64,000 nucleotides of DNA from Monarcha castaneiventris obscurior (Eukaryota > Chordata > Aves > Passeriformes > Monarchidae). The translations under genes were made by a program, and so were the position numbers. The stretch is from positions 10,043,001 to 10,107,000 of the forward strand of contig JAMPIT010000230.1 of NCBI GenBank assembly GCA_026261815.1, read 5' to 3'. Within the stretch, counting starts at the first letter, position 1. Each line of letters opens with the position of its first letter. This document shows positions 1 to 64,000 of this stretch, piece by piece. Under the pieces are notes generated by a model that saw only the letters and a program-made list of their open reading frames with translations, was not told the DNA's origin and searched no databases.

Positions 1-3000
1 TACTGAGAAATTTAAATAAACATAGTTTATCAGAAATAAAAATTATAGGCAGATGGCAGACCTGTACATACACAGGTATACCTTTCCTGAGGCAGAGAGA
101 AGTAAACACTGCAGCAAATAAAAAATCCATCTGAAATATTACCAGGTGACAATCTTAGCACATATCAGAGGAACCAGTTTCTCAGAGCTAAGAAATATTC
201 ACTTCAGAATTCACAGAAAGGGACAAAACTGGGACCACTTCACAAGAGTAATTTAAATCACCTCATTGCTCAAATAATTAATTCCTTATGCAAGACATTA
301 CTTTGAAATCAGTGGGGTTGTTCACATAAGTGACAGCAGTGGGACCATGGAGAGGAGGAAGCTTTACTGGATTTAAAGAAAAACGTGTGGAGCTGTTCAA
401 AACTGGACCTGGTGCAACCCTTCTCACAGCTAACCTTTAACAAAATAAGCACTGTATTCAAGTCAGAGAAATACTGTCTCTTTCAGGCATATTTTAGATA
501 TATCCTTTTGAGACGTTTTTTTCAAGTCCAAACACAGAAATACATGCTTATGGGAACCATGTAATACAAAAGTTATAGAACATAACTTAAGCAAACTATG
601 GAGCAATGGCTATTGCAGTGAGGATCTACCAATGAAAACCAAAAGTTTTAACGCTGAACAGAAGTAATGAATTCTGATAGTCCAGATTCAAGTTTAAACT
701 GCTACAACTAACCACTATTGTACACTGAAGATATCTACCATATTTTTAGCTGCATCTATGAAAGAGTTCAGTAACTTCAGCCTAAAAAATTCAAAACACA
801 GATACAAGTTTTCAGCCAAAACAAAGTCAGAGCCAGCAGTAATTTTAATTGTCTTCACTAAATATTTTTGACCATGAGAGTATGTGTAAAATGGTTGCAG
901 TAGTAGTCCCAACAGCACAGGGGTATATAGGCTTTCTAGGGTGCACCACTTGCTAAGGAAGAATTTGCATGCCTAAAAGATTGTATTTTCTTCCAGTTCT
1001 AGTGGTTCCTGTAGCAAATGGATTTTTCTCTTCTTCCCAATCTTACTCTTTCCTAAAAATCTTGGGTTTGGAAGCAACAAGACAGTTCAGGACTTTTGCT
1101 TGGGGTCCTTGAGAACAAACCAAGGCTTTTGGAAATGCCTCCATACTCTGCCCATCTGCAGGAGCCCTGTTCTCTCCCAGCCTGCACAGGAGATTCAACA
1201 CTGTCTTTGGGCTGAAGACAGACCGGGAAAGACACATGGATGTTTGCTTTCTGCTTTTCCTCCTCTGGGGGGAAGACAGTTACATTGGCTGGGATGTAAC
1301 TCCCTGAATGTTTGGAGAGATACTTTGGACAGCATTGTCTGGAAAATACCTGTGTGCAGGGAGGTGGGAAACTGTACTGGGCTATTAGATTTCCCTTTTG
1401 TTCAAAGAAATAGAGCTTTCAAGAGGTGCTTCAAAGGGAGACAACTTCACCCTCAGTCTTTCCACAGAAGAATAACCCTAACTTCCAAACTTTTAACCAG
1501 ACAACAATATCAAAAGCAGTCCAGAAACAAAGGGTGAGGCAGTGATTGCAAACAACTGCTAAGATATTAACTGTACACAAGGTCTGCCAGTCTACAGGTC
1601 AGTTTTAACTAGACACTTGTTAAATACTTGGTATTGATCAAAATAACTTGCAAACACAGTAGCTGCAAAGCATATAGATACTTAAGTGTTACTCTGTGGC
1701 TTCTTTCACTCAGATACAAAAATTATGAATCCAGTCTGTGAAGTAAACAGAAATAAATGCAAACTGTGTGTCTACAAACAGACAAGCAGAGGAAGTGTTG
1801 CTAAAGCAGTCAGTAGGATAATTAAAAACCATTCCTCATGAAAAATAAAATGAACTAAAGAGCTCTATCTCCAAAGCCAGCTGAAGAGAAGATAGCAAAA
1901 TACTAAAAGACCAAACAAAACTAGTGTTTCCCTTTCCAGCCTGTTAGCAAGTCAGTTAATCTGTAAAGGATGACTGTGTCTCTAAAAAATATAACAACAA
2001 GAACTAACAAGACAAAGCTTTATCATCAGCCTGAGCCAAAAAAATTCAGGTGAGGCATTACTCAATGTTAAGTGCCTAAAACAAAACAAAATTAAAAGCT
2101 GAAGCTATCAAACAAGGCATTTTGGTATTTCCAATATACTTTCTTTCTGATACAGTTTTTCAGGACAAAAAGGGGTCTAAAATATCATACAGAAAATTAA
2201 GAGAAGACAGTTGCCTCCTTTTACTCAATATATTCCAGAAGCTACACACTTAGTTCACCAAACCCTCATGTACTGCAATAGGTTGATCTTTGAAGTTACT
2301 TCGCCTCCCTCATCCAAATACTACCTTGTTTGCAGGAGTAAATTTCTCTGTATCTTACCAGGTGCAGCTGATTCATTTAATACAAATAATCAATGGATCA
2401 GAAAAAGAATATACATATAATACCTTGAAAATTCACCTGACCAAGATACCGCTTGGCTTTATGTGCTGGCATTTCTGCTTCTGTAAAAGGTTACAAGGGA
2501 TTGAAAGGTATCCTCAGCACTCACAGTTTTAGTGAGGGTGATGAGAAGGAAATTTTTGAGTATAGTGCACCCAAACTATATGTGAACACCCTCATTACTG
2601 GACTGTTAGCTCTTCCTCCTCCTCCAATTGGAGAAATTTGCTTCACCCACCCCAAGATGGCTTTTCTTTTTTTTGAATACAGTAGTTTGTGTCAGAATTT
2701 CACTTACAGTTTGGGTTTGCTTTTCTAATTTTCAGAAAAAGTGAGAAAATATATTTTGGGTTAATTTGTAAATAGTTTACGCAACTGTCAATGAATCAAA
2801 AAAAGACAGATATTTTATAGAGAACTGACCTTTTCTGTATCAGGTCTCTTTCTTTACCTTAATTGTTATTCCTGTTCTATTGCAAGATTTTAGTGAAAAC
2901 ACTGTTAAAATGAGTTCATCCGTACTCATGAACCCACTCTTCATGAACTCTAAATCCTGTGCTGAAAGTTAAGGCAGAAACAGGGAGGTTGCTAATGGGC

Positions 3001-3780
3001 ACTTGTAAATGGGCATTTCTGGTGTTTCTATTACTTTAAAAGTTTTCTATCTGCCTAATTGTAGCTAATTATTACCATTTGAGGTACACAGCACAGAAGC
3101 CATGATTTTCTTCCTCACTCAATGGTCACAGAGCATGTGGGGTAGACCAAAGTCTAGAAGGATATCTGCAATTGTGACCCTTTCTCATTATCGGTTTCTA
3201 TTCTAAGTTATATCAGTACAGAGTTTATAAAATTGGAATGAATATTTAAAGTGAATTTAAAGCTTTCAGTGGCAACTTACAAGTAGATGTGACCAAGAAA
3301 GGATTAAGCCCATCATTTTGCTTAAGAGCTCAGATGGTTGGAATAATTGGATGATAGCTGTAGGGCATCCTTTTGGTCTATAATTAGGTCATTTCTTTCT
3401 CATCCCCTTGTGGTGTGCATAATTACAAATTAATTTGAAATCCCACTGTGAGTAAAAAAAATCATTTTAATATAATGGAAGTGCAAAAGCCACAGGATAT
3501 TATTTTTTTAAAGATTTTTAGAGTTTATGCTGAAATATTCTGGCCCAAAGTCATGTCCCTATGGACTGCAGGGCTCACATATGGTTTCTGTCTTGAATTT
3601 TATGTGGACACGGATAAGCTTTTTCTCCAAAATAAATGACATTTCATGACTACACCAGCCATAAGAGTTCTGATGGGCAACGGAACTGCCAGAGGGCTCC
3701 CAGGCAGCTCTAAATGTGGTGATATAGTCAACCATTTTACTCTTGCCATTTGAAATGTGTTTTTCTGCTTTTCCCCTGAA
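1..3780. other. Unique AT-rich DNA, no gene seen
   Basis: Only short unsupported open frames occur, the longest being 145 codons at 1100-1537 (plus), which opens on a non-ATG codon and matches no family I recognise. CpG is rare, about three in the first 720 bases. No CR1 tail, LTR signature, microsatellite or RNA gene is visible. Confidence 0.6.
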
Positions 3781-4380
3781 AGCGTTAAGTGTTGCCCAGC
3801 CCCAGCTAGCATACCTGCTCCTGTGTGCTGCAGGAGCTCACCCGTTTCATCTCCTGGCTGAGCAGTGCTGCTGGCAAGTTCCGCTTCCCTGCCTTTATCA
3901 CCCGCTGCGGTCGGATGCGTTGGACCTCCTGCCTGCCTGAATGCCGGCACAGGTAAAAACACGCACTCCTGACAAATGGATAACCCCAACCAGAGACAAT
4001 GTTTTGACTTGCTGAACTTCCTGTTGCGCTCAAAGTGTTTTCATCTCTCCCCAGCAATCTTGAAAGGGGTTGGTGAGAGGGTCCCAGGTGTGATCTGAGC
4101 ACCGGGAATGTCGACAGCGAGCCGGGGGCTGCACAGGGTGTGCACTCAGAGGCGAGAGGAGAAAGAAAGACTGTCAGTGCAGAGAACAAGGGTATCAAGA
4201 TTTGATCGCATTTGTAGGTGTCTTGTAAAAACTGTAGAACATCCCCTGCCGTTAGCATGATAAGATTAGACTTCTTGCCGAAAAAATTAAATAATAAAGA
4301 AACAAACGCAAAGAGAAGGAGGGGGAAAAAAAAAAGAAAAAAAGAAAGGGAACTGCTTAGATATAAGATCCGAAGTTCAT
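3781..4380. promoter_or_regulatory. CpG-rich block, candidate island or regulatory region
   Basis: By eye this 600-base block holds about 20 CpG dinucleotides, against roughly 0-1 per 200 bases in the surrounding DNA. It is GC-rich from about 3780 to 4160 and then passes into a purine-rich stretch (4300-4350). No TATA box or recognisable gene start lies beside it. It could be a weak CpG island (promoter of a non-coding transcript or an enhancer), an exon cluster, or an unrecognised GC-rich repeat. The sequence shows only the CpG enrichment; the role is inference. Confidence 0.35.
3834..3952 (+). other. Exon-like segment (candidate only)
   Basis: A pyrimidine-rich stretch ending in 'gtgctgcag' precedes position 3834, and the segment ends 'cacag' followed by 'gtaaaaac', a good donor match. 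The first frame is open through all 39 codons and the segment would be phase 0 in and phase 2 out. It sits inside the CpG-rich block. The encoded peptide (begins ELTRFISWLSSAAGK) matches no family I recognise. Splice-like sites flanking a 119-base open stretch can occur by chance, so this is weak. Confidence 0.18.
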
Positions 4381-6215
4381 TAGGAGTGTTCTTTATTGCA
4401 TAGCTCCAAAGCCAAGATGTGCTGGGGCATGTAGAAAAATAAGGAGGTGTTAAAAAGCTACTGAGCTTCTTAGTTTTCAAAACCAGTTCAAAGTCCCAGT
4501 CTTGGATTATTCACACTGTGACCTTGAGGCTTATTTGGGATGCCATAAAAACTGTATTCAGGAAGGAAGGAAGAGATTATTAAAAAGGAAAGAACTCCTT
4601 TTCATTCTAATAATGTCTTTAGAGCAACAATCTTTTTCTTTTACATAAAACCTTTCATTTGACTATATCAACATATTTGTTAGATTAAAAAAAAATAAAA
4701 TCTCAGCAGCACGAGGAAAACCTGGGGCAACCAATTAGGAAGAAGAGCTAGAGAAAGAGATTTGAATGTACTTATCACTCACAGGAGAGATATGTAACAA
4801 TAAGGTAACCTAGTCTTCTCATCCTAGAAATAAAGTAGTCATGCTAATAGGATATATCCATCACAATGTTTCTCTAGTGTAATGTCACTCTGCAGTTTTT
4901 GAAACCAGAAGTATTTTTAAATTTCCACAAGAAAATGAACCATCTAAATGTTTATTTTCATGTTTTCATTAGAAAAATGTTTAATTCCAAGAAAAAAGAA
5001 ATAAAATTATATTTTTTCAACTAAATCTCATTTCCTACTTGGAAAATTTTCCACTTTCTTCATGTAGCTTCTAGAGCAGAAATTACACATGAAGGTTATA
5101 TAAAAAGCAAATAAATATGTAGATGAAAGAATTAGCTGCTCTAATTGTAATTTGGCTTGCTGCTGTATTTAAAACATTATATTAATTAAAAATAGATTTT
5201 GTGTCTGCAATACAAGTAATATACCTGGGTGGGTAGTCTTCTACAGGGAAAAAATCTACCATAGAAATCTATTACTTATAGGTATTTACTTACCCTGTTA
5301 TGATTTTTTAAAGTAAATTATTTTGAATAGCTGGCGGCTATCAGTGAGAGTTCTTATACAAAAATAAATACAAGAGCCAAACCAGAATAATTATTGGGTT
5401 GCTTAAACTCAATTTCTTAAGATTTTTTTTGATCTCTCTAAACCACAATTTAAAAAATGGGTGGTCTCAAATTAGCTACTATATAATAGAGCTTAAATTA
5501 TGTGAGTGGTGAATTAACTCATTTCCCTCTAAGCCTTTGCAATTCTTTGTTTGCTATGTAAATAATTCATGACATTTTATTTATAACAGATCAGTGTAAA
5601 ATAGAATAATGTAATATTGTCCTTTTTTCTTTATTATTACCTTAATATACCTTAATGCTAGCAACAAGAAATACACCATTGACATACCATACACCATTGA
5701 ATTTAAAAGACAGAAAAACATTTATTCTTACTGTAAAGTTGCCCTACAATCATTCCCCTGTTCAGGAGTGTACTAATGGACTTGGAGTAAATAAATCCTG
5801 CTCACAGTTTGCCCACATTCCACCCCTCAGGATGCTACCAGAGCAGCACAACACTCACCTCAAACCTCAAAACCACTGGAATAAAACTTTGGTTTGATGT
5901 GTTCCTGACCCTCAGGCAATGCTTACAACAATTCATGAATGCGACTTGAGGTTTTATATGCATCTGGGAAGTCTGTGGTCTCTCAACCCTTAAAGTTTCC
6001 CAGGTGGTATTCTTCCCACTTCCTTCTACCTTTGCTTGGTTCAGATGCCTGGGGAAAATGGATGAAGATGGTAATTTAGAAATATAGCCCCTAAAAATGT
6101 TCTGATGTGGTCAGGAGAGAGAGGACGTTAAAAAAAAAAAAAAAAAGCTGAATGGACAATGGCAGTTCCACTCACAGCAAATATGAAACTTGTCAAATTC
6201 CTTTGTGTTCCACAT
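4381..6215. other. Unique AT-rich DNA, no gene seen
   Basis: Very AT-rich with numerous short A and T runs and no convincing ORF. The longest is 80 codons at 5655-5897, unrecognised. A poly-A run of 17 lies at 6130-6146. No repeat family was identified. Confidence 0.6.
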
Positions 6216-6295
6216 TAATGGTTTGTTTGGAAGGGACCTTAAAGATTATCCAGTTTCAAACCTCCTGCCATAGGCAGAGACACACTGGAGTTTAA
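6216..6295 (-). mobile_element. CR1 LINE 3'-end fragment
   Basis: Read on the plus strand, 'ttggaagggaccttaaagatt' followed by 'cctcctgccataggcagagacac' is the reverse complement of the conserved avian CR1 3' untranslated tail. The fragment is short and diverged, and the terminal octamer repeat is missing or degraded. Its limits are approximate. Confidence 0.7.
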
Positions 6296-9200
6296 AAATG
6301 TCATGAACATTTTCCTAAAATACGGGATTGTGGCAGATATGTGTTTTCTTTTAGACACCTGATATAAGTGAAAGAAGGAGGTCTAAAAGTGTGGGAGGCC
6401 AAGCTAGAGGTCCCCTAGACTCTGTTGGATATGAATGGTTACCTTCAGTGTGTATCTGTCTGAAACAGGACTTTTTCCATTCATGTCACTGCCTTAACCA
6501 CCCATCCTGAATCCTAGGCAGTCATCCTTCCTTCAGTGGAATTTCCTTCTCAGAACTATTTTACTTTTGATATGTGTTATTTCCCCAGCCACTCTCTCTA
6601 TGCTGTTCTGCAGCAAATTTTCTGGAGTGTTGCTAGGTGGAATAATTTCAGGAAGCAACTCACAGAATTAAACCAGATTTTAAGTGTGAAACTGATTTTC
6701 CATCTTAAAAGTCACAATACTCACCTCTGTGATGATATGCTGAAGCCACAGTGTTGGAATCCTGGGTTTTAGATTTATGAGATATAGTAATATATATTTT
6801 AATGTAATGTATATTCATGTAACAAAATTAAAGATTCTGGGTGTGGGTTTTCATTTCTTTTTTTCTTTCTTCTTCACAAATCTGTGTGTTCTGTTATTGG
6901 GTCAAAAATCCCACAGCGCAGGTCAGGAATAGTTAGTTATTGGGTTGTAAGTAAAAGCAGTCTACTTGGCAATTCATTATTGGGCAGATTAGAGTTTAAC
7001 TGGCCTTGGAAGTTAGAACTCTGGGCTATTTTTCCACCTTGTAACTAAGAAGCACATTCCATGCAGCTATGCCATAGATAAGAATATAATAAACAACAAA
7101 TTAGAAGAAAAGCCTGGCATCTCCTGTGTCATAATCCAAACTCTGAGCCAAAGAACTCAAGAGAAAGAAAAAAATAGCAGAGATATTAATACCACAGTAA
7201 ACGTTTGATTCCTTCATCAGGAGTGGAACAGAATTTACTGGTCTTGCAAATCTTACCAAAGATGCTAGAAGTCATAACACTTTCCTAGGAGGTGTTAGTT
7301 TAAGCAGTCTTTGGCCTGGCTGGCATCCTGGTACTAATCCAACCCTGCTTCACTGGGTAAAGGAGGAGCTTTTCCTCCAATTTGAATTCTGTTGGAGTTT
7401 CCCCTCTGCTTTTCTTTCCAGTATTTTCCCTTCCTACCTTAAATATTTCTCATTGGGCTATGTGGTCAGTTCCTCTCATTTTACATCCAGCTTTACCTTT
7501 CACTTCAGGAACATTACTCTTTTTCAGTAACATGCCATTCATTTTTGCCATGGGCCCCTAAACCCATTATTCAGTACCAGCAACACAAAGGAAGACACCC
7601 ATCCCTTGTGTCATCTTCTTGCAGGTGGTAATATGGTATAATGTGTGAGATACCTCACAGCACCTCACAGGAAGAGGGGTCTGCCTGTACCTGATCTGTT
7701 CCTGAGGACACTGGGAGTGGATAACAAAGACTTGTAAGTGTGTGTGACTGCAGTGTAGTCTCAGGACCAATACATATTTGGTAAGGCTAATGTCAGATTA
7801 AATAAATCTAATTTCAGATAAAGCTACTATTCTTGACACTGTACCATAAGATTAGTGTCCAATATTTGGTCTGATGTAAAATTTTAGGCATACTGTGCTA
7901 TGATGTGGTAGCCTAAAATTATTTTTTTAAATTCTGGTTTAAAATTGAAGCCCAGATCACCTGTGCCACTTCCCCCAAGCTTAGATCTATCAAAGCAGCT
8001 TTTCATAAACACAAAAATGGTATTCTGGTGTTTGCCAACAGGAACACTTCCCTGCATTCTATGTAGAATATTCTATATAGACACAAGATCTTATATGTTC
8101 TTTCTCTCATTGCAGAAAGGATTATTAGAATACCTAGACATTCTTGCTTTTTCGCTGTAGTAATAGAGATTTGACTTCCAGCAGGACTAGCTTTAGTTTC
8201 CAGATCTCGTGGTTGCAAATGAACATGTCAGCTGTGATCTTGGGATTATGCAAGGTATGGGATGCAGCTAAAACTTAATTAAAAGTTTTCATAAGCATTT
8301 TCTTAAGCTCCGAAGAGAAGAGAAAGGAAAAAAGAGCCTACATGAAAAAGCAGGCTGGATTGAGTTGACCACTACTTTTTAATGAAGCTCTACTTATAGG
8401 TTTAAACTCAGAAGTGACCATCCTGTCTGACCCCAAGTATAACAAAGGCCATAGATTTTCACCCAGGAATTTCACCCTTCCACTTAGTAACTCAGAGTTG
8501 ATTTGATCTTTTACAAAAACATGCAGCCTCTATTGAAAGTCACGAGGAGTTTATCCCTCCTCACCAGCAGACTTACACGTAATATTGCATACTAACAGTT
8601 GTCGCACTTCTCAGGTTACTCAGTCACTGACAGGAAAATCCATTTAAGAAACAAATCTATCCTGAGCAAACAGGCCTTTAATCTCTTGCATTATCTCCAC
8701 TGAAGGTGATTTTATTTGAGGAAGCTCAGGAAAAAAGGCTTTTGTAATGGCACTGCCTGCATGTGAAAGTGTCTAATGACTTTTTAACCCATTAGCCATC
8801 CATGGGATAACAATCTCAGATAAATGTGTTTCCCAGAAACAGATAGCTAGACAAAAAATGTCTACTAGTGGCATATTGGATTTTAATATTAGACACCGGA
8901 AAATCTTTATAGAAAAAAGAGTCTGTAAATGTTCAAACTACAGAAAAGCTCCATGTGAAACTACAGTTTTATAGGCAAAACAAAATTGCTCACCCACAAA
9001 ATCTGTCAATAGGAGTGTATGACCATTCCTCTGAAGGACCTAGGAAATGTGGATCACCATCACACAATTCTGAGGAACCCAACTCACCTTGGCTGAGTCC
9101 TTCTGTCACACAGCTTTTAGTCAGATTTCCTTTGCTTTGCTTCCAGTTCTGTGAATCTGTCCTTTTTCTTTTATTTTTTTTCTATTTCTTTTATTTTTCC

Positions 9201-10464
9201 TCCAATTTGCTAAGAAACACTTCCCAATTCAATAAATTGAAGAATAAAGATGAAATAAAGAAAAAAAGTTCCGAATTTTTGCAGAAAAAAATTAACACCC
9301 CTAAGCCTGATTTAATTTTCAACTCTTTTTGTCTTTATGTCTCAAATGCTGGCCCACCAACAATCTCTTGTAGCATGCCTGTATCTCAGTGAAGGTTCAT
9401 TCTCACTTCCCCTGTGAACCAGAACACTGAACAAGTGCCAGAGAGGGACAACCCCTGCCTGACAGGACTGCAGATTACAAAAAAAATTTAAACATGCATG
9501 TAAAGGGGAAGTAAAATGGTGTATTAAAAGCCACTTACAGGATAACAGGAGCACGGAGAGGATCTTCTAAGTCCAGCCATATCTAATCCCCCTGTGACTT
9601 GCATGCTTCTCAGTAGTACAGTTGGTTTTTTTCTGTAACGGTTTATTTCAGCTAAACCAGACAACACTTGGCTCTAAATGACATAGTTCATTCTGCAATA
9701 GCAGGGATCCTTTTGGAAAATGTGAGGCAAAATGCTCTAACATCAGTTGTGTGGAAATCAAACAGTAGGGGAAACTGTGCTGTCCATAAAGAACAGTATA
9801 CTGAGCTGTAGAGAATTATAAGCAGGAAAATAGCAATATCAAAAGGATCTGAGTAAATAAAAATAATTCAGGAAAGACTCTTCCCCATTTATTCATTCCT
9901 AATGAAAAGAACCAAACATACTAAGGAAGGAGTTACTATCATGGCTCTTCCCCTCTCCATTCCATGCCAAACCAATAACCGGAAATATAAAGGAAATTGA
10001 AACTAGTACTCTCTTCATGTGAGGTGATCCATTCTATAGGCCTGTATCAAAGGTCTGAGATTTTAATGGGTAATCAGCCATCTGGAGACATTCCCTCGAG
10101 GTGCCTGCATATTTTGATTACAGAAGAACTCAACAGTACAGCTCTGCTGCTCAGGATAAGCTTTCTGTGTCTAGTACCTTATATTATTAGACATATATTT
10201 TGTATTAATTTATACCTTGGGGAATTATGACACATTAGTTAGCAACTTGCAGAAATCACCTGTCTCTTTAAATTGACGTCAGGTGAAGCTCCTACAGCCA
10301 CAGAGTAAAAGCTTCCTCACACATGTGAAAAAAGGCCTCTCCCAGGGACCAAATGGTGATGAAAATGGCCACTTAGAAGCCTTCCACACCTGCAGTATTG
10401 CCAGCTCTTGACATTCAGGTCTCATGATTAAAACTTTAAAAGAGATCATGAAAATAGACTTTAT

Positions 10465-10586
10465 GCTTGTCTTTATGTTTTCTTTCTCTTTTTCTCTTTC
10501 CCTCTCTCTTTTTCATTCCTTCTTTCTCTCTCTCTTTCCTTCTTTCCTTTTTTCTTGCCTTCTTGCCTTCGTTCCAATTTTTTCTC
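10465..10586 (+). repeat. Polypyrimidine (CT-rich) tract
   Basis: About 120 bases made almost only of C and T, with local TTTC, CTTT and TCTC patterns and only a few interruptions. This is degenerate microsatellite-like sequence. The opposite strand is polypurine, a composition that can form triplex DNA if mirror symmetry is sufficient. Confidence 0.75.
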
Positions 10587-12885
10587 TGTCACTGTGAGGC
10601 CTTGGAAACTTCAAATCTTAAAAGCAAACACAGTGATTTTCACTGAACCACATTACTCTAGTAAATGATGTTCTCAGAAAAACATCAAATATTGCAAGGC
10701 TCACTAATAAAAACACTGTAGCTGGCAACATGGTTGAATGAATCATTCTCCCTAGGATTTTTGTATAGACCAAATATGCTGGCATGAGCAACTATTGTCT
10801 TCAAATAGAAGTGATGGAGCCAGAAGGAATGGTTGCAGCACAAAAGCTGTGACCTGTCCTGACTAAGCTCCTTTTTATATCTGGATTTGTTGATATCTAC
10901 TTGTTTATTCTTCTGTGAGCATAGTCAGAGTATGAATGATCTTTTGCAAACAGTCCTGCATCTGTCTTACAGATCTTCACAGACAGACATACAGCCAAAC
11001 ATAAACCAGCCGCAAAACAAACAGGTATTGCAATATTATGCTCAAGATTTTAAGTCTGGCTGAGAAGAGCATAAGAGCCTAGGCTCAGTGCCTGGTTTAC
11101 ATGTCTATTTGTTCATCTTACTCACTTAAAAACCAAAACCAGCCTCATGTATCCACCCATGAATAATTACAGATGTGTAAGCCAGTGTTATCCCTCATCA
11201 CCCACCTCCTTTCAAAATCTCACAGCTGATTTGTTGACCTTTTTTTTTTGGGTATGTGTGTATTTGTTCCTCCTGGGCTGTGAGCCTGCCCTCCTTTCTC
11301 CTCAGTAATGGAGTCCAGTTTTGTGTCTAGTCCCAACTTCACCATTCACTTGACAGAGTTAAAATTATCTATTTTAACACAAATCAGTTATAGCTCAAAC
11401 GTTCTGGCAATAAGGAAGGTGTATGTACTGCAAAAAAAAAACCTCATATGCTGTTTGAGATCTCATTCACTCTGTGACTGGAATTGAAATAAGGGGTTAG
11501 AGCAGGGCTCCCATGAAATTCTAAATGCTATGTCCAACACTGAAGTTGTCACGTGTCCTAGATATTTGTTGTACTTAAATCAGGAGGCATGCAGGCATTT
11601 ATCATAAAAATTCCCCAAGGGCCTTGACTTCTGTATCTCTATGTGCGTACAACCTCCTGAGGTCTCTCAGCCAACGACACCAAGGTCAAAGTCCCACCAA
11701 ATCTCTACATCCACAAATGAGGACCTCCTCTTCACAGGACCTAAAAGACTCAGGAACATAGTTTGAAAACAATTCCACAAGCATCCTTCCCTTTTTTTTT
11801 TTAAGCAGGAGCAGAGTAGGCGCTTATAGCCACCTCACCTATTCACTATTTTGAGGGTAAGAGCTTATGGAAAACATGAGGATACTCCACTCTACATAAC
11901 ATCTTTTCTACATGCTCTACTAACTTTTAAGCTATCCAGGTAGAGAAGAGCACACTAAAAGCCCTCCCACCAAAGGTTTTCCATTTTCTATAAAGGTATT
12001 AAAGATCTTCTAGTGAAGGAGGAAAATATAGACTAAGATGACCCTAAGCCTGTGGTTACAGCATTCAGCTTGCAAAAGGGCACAAAAAGTCATGGTTGTT
12101 GAGTTCTTAAGGCCTTTTCCGAATTAAACTTCCATGGGATAAAATAGAAGGGACTGGACAGACTCATTCGCTCTCTCAAAGTAAACTGCCGGAGAATGGG
12201 CGCTCCCTTTCCCAGTAGGCAGCAGAGATCATTTACCACGATCTTACCTGTCACCCTGGGAAAATGGGGTCTCCATTTATTGACCCCCAGTGAGCTGAGA
12301 TATGCAAAGAGGTGAGCTTCCTGCAGTTTAACTACAGGACTAATAGCTAAATTGCTCTCCCCACATCCTCTATGCTGTTATTAGAAAGAACAAATCATGA
12401 TTCTGGTTGTACTTTCAAAAGAAAATTTAGAGATGCTGACATGCAGAAGCTTCCTTGCTGAGAATTGCTCACAAGTGACAACACTATTTCAGAGTTCTCA
12501 GCAAAAGTCCTAAAATTAAGGGAGAGGGAACACTGGTATGTAAAACACTTCACTCATTAGTGCTTCTTTGTGACTAAATTAAGAGTTCCTGCTCACAGCC
12601 CTGTTTTAGGTATAGAGTCCAAGTATTGCATATCCTCAGCACTATAACCAGGACTTTTCTGGAAGAGCCTAGATGCAGATGCTAGGTTGTGCAACAGTCA
12701 GCATTTTGGTCCACCTCTCTGGTCAGAGGCTATAAACTAAGCATTCAGAAGTGAAATTACTCTCAAAAACATACGCTCAGCCCTCAAATTTCAGTCACCT
12801 TACTGAAATCTGAAAGGATACTTAAATATAAACCTGGAAAGGTGTATAAAGGCCTTATGTTCATGGATATTCTTCTAACATGTTT

Positions 12886-12905
12886 GACCCTGATAAATCA
12901 GGGTC
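12886..12905. repeat. Perfect inverted repeat, 9-bp arms
   Basis: The arms 'gaccctgat' and 'atcagggtc' are exact reverse complements separated by 'aa'. No T-run terminator, gene or transposon end adjoins it, so its meaning is unknown. It could be a factor-binding palindrome or chance. Confidence 0.6.
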
Positions 12906-14815
12906 TTGATTAATTTTGGGGGGTTGGTCCAAAAATTTGATATGTTTATTTGGTAAAAGGAAAAATTAATTTTATATCAAACAGGTATCCTTTTATTAGT
13001 GAAATACCTAGAAGTAAATTGTACTTGCATTTGCTAAATATTATCGGTTGATTCCTGATAAGAATTAAAAGTATCACCAAAGATGCTGCATCTAAATACT
13101 AGGAAAATATCTTACTTCATAACTGTAGTACATATTTAATCTGATAAACCAGGAAAAAATATAAGCCTTAACTATTTCAAATGAAATTTTTAATTAATTA
13201 CTAAACATCTCATGACTGTTTTGTGTCACCACCTCTAGAAAATTCATTCCAAACTTATGAAAATAAAAGTGAAGATTTAAAATTCTAGACCACTGAATTG
13301 TGGAAAATGTTAAGCACACTGGGTCCTGAAGGCAGTTTTTCCTACAGGAAAAGCAAAACCAAGGCAGAGGTGAAAACAAGCTACGACAGGCTGTGCGTGG
13401 ACATTGTTAATGGTCTGTGCCTTCAACTCAACATATTCTGAAATTAGTTTAGCCTTCATTTGCTAACTTTTTTTTTGTTGTATATTCAAGTGGCATATTT
13501 TTCCTCTCAGTTACTAAAATCTTCCAGAATTATCTAATACCAGACTTTTAAAAAATGTTTTCTGTGCAGCTGCTAACAGCTACATGGAAGCCCTACCCAA
13601 AAGCTGCCAGTGTCTCTGCAGACACACCTGCCAAGGGCTGCAGCCCTTGGAGCACACAGCCTGTTGCTGGTTTGAGAAAGCAGGAACACTCAGGTGGAAC
13701 TGTTTTCCATTACTCCCGGGTAGGCACAGGCACAGTCCATGTCCCTCATCCTCCAAGTCCATGTCCTGTGTGCTCACGGGGCCCTGTAGGCTCAGCTGTG
13801 GTTACTGGTGGTGGGTGGTGCACATGGATGTGGGGTCCAAACTGCAGCTCAGTCACTCAGAGAGGCGACTGCAGCTCTGCTGCTCTTTCCCAACACACTG
13901 AGGGAAGCCAAACCTCCCTGTGCAGCCACTTCCTAACCTGCCAAAATGATCTAGCTTAGCCTGACCACGTTTATAAGCGGTAGTGCTATTTACAGAACCA
14001 GCTCTTTAGAGAGCAAACATCTGGCAGAGCAGGAGGGGCAGGATAACTGGGTATGAGGATGGTGAAGCTCTGGAGACATGGAAACTTCACTGCCCGAAAG
14101 CAGCTGAGCTGTGATTGGAACAGCATGTTAGACTGCAGCTGGAGGGGTCTGCAAGCACAACGCTAAAGAGCAGTACATCTTTATGGAAATATTTAAAACC
14201 ACTCAGTTTCAAAATAGTCATAATGACCTGTCATTCCTCCTGGGGACTTCTGTGCAATTTAGCTGCGGTTACAGGGGACTGGCACTGACTAGGGATTACT
14301 GGTGAGTGGTAATACCTGTTTGTTTGTGGTGGTGGTGGTGGGGATTCAGCCTCATGTCGAGGATACACCAAATAGCACTAATCCCACAAATACAGAAGGA
14401 GATCAACATTTGGAGAATAGGTTTAAAAAGGACAGAGTAGCAGTTTTCTGCAGGGAGTGTGGTAAACAGAAAATCTGAAGAAGGAGCATGAGAAAAGGTA
14501 ATCTGGTGAAACCATTTGATTAATAGCAGAATATAGTCTCAGCTGACAGAGATGTGTGAGAGATGGGAGCAAACATGGCAGACTGATGAAGAAAGGAAAG
14601 GGAAGCAGGTGACAAAAATCCCATGGAAAGACTGCTGATCAGAGAGGCTACTGTCCCCAGTTCCACCCTACAATGGCTCTCAGCCCCACAGACTTCTGGC
14701 TGAAATGACTGATCACACTGTTATGATCATACTAACCTATCCCAATCAAAATGAATAAAATCAGTCCAAATACAAGTCGGGTTTTTTTCACTCATTGTGA
14801 CTGAAATGAGAATAG

Positions 14816-15171
14816 AAAGCTCCAGGGAGGCCTTATAGCACCCTTCCAGGACCTAAAGAGAGACCACAAGAAGGCCAGAGAAAATTTTTTTACAAAGGCA
14901 TGTAGTGATAATATAAAGGGGGATGGATTTAAACTTAAAAAGGGTAGATTTAGTTTAGATATTAGAAAGAAATTTTTCAGTCTGAGGGTGTGAGACACTG
15001 GAATATATTTCCCAGAGACTCTCTGGATGCCCCATCCCTGGAAGTGCTCAAGGCCAGTGGATGGGGCTTTGAGCAACCTGGTCTAGCAGAAGGTGTCCCA
15101 GCCCATGGCAGGAGGGTTGGAACTAAATGATCTTTAAGGTCCCTTCCAACCCAAATCATTCTATGATTCCA
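14816..15171 (+). mobile_element. CR1 LINE, 3'-terminal ~355 bp
   Basis: This is a 5'-truncated CR1 copy. It begins near 'agctccagggaggccttatag', runs through the conserved 'atgccccatccctggaagtgct' section and the 'gggctttgagcaacctggtctag' motif, and ends with 'gatctttaaggtcccttccaacccaa' and the 'attctatgattcc' tail. 5' truncation and an 8-bp tail repeat in place of poly-A are typical of CR1. The copy is only moderately diverged. Short open frames on the minus strand here are shadows of the repeat. Confidence 0.9.
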
Positions 15172-18100
15172 TTATTCTCTTCCATAACTGTTCACAAAAG
15201 GCTAATTTATTGCAAAGATAATAAGATAAGGAGGAAACGAACGTTATTATTTGATATAAATGCAACCACACAATGATGTGTGTCTAAGAACAGCTGCCAT
15301 CATTCAGCAGATATCCAACTATGGCTACTTAGAAAGGTGTGGCTTCACAGTGCTGCTCAGGAGCACAGCCAGGTGACCACACCAGACTGGCCAAGGACAC
15401 AGCTTTTCACGGCATTGCTTAAAGCAGAAGCACATGAGCTTGAAATATAAACATAAGTAGCTGGTATGGGCATGGAGCATCAAAGTGTTAGCTACCTTCT
15501 TTCTAAAACAAGTATTTAATAGATTTAAGGGGGAATTTCTGCCTCTGTAAATCATGAACCACAGTCTTCCATCTACTTTTTCACACATCTTCCATATTGT
15601 GGTGGAGGTCTACCTAATTTCTTACGTTTAAACAAATTTCAGCTCTTTGGGGAACACAGAGAATTTATATAAACAAGCAAACACTCAGTTTCTGTCCAAT
15701 GTATTATTTTCACTGACATTATAAAGCAGTGAAAGAACAGCAGCGAGAAACTGCAAACATAAGAACTATTAAGTCAGCAGAAATCACTGCAGGGAGGGAC
15801 TATGACTGCTGCCTATAAACACATCAGAGGGTAAAGCTGCAGGAAGGGAGGCCAATACCAGGTCTCTCCAAGTGCTGACAGACTCCAACTGGTGAGTTCT
15901 GCTGGGATGCGATCCTGCCTGTGGCAAATGAGATCCATCCTTCTCCCTAGCATTAGTATACTTTCAGTGCTGTGCACCAAACCGAGCTCTAGGGAGGCCA
16001 AAGGGTGCTTGCTGCAGTGCAGGACCAGTCAGTGAAGGGTGACGCTCCTCACAGAGAGGTATTATCACACAAAAGGTACCAAAATGCAGCCTGTGCACTA
16101 AAGAATGTAAAACTAGGTCCTTAGGTTCACTGAGTCTAACTATATAGATGTTGAAGGGATAATAAAACTTTAGCTAATAAATGCTAGTAAATTCTAAACG
16201 TGACTTAACAGCTTCAATTTAATGATTTGGGGCTATATCCAATAACAGAGTTAGAGTCCTAAATATTTTAGGCGACTGATCTCCATCATGGAAATAAATT
16301 TAGGTGCCAAAATTCCTTAAAGGGGAGGTAGAACCTCAAAATGGGACCCAAAACAGACAGCTCAGTGAGGAGCACCCTGAAGGTGCAGAGCCCACCACCC
16401 CTTTCTAAATTGGTAATTTTTTCTTTGAAAGAACACCATGAGTTTTTCAGAAATGTGGAGGAAACAAAAAAGGCTCAAAGTCTACTGATTACCATCTTCA
16501 TGTAAGACGTGGGGTTGACCACCTTTACAGCAATGGATTAGAGCACACACAAACACACATACACACACTAGAAGAATACCAGAACCTCAAGGCAGTGGAA
16601 GTAGATGGAAAACTTCTTCTTAAACAATGGGATTTTTTTTTTTTTTTTTTTTAGTAACAGTGCATGCAAGAAGACACTAAATATCTGACTGCAAAGTGAT
16701 TGGTTCTGGTGGAGACAAACTAGTGAGAAAGTGCAATTCAGTCGGTCAGAGGTGAATGACATGGCTCTGCAATATATTACATGGCTCTCATCACTTCATG
16801 TGATATATGTGTGAATAATTAAAAACTTGAAGCTGCAGTGTTTAGGTTAGAAACAGGGAATTTGATTCCTGATACATAATATCTAAAAGCAGATACTTAT
16901 CAGGCATACCAAATATTACTGGTGTTGAATCTATGTAAAACAAAAAAAAAAAAAACAAAACCAAACCAAAACTTACGACACATACCTCCCAAAAGTGAAA
17001 GGCAAGCAGGTTCAAGTCAGCCCTTTCATTTCCTCTCTTCACAATTGTAGTTGAGAACACAGTTAACTCAGTCAAGAATCTTCTTTTTTTTTCCCTCCTT
17101 TTTATTTTGACAGGGGCTTTCATTCCCCCCACTGAAGGAAACTAAACTCAGAGAACTTTACAGGCATTTCTATTGACTCTGTGAATAATCTTGACTCTAT
17201 GGATTATCCTCAAGCAGCTGTGGAGAACACAAAAGATTTCCCCAAACATAAGAAAAAGAATACTGATGCAGCCTGGGGCAGGTTTTTTTTTCCTCAGTTC
17301 TCAAGTGATTTTTAAGAGCCAGCCAGTCTGGAAAACGATGAATTTGTTTGTAGGAAAAGTAAACACTGCCAAAATCAACAAGTTCCTTCCTTAGGGGTCT
17401 GTAGAGCAAATTGGTCCACAGATTAAGACAGTTCAGTTAAGTAATGTTGGGGCTGACATAAACCCTTCAGGCTCCTTCACTTTTAGCCCAGAAAGTACTA
17501 AGAGAAGTGATAAGACTCTTATGAAGGAATTATACATAATAGGGTCAGAGAAATGAAATAAATTAAAATTTATCTCCTCTGTAAATTTCCTGGCACAGGA
17601 TTTGAGGGGCTTAACTGAGAGGGCTGGTAGGTCTCCCAGTAGTCTTCTTTGCACAATTTTGAGTCAAATAGGCTCTGTCTTGACTTTCTAGATTGGTATT
17701 GGTGAAGGATTTAACAGTGATTAGACCTCTGTAAAATGATCTCATGTGTTGTCAACTGCCGAAAGAAATGGCAGTGGGTGAAGTCTAACCCTATTCACAA
17801 GTCATTTTCCCAACCCAAGCCAGGAAATGTGCTAAACAAGCAGAGCCACCATGTATTACAGAGGTGGATTTCATCTTCATGAATGCACAGGATGTGTGCA
17901 AAAGACAAAGAGAGACGGGAAAAACAGCATTTTACAATCTGCTTTGCACTTTCCCAGAACTTTTTATTTCAAAAGCATGAAAGAATTAAGGCAAACTGTC
18001 TTTTAATCCTGACACAAAACCATTCATCATTCTCATATCAAAAATCAAGAGAGTGAAAAAGAAATTTAATTCTTGTGCCAATTCTGGTACCATAAATCAA

Positions 18101-19109
18101 AAGAAAATTTTATCAGAAACAGTGTAATAGGAAGGTAAGGCAAAGTTTTCAAATTATTCTTCTAAACAAAGGTGCCTAAAACTTTAGCAAGCAGTTCTGA
18201 ATACTTTGGCTGGCTGTAGCTGACATGGCCAGGTCATGCATAGTTCAGTTGGACTTTATTGGCATGACAACATCTTCACACACAGCTACAGGAAATAAGC
18301 AATGCAGCTGGGAGGGAACACAGGTCTCCGGACTAGCAATTCTGTGTATTAATGACAATACTCTGCTTCCTAGTCTCTTACATCCTCACAGCATTTTTCA
18401 ACCATTAACTAATGCATCAGTGAGGTTTGTCTGAGATGGAGATGCAACAAGCAAGCTCAAAATGCGGAGCATGTAGGGCCACCATTTCAGTGGGAAAAGG
18501 TCAACTCACTCTAATTAAATCCCACAGAGCCTCTCTGTTAAGAAACCACCACATTTTAAAACCAATGAGAGTTAACATCTTGTTAACGGGGAGGTTAGTT
18601 GCTATAAGTCTGCTATATAAAGATTTTTAAAGCTTATTTCTGCTGGAAAACATTTTAGGGGAATATTATAGTCAAAAGTCTCTGTCAAAAAGGCTAAAGA
18701 ACTGCTAATCACTGCAGTTACACTCTCATTATGACCTAAGCTAACACAGCTCTGCAGACTTTTCCTGCACAGCCATACACAAGTTCCTCAGTGGTGTCTA
18801 ACACAATCAGAGGGAGCACATATGTGCATCAGGTCACACGACAGACACCTCTGTCTTGAGACAGAGCTGCACTTGCTGTCACCAAGAGGGAAATATCAAG
18901 CCTGCTCACAGTGATGGTGATGTCCCTTGCTGTTCAGAACTCCTGTGGGCCTGTGGGAATCCAGAGTGCAGAGCGTATTCCTCTGCCTGTTTTGAAGGAT
19001 TCAACCCCTCTGGACAATACTGTTTTTGACCTTTATCCATGGAGAAAACTGCCTACACTCTGGGAAGAATTAAAATCTACACCAATGTGAATTGGATAGT
19101 AGAATATTA
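15172..19109. other. Unique DNA with simple repeats, no gene seen
   Basis: No assignable ORF. It holds a short CA-rich run (16548-16569), a poly-T run of about 20 (16633-16652) and an A-rich run with CAAAACC units (about 16939-16972). The remainder is ordinary AT-rich sequence. Confidence 0.55.
16633..16652 (+). repeat. Poly-T run (about 20)
   Basis: An uninterrupted T homopolymer. No duplicated target site or retrocopy was recognised next to it, so it is listed simply as a homopolymer. Confidence 0.85.
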
Positions 19110-19549
19110 TGTAGGAATGTCACAGGGCGAAGGATTCGGAGATTTGGGGTTTGTTTATGTAGTAAATAGATAAATAGTGAGGTTTCCAAAATGGTGGATG
19201 TTTACACCATTTTAGACATCATATTCCTTCTTCAAGACCTCCATTTTCTGCAGTAGAAGTAGCTTAGCATGATTGGGTAGAATTTGCCGCAGTTCCTGTC
19301 TGTGTTACAAGGTGATTTACTGGACATTGGTGGAAAAGTAAAAATATCTGTCGTTTCAAACTTTTATTGGGTAAAATGTCTTTAAAAGGGCTGTAAAATC
19401 TTGATACCAGGACACTTGCAGCTTTTCTCTACTCTCCCTACGTTCCTTGTAACCTTGTAGCTGATAAGAACCCAATAAACAGCTATCCAAGAGCAAAGAA
19501 GGCTGAAGGTCCAGTTCGTCTCTTAAGTCTCCTGGCAAGGACTCTAACA
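19110..19549 (+). mobile_element. Probable solo LTR of an avian endogenous retrovirus
   Basis: The segment starts 'tgtaggaatgtcacagg' and ends 'ctctaaca', giving TG...CA ends 440 bp apart. Inside, in order, are inverted CCAAT-type boxes (ATTGGG near 19270 and 19365), a TATA-like TTTAAAAGG at 19381-19389 and a canonical AATAAA at 19474-19479 about 90 bases later, followed by a short U5-like end. That order fits U3-R-U5 of a plus-strand LTR. No primer-binding site (TGG...) follows, so it would be solo. A clear target-site duplication was not found, and the family is unidentified. Confidence 0.5.
19381..19479 (+). promoter_or_regulatory. LTR core promoter and polyA signal
   Basis: TTTAAAAGG at 19381-19389 could act as TATA element and AATAAA at 19474-19479 as polyadenylation signal. 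Their spacing matches a retroviral R region. Whether it is active is unknown. Confidence 0.4.
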
Positions 19550-20384
19550 ACTCTCCCCCATCCAGGGAGGTCTAATTAAGGCACACCCTCTGTCCTACTC
19601 CAGGACTGCAGGCACATATGCTGAGCACCATCAGGGATAAATGTCACTGGAATTCCTCAGCTCCATGAGAGACAGGTACTACAGCACCAGCACAGCCTGA
19701 GCCTTTTTCACAAGTGGTGCCAAGTGTAGAGCTGGCATGTAGCACTGATCTATGCCTTTTCCTGAACACAGACCTCTTTGTATTGGTCCTATCATCATAT
19801 GACCTCTCCTGACTAGGTTTTCTATTTATTACTGCCACAGAGAAAAAGGTTTTCACACGCTTGGTATATGTGGGGACACTAAAACTTTGCCTACTCTTAG
19901 AAAGATGTTTGATTTATATTAATGAAGTGCTATTTTGGAAGTGAGTGACTGACTAAGAAATTTTAATCAGTTAAAGAGAGACCCAAGGAAATATACACCT
20001 CATTTATGACTCATAGTCAAGAAAGAGGAAGAACTTATGCCAGCTAGAAGAAAATAGCAAACAAACAGCATATGTGTTGATAGGAATTCACACATGCAAT
20101 CCACAGCTTTAGTCATCGAAGCGCAAATTTACAATGTCACTCCTGGTTATACGGCAGACGGACTTATTTCCAACACAGTCCTGGTTAATAACTTTAGTTA
20201 GCTTGTAACAATTGAAAAGTAGCAACAGGCATCATCACTGTTGTTACGGCCACAGGGCGGTAACAGAATTCAATGAATTCTAGAGAAAAATACTTAAAAT
20301 GTCAAAACATAAGCTTAACTGAAAAAAAGGCTGTAAGCCCAACCCAGAGAATGGAAAAGTACTGGATAAAACACTGGAAAATGT
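19550..20384. other. Unique DNA, no gene seen
   Basis: No assignable ORF. A stretch at about 20110-20270 carries six CpGs in roughly 160 bases and a short palindrome 'gaattcaatgaattc', unusual for this CpG-poor DNA. Confidence 0.5.
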
Positions 20385-20478
20385 ACTGCAGGGAACAATC
20401 CTACTTTGGCAGTGGGATAGACTAAATGACCTAATACAACTTTTCCGTCTCTAATTTATACGATTCTATGATTCAACA
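20385..20478 (+). mobile_element. Old CR1 LINE 3'-end fragment
   Basis: 'gggatagactaaatgacctaatacaacttttcc' followed by 'acgattctatgattc' is a diverged version of the CR1 tail ('gact-agatgacct...ttcc...attctatgattc'). The mismatch load suggests an older subfamily than the 14816-15171 copy. The upstream limit is uncertain. Confidence 0.65.
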
Positions 20479-20805
20479 AAAACAAACTGTGAAATTAAAA
20501 ACTGAAGCAAGTCTGTAACCTGACTACCACATTTTATAAATATATATATACATGATTCTATAAGTCTTTAAAATAGTGGCTGTCTTGGCACCAGTACTAC
20601 AGGAGATATATGCAGACTGTCAGATTTCCTCTTAAAACATTCATCTGGCTGCCAGGCTGAACAGATGCCAGCAGCCTCAGAGATAGACCTAAGAATAACC
20701 CTTAAGATACTCTGGAAAGAAATAATCACTAAAACGTAAAAAGTCAATTATGGTGACTGCTATGAGCTAAAATTCTGTTTTCGTTGTGACGATGAAGACA
20801 AAGAA

Positions 20806-20827
20806 CAAAAAAAAAAAAAAAAAAAAA
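20806..20827 (+). repeat. Poly-A run (about 22)
   Basis: A long A homopolymer followed by 'gaaaagaaaaacc'. It could be the decayed tail of a retroposed sequence, but nothing upstream is recognisable as a retrocopy. Confidence 0.8.
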
Positions 20828-23800
20828 GAAAAGAAAAACCAAACTAGGAACAGAAGGAAAGCTGGGCCCTCAATGTCATCAGCTATGTTGGAGAATTGTT
20901 CCTCCTTGGCACCTACTCTTCTTTAAAATATTGTGCTTCTCCTCTGTGGGGACACTTACAAATAAAGTCGAACAACTGAACTGACAATTAATTAGTAAAC
21001 TGATCAGAAGATGTAGCATTAAATTCCTTTGCTTACTGAATACATGCACATCCTAAAGAAATTCATAATACATCCGAGGCACTTCATACCTTTTTTTTTC
21101 TTATAATTATCTCCTTTTAAAAGAAATCGCTACTTTTAAATGACTGCAAAGAGAGAGAAATATATTTAGGTTCTCTTATCTTAGTTTAAAAGTATTCCAA
21201 ATGAGAATATATACTAACAAAGACTGTCCTGTTTTCTGAGAAGGAAATACTGACTTTCAAATGTGCTTCCCCATGCAGATAATCCTGTGACCACAGAGGT
21301 TCCTGCAGTTGTAAATAATTTGAGACCACCTGGACATGTCTAATGTAGACAGCCTGAGGAAATAAGTCATTCAAAGGAAAAACGAAGTCCTCTTATTTGA
21401 GTCCCTGGGTACAGATCTGTAGCTCTAAGGCTAATCAATTAGCTCCCAGAAGAAGAATGGGTGGCTCTGTTCTTCAGTACCAGCTTCAGTGCCTTTCTAA
21501 ACAGTGGAAGAGCCCTGTCATCCTGTTTTAAATAAGGAACAAGCTTCACCACTGAGGAGGACAAGTATATGATTTAAACAAATAGTTTATTAAAGGAGCA
21601 ATTGTAAAAGAAAAGATTCATCCCTTTTTTTTAAAGGAGTATTTGTGCCATCTGAGAAAAATAGCTACGGTGAATTGCTTTTCCACAACAGTGAGCTTCC
21701 AATCATTAAAGATTTTTTTTCCCTCAAAGGAAAAAAGAACACTAGAAGTGTTGAAAAAAGCAAATGCCGGACAGGCCATAATCAAGATGATTACCACTGG
21801 AGTTGAATCAAACAAATCTGCTTGGGAAGGTGACACAGTAGTTTCCTGATGGTAAAATAGAAATAGTAGATGCATAAAACCACAGGCTCCTTCAGCTGCT
21901 TTTAAACCCTTTTAAAATTGCCTTATTCATTACTATCCCACTTTACACATCTGCTTTAGCCCTTATTCTGCAGCAGTTGTTAACATCCTGAAAGAATCTC
22001 ACATCTCATGAATTAAGGATATTTTAAACAAACTCTGAGGTATTTAGGAGCCAATACTACTGATTTTCAGTGAGCTTTGGGCTCCTGCAACAAGATTCAC
22101 AGGGGAATTTTATCCAAAGGCTCAGAGTTCCTTCTGCACTGTCCCAGCTTGTAGTGACCCTTGAGGCCCCAGCTCTCAGTAGCACAGGAAGCACAGAAGC
22201 ATTGGCTGGACGAGACCTGCAGAAACCCCAAGAAGGAGTTTGATGCTAAAGATGGAAATGCTGTGCCTTGTCCCCTCATTACAATTAGCTTAGTTTGTCT
22301 CTCTTCAGCTACTGCATTTGTTTGGCTTTTATATTTGGCTGCAGAGTTAGACTCAGCTTTAAAAGCTCAAGCTTGACCTTCTCAGATCTGACATAGCTGC
22401 TTGACTTGTGCAATTCCTTTGTACAATTCATGGAACAGTGCATAACATGAACATCCCCCCAGTAAATCAGCAGACACATAGAAGAGAAATTCTCCACCAG
22501 GCTGAGCCAGAGGATATTTTGTGAGTTTAGCTTCAACTCACAAGCTGAGCAAAGCTCCTGGCTCCACTTGTGTTTCACAGCCATGAACTTTGCAGCAGCA
22601 GGAAGCTAAGCCGTCCACAAAAATGGAGGGAAAGAAGGGAAAGGTAGAAGCCAAAAAACTCCTTTTATAGTGTTATGACTGGGATATTTATTTCAAAGAT
22701 CCACATTCATATTCCTCTTTGGGTAATTGAATCTGAGCCCAAGTTTCTCTATGCATTTGCTTTTGGGTGTCTGGGGACAATGTTTCTCAATTCCTCAGAT
22801 CTTTCCCTTTCCATTAATTAAGTAGTCTGCTCTTTAGGGTAAAGAGAGGAAAGCAAGAAATTAAATAAAGGAAAAGGCTGAAGGAAAAAACCACCCCCTA
22901 ACTTGCCAAATAGAACATTTTCTTGAGAAGTAGGACACCTGGAGCTGAAACAAAGTTGGATGAACCCCATTTTCCAGGGCTACATTTTCTAGCCAGGCCA
23001 TTCTCCTGTAGCTGAGAGATGCTAGAGAATATGTAAGAAATTTGAGTCTGGACTAAGTATATTTACCCAGCAGGAAAAACAAGATACATTTAAGGATGTG
23101 CTACATGGACCAAAGTACTACTACTGCAATTATTTTTAATAGATCAGTACACCAACCAGAAGGAAAACCAGAGGGCATTTTGATAATGATGCACAGACAA
23201 CTAGGATGGTACTTACTCCTTGGATTTAGAAGAAACAGGCTGGTGATGTGGATCTAGAGTTTAATCACAAGGGTTTAACAGGGCCTCTTTGGAAAATGAG
23301 CCTACAAGTATCCACATTGCTTTTGAAGTGGGACATGGGTGCTTCTGAAGGTGCCTTCACTGCGCAGTGAAGTGTCATGCAGAGACACCTGAGGAGTGCT
23401 CCAAGTGCTATAGCTGTGCTGAGTAGGTCCAAGGATCTTTGCCTGTGAGAGCACTGCACTTCATGGATGCCACAACTCGGGCCAACATGGCTCAAATTTT
23501 GTTTTTTGTTTATGATAGTTAGCTACTACTTTTTATGCCATATCTATATTCTTGCCCCAAGGAAGCTCTTAATTATGCTTAACAGTATAGTGTGTACACC
23601 CCCATTGAAACTATGACAGTCCTTCATTAGTCTTTCATAGCCCTCTTCCCTATAAATTGGATTATATGGTGCAGTACACATAGTCCGAGTAACTCGAGTA
23701 GGAAATTTGAAAGAACATATAATTCTCTTGCAAATAAAATACGGTGTTTCAATATCTTATTTCAAACAATGTACGCTTTTATTATTTGTTATTTTAATAG

Positions 23801-26800
23801 CTAAAAACCTAGCAATATTAAACACCAACACTGATTTCTTTGCCCTCAGAAAATTGTAAAACTTTGAGAATTTCGCTCCACTTAGAACAATGACAGATTT
23901 TTGAAAGCTTGAAATATATTATGGAACGGAATGTCAGCTTTCCTCATACTTACAGATATGTGCAATTTAGGCCCCTAGCGGCAGTGAACTATCTGGTTTT
24001 ATGGGGTCTGTCCAGATAGTCTGGATTCTTTGGTCTGAATCTGCAAATGTTTTTTCCCATGCTCAACTTTCCTACTGTGTGTGGTCCCACAGAAATCAAT
24101 ACAGCTCCTCACAGTAGTTAAATTAAACATGAGTGTGATTTTTTGAGTGTGAGTGTCTCATGGCCTGAGACTGCATATTCCCATGGAAAAGCAAGTTTTA
24201 TCTGGGAAGAGGGAAGGTCCTCTCTGAATTACCTTACACACCTATTATTCCCTGTAAAAAAATGCAAATAAAATTATAGTGTCATATTTTCAATCTGAAA
24301 CTGTCTGGAGGCTATGATGCCAAGAATCCTAAGTCAAAAACCTTAGAATAGGCAATGAGTGTTTCAAATTATTCCCTTATTTTCTCAAGTTGCCTGGGCA
24401 AGGATATTTTACATGGCTCTTAATTTATTATCTTTCATAATAAAGAATGTTTTGCAGGAATATAGCATTATGGAATATTGCTGAGCATATTATTAAATAT
24501 AATCACAGTAAATGGGTTTTCTTTTCATGATTGTATGGTCCTGTCTATCTTCATCCAAGACATTTGGATAACTGGCAGTTTCATTCTGTGTACATTAACA
24601 AGCTCTATTTATGTTGTTAAAAGACCATAACAAAATGGATGCTCTGCTAGGTTAGCACTGCTTTTCCTCAGTGGAGGGCAACAAGTGCTGAGTCAGAGGG
24701 ACCATGCAGAAATTCCAATGGACCAGGCCATTATATTCATCTCAAATGAGACAAAAGTCAACATTTTAAAGAATTATTAGTATCAAGAATATTGTTCCTT
24801 TTATTAGGGTTTGGGTTTTACATAGCACCAATTTTAAAACAGTCATTCTTTTTATTTTACCCCTGAGGAGGAAAAAAATCACACAGAATCACATAAAATC
24901 AAGTTTAGTATGAAGCAATGGCTGATCCCAAACCTTGCATTATACAGAGGAAAACTGTGTAGTGAAATAACAGCTGCCAGCTGTGATTTTGAGCCAGAAC
25001 AACAGCTTTTCTCAGCAGTGTGCTAGGAGACATCTCCAGAGTGTGTGGGATGGTTTACAGTGCTCAAGGGGAATGGGCTCTGTCACTTCTGTGAGGTGCA
25101 GAGCACAGTAAGGGAAGGCGGAAGCAGAAAGACAGGGACAAAAGTAAGTACCTGTGCCCTGACTTGCCTCAGTGTAATCCAGAGAATGTTAATCATCTGC
25201 ATTGCAGCCATTTTTAGGATTTTTGCCTTCCTCCCACTGCTAGGCTGGAGCAGCAGCTTATGCAAGTGTGTCTTAGGTCTGAAAGGAGAGAGAAGAAAGA
25301 GCAGGGGCAGCCATACAGGCCAGTCACTAACAAACATGCTTCCAAAAGTCCCCATGAAATATTATCTCTCACAGGCAGCTGTTCAATACCTCATGATGTG
25401 TGCTAGGCACTGCTTTTCTGCCAGCCTACTGGACTGCATAGCACATTCACCCCAGCTTACTTCTCTTTACTAGATTGTGAATCCAAAAGCATTACTCTCG
25501 TTGCTGCACAGACAGCTTCCCTCCCCAGTGACTCAGTGCTGCTCCCATAACCCTCATGTACCCCCAGCACCACCCAGGCCATCGTTCATCTCAATAAATA
25601 AAGCAGTCAAGTGCCTAGGAATGCACTCTGATCCACTACACGCAAGTAAAACAAGGGTTTGTCTTATGCTCATACATGTGCCAAACAAAGAGGTCACTTC
25701 TGGAGATGGCAAAGTTAAATTAGTTAAATTTGTCACCATTTTGGTTGGAAATTTCTTTTGTCTGCCTGCATGGAAATCTTCTGTTTGGTGACATTGTAAC
25801 TTCCAGGGATTTAAAGGCAAATGAAAAGAAAATACATCCTGGATGTCCCTGCCCACTGAGAGCAAGTCCCTTGTCCCCCACCACAGCCCCAGCCAGACTG
25901 TAAGCTGGTACAAGAACAAAACATGCTGAGGAGTGCAAGCCCAGAAGGATCCAAGAGGCATCAGCGTTTGTTAATCTGGTGGGGTTTTAACAAAATAATG
26001 AAAAAGAAACAAATCTTCTGTGTGAGCAAGATGAATATACAAATAAGTTCCATGAGGAATAATTCCAAGGACGTTTGCAATGATTTTCTCCTGTTCAGAT
26101 TAGTTGGCACAAATAAAAATATATATACTCACAGTCTTAAATCCAGGCTAGGACTAAGGGCCTGTTCCACAAGGCTCAATCTGCCATATAACTGGAGTTT
26201 AGAGTAAGGCTTCAACAGATCTCAGAGAATATTTTATTGCTCACCCCTTAGTACTGCAAACTCTCCTGTAAGTAGCCTCTTTTATTGACATAAATGCAGA
26301 TTGTTTTCCCTCAGAGAACTGAAAATAGAAGGCTGGGTCAAGAATAATTCCTTGCTGGGTCAAGCTGAAACTTTCTGAATTATTAAACAGTAATTGAGCC
26401 AAGGTCCAAGACCACCTATGAGTCTAGCAGAAGCTCACAGGTAACATGGAGGAAGGGCATAGTACTGGAGATCTGTGACCTCCTCCAATTTTTATCTGCA
26501 TGGTGAAAAAAAGTTACACTTATTGGTAATGGGAAAAATTACTGTCCTGGAAAACATAGACAGCAACAGCTTCTTTTGCTTGGGCTGCAGCTGTTCACCA
26601 CCTTGGGGGGCCAGAGAGGATTCCTTATTTCTGCCAGAGCCATGAAGAACATGGGGAAACACATACCAATCTTGCCACACAAGCCAAAGCATTAACCAAA
26701 ATATGACTATAGTGAATGTCAGGAAGACCAAATAAGGATCAGGACAGCTTGGTGTTCTGCTTGCTTGCTCCGTACTCAAAATAATTTCCTCTTTATGTGA

Positions 26801-28327
26801 GTTATTTGCTCAAATGAGGTTTGTGAGAGCCCTTATCTGACTCGGCCTCCAGGCAATGATGTCTGCCTCGCTGGGTCAAACCATGCAGCCACTGAAAGCA
26901 GTGGGAACATTCTTTGGGATTTCAAATGGGGACAAAGCCTGGGTTAACATACACTATAGTACATATTTCTTTAAACTCCCCACAAATGAAAAAAAAAATC
27001 CTGCCTGTTAATGAAAATTGAAATCAACTAAAATTATAAAGGTTGCAACAGCTATTTTCTTCATGAAATTATCTTTTTTCTCATGAAGAGAAGTCTACCC
27101 ATACAGCTAATTTCATTTATCCTTTTAAGCTAAAAGTCACTGTTTTCCCCATTAAGGTTGAGGACAAATATTGCACTAATTCCTAAGAAAACTATGCCAA
27201 GAACTTGATGATTTCATTTATTAAGCAGATTGATTCAGGTTTCCAAAGAGTTTCTGCTCAGTTTTCAAGCCCTTTTAGGCTTGTATTTTCCTACCAGTTC
27301 ACCTTTTTCCTGACTGAATTTTGAGCCACTTGCAGAAAGATAGAAAGAATTCTGTATTTTCCCTGATACATGAGATATAAATACACTTTGATTTGTAAAT
27401 GAATGTAATATTGTCCAACTTTTCCATCATCCTCAAAATCTCTTAGATTAATTTGTTTATAAATGTCTTTCTATTTTTTGCTTTTCTTTCTCCATTTCAT
27501 TGCTTTTTGGTTCTCCATTGGCCTTCAGATAGTGTCTTATCTAATTTTGTGAGACTACGGAATAAGCATCATACAGACTTTTGATTTCACACTGTTCTCT
27601 TCCTCCATCTTTGCAACCCATATTTTGCTATTTCATGTTTAAAAGTGCCTTGTTTTTACAGTAGTCATGAAAGATGGAATCCTTCCCTGTGAGAGACTGT
27701 AACGCTGGCTGCTGACAGCACAGCAGCAGAAAGGAAATGTACAAAGCGTAACCTAAATAAGAATTCTCCTTTTCTGGCAGAGCTTTGCATTTCTGCCAAT
27801 GCAAAGACAGCAGCACCAGCCCAGTTCCCCTGTCCAAGCAACCTGCTGTGCCTGGGTTGGTGCAGTGCAATGCATATCTAAACAGATCTATAGATATAGT
27901 TCCTTAGCATCTGTTTCTTTACCCAGAGATATAAATAGTGACCATCTATTAAAACCTAAGTCCTTAAAGTATTTATATAGAACAGATACCATAGGAATCT
28001 GTCTTTACATTTGGGTTTGTTGGGGATTTTTTCATTCAGTTATTAATCATCACTCCAGGAAGGCACCAATTTTTTTAGCATCAGAATTAATCCTTTATTC
28101 ACCCTATGTTCCTCAATAAAGATGTTCATTTGGAGAGCTAGTTTTATCCAGCTAATACCCAGCTGCTGCTGAGTTAATCAAACAGAAGCAGCAAGGAGGC
28201 AAAAACAGAGAACAGACCCGCCACTTACACACTTTGCAGCCAGTGATGGGCAGGCACCCAACCTTGCTGGAGATAAACAGCTCAAAAATTAGATCTTTAT
28301 CCAGAATATGTTTCTCTCACTCTGTCT

Positions 28328-28408
28328 GAAAAAAAAAAACAAACAAACAAACAAACAAACAAACCAAAACCAAAACAAAAGAAACAAAACAAACAAACAA
28401 ACAAAAAC
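28328..28408 (+). repeat. (AAAC)n microsatellite
   Basis: Starts with an A run, then about six CAAA units, interrupted by CCAAAA and AAAAG variants, then further CAAA units. It differs from the A/C-only tract near 60 kb: it is short, periodic and contains a G. Confidence 0.85.
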
Positions 28409-31400
28409 CCCTAAATTAAAATAACTGAAAAAACTTCAGAAATTAGATTTTAAAGCAGCATTTTGTGAATCTATTAAAAAAAGAAAAGAAAGCAAACAGA
28501 AAACAAACCTATCCATCCCCAATAAGGGATGCAGCAATTCAAGACACATTTTCATAAGATTCTGCTTTGCCTCTCCTCACCCTCCAGTCATTTCTACCCA
28601 ACTCCCAAATGATTTTGTTAGCGGTAAAACAAGGGAAAATGAATTTTCCATAGAAATGGAATTTCTTAGGGAAGTGATTACTCACTGACCCAAAACATGT
28701 CACAGAAGGACCTTTCTGTCCATGACATTCAGTTTGAACATGAACACACTTCTGGAAGACTTGAGGCTTCTGAAGCTCTGCTGAGACTTACAGGTTACAG
28801 TGTTCAAGAAGCCCAATTCAAACTCAAGATAGAGCTTTTGCATTCCTTGGCCATCTTATTGGTCATCTTCCTCAACTTATAGCACTCTTTAGAGGAGAAA
28901 TTAAAAGGGCAACACTTCATTCAACAATTGCTACAATCAGTTGCAGCTTAGAGAGTTAACTTCAAGTGAAGTTGCTGTTATGATGCTGTCGGAAGTGCCT
29001 TCTTCACAAGAATCCTATTTGTAACTGTCTTCCAAATAAGCCTGGAATAAGATTTCCAAACACTGAGGTTTCCCCTGAAGCACAGACTAACTTTTAGTCA
29101 TCTCTGGTAAAACTAATTCACAGTCTAGTGCAAAATCCATCTGGTCTAATTAGGTGACAGAGTCTGACTCTCCCTGTTTCTCACTGTTTTCTATTCAGTC
29201 CTGCTCAAGATGGAACAGAAAACTTTAATTCTACATGTTGAAGACCAGCAAACTGAAGAGCTGTTAAAGAAATCAAGCAGGCCTCTTAAAGGAACTGGCT
29301 TTCCTTCCATCAGACAAAACCCTGCAATGGAGACCCATTAAATGAATACTTGAGGAAGCCGGTCTGTAGTGCATCCAGCACAATGGCTAAAAGAACACTG
29401 TTAAATTTATCTATCCAGCCCAAATATATTTCCTATAATGTGACAGAATGCTTAAACAAGCATCTCTCACTCAAGGGAGCTGCTAAAGTATTTTGGTGCA
29501 ATGTGGATACGTATTTAACAGATTCGTACTTCAGATGGAATAACCCTTTAGAGGTTTGCCGTGCTTATGGCTTCAAAATCAGGACATAAGGCTACTGACT
29601 ACGAATAGGCACTTTATTGATGCCTTTTCCAGTGCAGAAGAAAAACTCTGTAGTACACTGGTATTGACTTTCACAGCTCCTGACTATTCTTTGTACATGT
29701 TCCTTCTTATTTTGAGGGGACTTCTGACTTCACTGTATTTCTCAAGCAAAGCCAGTAAAGCTGGGGACCAGCAAAGCACCAAAGGGACTTTGGGTGCTAA
29801 GCAGGTTATTTGAAAAAAGAAACTAAAGTTCTATTTAAAAAAAAAAAAAAATCCTCTTTTTTTCCTCTCTGAATGAAATTGTTTAGGATAAAAACCTGAT
29901 TCTAGTGTCAATGGGACTGCTGGAACATTATTGATTTTTAACAAATTTTATAAAATTTTTAAACTACAAGTTTCCTAAGCATCAGTCAGTAATCAATATC
30001 TTTGTTAAAATTCCATCCTCTACAAATTATGTGCATATCTTCTCTGAAGAAAGTTCTTGGAAATAGAGATTCCCTGAACAGGAGCTATCTCAGATTTTCA
30101 GGAGGACAAAATTCAGATCCTTTCCTGGAAACCCCCCACTGCAGTCATTCATAAAGCAAACGACTCAAATATAACATCAAGTCAGCTGATCTCTACCGTC
30201 AAATGAATTAAAAAGAAAAGCAGCATCTTAATTAGGAAGGCTCCAAATCATATATAAATTCATAAATCAATGGCAATCACTCAGAAGCTGATAGGGAACC
30301 AGACAATCAGTGAATTAAAGTAACATGCATCATTCAGCTGCCACTCTTAAAGAATTTCTGTCACATATTTTGCCACAACGTTGATGTATAAAGTATAGTT
30401 CATGATGTAGTTTGGAAATCCCAAGGGTATGGATAATTGTAGCATCCTTAGAAATTGTGGATGCCTTTCATATTCACATTAATTATTCTTTTTCCTAACC
30501 TTAGCACAACTAAAAGATTCAGCACTCTTCAAGATGTCTATCTCTCCCACAAAAATCTTCATAATCTGAAAAAATGAAAAACTTGATTTAGAACAGAACT
30601 AAAATTTTCTCATGAAGGAATTTCCTGGAAAAAAGAAATAAGAAATTAATGTGTTTCTGTTTCCTGGTTGATAAATGTTTTCCACAGCAAATGAAAATGG
30701 CAAAGCTTGTTCATATGGGAAGCCAGAGAATTTTGACAGGTTTTTTTTCTCTGAAAAAGTATTGATTTTGAAAATAGCAGAATTCTCTTTCAGACAGTCA
30801 CTTACACAGAAAATCTCTGCTCAGCCCATTAAGCACAAGAAGTTATCCAGATTCTCCAAAAAGTTGACATATATCACATGAAAAGGCGCCAGGAAGTATT
30901 TTGTCTACATCACTGTAACACAAAATGTGTTACTATCGCTTTGTAGTGGCTATGAGTACCTTCTTGTCTTAGAGGGGAAATACAATGGAAAAGAGAATGC
31001 CCAGTAAAACAACTTCAGGAACTACTGATACCATGAGGCAACATTTCCTAGATGTAATGCTGTAAAATATAGCAGAAGGGTGAAACTTCCAATTTCAGCA
31101 ATGTCAGGACTTTTTCCCCTCACAAAATGCTGACATTTCAGCAAAAACACATATGATTTTGTAGTGTGTTTGCATTTCACTTGAAAAATAGAATGGGTAA
31201 GATGAGTGTTTCCAGACAAGTTCTCTTAAGGAGTGAAAATGGTTGGCAGAAGTTCAGTTCTAAGACCATTGCTTGTCGCTTCGGAGCACACATGTACCAC
31301 AACAGAAGCAGACATTCTCCAGATCTGGTCTGAGAGCAGTAAAAGCTCATCACAGTGAAAACAATCTGACTTTGCTCCTAAAGCGAGAAAGCAGAGATTC

Positions 31401-31876
31401 ACCAAGCTATGTACCACCTGGAATGGCTTTGCAGGTCAAACTTCAAATGTGTTCTATGAGAGAAGAGTTTATTTTCTTTTTGCTTCCAAGAAGCTCCTTA
31501 TTAAAACAAGTCAGTTTGTGGGATTTATGGCACCTATACCCATTGACAGAGTCTACACAAAGCTACTTGTGTGTTGTCAGGCCATTAGATATGCTGCTAG
31601 GTGAAGGTATGAAGAAGACATCACCTGCACAATAGATTTCTTCACCCGATGACAGCATTTCATTTTTCCCTATCTGGAGACAGAATGAATACACCAAGGA
31701 TCTTAGGAAACAACTCTGTGAGATAAGATATAAGGGAGCTTTTGCCAGCTTAAGCCAGTACAAGGTCCAGTGAGATTTTCCAGCTGGAATTTGCTTTTTC
31801 TGCCTCTTACATGTGCACTCACAGCCAACGTGTGAATTTGTCATCAGGCTCTAACAAATTGCTGTTTGTTTTGCAG

Positions 31877-32181
31877 ACTGCCTATGTCATCCCCAGCAGG
31901 AGAGAGCAGAGTGCAGAGCGAGAGGTCTCACAGCTGGCGCAGCAGCCCCCACTGACAGACACGAGCCAACTGCTGGGATTTAGCGTGTCCCTGCTCCCCA
32001 CACAGGCTGATCCTGCAGCACAAACTTGCAGCCGGGTCTCTTCCCGCTGTTTTGCCATACCTGTGCTCTCTAACCCCAGCTTCAGGAGAGATTCCCCCTT
32101 TTATGGCCACAATTGCTTAGCTCTAGCAGAGAGCCAGGCGGCAGACCCAGAAGTAACCCAAGGCTGCCAAAACTCTCTCAG
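31877..32181 (+). other. Exon-like segment, open frame (candidate only)
   Basis: Preceded by 'gctgtttgttttgcag' (a good acceptor with pyrimidine tract) and ending 'ctctcag' before 'gtaaaatc' (a good donor). The frame starting at the first base is open for 101 codons plus two bases, so phase 0 in and 2 out. The segment carries about seven CpGs, whereas its flanks carry almost none. The peptide is polar and Ser/Gln/Pro-rich, with no transmembrane segment or motif I recognise. Alternatives are a lncRNA exon, a retroelement piece or chance. Confidence 0.27.
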
Positions 32182-35100
32182 GTAAAATCATCCTGCATGT
32201 GACAGAACTGTGTCCTGCCCCCACACACACGTAATCAATGCCAATTATTCATTTCTTTATAAGGCAGTATTAAGAGATTCTGTAACACATGTTGCAAGGA
32301 CGTTGTCATTCTTTCAATTTCTCAGTCTACAATGGGAGTAATCTCCATAGAGCAGCAAATGATGATAGATGAGTAACCTAAACCAGAAGACTTCTATGTT
32401 GTTTCAAGAATATCACTGGAAGGGCTTTCCCTAGCTTCCAGAGCATAGTGGTTGAGGTTTTGGTTTTTGTTTTGGTTTTTTTTCAAAAAATATATATCTG
32501 TCACTTACACATTTCAAGAGCATCACCACAATGAACTCTTTTTGCCCTCTCATTTGACATTCATGTGGCAGTAGTCAGCAGTACTCTCCTCTCCTCTCCT
32601 CTCCTCCCCTCCCCTCCCCTCCTCTCCTCTCCTCCAGCTCAGTATACATACTTATGCAACAATCCTACCCAATTTTTTAGCTGAATTAAAACTTTATCAT
32701 GGAGTAGAGTGAAAAGAACTCATAAACAGGCTATTCCTGTCTCCTTTCTCAAATCTCTCTGCTTCTATTTAACTTTGGTGAGCTGTGATGATGTCCTTGA
32801 GCAGTGTGTAACAGCCAGACTTCAATGCCTCATATGGTCTAAACATCACCAGATTGTATCTGATGCACCAAGAATGAAGTAGGTGGTGCTTTACCATTTC
32901 TTTCCCCATCAGAACTGCAGACCAATCACTTATATGACATGGCCATTTGTGGAAACACTCTGAAGGCATCCTCCTGAAAAAAAAAAAAAATTAAAAAAGA
33001 TATATATATTTTTTTTTTTCAGGGGTTTTTTCCTATTGCTAAGTTCACTGGGGAAAGAAAAAAAAAACAATTTAAAATTCCATTTCCTGGTGCTCCCTAT
33101 AAGCTGAAATTAGAGGATGACCCACAAGCACAAATATAGCAAATATACTTTTACCAACTCTATCAATGAAAAAGTAGAGAAAGAAATCATTTTCTGCTGC
33201 AAAATAAAATGTCCCATACATTGCCTTTGACCTTTTAGCAAACACAATTATGTGGCAGATTGTTGCAGTGACTTCTGTAATGATCACAAAAGAAGAGTTA
33301 GATCTGTAAAATGAAATTGAAGTCTTGCATACATCTCTGAGGACAGCCCTCTTTCTCTCAAGGCACCTCTCTGCCTTCTTTCCCCAGCCCTCAGGACAGA
33401 GAGGAAGCTTCACCTCAGGTTTGTGTTGCCAGGCAATGAAGCTGTACCGTAGAGATGGGAATTCTGAATCTCAGCTCTCCAACTTACTGCAAAACGCATC
33501 TGTAGGCAAAGTCAAAAATGTATTTTGAGAAAATTATTCATGGCAGTCTTTGGCGTGAAATCTTTGTCTTGAAATCTTACCTGAGCATCCAAAATTATGT
33601 TCAAGAAAGTAAGACACATAAGTACCTTTCTTCTGGCTGTACTGAGGCACCTGTGACTCCCTTGAGTTGCTGCTGGAGACCTGAGCAGCAGCTGGACCCA
33701 GCTGGGTAAATGCCCTATGTAGGAGCAGCCTGCATTGCATGATCAAAGGGTGGACAAAACATGATGATCTTGTCCACTTCTCAGTGAATTCACACTGTAG
33801 CCATCAGTTTTACCCTCAAGGGGAGATCCCACTCTAGAGGAAGGGAGAAAGAAGGCGTCAGGCTGCTAGACAAATATTTCATATTTCTCTTGAGAAGAAA
33901 CTAACTCCTGAAACTCAAAGAGGTGTACCCAAGTCTGCCAATTGCCTTTAATGTGGCTGGTTTTTTTCTCTTAATGTTCATCTTTTGGGGTTTTTTTATC
34001 ATTGCACGCAGTCAGAACTTGTCTTAGGACATGATCAATTCCAGGTCTCGGGGCTTTGTGGGATAAGGAGGAGAGAGGCAAAATTTAGGTCATTGGCTAC
34101 TGTTAGCTAAGTCTTCCCACTGAAAGCCAGAGGGCTTTGCCTAGACATAGGACTGAAGGTGAGGGGGAATAAAAGGTACATCTAAATCTATACTGTGTGG
34201 GTTAAGAGGTAGGATTACCCTCAGACGAATGTTTGCATATTGACCAGCTGCCCTGGCAGCCAGCACCATGAACCCAGGTGTATGCAGGGGAGAGAGGAGG
34301 GCTTCAAATTAACTTCCTTTAAAGCCAGGGCAACCTTTACCTTGGTCAGGACAGCAAGGATCTGGATGCTCTTGCTCTACCCATTAGGTTTTTTTTCCAT
34401 CTCGCATTTTACAGATGGTCCAAATGAAGGAGAAAGATTTCTGCTGTTAAGGCCCTTTCCTGAGTTATACAAAATAAATCGTGACTTTATGCAAGAAAAC
34501 AAAGTTATCTCTTGACAGGAAAAAAGAGACAGGGAGTGTCAGAGATTCAGAAAAATGCAATGTATGGACTTATGACTCTTGAAATAAAATAAAAATCCAG
34601 GCAGCACATTTTGTCTTGGGTCATTTGAAATCAGTGCCATTTTTGTTCTCAGCTGTGTACTCTGCCCTGAATTCAGAGCTGTCATAGCTCTTTGTTCTTA
34701 AATCTCTGTGAAGCATTGCAAAGATGGAAGCTGTTCTACTTCTCCACCCTCACTGCCTTCAGGTTTATTCTCCTTCCCCCTCTATTACTTCTCTTTGGGT
34801 TTTTTATTAATCCACTTATCTTTGCTCTCCCCTTCAGCTGCCAGCTCCTCCCCAGTCACTTTCAGCCCTGTCCACTGGCTCTGCTCCCCTCAGCTCTTCA
34901 TATTTATATCAGTTGTCTTGCCCCTTTCCTGTCTTATGCTTCATGCATCTCACCTGTGCTTTTTTGGCCCACAACAGCAGTTTCACCTGCTGCATTTGAG
35001 CTTTAGCTAACACTGAATTGCATTTCACATTGAGAGTAGCACAATGTTACATCTCACAGCATCCAGGACCTCAGCTATACATAGTCTTGAACTGTCCAGG

Positions 35101-35534
35101 CACACTGTTCTTCTAGTGTACTGCACATGGAAAATAAGCTAAAAAGGCATAATTTTAACCTATTAATTGAATTCAAATGTTCTTAATTCATTCACACTGA
35201 CTACTACATGAACCAGACTGGACCCAAAAAGAAAGTACTGCTGGTTGTGTATTTTGCAGGGAAACTGATTTTCCAAAGAATGGTCATTCATCAGAATCTT
35301 TCTGTATCAACACTGAATATTGAAAATACTGAAAAGAGGGAATTTCTGAGATGAAAAAGAGAAAAGTCTTCATAGATTGTTGGTTAAGACAATTGTTCTT
35401 TCATTTCCCTCATCCAGACTCGGCTATCTGGCTGCTTATAATGAGTTATTTGCATCCTCATACCATATCAGGAGGAGCCTGAACCTACTCAGACAAGCTT
35501 TTAGTTGTTGGTTTGCTGTCCCTGCTTGAGTGCT
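32182..35534. other. Unique DNA with simple repeats, no gene seen
   Basis: Contains a CTCCT microsatellite (32584-32635) and an A/T homopolymer cluster (about 32977-33022). Overlapping unsupported ORFs of about 100 codons (34692-35010; 33072-33413 minus) include long hydrophobic stretches produced by T- and C-rich DNA. None is recognisable. Confidence 0.55.
32584..32635 (+). repeat. (CTCCT)n pyrimidine microsatellite
   Basis: About ten CTCCT/CCCCT pentamer units in which a middle block has shifted to CCCCT. Strictly pyrimidine on this strand. The block pattern CTCCT-CCCCT-CTCCT suggests unit mutation followed by local expansion. Confidence 0.9.
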
Positions 35535-35625
35535 ATGCTGGTTTTGGCTGGGCTAAAGTTAATTTCCTTCACAGTGGCTAGTATGAGGCTATGCTTTAGA
35601 TGTGTTGTGGAGTTTGGAAGGTGTG
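35535..35625 (+). mobile_element. Avian ERV LTR fragment
   Basis: 'tgctggttttggctgggctaaagttaatttccttcacagtggctagtatg' closely resembles the 5' end of a widespread bird LTR family that I remember only by pattern. The match fades after about 90 bases and no partner LTR is visible. The family name is uncertain. Confidence 0.5.
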
Positions 35626-36114
35626 TTGTGAAGTCTTAAGTTCAGCAAAGACAATGTCCAGCAAATATTGTCCTTTCCCATTCCCATAATAAAAATCTGC
35701 ATACAAAATTCTAGGCATTAGCTGGAAAACGCAATGATCATTTTTTTAACAACTTACATTTGACCAATATTTTCATTCTGCCAATCCTGCTTCTCCTTAT
35801 TCAGCAATGAAATACACTCAGCATCTTCATTTACCAGGAATACATCCTGGAAAATTCTTGTGAAATTTTACAAAACAACTGTCAAAAAATGCCATATCTT
35901 CCCTATATTTTTTTCAAAAAAAACACAGGGAAATGATGACATTTCCTTTGCCACTGCCCTTGATTCATGCACTATGGTTCAAATTTTGCACTGCTAGACA
36001 TAAATACTATTGTGCTAACTTCATTGTGTACTAGCAAAGATTTTGGCCAAATATGTAAGAAATTCTTATAGGTCTGCTCAAACTTACTTCTGCTGTTAGA
36101 CAAAAGACTGGTGC
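35626..36114. other. Unique DNA, no gene seen
   Basis: Ordinary AT-rich spacer between the LTR fragment and the CR1 copy. No ORF or repeat was identified. Confidence 0.5.
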
Positions 36115-36421
36115 CAGATTCTTTTTGGGGGTGCTCAGTGACAGGACAAGGAGCAATGTCCACAAAGTAAAACACAAGAAGTTTCACTCAGCATGAGGAA
36201 GCACTTCTATACATTGAGGGTGGCAGAGCACTGGAACAGGCTGCCCAGGTAGGTCATGGAGTCTGCCTCCCTGGAAACATCCAAAACCCACCTGGACACA
36301 TTCAAAACCCACCTGGACACATTCCTGTGTAACCTGCTCAAGTGACCCTGCATTGCCAGATGGGTTGGACTGGATTATCTCCAGAGGTCCCTTCCAACCC
36401 TACCAATTCCATGATTCTGTG
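36115..36421 (+). mobile_element. CR1 LINE, 3'-terminal ~305 bp
   Basis: Contains the CR1 stretch 'gtgctcagtgacaggacaagg', the 'gagggtggcagagcactggaacaggctgccc' block and the tail 'ggttggactggattatctccagaggtcccttccaaccc' with 'attctgtg' ends. 5'-truncated, plus orientation. It carries an extra 21-bp unit (36283-36324). Its consensus differs from that of the 14816-15171 copy ('gaggtccctt' versus 'aaggtccctt'), so it belongs to another CR1 subfamily. Confidence 0.9.
36283..36324 (+). repeat. Perfect 21-bp tandem duplication inside CR1
   Basis: 'aaaacccacctggacacattc' occurs twice with no mismatch and no spacer. Other CR1 copies have one unit here, so the duplication arose in this copy or its source element. 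Confidence 0.9.
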
Positions 36422-39400
36422 AAATATATTTTTCCTGAAAATGTACATGTATTATGCTATGCAAAAATAGCCTTGCTTGTTATTCAGTACAGAAGGAGTT
36501 AAACCAGGACAAAAATGTACTCTCTGAACCTGAGAAGTATTTTTGGAGACAGTGCTTTGGAAAGGCGAAAGCTTGCTTGGTTTTTGTTTAAACTAAAACC
36601 AGTATTGTACTGACTGGATTAGGTTTTCAATGCATTTTCCAACCTGTTGGACCCCTTCCACAAATATAAAAAGACACCACAGACTAAAGTGAAGAGAAAG
36701 AGAATGTTACTTTTGGGCAGAAATTCCTCCCAAGGGGTTTATCGAGAAGGTCTGTACACATTTTTGTGTAAAGATACAGAACAAATTTACTACAACAGAG
36801 AGGAGCAGTAAAAGCAAATTTATTATCATTTTTATCATTCCTGACAGTATTTCCAGCAGACAGCCCAGGTCCATGAACTCCACAGAGTTTCCACACCCGA
36901 GAAAATTTGGGAACTGAAATACACTGCTCCTGTCAAAGTGGTCTAAAAGAATGGGCCACCTCCTCTAGGACACACTGTGTTCCTGCACACAAAGTCTTAG
37001 AAAGAGAGGATCTGGCAGAGGAATGCTTTTTCCAGAAGCAAAATAAATTTCTTTTCCTGATGAACTTAACTGAAAAACTAGATAGTTTAACATGGTGTGT
37101 TATTTCCTTGGGTTTGGAGTTTTTAAATTGCTAGTTGCCCTTTTTTTTCAGATTGAAGATTCTTTTCCTATCTGGAACTCTGGATCATATTTATTCAGTG
37201 CCACTGACATAACAACTCAATGTGTGAGGACAGGGGATGGGAGATAACAGCAGTTTCACAAAAACCAGAATCATCTGAGTCAAATACTGTTCCAGAAGCA
37301 ACAAGCCCAGTGATTCACACTGTTGCCACGCAGTATTTCTGCAGTATCTTCTTCACCCTTGAAATAAGCCAGTCACCCACTCTGTAAGAACTGAAGAAAT
37401 ATATTCTGTACCTGGAATGAGAAAAACTCAGACAAAAAATAGCATTTTTCCATTGCAGTTATTATTACTCATCTGATCTGCAAGCATTTCTGATATATTC
37501 CTCGTGGGCCTAATGGAAAGCCTGTACAGCTGAGTATAGCAGCTCATACCACTTGTGTTGTTATGCAGTGCAGGAGTAGGGGAGTTCAATAAAAGATTAA
37601 ATACATCCCTATTACAAAAAAAATCTTTCGGAAAACAGAACTGTTTCTGTAATATATCAGGAGATTGAGTCTCCTTTTCCATTGACTGATCTTACTGACC
37701 AAATTTTGCCCTTTGTTTGGAATATAACATTTGGCTGTTCTCTAACATTAAGCAACACTTCCATTTCAGTTTCAGTGCTTCATACCTCCACAGTGCCTAG
37801 GGAATGATGTAGTAGGTTTATTCCAACGACTTTCCAGAGCCACAAGCGATGAGCAATGTCACTTGGTACTGGGGTCACCTCACACAGCTACCCTAGAGGA
37901 GATACAAAGGGGTCCAAGAGGTTCGGTTCCTGCATCTTTTCTAAATTACATGAAAAAAAAAAAAAAAACCCACCACTTTCTGGTTTTTATGGTAACAAAA
38001 TATTTCAACACCCCACACTTGGTGCTCAGATCCCAGATTGCATCCACAGCTGAACACCGACTTATCAGGTGAAGCTTTTTTAAAGGTGAGTTATAAAACA
38101 AGTGGGTCTAGAAGGAAGAGTATGCACATAACTAAATATAACTAAATACACTTATAACTAAAATCTGACAATTCCAGGACTTACCCAAAACTCCTAAGCA
38201 GTTACTTTCAGTTGGCTTCAATAATTTTTGAATATGTCGGCTTATAAAACTTATTAAGGATAGTTTAATTACTGCATTCTCCAGCTCTCCTGCAAAGAGG
38301 AAACATACTGCAGTGAATTGCTTCTGACTTGAATCTTCACCAACATTGTCTATCTTTTGCTGGCCTGTGAATGCAACCATATTACATCTGTGTTTTCAAG
38401 TTCTCTCTGAATTCTGAAATATATTTCTAAAATCTCTTAAATCATCAAGAATTAGGCAAACTCTTCTTTTTTAAAAACAAACTATACTAGCATTCACTGA
38501 ATAACACAAGTAAATGCACTTAGCAACATGACTGAAATTTCTCTACTTTGCAAACAGAAAGATATTGTTGTCCAGAAAATTTAAAAAAACTATCAGGGAT
38601 GCCTGCATTTTACAGTATTTTTATTCCAGCTACCAAACCACTAAGATCACAGATATCTTCTGGATTCATGGCAGTCATCAGCTTCAGAAAGCATTTGACT
38701 TTTCTCACAGAGCTGCAAATACCTTTCCCTGAGGATGAAAGGGAATACAGGTGCAGTGCAGTACCTCTCTGCAGTGTGAAACTCAATTGTAACAAATTGG
38801 ACCCCTCCACTCATTTTCCTGCACCTGATAAGCATCCTGCATGAAATTCTGGGGCAATAGAGCACTGCCCATACATGAGGCAACACTTGAAAATTTTGAT
38901 GCGCGTTTTGCTTCTCCTTTAGAAGATAACCTTTGTTAATAATTACCATGTCTGTGAAGGTGAAAAAAATAATCAAATAAGCAACAATGTCTAAATCAAG
39001 TATCAAGAAAGTGCATGATTAAATTGATGAGTTTCTTTTGTACTTATCACCATGATTGCATGCCAATGCATGCACGGAATAAGTACATAATTAATACATG
39101 TATTTCATGAGAGCATTTCTAAGGTCTTAAGAAAAGTTTAAGAACTGGACCAAATTCAGGCAAGAGAGAAAATTGCCAAATTAAAAGGATTTTTACAGGC
39201 AATTCATGCATGGAAGGAAAGAAATCCCCCCTATGACTTGATGAAAACATTCGAGGAGAATCCTCATTCTTCTAACTAATTGCTATTTTTGTCAGAAATG
39301 TAAGCAATTGTCATGGCACATCATAAATTACTGATAACATATCACCAGTGAACATTTGTAAGTGAGATAAATGCAGAAAGTATTTATACTGCTTCCAGAC

Positions 39401-42400
39401 CAATTAACACTCTGCCACCCTTCACCACCCAAGTTTGCTGGTATTTGAGTTATTGACAATTTGAAGCTGCTTGTCTTTAAATAATCCTAGCTGTTGTGGG
39501 GTGCTATTATCCCAGATGCACTGCAGAATTCCAAATCCAAGTCAGTTATGAAATTTTCCCCCAGCTCCCTCAAAAGGGGCCCTTGTTGACTTCTCAAGTA
39601 CTCCAGCAGCCAGCGCCCACAGTTGCTCTGTGGAAAGACATGACTCATGCCCAATTCATTCATTTAAAATTCTCTCCAGCTCAATAACTTCTGGCAGTCA
39701 TTTCAGCCATTTCTGGGTGTCAGAAGCACAGGCTGTTTTATCTGGATGTTCTCTCTGGCTTGTTCAGTGGTGGAGATGGATTATCATTACATTCCCATCA
39801 ATCAGGTGCTGTTCCCCAAATATTACAGATAAGCCAAGAAAGAACTCTGTAAAGAAATACACTGTCTTTACTGCTGCAATGGCTGACCATTCAGTCATTA
39901 CACAATAATTTATTGGAAATTAAGGAATTTTAAGGCACAACTTCAGTAATGGCCTATAGCACAAACAATTTCTGATCTGTTCTAACCTAGGGTGACTCAA
40001 ATCAGTCCTTGAACTTGTATTCCAAGAACTGCCCCTTCTCTAGCAAACTCAGACAACCCATTGACTGACATTGCCTGAGACTGATTTTTGAAAAGGTAAG
40101 TCTGTGTCTTCCACCAACCACACTGCTTCTTACAGCTGCCTTAATGTACACATGGCTTCCCCTGAGAAAGGCCAGGCGATGAACAGCTCCTTCCTTAGGA
40201 GCTGTTAGATCTGATCAGTTCCCACTAAAATAATATTCCTATTCTGTTCACAATACATGTGGAACTAATTCAAAACCAATCTACAATTGTATCATCTACT
40301 GCAGCAAAATGCTATAATTCACCACTGTCTTCTAGATAGAGAAAATAGCAAGATAGCATTATCCAAATGGCAAGCCTTTAAATTTTCACAGCCTTCTAGG
40401 CCGCATGACACACATAGCGTGTCCTAAAGTGCCTTCTCAGATCCACAGGCTGGGAATGTTTTGATGCTAGTTTGTATTTACTAATAAAAACATTACTAAG
40501 GCTGGGGACAGAAATACAAAAAACGCAATTTTATTGTTCTTTCTGTTTTCCAATGCCTCTGCTCATCAATCTACCAAAAAATTGTGATTTCCCGGGCAAA
40601 TGTCAAGCTCAAGACAACATCCCATATTTAAATGCAAGATGTCCTTTTAGGCTTTTCTGCAACACCTGCATATTTCTACATTAATAATTATGCTATTGGA
40701 TACATCAGAAAGAACATTGAGAAGTTCTGTCCCCTTCAAATACTTTTTTGCAAAAATTGCTATGTACTCTAAGCACTTAGGATGCTCACACACCCCTGCA
40801 CGACTGGCAGAACACACATCTGACCTGCAGCCACACTTATCAGAGTCATCTATCTGAACATGATTTAGACAGTTTGTTAGATACAGGTTTTTTAGAACTA
40901 TTTATGTAAGACAAAATTTGGAAATGGCTATTTAAAATAAGTTCAAGTGAGTGAAGAACTTACAAAAAAATGAGCAAAACTTTTTTAAGCTTTCTATTCA
41001 GCTCTCTCAGTACTTTTTGGCTGTGATTCCTCATAACTACCTTTAGCCACCTAGAAATTTAATGCTTCACCTAAGATAGGTACCTTTTCTCATTTTGGTC
41101 AACAAAAATATATAGTTACTCTACCTTAGGCCTAAAATTCAATTTCAGATTTTTTATTCTTCCTCAGACAATAAAACCAGAGGGTATTTCCAGTCAATCG
41201 TAAGGCACCTATGATTCAAAATTCCAATAAAATTAGATGTGAGCTAGAACTCACCTCTATTCCTTGTTGAAAGGAATCGGGCATTTAAAGATCAGTGATT
41301 CCTTTAAAGGATTCCATTTTTGTTTATCCTAGCATTCACATTACATTATTAAAAATGCATTGTTCAAAGACACATTTTTTTTAAAGATAAAATGCATTCT
41401 CTTAAAAGGTACTGTTAAGAGATGCCCAGGAATGTACTTCCAGGAATGGCTCTGGGTAATACTCAGCAACACTATGTAGTAACACCACCATCCAAGTCAT
41501 GCAGCTGAGTGCCATTTTACCCATTTAAACCAAAACAAAGCTTCTTACCCAGGCAAGAGTCACTGGAGATCCACTCAGAGAAATGAATTTGCATGGCAAC
41601 AACACCACTGCACTTCAGGGTGTTGTTCAGGTAGGAGCAATGTGCAATCAGTAAGTCACACTGAACAGTTTTTTTCATTAAGCACTGGCTTTCCCTTTGA
41701 TTATTTCTTACAGATACATGCCATTGATTGGTCTGGTACCACTCAGATTACTCTGTGCAGTTTTCCTTGGTATTAGACAGGTATTAATACTGCCTATAAT
41801 GAGTTCATTGCTAATTAGGAAATTCTAGTCTGTAGGCTGATTTCAATTCCTATTGATTTTGATTTTAATTTTCCTCCTATTAGGAAAAAATTAGGTAGGC
41901 AGCTTGTGCATGGGTGTGTTATGAAAGTCAGGGAAGAAAAATCAGTAGTGAGTGTTTATTGTTCTATCTGCACTTTCTCAAGGATGAACTCGAATGGATT
42001 GTTTGGAGGAAGGTTAATGAATTTAGACCAGAGTTTACAACAGCTGCCAGCACAGGGGGAGAGGCTGGGGGGGAGCAATGTGCCCGAGGTGAGGAGAGGC
42101 TCTTAAGAGTAGCAGGAAAGCACATGCTGAGAATTCTGCTTTTTTGACAGGTCAAGTAAAGTGCAATTTATGAAATCAATAAACAGACCTGCCATTATTA
42201 TGGATTAACCACACTTTCCTTCATCCAGAGGCTTCTGCATTACTGGAGAAAGTGTATATAAACAGGCAGTTTTAGTTGGAATATGCAGGGAAAGGGGGAA
42301 AAAAGGGAGACAGAATCATCAAAAATTAAGTTTTTCTTACCCACTGTTAGATGAAAATATTCCTATACATAAGTGTCAATACTTCATGTTTTTTCCAATA

Positions 42401-44479
42401 CTAAACTCATTAATCACACAAAGCTCCCAATGTGACCAATCCACAGAAAAAAAAAAATAAAAAGTGAAGATTTGGTTTCTTTATCCTTATAGAAATTTTC
42501 CTTACAAACTCTCCCTTAAGCTGTTTCCCGTCTAACACTTAGACATGTGTCAGCCTGTTCAGCTCCTCACTAAAATAGCAAAACAGGTGAAGGTCTCATG
42601 CAACTTCATTTTTTACGGTGCTGTGCCCTCCTGCAGGTCTGTTCTCTCTTTGGGGCCAGTTAACATGCCCTGTCAGAGATGAAATCATGTTTCTTGGCAA
42701 GTCTAGGATGTGGTAGTACTGAAATAATGGGTCTGGAGCAATTGCAGAGCTGAGCAGCCAAATGATGAACACATAGTAAATTCCATGATTATATGTGAGA
42801 GCATGAAGTTAAAGTTCACAGGAGGAGAGAGGTTATCTTCATTGAGAAGGAGCATACAGGGACACTGAAACCACTTACCCCTCAAATTATAGACTTGCAA
42901 GAACAGCTCATCTTTAGCTCTGTATTTGTGAAACACTAAGAATTACACAGCTTCAGCCCTCATTGAGGTTTCTTAAAGCTAATATCTAATATCAGTAATA
43001 AAGAATCTTATTCCTTCATTTTTTAAAACCTATTGCCATATGAAAAAATAATGCTGGAAGCCAAGCAAAACAATTTAGAGGTGGAGAATAGATATTATCA
43101 GCACAAAAAGAATAAAACAAAAATGACAGCACTTGCATCAGACCAGAAAGCAAGCTTATTTCTTATAAGTCTGTTGCTAGGTAGGATGAGACATGAACCT
43201 CATGACATTTCATTTAAAATGGGACAATGGGATATATTTTCTTGTGAAGATTTTGGTTGAAGTAAAAAAGACTTTGGAAAAAAAAAAAAACAAACCAAAA
43301 CAAAACAAAAATCACCAGTAAATATTTAAATCATATCTTTTATAAATATTTATGTAAGTATACACATATTTAATTTCATGCTCCAAGATTCTTGTTAATC
43401 TGTATTTATGAGGAAAGTTCTACTACCTGAAAAGTAAAAGAGAGAAAAAATAAATGTGAGTAAATATTTTTATAGCTATTTTAAGTAGCTATCTTGTGCT
43501 GCTGAAATGCTAATTATTTGTTTAGGGAAAATGAAAAGTAGTAATTTATTTCATGAAATACATTTCAGTTTCAAAAAAGTCAGGATCACACAAACCATCT
43601 GGCTTGTCTGATTCAGGTATACTATTCATTCACTTTCATCCAAATTTATCCGAGATATCAGATGCCACCACAATCTGAGTATAATGACAAGTATGTGAAT
43701 ATTCTTCTGTGTTCGCATACTTTCATAAATGTCAATACAACTTTCGGGGCCATCTTGTTACCTATGTGGTCCTTTATTTTTGGTCCTTCTCCACGAGGAA
43801 TTAGGCAGACCAAACACCAAGCAAATAAAATATGCAAATTGAAAGAGTCCCATGGTTTTCAGATGTAGTATTTCTGTGCTATTTTTACTATGGTGGCACG
43901 TAGGCTACTACAGGCATCACAAGATGCAGGTAGGATACTTCCAAGCTTGCAGCCAGGTGTTGTACATTCATCTGTCTTACCCCTCGCCCCAAGGCTCTGA
44001 CCTTCGAACACTTATATTCCAGGCCTGCGGTTTTGGGTAGTTAGTTGGCTTGTCTAGTGCAATATTCATGACTCCTATTTTCCCCACAGAGAGCTTCTAC
44101 TCCACAAGACACTGAAGACTTTTCACACTTCAGTGCCCTACATTCTGTTCTTTAGCTCCCCATCACAACCCTAGTTTTTTCCTCTAGAGAGTCATTCCCA
44201 TCTACAAAATCCCAATTTTCATCCTCTAGATAGGATAAATTTTGGACAAGACTGAAAGTACAGAATAGAGGACACTCACAAGGGTTTCTGTTCCCACATC
44301 AGGTACCATTCATCATAGTTTACACAGCTCTCCAGTGTTGGGGGTGTGAGGGAAGCTTTGAGACACCTTTAATCTTATCTCACTGTAGTGTTGGCACAGT
44401 GACATAAATTTGAGCGCAAGGTGGCCACCAGACACCAGTGCCAGTGGCTACCACACTCTTGTTGTAGTGATATGAAAGC
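36422..44479. other. Unique DNA with simple repeats, no gene seen
   Basis: About 8 kb without a supportable gene. Open frames stay below 120 codons and occur on both strands (119 codons at 38647-39006 minus overlaps 98 codons at 38548-38844 plus). Poly-A at 37953-37968 and an A-rich run with CAAAAC units at about 43278-43310 are the only simple repeats of note. Confidence 0.55.
37953..37968 (+). repeat. Poly-A run (16)
   Basis: Homopolymer between 'acatg' and 'cccacc'. No retrocopy is evident upstream. Confidence 0.8.
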
Positions 44480-44555
44480 AATCTCCTAGGCTGGACTAGA
44501 TGATCTTAAAAGTCGTTTCCAACCCAGTTCATTCTGTGTGATTCTGTGTGTAATT
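44480..44555 (+). mobile_element. CR1 LINE 3'-end fragment
   Basis: 'ggctggactagatgatcttaaaagtcgtttccaaccc' followed by 'attctgtgtgattctgtg' is the CR1 tail with its 8-bp-type terminal repeats. Upstream sequence is too diverged to follow with confidence. Confidence 0.8.
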
Positions 44556-45179
44556 CACTGTCTGTGGTGTTACATGCTTTGCAAAACCTGGTTTGCAGAT
44601 GCAGTGGCGGCATTAAGTCACTTCACCCTCCTGCAGTCCAAGTTATGATTTGTGTGACACCACTTGGCATATAGCATAATGCATTCAGAACAAACATATA
44701 CAGATATTTAAATTACCTTTCTTTTCAGCACACAACCTATTGTGATAAAGCAGAGCTCAGCAGGGCAATAAAAGCTACCTGAGGACTATTCCAAGAATTT
44801 AGGGCCTGTGGTAACAAAGGACAAAGAAAATTTGCTGGTGGGACCGCCCCTAGTATCAAAAGATCCCCCCGCCAAGTTAGGGTGACCAGAAAAGGCTTCT
44901 CCCAGGCTGCTTTGTTCTGGTATGTTAATCTACCCCAGTTCTGCCTCCCTGCTTGGCCCGTGGCCCCTCTGATGCCATGATGATTTTTGTCTTCACAATA
45001 AATACCAAGGTAAAACCCTTCTTCCCCTTCTAACCGTGTTCGCCTCTTGATTTTTAAGACCAGGAAAAGCATCACCTCCACCCCTTTATTACCTTATATG
45101 TCCCACGCCCTAGAAAGTTCTCAACTCCCTGTTCTCCCCGTTGGCCCCTGCCCCATCACCACTCCCCCAGAGTTTCCCT

Positions 45180-45330
45180 ATTGGTCCCTTTACCTAGTCC
45201 CACCTTTGTACCGCCCCCATGCCCTCAGATCATTGGTCTCTGATGTCGTCCCGCTCCCGTACTTAAACCTGGACCCTGCACTGTCTTCTGTCTTTGTCCC
45301 TGGATCCCATTAAGGGGCGGCTGCAATGAA
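45180..45330 (+). promoter_or_regulatory. LTR promoter and polyA region
   Basis: Two ATTGG boxes, a TATA-like element about 25 bases after the second, then AATGAA about 55 bases further. This spacing is compatible with an RNA polymerase II LTR promoter followed by a degraded polyadenylation signal. Confidence 0.45.
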
Positions 45331-45412
45331 CCTCTGTCTGTGGAACTCTGTACAGAGACCCTTCCTCCTCCTTGCCATTGACCCATGTTACTGAGCTGTC
45401 CGTGCGTTTGTG

Positions 45413-45430
45413 CACTCACACGTGTGAGTG
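45413..45430. repeat. Perfect 18-bp palindrome with CACGTG core
   Basis: 'cactcacacgtgtgagtg' equals its own reverse complement. The central CACGTG is a canonical E-box. It lies in the presumed U5 part of the LTR, about 85 bases after the polyA-like signal. Confidence 0.85.
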
Positions 45431-45526
45431 TGTGACTGCCCTGCCAAGCGGCTGCGCTAAGGAGACGCTTTTGGAAGGTCGCTGCATCAAGCTCCAGCAC
45501 TGCAAAGCCAACCACGGAAAGCAACA

Positions 45527-48500
45527 CTAGAACTGCCATCATGAGAAGAGTCTGGTTGCTGTGCAGTTAGATACCAAAAAAGGTCTGATAGTTAGAATGC
45601 TACAGACTCATTCCTCTCTTTTCCACAGCTGCTTTACTCAACATTTTCAAAATTAAATATTTCATCTTCAGCATTTGAAGTGGTTTTCCATTTCAGACTT
45701 AAACTGTGTTTTTAAAGGGGTTAAATAAGCATGGGGGAATAATGTCATTGTTTCCTTTAATCCAAAATACTTCTTTGTGATTTAATGTTATTTCATTTTA
45801 TTGAGAAGAATTGCAAAGATTTTTTTATTCAAACAAAAAAACTTAGTTACTAATTAATATAAATAAATGTAGAACTGGAATTAATCAATTACAAGTTAAA
45901 AAAGATCCTGCTAAGTTAAAGAATAAAGTAAAAATAAATAATTTCCAAGGTTTGTTACAAAATCCATACTTAAAACTACAGCTGCAGATAAAATTTCATA
46001 AATTTAGGTAGCTAACGAAGGACTTCCTTTATTGATCTGCTTTTCTGTACTCCTAGAAGCTACTATAAATACAGTTTCCCATCTCAGGGAGCTGGTTTTC
46101 TGTGATTACTACACTCTACAACTTTGGATATTATATAGTCTATTGGAGATGATATATATATTAGTCTGCTTCTAATACACTCCCTACATCTAGTCTAAGA
46201 TGTATGAGATTAAAAATAAAAGGTGGAGTTCCTTACCAGTAGAGAAGAGTGTTCCTTCAGGCTTCACCTTTTTTAGGCACCTGAAAGTTCATAATTTGGT
46301 CTGAAGATACTGACTAGGATCCCTCAATACCCACATAAGCATCTTTGGAGTGAAGTTCACCCATCTGAAATTAGGAACCCAAAAGCAGGTCATCTGAATT
46401 ACCTTCCACTCATTATAGAGGAGCCTAAACAGTATATAGTGAACTTTTGTAGTGAACTTTTGGAAAGCAAAATTAAGATGAAATTAATTGTGTCTCTTAC
46501 TGTGTAATGTTTGTCTTCGGCAACAGGAAAATAAGCATAAGATTTAAGAAGCAAAATCCCTTCATTTTCTACAGATGTTTAGAGTTTCTGGGCTAAAATG
46601 TGTTGCCAAAAATTACAGAAGTATTTATCCTTTTTATGTACACTGTCCTTGTCAATGACCGAGTATCTAGGCTGCATGCATACATTAATCTATTCCCTTT
46701 ATTATTATTGATTCTTAACTGTAAAGTTTTTTCTTACAGCTCTAAGGATTCAAAAAGTACCTCCAGCTTGTCAGAAACATAAAACACTTTTTCTGTTCTT
46801 ACAAATTTTCAATGGCCGGATTTGTGTGCTGCATCTTCTTACCAACCAAATACACAAACAAATACACAAACATATTCTTCTAGTAATCCACATTAAAACA
46901 TAAACCTTTCCAGGGTGCTTCCTTTGAGAGGCTGAGTGTTCATAGTCCTACTTAGATCAGCCATTCTGTTCAAGCTCCACATTACCTCCCTGTCTTTCTC
47001 AACTTAAAAAACCTGCTCTGCTCATTGAATTATTAAGTCTTCCATCCAGATCTGTCCTCTATACTTACAACATTATTGTATAATTGGAAAATGATTTAGC
47101 AACAGGCTGTGAGTAGAAAAATCAATAGACCTTGATAATGAGATCTGTCCTACATGTTCTTAATCAATTATTTAAAAAAAGGAAAGTATATTACAGAAGG
47201 TGCTTCACATGTTACTAATCTTGCAAGCTGATGTTCTGTATTCTTATTTTACTAATAAGGTCTTGTGAGGAAGGGTGAACTCTGTTTAAACTATCATTCA
47301 TCTTCATTTCATATCCTGCCAAGTCCCTAAGCAAGGCCAGAAGGGCACGAAGCTTTTGTGAAATAATAAACTATTCCTTACTCAGAATGTTGATGGTATT
47401 ATCTCCACTGATAGAGCATCTGTTTTCTACCTCATTAATCACGAACATTAAAATGCTATAAACCCTGTTCTTGAATCTTGAAGAAAAAATATTTTGCTTA
47501 TTTTGGCCTTATCTTTTTGACAAGCTCTGCTCTGCCTACTGTAATGGCAGAATTGTTTTCCCTTCATGTTCTAATAATTCAGTATATCTATGTATAATTC
47601 AGTAATCTATACAAAGTAATTTTTTGTTCTTCTTTTGATCAGATTATTTCACTTTTAGAGAAAAAAAAAATCCACTGAAATGCAGATAAGACAGCTTCTC
47701 TGTGATAGTAATTTTCTTTTTATTTTTGCTGTGTTAAGTCTTTTAATACCCAAGCAGAACACCTGGGGTACCAACATGCCATTTAGACCTTGACCTGTGT
47801 TGAGTGCATTATAGCTGCACTGACTCACAAGAACAAGAGTAGAAGGAAATTCTGAAAGCTCGACCTCAAAATCATGTTTGGCTCCCCTTTATTCTGGTGT
47901 CACCTCTAACAAAGTAAAAGTTTTATTATTGATTTCTGCAACCCACAAGATAATTTGTCTTCCTCTCTCAAAATAATAGACAGGAATTTACAAGACTGTA
48001 GTCAGGAATGCAGGTGATTACCATAATGAATATAAAGAGAAGAGGTTTTTTAACAATTCAGCATGTTTTTCTCTCAAATTCTCTGTATTAAAACATTTTA
48101 GTCTCATTTCAACTGTACAAGACTTCAGATATAATAAGTCAGACCTGAGAAAGAAGTAACAGAGAGCATGGCAGGTTTCTGAATAGGTGGTAGTGTTTAT
48201 TCAGATGCACAACATGATTTACAAAGTTTTTAATATGCTGAATTTGAAGCTCTTACTCTTCATCAGCACAATGGTACATATTTTTAAAATTTCCTTAGAA
48301 GGTCACTGGTATGGATTTTTAAATGCCTTGAAATGTCTATTAATCTAAGTTATAAACCAATGTCTAGAAGTATTTGATTATTTAACTATAACTACTGTAA
48401 GAGTCATGCTGTCAGTGATCACCTCATACTTCCACGAGGCCTGTGTCTTTTACAAGGGAAGACAAATGATTTACGAAAAAGGTGAACAGCTGGAGAATGA

Positions 48501-51500
48501 AACTATGCCTTTTTTTGTCTTTTCTTAAGCCATGTTTCTTCACATTTGTTCTGATGTGAATGATTTGGATATAAAGGCACACCAACAAAAGCATAAAGGG
48601 TACAGAATTATTTGCAATTAATGGCAGCCATAGGAAATGTCATGAAAAAGGGTGCAAGGTCAGCCTTGAAAACCAGAGTCTAAAATGGTAACTATTCAAA
48701 CAATTGTAAAGTCACATTATTAATGATGCATGTTTTGGGGTGGTTTAATGGCAATTGCTTTGTATTTGTGTTCCATGTTTTCAATTATCCATGACTTGAA
48801 TTTGGATGAGCCTTTAAAATTTTCTCCACAAGAGGAGGTCTAGAAACTAGCTTTGGTAACAATATCTGCAATTCAGAATCTGCCACAGAGCTTTATAAAC
48901 CCACCAAGTACTGAGGAAACCAGGAAAAAAAAAAAAGCCAAATGAGTTGGCAATGTCACCTAAAAAAAAGCTGTTCTCCCAGTAACAAAAGCTGATACCT
49001 CAACAAAAAGAAACATTTTGTTCAGGACTATCATTTTTACGGTCATTCTTACGTACTCGAAATTTTAGAGCTAACTCTTATTTCATTTGAATCAAGTCTG
49101 TTCTTGTTGTTTTGACTCAAATCAACAGCTGACCTCATTATCTTTATGATCGTCAGTGCACGTATCAGGACATGTCAAGTTCACAGCAGTGCTCATATCA
49201 GTAGCTACAGCTGATTAAAAACTTAGAGGTCATCTTCCTTGTGCTCTTATCTTTCATTCTGATTAACTAATTAGGAATTTTATGTAGTCAGTGGTTGAAC
49301 TAGCCAGTGCTAAGTTCCTAAAACAATTAAAGAGGTCCAGAAGAGGCTAAGTATTTTTTTTGATACATACAATTATGTTTCTGAAAATCAATCCAGTCTT
49401 GGGAGTTGGGTAGGAGGGACAATTCAGGCGCAGTTAAATATGTATTTATATACCATCTAATGTATTAGACACAAGCACAGTAATATATATGGCACACTGC
49501 ATCAAATATAATTCAAAATAAACCTCATAAAGCCCAGTGATAAGCAAGAATTACTTCTGTAGCACAGACATACGCAGGGCCCAATGTGCCATCAGTGGTA
49601 AAGGGAATTTTGTCCCAGACCAGACTCTTGTGCCCAGTGCTGAGCTTCGCAGGAATCATTTATGCTGAGATCAATTGCTGCAGTACAGCCTCTCACATGC
49701 AGAGTTGCTGAGTCTGTGAGTGGGCAGCCCTAAGAGGCTTTCCTTCAGGACTGGTAGCGTTCCCAGCACATCTCAGCAGGGAGCACACGGGTGCCAGAGT
49801 GATGCATAAGGTGAACAGTCTAAACTCAGGCGAGCTACCACAGGAGCTAAGACACACAGTAGGATCATAATATGCAGCCAAATTAACTATCTCACAATGA
49901 AGGAGAAAGGCTCCTTTTTCTGCCTGTGTGGAAAGCAAACAGTAAGGTATTGCTTTTCCTCAATTCACTTCGCTTATGGTGTTGGACCACACAAGTTCCT
50001 GGATCACGTCATAAATTACCAAAACTGAGCAAACAGTTGACTTCAACTTCAGAATCTTTAAGAAAAGAACCAGATGTCTTATCTTTGGTCTTTCTTTCTG
50101 TTTACGTCTCTATTGTTAAAGTTTGGCATTTTAACCTCACAGTGGCATCTCTGCTTTGAGGAGGGCCACAGTAACACACCTGTCCACAAGCTGAGAAATC
50201 CTGCTCTGGTTGATGATTACTACTCTGTTTTTGCTCTCTCATCCCATTTGAGTTACACCCAAAGAGAATTAGCACATGCACAACTGCAGGAATCTTAAAT
50301 ACATTTTGATTTACTACACACATGCTAATCTGGCTCAGGAGCCCACAGCTGAGATAACACTTTTAAAATTGCTGAGTGCTCTAACCTTGGCCTGTGATAC
50401 GGAGCTGATGGAAATAACTTCTGCTGATAAGTTAAACGGTTGGGGACAAGAATAGGTTGCTACATAGAGAAATCAGTTTTCAATTAATTATAAAGCCAAC
50501 AGAAAGATTAGTAGAGTTGATGTAAATATTTGACCAGGCCATTTAGAAAGCCCCAAGGTATCTCTCAAACCAATAGCTGAATATCACAAAATCAAATCTG
50601 CACAGTGCAACTGATTTGGTTTTGGAGCTATTCCCATCCCTGACCTGCATAAAAAATAGGTGTAGTTACTAGCACATGTTTACACAGTGTTTTATAGTTT
50701 AGGGTTGCAAAGTAAAAATGACTTACTCTTTCCAATAGCCCAGAAAAGTGAGCAGTCTTTAGGTGTGTGAGTACAGAGACATTGAGAGGATTGCCCCAAA
50801 CCTTTGCAAGGTATAGGAGAAAGAAACTGTAAAAAACTCTCATTTATGATACTCAAGCATGGAACTTTAATATTAATTTATCGTTTTCCTCAACTAAATG
50901 CAAATACACACTCCTTTCTACTCCTCTAGATTTTTGTTAGTGAGCATTTGAAAACATCTCTAAAAGCCCTGTTTTTGACAGTACTGTGTGTGGCAGAACT
51001 GTGTGTGTCTAACCCTGCTCTAGAGCTCTAGGGCCATGTCAGCCCAGCATTACACTGGAGCAAACCTCCTCCATCTCACACAGCTTCAATGAAGCTGTTG
51101 TTTGCAGACAGACATGCTGCCAGCAGCTCACACTGGAGGACCTAAACTCTCTTCAGACACACTAGAGAGCTCAAGCTGATCTGCACATTCTCCCAGCACT
51201 ACCTGAGAAGCAGGAACAGCTCTGTGCAAACCTGACCACGAGGGTTTAGCTCAGTGCTGCCTTGTGTTCCTGAGCTGCCTGAGCAGTTCTGTGGTTGGAT
51301 GGCCGCAGGAGATGGTGCTGACCACAGCAAGAGTGCTTCCCAGATCATCCTTTGAATCATCATACACAGAGTTTTCTCCTTTAACTAACGCTTCCTGCAC
51401 TTGAAACCTTTTCTTCTCCCATTAGTTAAACCAAGGTTCCATTAATAAACTGAGGCCCAGATCCAAAACCTTGGACTCATAATGTCTATTATATTCTTCA

Positions 51501-54500
51501 TTAAGTACTGCTGAACCTGTTTATAAATGTAGGCTCATGAAAAGAGAAATTCCTGCCACACTACATATTTCAAGATTTCTGCAAAGCTATCATAATGTCA
51601 CAGAATATTCCACATTGCAACAACCATTTCTGGCTTATAGGAGTTTCTGGAACAAGAAAGAACATGTAGGTCTTGTGAAAGTCTCTCAGTGTTTTGTTCA
51701 ACTTACAAAGAAATGTGTCTTCTTACTGAAATCTCTGTCCCATAGCTGGACAAGCAGTGCTTGAACTCCAAACATTGCAACAGCTGAAATCCCACAGTAT
51801 TTTTGTCACCACCAGCCCCACAAACCAAAACCAAAGCAAAAACAAGTCTGCTCCTGGCTGAACTGGTTGGAGTTATGCTAAGTTAGTCTCAATACAGAAC
51901 TGACAATCAGTAGTTCCCAAATGCTGATAATAACAGCAATAAAAAGAGTGACAGTAATAATAATAATTATTATTATAATAATGATATAGCTACCTAAAGC
52001 TGCATTTAAAATCACTTAAACAGAATAAAACTGATAAAACCAGATTCAGCATGTCACAGTCTGATGCATCCGCCCAGGAAATTCAGAAACACTTAGCTCA
52101 CCACAGAGCAAAAAGAAAACAATGAAAACACTTGCAACAGTTTCTTGTTAATGAGATATTTATGGGCCAATGCTTAAAGTGGAAAAAAAAGAAGAAGCCA
52201 GAAGTGCTGATTAGTGTTCTTTAGAAGTTAAAATGTTGGGTTTCAGTGTTTCCAAATTAATTACTACATTGAAAATTTTAGTGAAAGGTATAATCCAATA
52301 ATGGTCACAGAAATGGGACATTAAAATAAACCCTCCAAGCTGAAGGAAAGCCGCAGCCAGTGTAAATCAGCAAAGTTACACGGATATCAATGGAATTATA
52401 CCAAATTGCACCCACTGAGCTTTTGGTAAAAAGAACAACAAGGAGAAAGATGCAAAGGTATAAATAGAGATGCCTGAAAGCTAAGGAAAGACATTTAAAA
52501 ATACTGAATAGGGTACATAAAACCTGAATGTCTGAATCCTGCCTCAAGCCCATGCAGTCAGTAGAGACTTGAGGACAGCTCAGCTGCCTGTATGTAGGAT
52601 CCTGTCTTGTGGTGACACCAACCAACCCCAAACCTCCAGGTGTGTTTTAGATTAAAATTCCATTGTCTGTTACAGAAGTTTATAAACCCATTTTACAGGT
52701 GAACACACACGAGTGCCTAAATTTAGGTAACTGAATCTGCTGAAGGTCATTCCTTCCTGAACACCAAAGGCAGAAAAACCGGCACTTACTCCACAGCAGC
52801 TGACTTCCCTTAGACCATAAAGCAGCATTAAAGTGAACCATTTTTCAAACAGCAGTTAAAAAAAATCAACACTTTCTTTTTAATTCTGAATGGAGCCAAA
52901 TTTGTAATTCTCAAGTCCTTTCCCAGAATGAACCTGTCATCTCAAAAGTTCAGTACATTAGTTTTCAGTATGCACTCATTAAAGTAATATGCTTAAATGC
53001 TTCATACCTAATTTGATTGGTTTTCTTTTGTCTTCAGTTTCCTCTTCATAAGGGCACATATACCTCCAGAAATGTTAGAAATGGTTTTCATTCCTGTGCA
53101 CACATGCCTTTCAAACTTGCCTAGTATTTGTTAAAAAGAAAGAGCATATTTTTATGAGTAATGGGCTGCTACTGTGAGGGGGAAGTCACCAAGTAAGACT
53201 GAAGTACACTAACACTATAGCTCACAAAAATATGTTTTGATTTAGTTGTGACTGAATATCCCATTTGCCTGTTCCTTTTTGCCTGAAATATCAAATTCTT
53301 TACTGCATCTGAATGTTTTGGATCACAGTTATAACCAAAAATAAAGGGTATTCACAGCTAGCTTTTCTTCTGCACCTGTCTCTGAATTCTGTTCACTTCC
53401 CTCGTCCCCCTTTCTCATTTTTCCCCAAACCATATCCCACCTACTGAAGCCTCATTGTTTTTCAAACACTGCTTGAAGAAATATGTTACACAAAGAAGGT
53501 CCAGGAGCCAAGTGTAGGTGTCTACCCCCTTTATGCAAACAATGGCATAGTGCCTGTTTATCCCACACTGCTCTAGTGCAATGAAGTGAAGCTCCCCATT
53601 CCCTTGAGCTTACACCACCACTCGAATGACACAAAACTGTAACTAATTTTTCAGCACTGCAGATGACTGGTGTCTGAGCGTTGCTTTAATTTCTGTCTCT
53701 CAATCACTGTCACAAAAGCTAACCCTGCCTCTTGCAGCTGTGGCACTGGTTCCTGGGTTTACATTAATCCTACTGGTTTGCCTAGTTTCCTCTGTACCAG
53801 TGCTCCTTCAAGCACAGGTCCTCACCCCTCCCAGAGCCTGGGGGAAGGAGCTTGCTTGGGTGCTCTGGTGGCTGCCCCAGAGGCTCCTGGAGCTGCTGGA
53901 TCGCCAGTGTGGCAAGGCTCCTCCATCACACCTCCATCCTGCCCTGTGTCCACCCACTGCACTGTCTGAGGCCAAGGTGCTGCAGAGCCAGACACAAGTG
54001 GGATGAGGGAGATTTCTGCATTAAGGTCACCCCTAATGGAGTCTGGGGTAGACTCTTTTTTCACAATTTCTTTGCATCAAATAACATGTAAAGGTGTAAA
54101 GACCTTACATAACAAGTAAAGAGGCCACAAATTAAGACTACAGGTGTCTTGCCTAAACCAAAGAGAAAAAATTCATTCCTTTCTTCTTTTTCATCTCCTT
54201 TGAATTGCTGTTATTGCTTGTACCATGCAAATTATTTCCTCCTGTCACCACTTCTCCCTGGTAGTTTGCATCCCTCCTGACATGCAAAGGCTTAGTACCA
54301 TCTCTCTCCAAAATGCTAAGGTGAGCTGAATTGACTCTCCTTTTATTGTATTAACAACATAGGAATAGAAAATTGCAAGACTTTCTTGGAAATATGCATG
54401 TATTTCCTGCTTTCAGTCTTGGCTGCAATCCAGAAAAACAGAAACATATGAGAAAATGGGAAAAATGTCATCAGGTTTAGGGAGAAGGATTACTTTTCTG

Positions 54501-57500
54501 TATCTTAAAAAAAAAAATCTTTATTCTCATATTTTACTTTCTTTCCAAAATGTTATGAAACAATTTACAGGGAGTTAATTTGTCTTTCTCTCAGGGCATG
54601 ACACACACCAGGAGCAATGAGATTTGGAGCAACACAGTACTTAGAAGCCACAGTCCCAAGCCAGCATCCATTTTTACCAGGTAATCTAGGAACATTTTCA
54701 ACATGCCTCACCCCTAGAGCTAAGGACTAGCAAGGAGTAATGCAGCCAGGTCATTTTCAGCTGCTATTTCAGCCACTCCATAGACTAGCACAATAAAACT
54801 CTTTGAAAGTAATTGCCAGATGTTAATAATTTTAATGGTTGTAAAGGAGACCTACAGTGACAAACCCATTGCCTGTCTGTGCTGCAGAGATGAACACCCA
54901 TGTGCAGAGCCATTCCCTGTGTCATGGCACAGACTAGGCACTACAACAGGTGGTATTAAGCCATGGGAATTAGTGGATAGCCAGAGTGATTAATCCACAA
55001 CATTTCGGTTTTGATTTACCCCAAGCAAATTAAGTGGTGACCCATCATCTTTGATAGAAGCTTTTTTTCAGTTTGACCATCTGGTAATCTGTGTAAAAGA
55101 TGGACAACTACAGTATTTATCAGCCCTTAATGTCAGAGTTGCAGAGAATGCAGAGAGAGCAGAGCAGAAGACAAGAGTAGACAATCTAAACATCCTCTTG
55201 TACTAGAGGCATTTGTGCCAATGGTCAGAGAAACTTCTTGGCATCATGCAAAACCAAGGAGAGGAAAACAAATTAGGCTGTGTTCAAGATTCATCTAATG
55301 ATAAACATGCTGGAAAAAGAAGTCCTGGCAAGCAATTAGTAAAGTATAGTAATTTTAGTTACTATTTTTGGTCCAATGGTCTCTGTCATCACTCTTAAAG
55401 CTTCTTCTTTTCCTACTAATTTTATTGTCTTCTTACTAATGGAACCTTAATCATATTTTCAGTCACATTTTTTCCTTTCCGAGACCAGCCTTAATGAAAC
55501 TATTTCACCTTGGCCTCAGGAGAATGTGCAAATTCATTTGTTTAATATCTTGCAGCAGCAGCACTTTTTCTGTCATTTTTGTAATTTCTTCTTTTCTCAT
55601 TAGTAGCTTCTGTGTTCCTGCGTATTTCCAATGGTACTCGCACCTGCTTCTGCTGTATAAATCCTTCTTTAAAATCCCTAATTCTATAATTTTTAAAATA
55701 AAAAATATAGTAGAGCCCACTGGATATTTAATTTTCCTATGAGAGTCTGCTCTTTTTGGTAAACTGATTTTGAATTAGGGCAAGAGGAATCATTAGGTGC
55801 TTAACTTAGTCCCAAATAACACGTTATGAAATTCACTGTGGGACTACTGGAGAAGGTTTTTCTACTACATAATAGATCTCATTATCCCCATAGAAATTCA
55901 GTGTTCTTTATTACAGTAGGAAGAACAAGCTACACAGAAATTAACAGGAACAATCAAAGAACCAACACAACAAATATAGAGAAAAAAATACTTTTTCATC
56001 TAAAATTGAGATGAGGACCTTACTTTGTCAAAGGGCTGTACTGTTTGAGAAGCACAGGTCTCAGAGGGAGCAGAGCAGTTAATAATAGAGGTAACTCAAA
56101 ACGTATGATCATTTGTGAAGTGTTTATAAATATTATTAGATTTGAAGCCTGGATAAACTGTTGTGATTATCTAATCTGACACTGTGCATATCAGGGGAGC
56201 AGATCTTAACATGATTTCTGCAATGACTCCACAGTGTCTGAATAAAGGCATTTATTAAAAAGGCACATTTTCATAATTTAAAAATATTCCTAATGATATA
56301 TAATCTGTCAGAATTTACACAATATTAGCCCTTTGTTTACTTACTCTCACTGTTAGTATTTGCAGTTAATTTCTCATTTATACATCAATCTTTTAATTTT
56401 AGGGGAGTTTCTTACATTTAGTTTTCTTTGCATCACTGTGATCGGATCATGCCATTTTTATGATTGAATTTCACCTCCCTCATGAAGATACATGTTGATG
56501 CAATAAAATCATTTCTACCCCTTCTTTTGCACAATAGGTCTAATAGACACTGTGAGATGGAGTATCTTCATTGTAGTTTTTCCAGTTCCATCATTCCTGT
56601 AGTCTCCTTTATAAAGCTTGGATGCCCTAATGGGACTCAGCCTTATGGCAGGGATGTTACTTATTGCATTTGCAGAATGCCATTCCCTGTTCCTGCACAG
56701 CTTTCTTTAGTTTTATCCAGAGATTTTTCTTTTTATGGTAGTGTCATGGTAAAATCATATTCAGCCAGATCTTTAGACAAGTCTTGAAGACATTTCTTAC
56801 CTTCCAGAGCATTGCCTGACACACTGTAAACTTGACCTCTGGTTTTCCTTTCCAGATGTGTGATGTTTTATTTGGCAGTATCGAAAGCAATATTTTCAGT
56901 GTTTTTAGCCAAAAAATTCACACTGATCTGTGATATTTATTTGTCCTATTAATAAATTCTCTAGTAGTCTTTGTGATATATGTCTTACCAGCATTTATTT
57001 TATACTTTCTTTTGTATTACTGACTGAAGTATTAAATAATATTTAGCCTAGAAATTCATCACAGGTTGATGAATTCCCATACATAACACTTGGAGATCTA
57101 TCAGTAAACCAGTTTTTTATTTAATTTAGAATGCTATATTATGATAATCATTCTTTTCTACTTGACAGTTTCCATACTTCTGTGTATTGTCTACATCATT
57201 TTTTCCTTCTTTTGTGGCTGCACAAACCTATAAATAATTTGTTTGAAAGCCATGAGTCTAAAAATAGAGTGGAATGGGACTGAATACTCTAGGACACAAT
57301 ACACATTGTTATTTTACTAAAAAGGTGGAGAGGGGGAACATATATCTAAAAGGCATTTGAATGTTTTCTCAAAACTTCCTTATTTAAAAGAAAAAGCTCT
57401 AAGAACTTGTGAAATATCCAGATGTCCAATCTCCTTAAGGTAAGATTACAGTTTGTGTCTAGTAACCACTACTTTTACAGTGTTTTCATAGTTACTTTAC

Positions 57501-59540
57501 AGAAGGTACCTATGAAGGAGGGGAGATCCAGCCTAATTCAGAGGTAGATTTCTCTCTTGAGCCAGGATATCTAGACTAAAAGGGTTGTCCAGCCTCTCTA
57601 TACAAGGAGAGATGTGCACCTTCAGACCATTTTAGATAACTTAATTCAGATAACTTTAGAAAGGGATTTTGTTCTGAAGGCAACTATGTCTCTCTGTAGA
57701 AGCCTACATTATTAGTTCATGTCAAACAATTGTTTGTAAAAGTTGAGATTAATACAGATGTAGGCACTAAAACTTCGACAGATGACAATTCCTGCTAGAG
57801 CCTTACAAGGGACATCTCCTCCTTCCACTGCTACATCGAGAAATTCCACAGGTGCCCACAGTCTTCAACAAGAGCTTCACTAAACATATGCACAAGTGAG
57901 ATACCTGCATTATACATATTATTATTATCAAGTATTATTGCAATTTCAAATTCAACATGTCCTATTTTTCATTAAAATCTTACTAATTGCATCATTTTTT
58001 ACAATCATTTATTTTCCAGATTAGCCTTACACCAGTTTTGCCAAAGAGCAGTGACTTCTCTTTCATTACCAGTCAATACCATCATGTTTGACTGATTTCT
58101 GAAGGATTTTTTAAGTCCCTCAGTGCTGCAAGATTTACAAGTAAAAGAAATTCAGTCTCCTCATTCTGACTCCTTTGGCACTCAAGGGTGCCAGTTCTGC
58201 TGACTTCAGAAATATATTTAACTTCCACTGTTTAAGTTTATGGTCCTCCCTATCTGCTAGCTCAATAGAAAGTATTTCCTTAATACTTTATCATAGGAAT
58301 ACATCATCCTGGTTTTCTTCAGGAACAGATCAAAAAAATATTTGTTGAACACTTCCTTTACTATGTTGTGCTTACTACCCTTATCTCATGTCGTACTGAT
58401 ACAGTTGTTGGACTGTTGTTTGTTCCTGACACACTTGAGACATTCTTTCCTGAAATTCCCTGATTGGTTTTCTGCTTTTTCAGCAATGCTTATTAACATT
58501 TATTAATATCAGCTTAAACTTGTCCTAAAAAGCAGAATACTATGATCTGTGTGATCCCAGTATCTTAATGCATTTCATCTTTGCTATTGGCCATGTGCAA
58601 CATTTCAGAGCCTTGCCTTTCTATTCATAGTACTGAATCAGAAGTTTGTAAAGCTCCTACTGTTTGTTTCTCTTAAAGAGGATTTTGCTGTTAAAACAAG
58701 CAGGTACCACAGTCAGTCAGCAGTTCTGCATCTTAGTTTGCTCCTTTTAGTTTACCCCAGCTGCTCACATGTCAATCAAAACCACTTGTTATGAATAGAT
58801 TTGATGCCTGCAGAGATTAACAAATTGAGACCCCATGACGCAATCCTGAGACACAAGTGGAAGGATACAACATATGGAAGCCAGGTTCTGGTTCAGCTCT
58901 GCTTACTCTGTCCAGATGTTTTCAGGGCCCCAGATATGTCAAACTCCCCTCAGTGTATCACATTGTCAAATAGAAAAATCAAAACACTATGAGAAAGGCT
59001 ATTCCCCTATGCCTGTAACCTTGCTGAAACCAGATTAAGCCAAAAATACACAGGTTTACAGCCAATTTTCTAATTAAAATACAAAAGATTCTTACATTCT
59101 TTAGATTCTGTGAGACTACAGAAGAGTCTGATTTCCATATTCCAAAGGCAAAAGAAATGTGCATGTATTCTTATAAGACTAACTTATAAACTACTTCTAA
59201 CCGCCACCTAAAAAGTTGTGTGTCCTGCTAACACCCTTACTCCCATATTAAAAAATGTGACTTTTCGGAAACTTTCATAGGGAATCAAAGTGAGAGCAAG
59301 GAATACCAGCTTGACCTCTGTTGCCCAGTTGTATGTCTCAGACCTTCCAAGTGACCAACAGAGCAGTTACAGGATTTTTATATCAGGTTGCCTATTCCAC
59401 CTTGTATATGCCTGCTCTGCATATATGTCTGCTGACAGGGTCTTTAATTATGTGATTTCATAACTTATTTTCCATTCAGTGGGTGAATTAGCAGCATAAA
59501 TGAGGCAATATTTTCTTTTTCCTCTCAGCATTCACGGTGC
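45527..59540. other. Unique DNA, no gene seen
   Basis: About 14 kb without a supportable gene. The AT-rich stretch to about 49.5 kb has almost no ORFs. At 53650-54090 a GC-richer patch carries four overlapping frames of 60-119 codons on both strands, one of which would encode a hydrophobic stretch but lacks an in-frame ATG. A 20-bp AT palindrome lies at 51957-51976. No repeat family was recognised. Confidence 0.55.
51957..51976. repeat. (AAT)n/(ATT)n palindrome
   Basis: AAT units turn into ATT units at a central point, giving a perfect 20-bp palindrome inside an imperfect trinucleotide repeat. Confidence 0.75.
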
Positions 59541-59545
59541 AGTTT
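59541..59545. repeat. Target-site duplication, left copy
   Basis: 'agttt' directly before the left LTR terminus matches 'agttt' at 62650-62654 directly after the right LTR terminus. This is the staggered-cut repair expected of retroviral integrase. Five bases match; six-base duplications are the commoner ERVK size. Confidence 0.75.
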
Positions 59546-60057
59546 TGTCTCGGTTTGAAAGACAGGTGTCAGACAAGAAAGGCAGGAGCCTCCCCTGAAA
59601 TGGAAAATGCAACCCCCTTCCCTCCGAATTATTATAAATCTGAAAATAAGGGGCTTTCAGGCAAAGATATAAGGGGTAGGAAAACAACAAAAAAAAACAA
59701 CACAAACAAACCAAACCACACACAAACACACCCAACCCACCCCCCCCCCCCCACCCCCCACACCACCCCCCCCACCCCACACCACACCAACCCCCAAAAA
59801 AAAACCCACAAAACCCCCCACCCAAACACACAACCAACCAACCAAAACACCAAAACCCCACCCACCAACCAACCCCCAACACAAAAACACAAACCCCCCC
59901 CAAAACAAAACACCAAAAACAAACCCCAACCAACCCACACCAAACCCACAAACCACACCCCACCCCCCCCCAACCCCCAACAAAACCACCCACCCCCCCC
60001 CACCAAACCACACCCCACAACAAAAAACAAAAAAAAACACAAAACCAAACCCCAACA
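59546..60057 (-). mobile_element. 3' LTR of the provirus, mostly corrupted in this sequence
   Basis: Bases 59546-59680 match 61785-61918 except for one extra A. From 59681 only A and C remain, but the string still follows the other LTR with its G and T removed, to the terminal 'ccccaaca' pattern ending about 60057. The true LTR should be about 865 bp; here it occupies 512. Confidence 0.8.
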
Positions 60058-60440
60058 ACCACCCCAACCCAACAACAACACAAACAACAAACAAACACAC
60101 ACAACCAAAAAACAAACACAAAAACAAACAACCCACACCCACAAACCCCCCACACCCCACACCACCCCCCAACAAACCACCCACCCCACCCCACCACAAA
60201 AAACCACACCACCAACCCCCCACACCACCACCCCCCACAACCCCAACCCCCCACCCCCCACCCCAACCCACCAACCACACAAACCCCACCCAACCAACCA
60301 ACACCACAAACCCACCCCCCCAAACAAAAAACCCACCCCCACAACACCCACACCCCAACACCCACCCCCCAAAAACAAACCCACCCACCACCCCCCAACC
60401 ACCACACCCCACCCACAAACCCCCCACACCAAACCCCCCA
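59681..60440. other. A/C-only tract: ERV sequence lacking all G and T
   Basis: All 760 bases are A or C, with no period and therefore no tandem repeat. Removing G and T from the intact LTR at 61919-62649 gives the same order of runs. For example, the LTR stretch around 62160-62215 reduces to 'cccacaaaaccccccaccca', identical to the tract at about 59806-59825. Differences are small, mostly one- or two-base shortenings of homopolymers plus a few local mismatches. The LTR part ends at about 60057. The remaining 383 bases presumably represent roughly 740 bases of internal provirus, judged from the LTR ratio. An error confined to two of four bases points to base calling or consensus, not biology. 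All six frames are stop-free for a trivial reason: no T on one strand, no A on the other. Confidence 0.9.
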
Positions 60441-61718
60441 GAGAGAAAGGGGCCCTGGCTCCCTCACAAATATTTGATCCACACCTGGGTCCTGGGTCAA
60501 AGATCCCAAATACTGCCTCACCACTATCCAGCGCACACCGTACCCATAGGTCCCAAACCCGAAGTAACCAGGTTGTAAAAGCCTCACGTCCCCTCCGCAC
60601 ATGTCTTTTCGCATATTACGAGACTTCATAGACAGGGACTCGTGATGATTTCAGGCTCTGGCTCCCCGCGGTTGTGAGGGCCCTGGTTCCCCATCATCAT
60701 TCACTGGGCGCACTGATTTGGCCTTGTATTCCTCCTCTGCACAGGGGCAACTGCTGCTGGCTGGGATTGCCCTTGTGATTCAGCTGGAGCCTGGACAGTT
60801 GTAACATCCACAGGTTCCACTGCTGCACTATCAGACTCTCCCTCACTGGGGCAGGGAGAGGGTTTCCCAACAGCTGAGAAAATGCACTCTTTCAGCATCT
60901 GGCCCATCTCCGTATCTCCTTTACCAGTGCCCCCACTAAATCTGGGTAATTTATTTCTGAGGTGGGCTGTTGGGCAGGATTTCTAGTCCCAACCACCCCC
61001 ACTCTGGGGCAGGATCTCTAGTCTCTGGGGTCCTGTCAGGCTCTGGGGCAGGATCTCTAGTCTCTGGGGCCCTGTCAGGTTCTGACAGGATCTCTAGTCT
61101 CTGGGGCCCTGTCAGGTTCTGCAACAGGATCTCTAGTCTCTGCGGCAGGGTCTCTTGTCTCTGGGACAGGATCCCTAGTCTTTGGGGCCCTGTCAGGTTC
61201 TGTGGCAGCATCCCTAGCCCCCGGGGTAGGTATCAGGGTGGTTATCAAGTAATCTCCCTTTATCTCTGAGTATAAGCAGAATAGGCACATCAGCAACACC
61301 ACCCACTGTACAATATCATTAGCATTTAGGGAAGATCTGAATCCTTCGAAAACTGGTGGAGTGGACCCAAAGAGATGGGTTAAGGGTTGGGAGAAAGTTT
61401 CCCCGGTGTCATCTCCTCACAGTAGGTCCCATTATTAAAGTAACCCCAAAAGCATACCGTTAGTGTGCGATAGCCCTGTATCCATGTGCCCACATTCCAG
61501 AGGAAGTTAAAAACCCATGAATTCCTCAGCTTATCAACCCATAGGGCAAACTGGATAACAGCAACAGTGGCCTTAGTCAGAGGACCATGTTTAGAAAAGG
61601 AGCTGCAAAAGGGAGAAATACAGCCACGACCACATGCCACCCGAACCAGGGCAAACTGGACCACATAGTGCTGCCTAGCAAGGTTTTTATATTCAGCACA
61701 CAGAACTGAGTTATCCAA
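60441..61718 (-). pseudogene. Broken gag-like region of the provirus
   Basis: This is the legible internal region downstream of the primer-binding site, where gag belongs. Reading is split among frames: an ATG-initiated 112-codon frame (61718-61380), frames of 75 and 86 codons over the Pro/Arg/Asp-rich repeats (61302-61075 and 61211-60951), a 68-codon Pro/Gln/Ala-rich frame (60907-60701), and a Trp-containing stretch (about 60600-60441) that runs into the A/C tract. Low-complexity Pro-rich linkers between matrix and capsid are usual in Gag. No zinc-knuckle (CCHC) is visible, and it would lie further on. The gag assignment rests mainly on position and composition. Whether the frame breaks are real or further sequence errors cannot be told here. 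Confidence 0.45.
61003..61230 (-). repeat. Tandem repeats of about 39 bp in the gag-like region
   Basis: Five or so imperfect units built from 'caggatctctagtctctggg' and 'gccctgtcagg'. The first two units are 39 bp and nearly identical; later ones carry deletions and one compound unit. On the minus strand they encode Pro/Glu/Thr/Arg/Asp-rich repeats of the type PETRDPAPEPDR. Confidence 0.85.
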
Positions 61719-61761
61719 GAACTGTTATTCCTTTTTTAGCCTTTTCTCTCAATGCCCTCAG

Positions 61762-61779
61762 GCCCCACGTTGGGCGCCA
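61762..61779 (-). promoter_or_regulatory. Primer-binding site for tRNA-Lys
   Basis: The plus strand reads 'gccccacgttgggcgcca', so the minus strand carries the 18-base complement of the 3' end of tRNA-Lys(1,2), the primer of many betaretroviruses and ERVK-type elements. It begins five bases inside the LTR end. It fixes the element's orientation as minus and its class as lysine-primed. Confidence 0.9.
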
Positions 61780-61784
61780 AGATC

Positions 61785-62649
61785 TGTCTCGGTTTGAAAG
61801 ACAGGTGTCAGACAAGAAAGGCAGGAGCCTCCCCTGAAATGGAAATGCAACCCCCTTCCCTCCGAATTATTATAAATCTGAAAATAAGGGGCTTTCAGGC
61901 AAAGATATAAGGGGTAGGAATAACAGTTCTTTACTAATAAATATATATGTATAACAACACAAACAAACAGCAATAGCTGTGGCAGTCACAGCAAACAGCA
62001 GCCCGAACCCAGCGCCGGCCTCGGGCGCTTTCCCCTGGCTGCAGTTCCTCCTCCCGCTGAGCAGGGCGGGTGCGATGGTTCCCCCGCGGCTGCAGGGGGC
62101 GCTCCGCAGCGAGCTCGGGAGCACCGGGAATGGAGCGCGGGGTCCCGGAAGGGATGTATGAGAAAACCTCACAAAACTCTTGGGCGTCGGCCGGATCCTC
62201 AGGAACAGCAGGCTGGAACGGCAGGGGCGAGCGCAGATCTCGGGTGGCAGTGAGAGGTATCAAACTGCGGAGCTGGGCAGGGAAACCCGGCAGGTCTCTC
62301 AGTCGCAGAGCGCAGGAGCTCCGTTTCCAACGGGACAAGGAGGAGAGCAGGCTTAGGAACCCCGGGGGTTTGCCCGCAGAAAGCAAAACAGCAAAGAAGC
62401 AGAAACCCGCAGTGGTGACCGAGACGTCCACACCGACGGGAGCCAGCTTCCCGACTAAACCTTGAGCACCCAGGCAGCCCCCCGCCCCGGGTGTCTCAAC
62501 CCCCAGGTGACAAAAGGGTGGCCAGTCCCACCCCGCCTCTGTGGCCAGGTCTTTTGTTTCTTTTAAGTGTCCAGCGATTTGTCCCCTAGCAACTAGTATG
62601 GGTAAAATTCTTTAAGAGAAAAAACAGGCTAAAATCCTAAACCCCAACA
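61785..62649 (-). mobile_element. 5' LTR of the provirus (865 bp, intact)
   Basis: On the minus strand it starts 'tgttggggtttaggatttt' and ends 'aaccgagaca' (TG...CA). It is CpG- and GC-rich from about 62000 to 62480, in strong contrast with the flanking DNA, and has an AT-rich TATA-like segment ('tatatatttatta' on the minus strand, about 61935-61950) roughly 160 bases before the U5 end. No canonical AATAAA is evident after it. A 165-codon open frame (62431-61934 minus) lies within U3/R and is probably incidental. Confidence 0.85.
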
Positions 62650-62654
62650 AGTTT
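62650..62654. repeat. Target-site duplication, right copy
   Basis: 'agttt' immediately outside the right LTR terminus, identical to the left copy. Host sequence continues as 'taagccccatttactggg'. Confidence 0.75.
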
Positions 62655-64000
62655 TAAGCCCCATTTACTGGGAATCATCCAAACCTTGCCCAGAAGATAG
62701 AGTCACTTATTATCTTATGAGTGTTTCTGTGGGCATGGCTGTGCCATACAATGAAGGGTGGCATTAAAACTCTTTGGAGAGTGCTGCTGGAGCCAGCTCT
62801 TGAAGCAGAAGCTGTGTTGCCACATCAGCAGGGTGCTGCAAGTGAACTAATAACCTTCCTTGGAGTCAGAGCTCACTAATATGGGTGCAGTACTGTACCA
62901 GCACAGCTGCTTTACTGATACCTGCATGGTTATGGACATTTTGGCAATCTCATGGCTAGGTGGAGACATGGTGTAAACATGCCCAGTGGTACTCATCACC
63001 ACAACATCAAGATTTAAACACGTACAGGGGCAAAGTACTTTCAAGCGTGTATCAAGCCACTTCACCATTCTTTAACTTCAGTTTTAGAAACACTGGCTAA
63101 TTCTTTGCATTTCCTTTTCCCACAAAGGACCCTAAAAGCACTTCTTTTCAGAAAACTGATATTAATTTAGAAAGTCTAACTCACACCATTCTGAAGACTA
63201 AAGAGCAAGTTCAAAGCATTTTCAGAATAGATCAAGAAAATTTTTAAGACATTATTCTTTCACTAAAGCAAATATTTTTTCCTATTTTTTTCTGTGAGAT
63301 GGGTTTAGCTTTCAAAAATTTTAGTGATACTATTTTCTTTCTGAAAGAAGTTGAGGTTCTGAGGACTGTGGTGGTTGGTGCTAACTTGACATATCACTAC
63401 TCTATAAGGGACCCATATAGGCAAATATATGCTGACATCAGTCATTAGAGAGAATGTCTGTATTTTGGAATTTATATTTGTATGTCATATAAAGTGTAAA
63501 TGATAGACTGTGCCCATTCCACTACCAAAATACACTCAAGCTTTTCTATAAGAGATACAAATTAGTCATGAGCCAGCAGGTTTGAGAAACACAAAGAGGT
63601 AAATTACAAAGCAATGTGCAGGGATTTAGCTGCATGACTCCCATTAACATCAATGGGATTTAACTGTGTGACTCCCTGTGCACCACTTTGCAAATTTACC
63701 CTAAATTGACTAGCGTGGTAATTCCTAGACAGCATGCAGTGGGGAAGTGACTGCTTCTGTAAACACAAGGGACTGTTGATTCTCAAATGTCTCCGTGCTG
63801 TACTCAACAAAGAACAAGCATTCAAAGAAACATTTTATTCCCTACATCACAGGAGGACAGGAAAAAAGGACACGAGCTCAGAACTCCATAGGGGACTCCA
63901 GTTCCAGAAATGTCATTTAGGGAAAACAAAACTCTCTTAATGATCCCTGATACTGTCAGATTCCTAACCTTCTGAGCCGAAAAGATACGATCCTTTAGTA
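62655..64000. other. Unique flanking DNA, no gene seen
   Basis: Ordinary AT-rich sequence with no assignable ORF. It contains a 34-base-period duplication at 63621-63688. Confidence 0.55.
63621..63688 (+). repeat. Two-copy direct repeat, 34-base period
   Basis: 'gggatttagctgcatgactccc' (63621-63642) recurs as 'gggatttaactgtgtgactccc' (63655-63676), 19 of 22 identical. The second half of each unit has diverged completely. Between them 'tcccatt' and 'aatggga' form an inverted repeat. It may be part of an old degenerate interspersed repeat. Confidence 0.6.

What the first reader, a model, noticed from the sequence alone, without database searches (positions are those of the whole stretch)
59681..60440. 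A 760-base A/C-only tract is the provirus's own sequence with every G and T dropped
The tract contains no G or T, has no period, and begins and ends abruptly. Deleting G and T from the intact LTR (61919-62649) reproduces it run by run: the A9 after a C5 run, then 'cccacaaaaccccccaccca', and the closing 'aaaccccaaca' at about 60057. The few differences are mostly shortened homopolymers, as in a single noisy read. What follows (60058-60440) must be internal provirus treated the same way. This is not a satellite, a Z-DNA element or a gene. It is a two-base dropout, perhaps from loss of one detection channel in long-read data placed where coverage was thin. About 700 real bases are estimated to be missing.
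Basis: partly seen in the sequence, partly recalled or inferred. Interest (0 to 1): 0.88.

Follow-up and report, generated by a model that had tools for sequence, protein, structure and literature searches.

The report
Sequence stretch missing every G and T
A 760-letter stretch made only of A and C inside an old virus-derived insertion is very probably ordinary DNA from which the Gs and Ts were lost, a sequencing or assembly error rather than biology.

Summary
59681-60440 is 760 nt of A and C only; the next longest A/C-only run in the window is 52 nt. Its first 377 nt are the intact LTR piece 61919-62649 with its 331 G/T removed: 93.3% identical columns, 0 mismatches, 25 A/C lost, 2 gained, against 68.4% on average and 71.9% at most in 300 shuffles. 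Of 24 ways to reduce, swap or reverse the LTR, only keeping A and C, forward, stands out. Identity falls to chance right after the LTR end at 60057. The rest, 60058-60440, has no counterpart in the window; that it is provirus body treated the same way is inferred.

So this is a two-base dropout over about 1.5 kb of real sequence, with about 710-760 bases missing. The likeliest cause is loss of the G/T signal in one long read at a poorly covered spot; the A,C / G,T split fits a two-laser real-time sequencer (recalled, not sourced). The other errors are mostly losses, unlike insertion-rich early PacBio reads, so the instrument step stays inferred. It is not a biological feature. No reads and no other copy could be examined.

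The parts
59541..59545 (.). left target-site duplication AGTTT
   Evidence: AGTTT directly before the left LTR start and directly after the right LTR end
59546..59680 (-). normal part of the left LTR (the 3' LTR of a minus-strand provirus), one indel from the right LTR
   Evidence: alignment with 61785-61918: one extra A, no substitution
59681..60057 (.). A/C-only tract, first part: the rest of the left LTR with G and T missing
   Evidence: 93.3% identity, 0 mismatches, to 61919-62649 with G/T removed
60058..60440 (.). A/C-only tract, second part: presumed end of the provirus body with G and T missing (inferred)
   Evidence: same two-letter make-up; no counterpart in the rest of the window; lies between the LTR end and the provirus body
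60441..61784 (-). remaining provirus body of normal composition; no Pfam family above its cut-off in the 10 open frames of 60 aa or more
61002..61217 (.). 39-bp tandem repeat in the provirus body
   Evidence: Tandem Repeats Finder, 5.5 copies
61762..61779 (-). primer-binding site of tRNA-Lys type (name recalled), which puts the provirus on the minus strand
   Evidence: sequence beside the right LTR
61785..62649 (-). intact right LTR (the 5' LTR), 865 bp, TG...CA, 56% GC
62650..62654 (.). right target-site duplication AGTTT

Best explanation
The tract is a data error. The real DNA is the rest of a provirus LTR (about 731 bases) plus about 740-790 bases of provirus body, in which G and T are missing from the assembled sequence while A and C remain in order. 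Shown: complete loss of G and T with order kept over the LTR half, and a sharp start. Inferred: the same for the second half. Inferred, about 60% likely: a real-time single-molecule (PacBio-type) read lost for a time the signal of the two dyes that share a laser or detector, so G and T pulses were not recorded, and this read alone filled a GC-rich, repeat-flanked spot of thin coverage.
For: 0 of 760 letters are G or T; 0 of 331 G/T in the matched LTR part survive. A and C order is kept: 93.3% identity, 0 mismatches, a 66-nt exact match. Only the {A,C} forward reduction stands out of 24 tried. Identity is 96.7% in the last 60 nt before the LTR end and 71.6%, chance level, in the next 60 against the reduced host flank. 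G and T vanish together: the last G is at 59680 and the first missing base is a T three bases on. Loss events exceed gain events, 16 to 2 (binomial p 0.0013), which balanced LTR divergence does not predict. Both LTRs share one target-site duplication, so they are one insertion. The LTR is 56% GC in a 40% GC window. In a bird-of-paradise genome, LTR retrotransposons were reported as the major cause of PacBio gaps and gap-filled sequence as GC-rich (PMC7757076, passages).
Against: No reads or second assembly were available; the own-genome search did not complete in 9 tries. The other errors are losses (25 letters) rather than insertions (2), while early PacBio raw reads are described as skewed toward insertions (PMC3504050, passages). 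9 of the 16 loss events touch a C run that holds a CpG, so some may be true C-to-T differences between the LTRs; but such runs hold 126 of 212 C and 12 of 16 lost C, so there is little enrichment. The rate of extra differences cannot be firmly told from LTR divergence, because the normal 135 bases hold only one indel. Which dyes share a laser is recalled, and no listed row of my paper searches reports such a dropout. The second half of the tract is untested.
Confidence: 0.93

Rival explanations
1. A file-handling or assembly-software fault removed the letters G and T from a correct sequence.
For: G and T loss is complete and there is no mismatch. True LTR differences, including CpG changes, could explain part of the lost A/C.
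Against: Pure letter removal would leave only true LTR differences, with gains and losses balanced; 16 loss events against 2 gain events are seen (p 0.0013). I know of no program that does this, and did not search for one.
Confidence: 0.1
2. Real A/C-rich low-complexity DNA (satellite or microsatellite expansion) lies in the provirus.
For: It is low in complexity and Tandem Repeats Finder lists loose periods.
Against: Run-by-run match to the reduced LTR with a 66-nt exact string; no strong period; identity drops to chance at the LTR terminus.
Confidence: 0.01
3. The first half is a dropout of the LTR, but the second half (60058-60440) comes from elsewhere, for example a chimeric join.
For: The second half matches nothing in the rest of the window when reduced: best of 492 overlapping 1,000-base pieces, both strands, 176.9, in the provirus body on the minus strand, where 200 shuffles of the reduced body reach 184.6.
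Against: It follows the LTR without a break, the body must start there, and unique body sequence is expected to have no copy in the window.
Confidence: 0.05

Closest known systems
Deletion errors of single-molecule real-time (PacBio continuous long read) data left in assemblies
   Same: Lost bases with order kept, at a GC-rich, repeat-flanked spot of the kind reported for gap filling (PMC7757076, passages)
   Different: Here the loss is total for two of the four bases over about 1.5 kb; early reads are described as about 15% error, skewed toward insertions (PMC3504050, passages)
Non-autonomous endogenous retrovirus with a tRNA-Lys type primer-binding site (host element; class name recalled)
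   Same: Two LTRs with TG...CA ends, a 5-bp target-site duplication and a primer-binding site
   Different: No Pfam family above cut-off in the 10 body frames; the inner end next to the left LTR is unreadable because of the dropout

Membership tests
Two-base dropout artefact | Two letters wholly absent | tested here: met
   0 G/T in 760 nt
Two-base dropout artefact | Remaining letters keep the order of a known source sequence | tested here: met
   First 377 nt: 93.3%, 0 mismatches; shuffles at most 71.9% of 300
Two-base dropout artefact | The same holds for 60058-60440 | tested here: inconclusive
   No source copy in the window; genome search not answered (9 tries)
PacBio-type channel loss | Missing bases are the pair that shares a laser or detector | not testable with these tools
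   The G,T / A,C pairing is recalled; five paper searches aimed at it gave no source among the listed rows
PacBio-type channel loss | Error pattern of early raw continuous long reads (skewed toward insertions) | tested here: not met
   25 losses, 2 gains; so it is not filed as such a read, only said to behave like a channel loss. The skew is from PMC3504050 (passages)
LTR provirus | Two LTRs, TG...CA ends, target-site duplication, primer-binding site | tested here: met
   the left LTR is matched in its normal part and, reduced, in the tract
LTR provirus | Polypurine tract inside the 3' LTR | not testable with these tools
   It would lie in the dropped stretch
LTR provirus | gag, pro, pol or env domains | tested here: not met
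   10 of 10 open frames of 60 aa or more inside 60441-61784: no match above its cut-off; the two weak ones have E 0.17 and 0.029, far below cut-off and not retroviral. The dropped stretch cannot be searched; non-autonomous elements lack such domains

The most novel reading that the evidence does not exclude
Colour-reduced tracts of this kind are a recurring, unreported error class in public long-read assemblies, filed as A/C-rich or G/T-rich low complexity, always with the A,C / G,T split, and recognisable wherever a paralogue exists.
Probability: 0.3. Interest if true: 0.5.

Novelty: not a real feature. Interest (0 to 1): 0.35.

Why it matters
It is a clear error in an assembled sequence: false low-complexity DNA, false open frames of up to 375 codons and about 710-760 missing bases. 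If such tracts recur, a simple scan for long aperiodic two-letter runs would find them, and the letter pair would point to the instrument fault that made them.

Tried and rejected
Rejected: satellite or simple repeat; other letter sets and reversed or swapped readings; a copy of the second half elsewhere in the window; an overlap of the second half with 60441-61784 (166.7 on + and 176.9 on -, against maxima of 193.4 and 184.6 in 200 shuffles each) or with the LTR (165.5 and 154.5 against 189.9 and 182.2). The two halves of the tract score 159.7 against each other, shuffle mean 146.4, SD 6.9 of 200, which I take as composition, not kinship. No Rfam family at gathering score and no tRNA gene (bacterial ARAGORN settings) in the window. 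Two LTR strings gave no exact match in viral contigs.

Papers: ten searches. Aimed at such a dropout: 15 of 114 papers listed; 15 of 469; 12 of 765; 1 of 1. At dyes and lasers: 10 of 10; 10 of 1,225; 15 of 131; 0; 2 of 2. At gap filling: (12 of 36). No listed title or abstract start reports a two-base dropout; unlisted papers were not seen. Two papers were read in passages only.

A caution on method: with two-letter strings, local alignment runs on at chance level, so a local alignment offered the host flank extended to 60433. I rely on global and windowed identity instead. Single events are placed by one of very many equally good alignments.

Full report
What is there. The window's 59681-60440 holds 760 letters, 420 C and 340 A, with no G and no T. 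No other two-letter run in the window is longer than 52 nt. The run begins inside the left LTR of a small provirus and ends inside its body.

Setting. The right LTR is 61785-62649 (865 bp, TG...CA, 56% GC in a window of 40% GC). The left LTR starts at 59546; its first 135 bases have normal composition and differ from the right LTR by one extra A. Both outer ends carry AGTTT, a 5-bp target-site duplication, so the two LTRs belong to one insertion. A primer-binding site of tRNA-Lys type (name recalled) lies at 61762-61779 beside the right LTR, so the provirus reads on the minus strand: the right LTR is its 5' LTR, and the tract covers most of the 3' LTR and, it seems, the end of the body. None of the 10 open frames of 60 aa or more inside 60441-61784 has a Pfam match above its cut-off; two weak matches, E 0.17 and 0.029, are far below cut-off. 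It looks like a short non-autonomous element.

Test of the claim. Removing G and T from 61919-62649 leaves 400 letters. Against 59681-60057 (377 nt) they give 375 identical of 402 columns, 0 mismatches, 25 letters lost and 2 gained. Shuffled strings give 68.4% (SD 1.4, max 71.9% of 300), run-order shuffles 67.2% (max 71.9% of 300), and the longest exact match is 66 nt against at most 21 in 60 shuffles. Of 24 ways to reduce, swap or reverse the LTR, only keeping A and C, forward, stands out: 341.7 against 191.7 for the next, which is within the range of the 1,000 shuffled or Markov strings (max 199.1). The 162 other reduced window pieces reach at most 175.6. Identity in the last 60 nt before the LTR end is 96.7% and falls to 71.6%, chance level, when the next 60 nt are set against the reduced host flank. 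So the first half is the left LTR without G and T.

Second half. 60058-60440 has no counterpart among 492 overlapping reduced pieces (1,000 bases, both strands, those touching the tract left out), nor in the provirus body or LTR taken whole. Unique body sequence would give this result, and so would unrelated sequence. That it is provirus body treated the same way is therefore inferred from its place, not shown. With the local A+C fraction (51-55%) it stands for about 740-790 real bases; with the LTR part (731 bases for 377 letters) about 710-760 bases are missing in all.

Nature of the loss. None of 331 G/T in the matched part is left, while 25 of 400 A/C are lost. The 16 loss events against 2 gain events (p 0.0013) argue against plain LTR divergence or plain letter removal, both of which should balance, and for a noisy record of the A/C signal. 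Two cautions: 9 of the 16 events touch a C run holding a CpG, so some may be true C-to-T differences, though such runs hold 126 of 212 C and 12 of the 16 lost C, little more than their share; and the placing of events is one of very many equally good alignments. In the reduced string 19 of 25 lost letters lie in runs of two or more and 6 of 25 are single-letter runs. G and T loss starts together within three bases; at the end G is back at 60441 and T at 60456, and without a second copy it cannot be said whether a T is missing in between.

Mechanism. Deleting bases while keeping order needs a reader that records each incorporation separately in time, as single-molecule real-time sequencing does; cycle-based chemistry would miscall rather than skip (general knowledge). 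In PacBio instruments, as I recall, T and G share one laser and A and C the other; the split {A,C}/{G,T} is the same seen from either strand. No listed row of my searches stated this or reported such a dropout (listings cover only part of the hits, see Tried and rejected). Against it stands the error pattern: early PacBio reads are described as about 15% error skewed toward insertions (PMC3504050, passages), and here insertions are rare. A later chemistry or a consensus step could differ; I cannot tell. How such a read could enter an assembly is also inferred: PBJelly takes a read that spans a gap as the simplest support and then builds a consensus from the supporting reads (PMC3504050, passages; whether one read alone suffices I did not see), and in a bird-of-paradise assembly LTR elements were reported as the major cause of PacBio gaps, with filled sequence GC-rich (PMC7757076, passages). 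The host and the sequencing platform of this window were not identified here.

Verdict. Observation confirmed; interpretation supported; not a biological feature. The interest lies in an unusually clean case of a two-base dropout in an assembled genome, and in the simple scan it suggests.

Noticed in passing
61002-61217: A 39-bp tandem repeat (about 5.5 copies) in the provirus body.
   Followed up: no
60441-61784: The provirus body of normal composition is only 1.3 kb and shows no Pfam match above cut-off in its 10 open frames of 60 aa or more, so the element looks non-autonomous.
   Followed up: partly
28329-28409: An (AAAC)n-type simple repeat after a poly-A holds the second longest A/C-only run of the window (52 nt) and is clearly periodic, unlike the tract.
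   Followed up: partly
59504-60650: The dropout creates false open frames of up to 375 codons (+) and 372 codons (-), because no stop codon can be made of A and C only, nor of G and T only on the other strand.
   Followed up: partly
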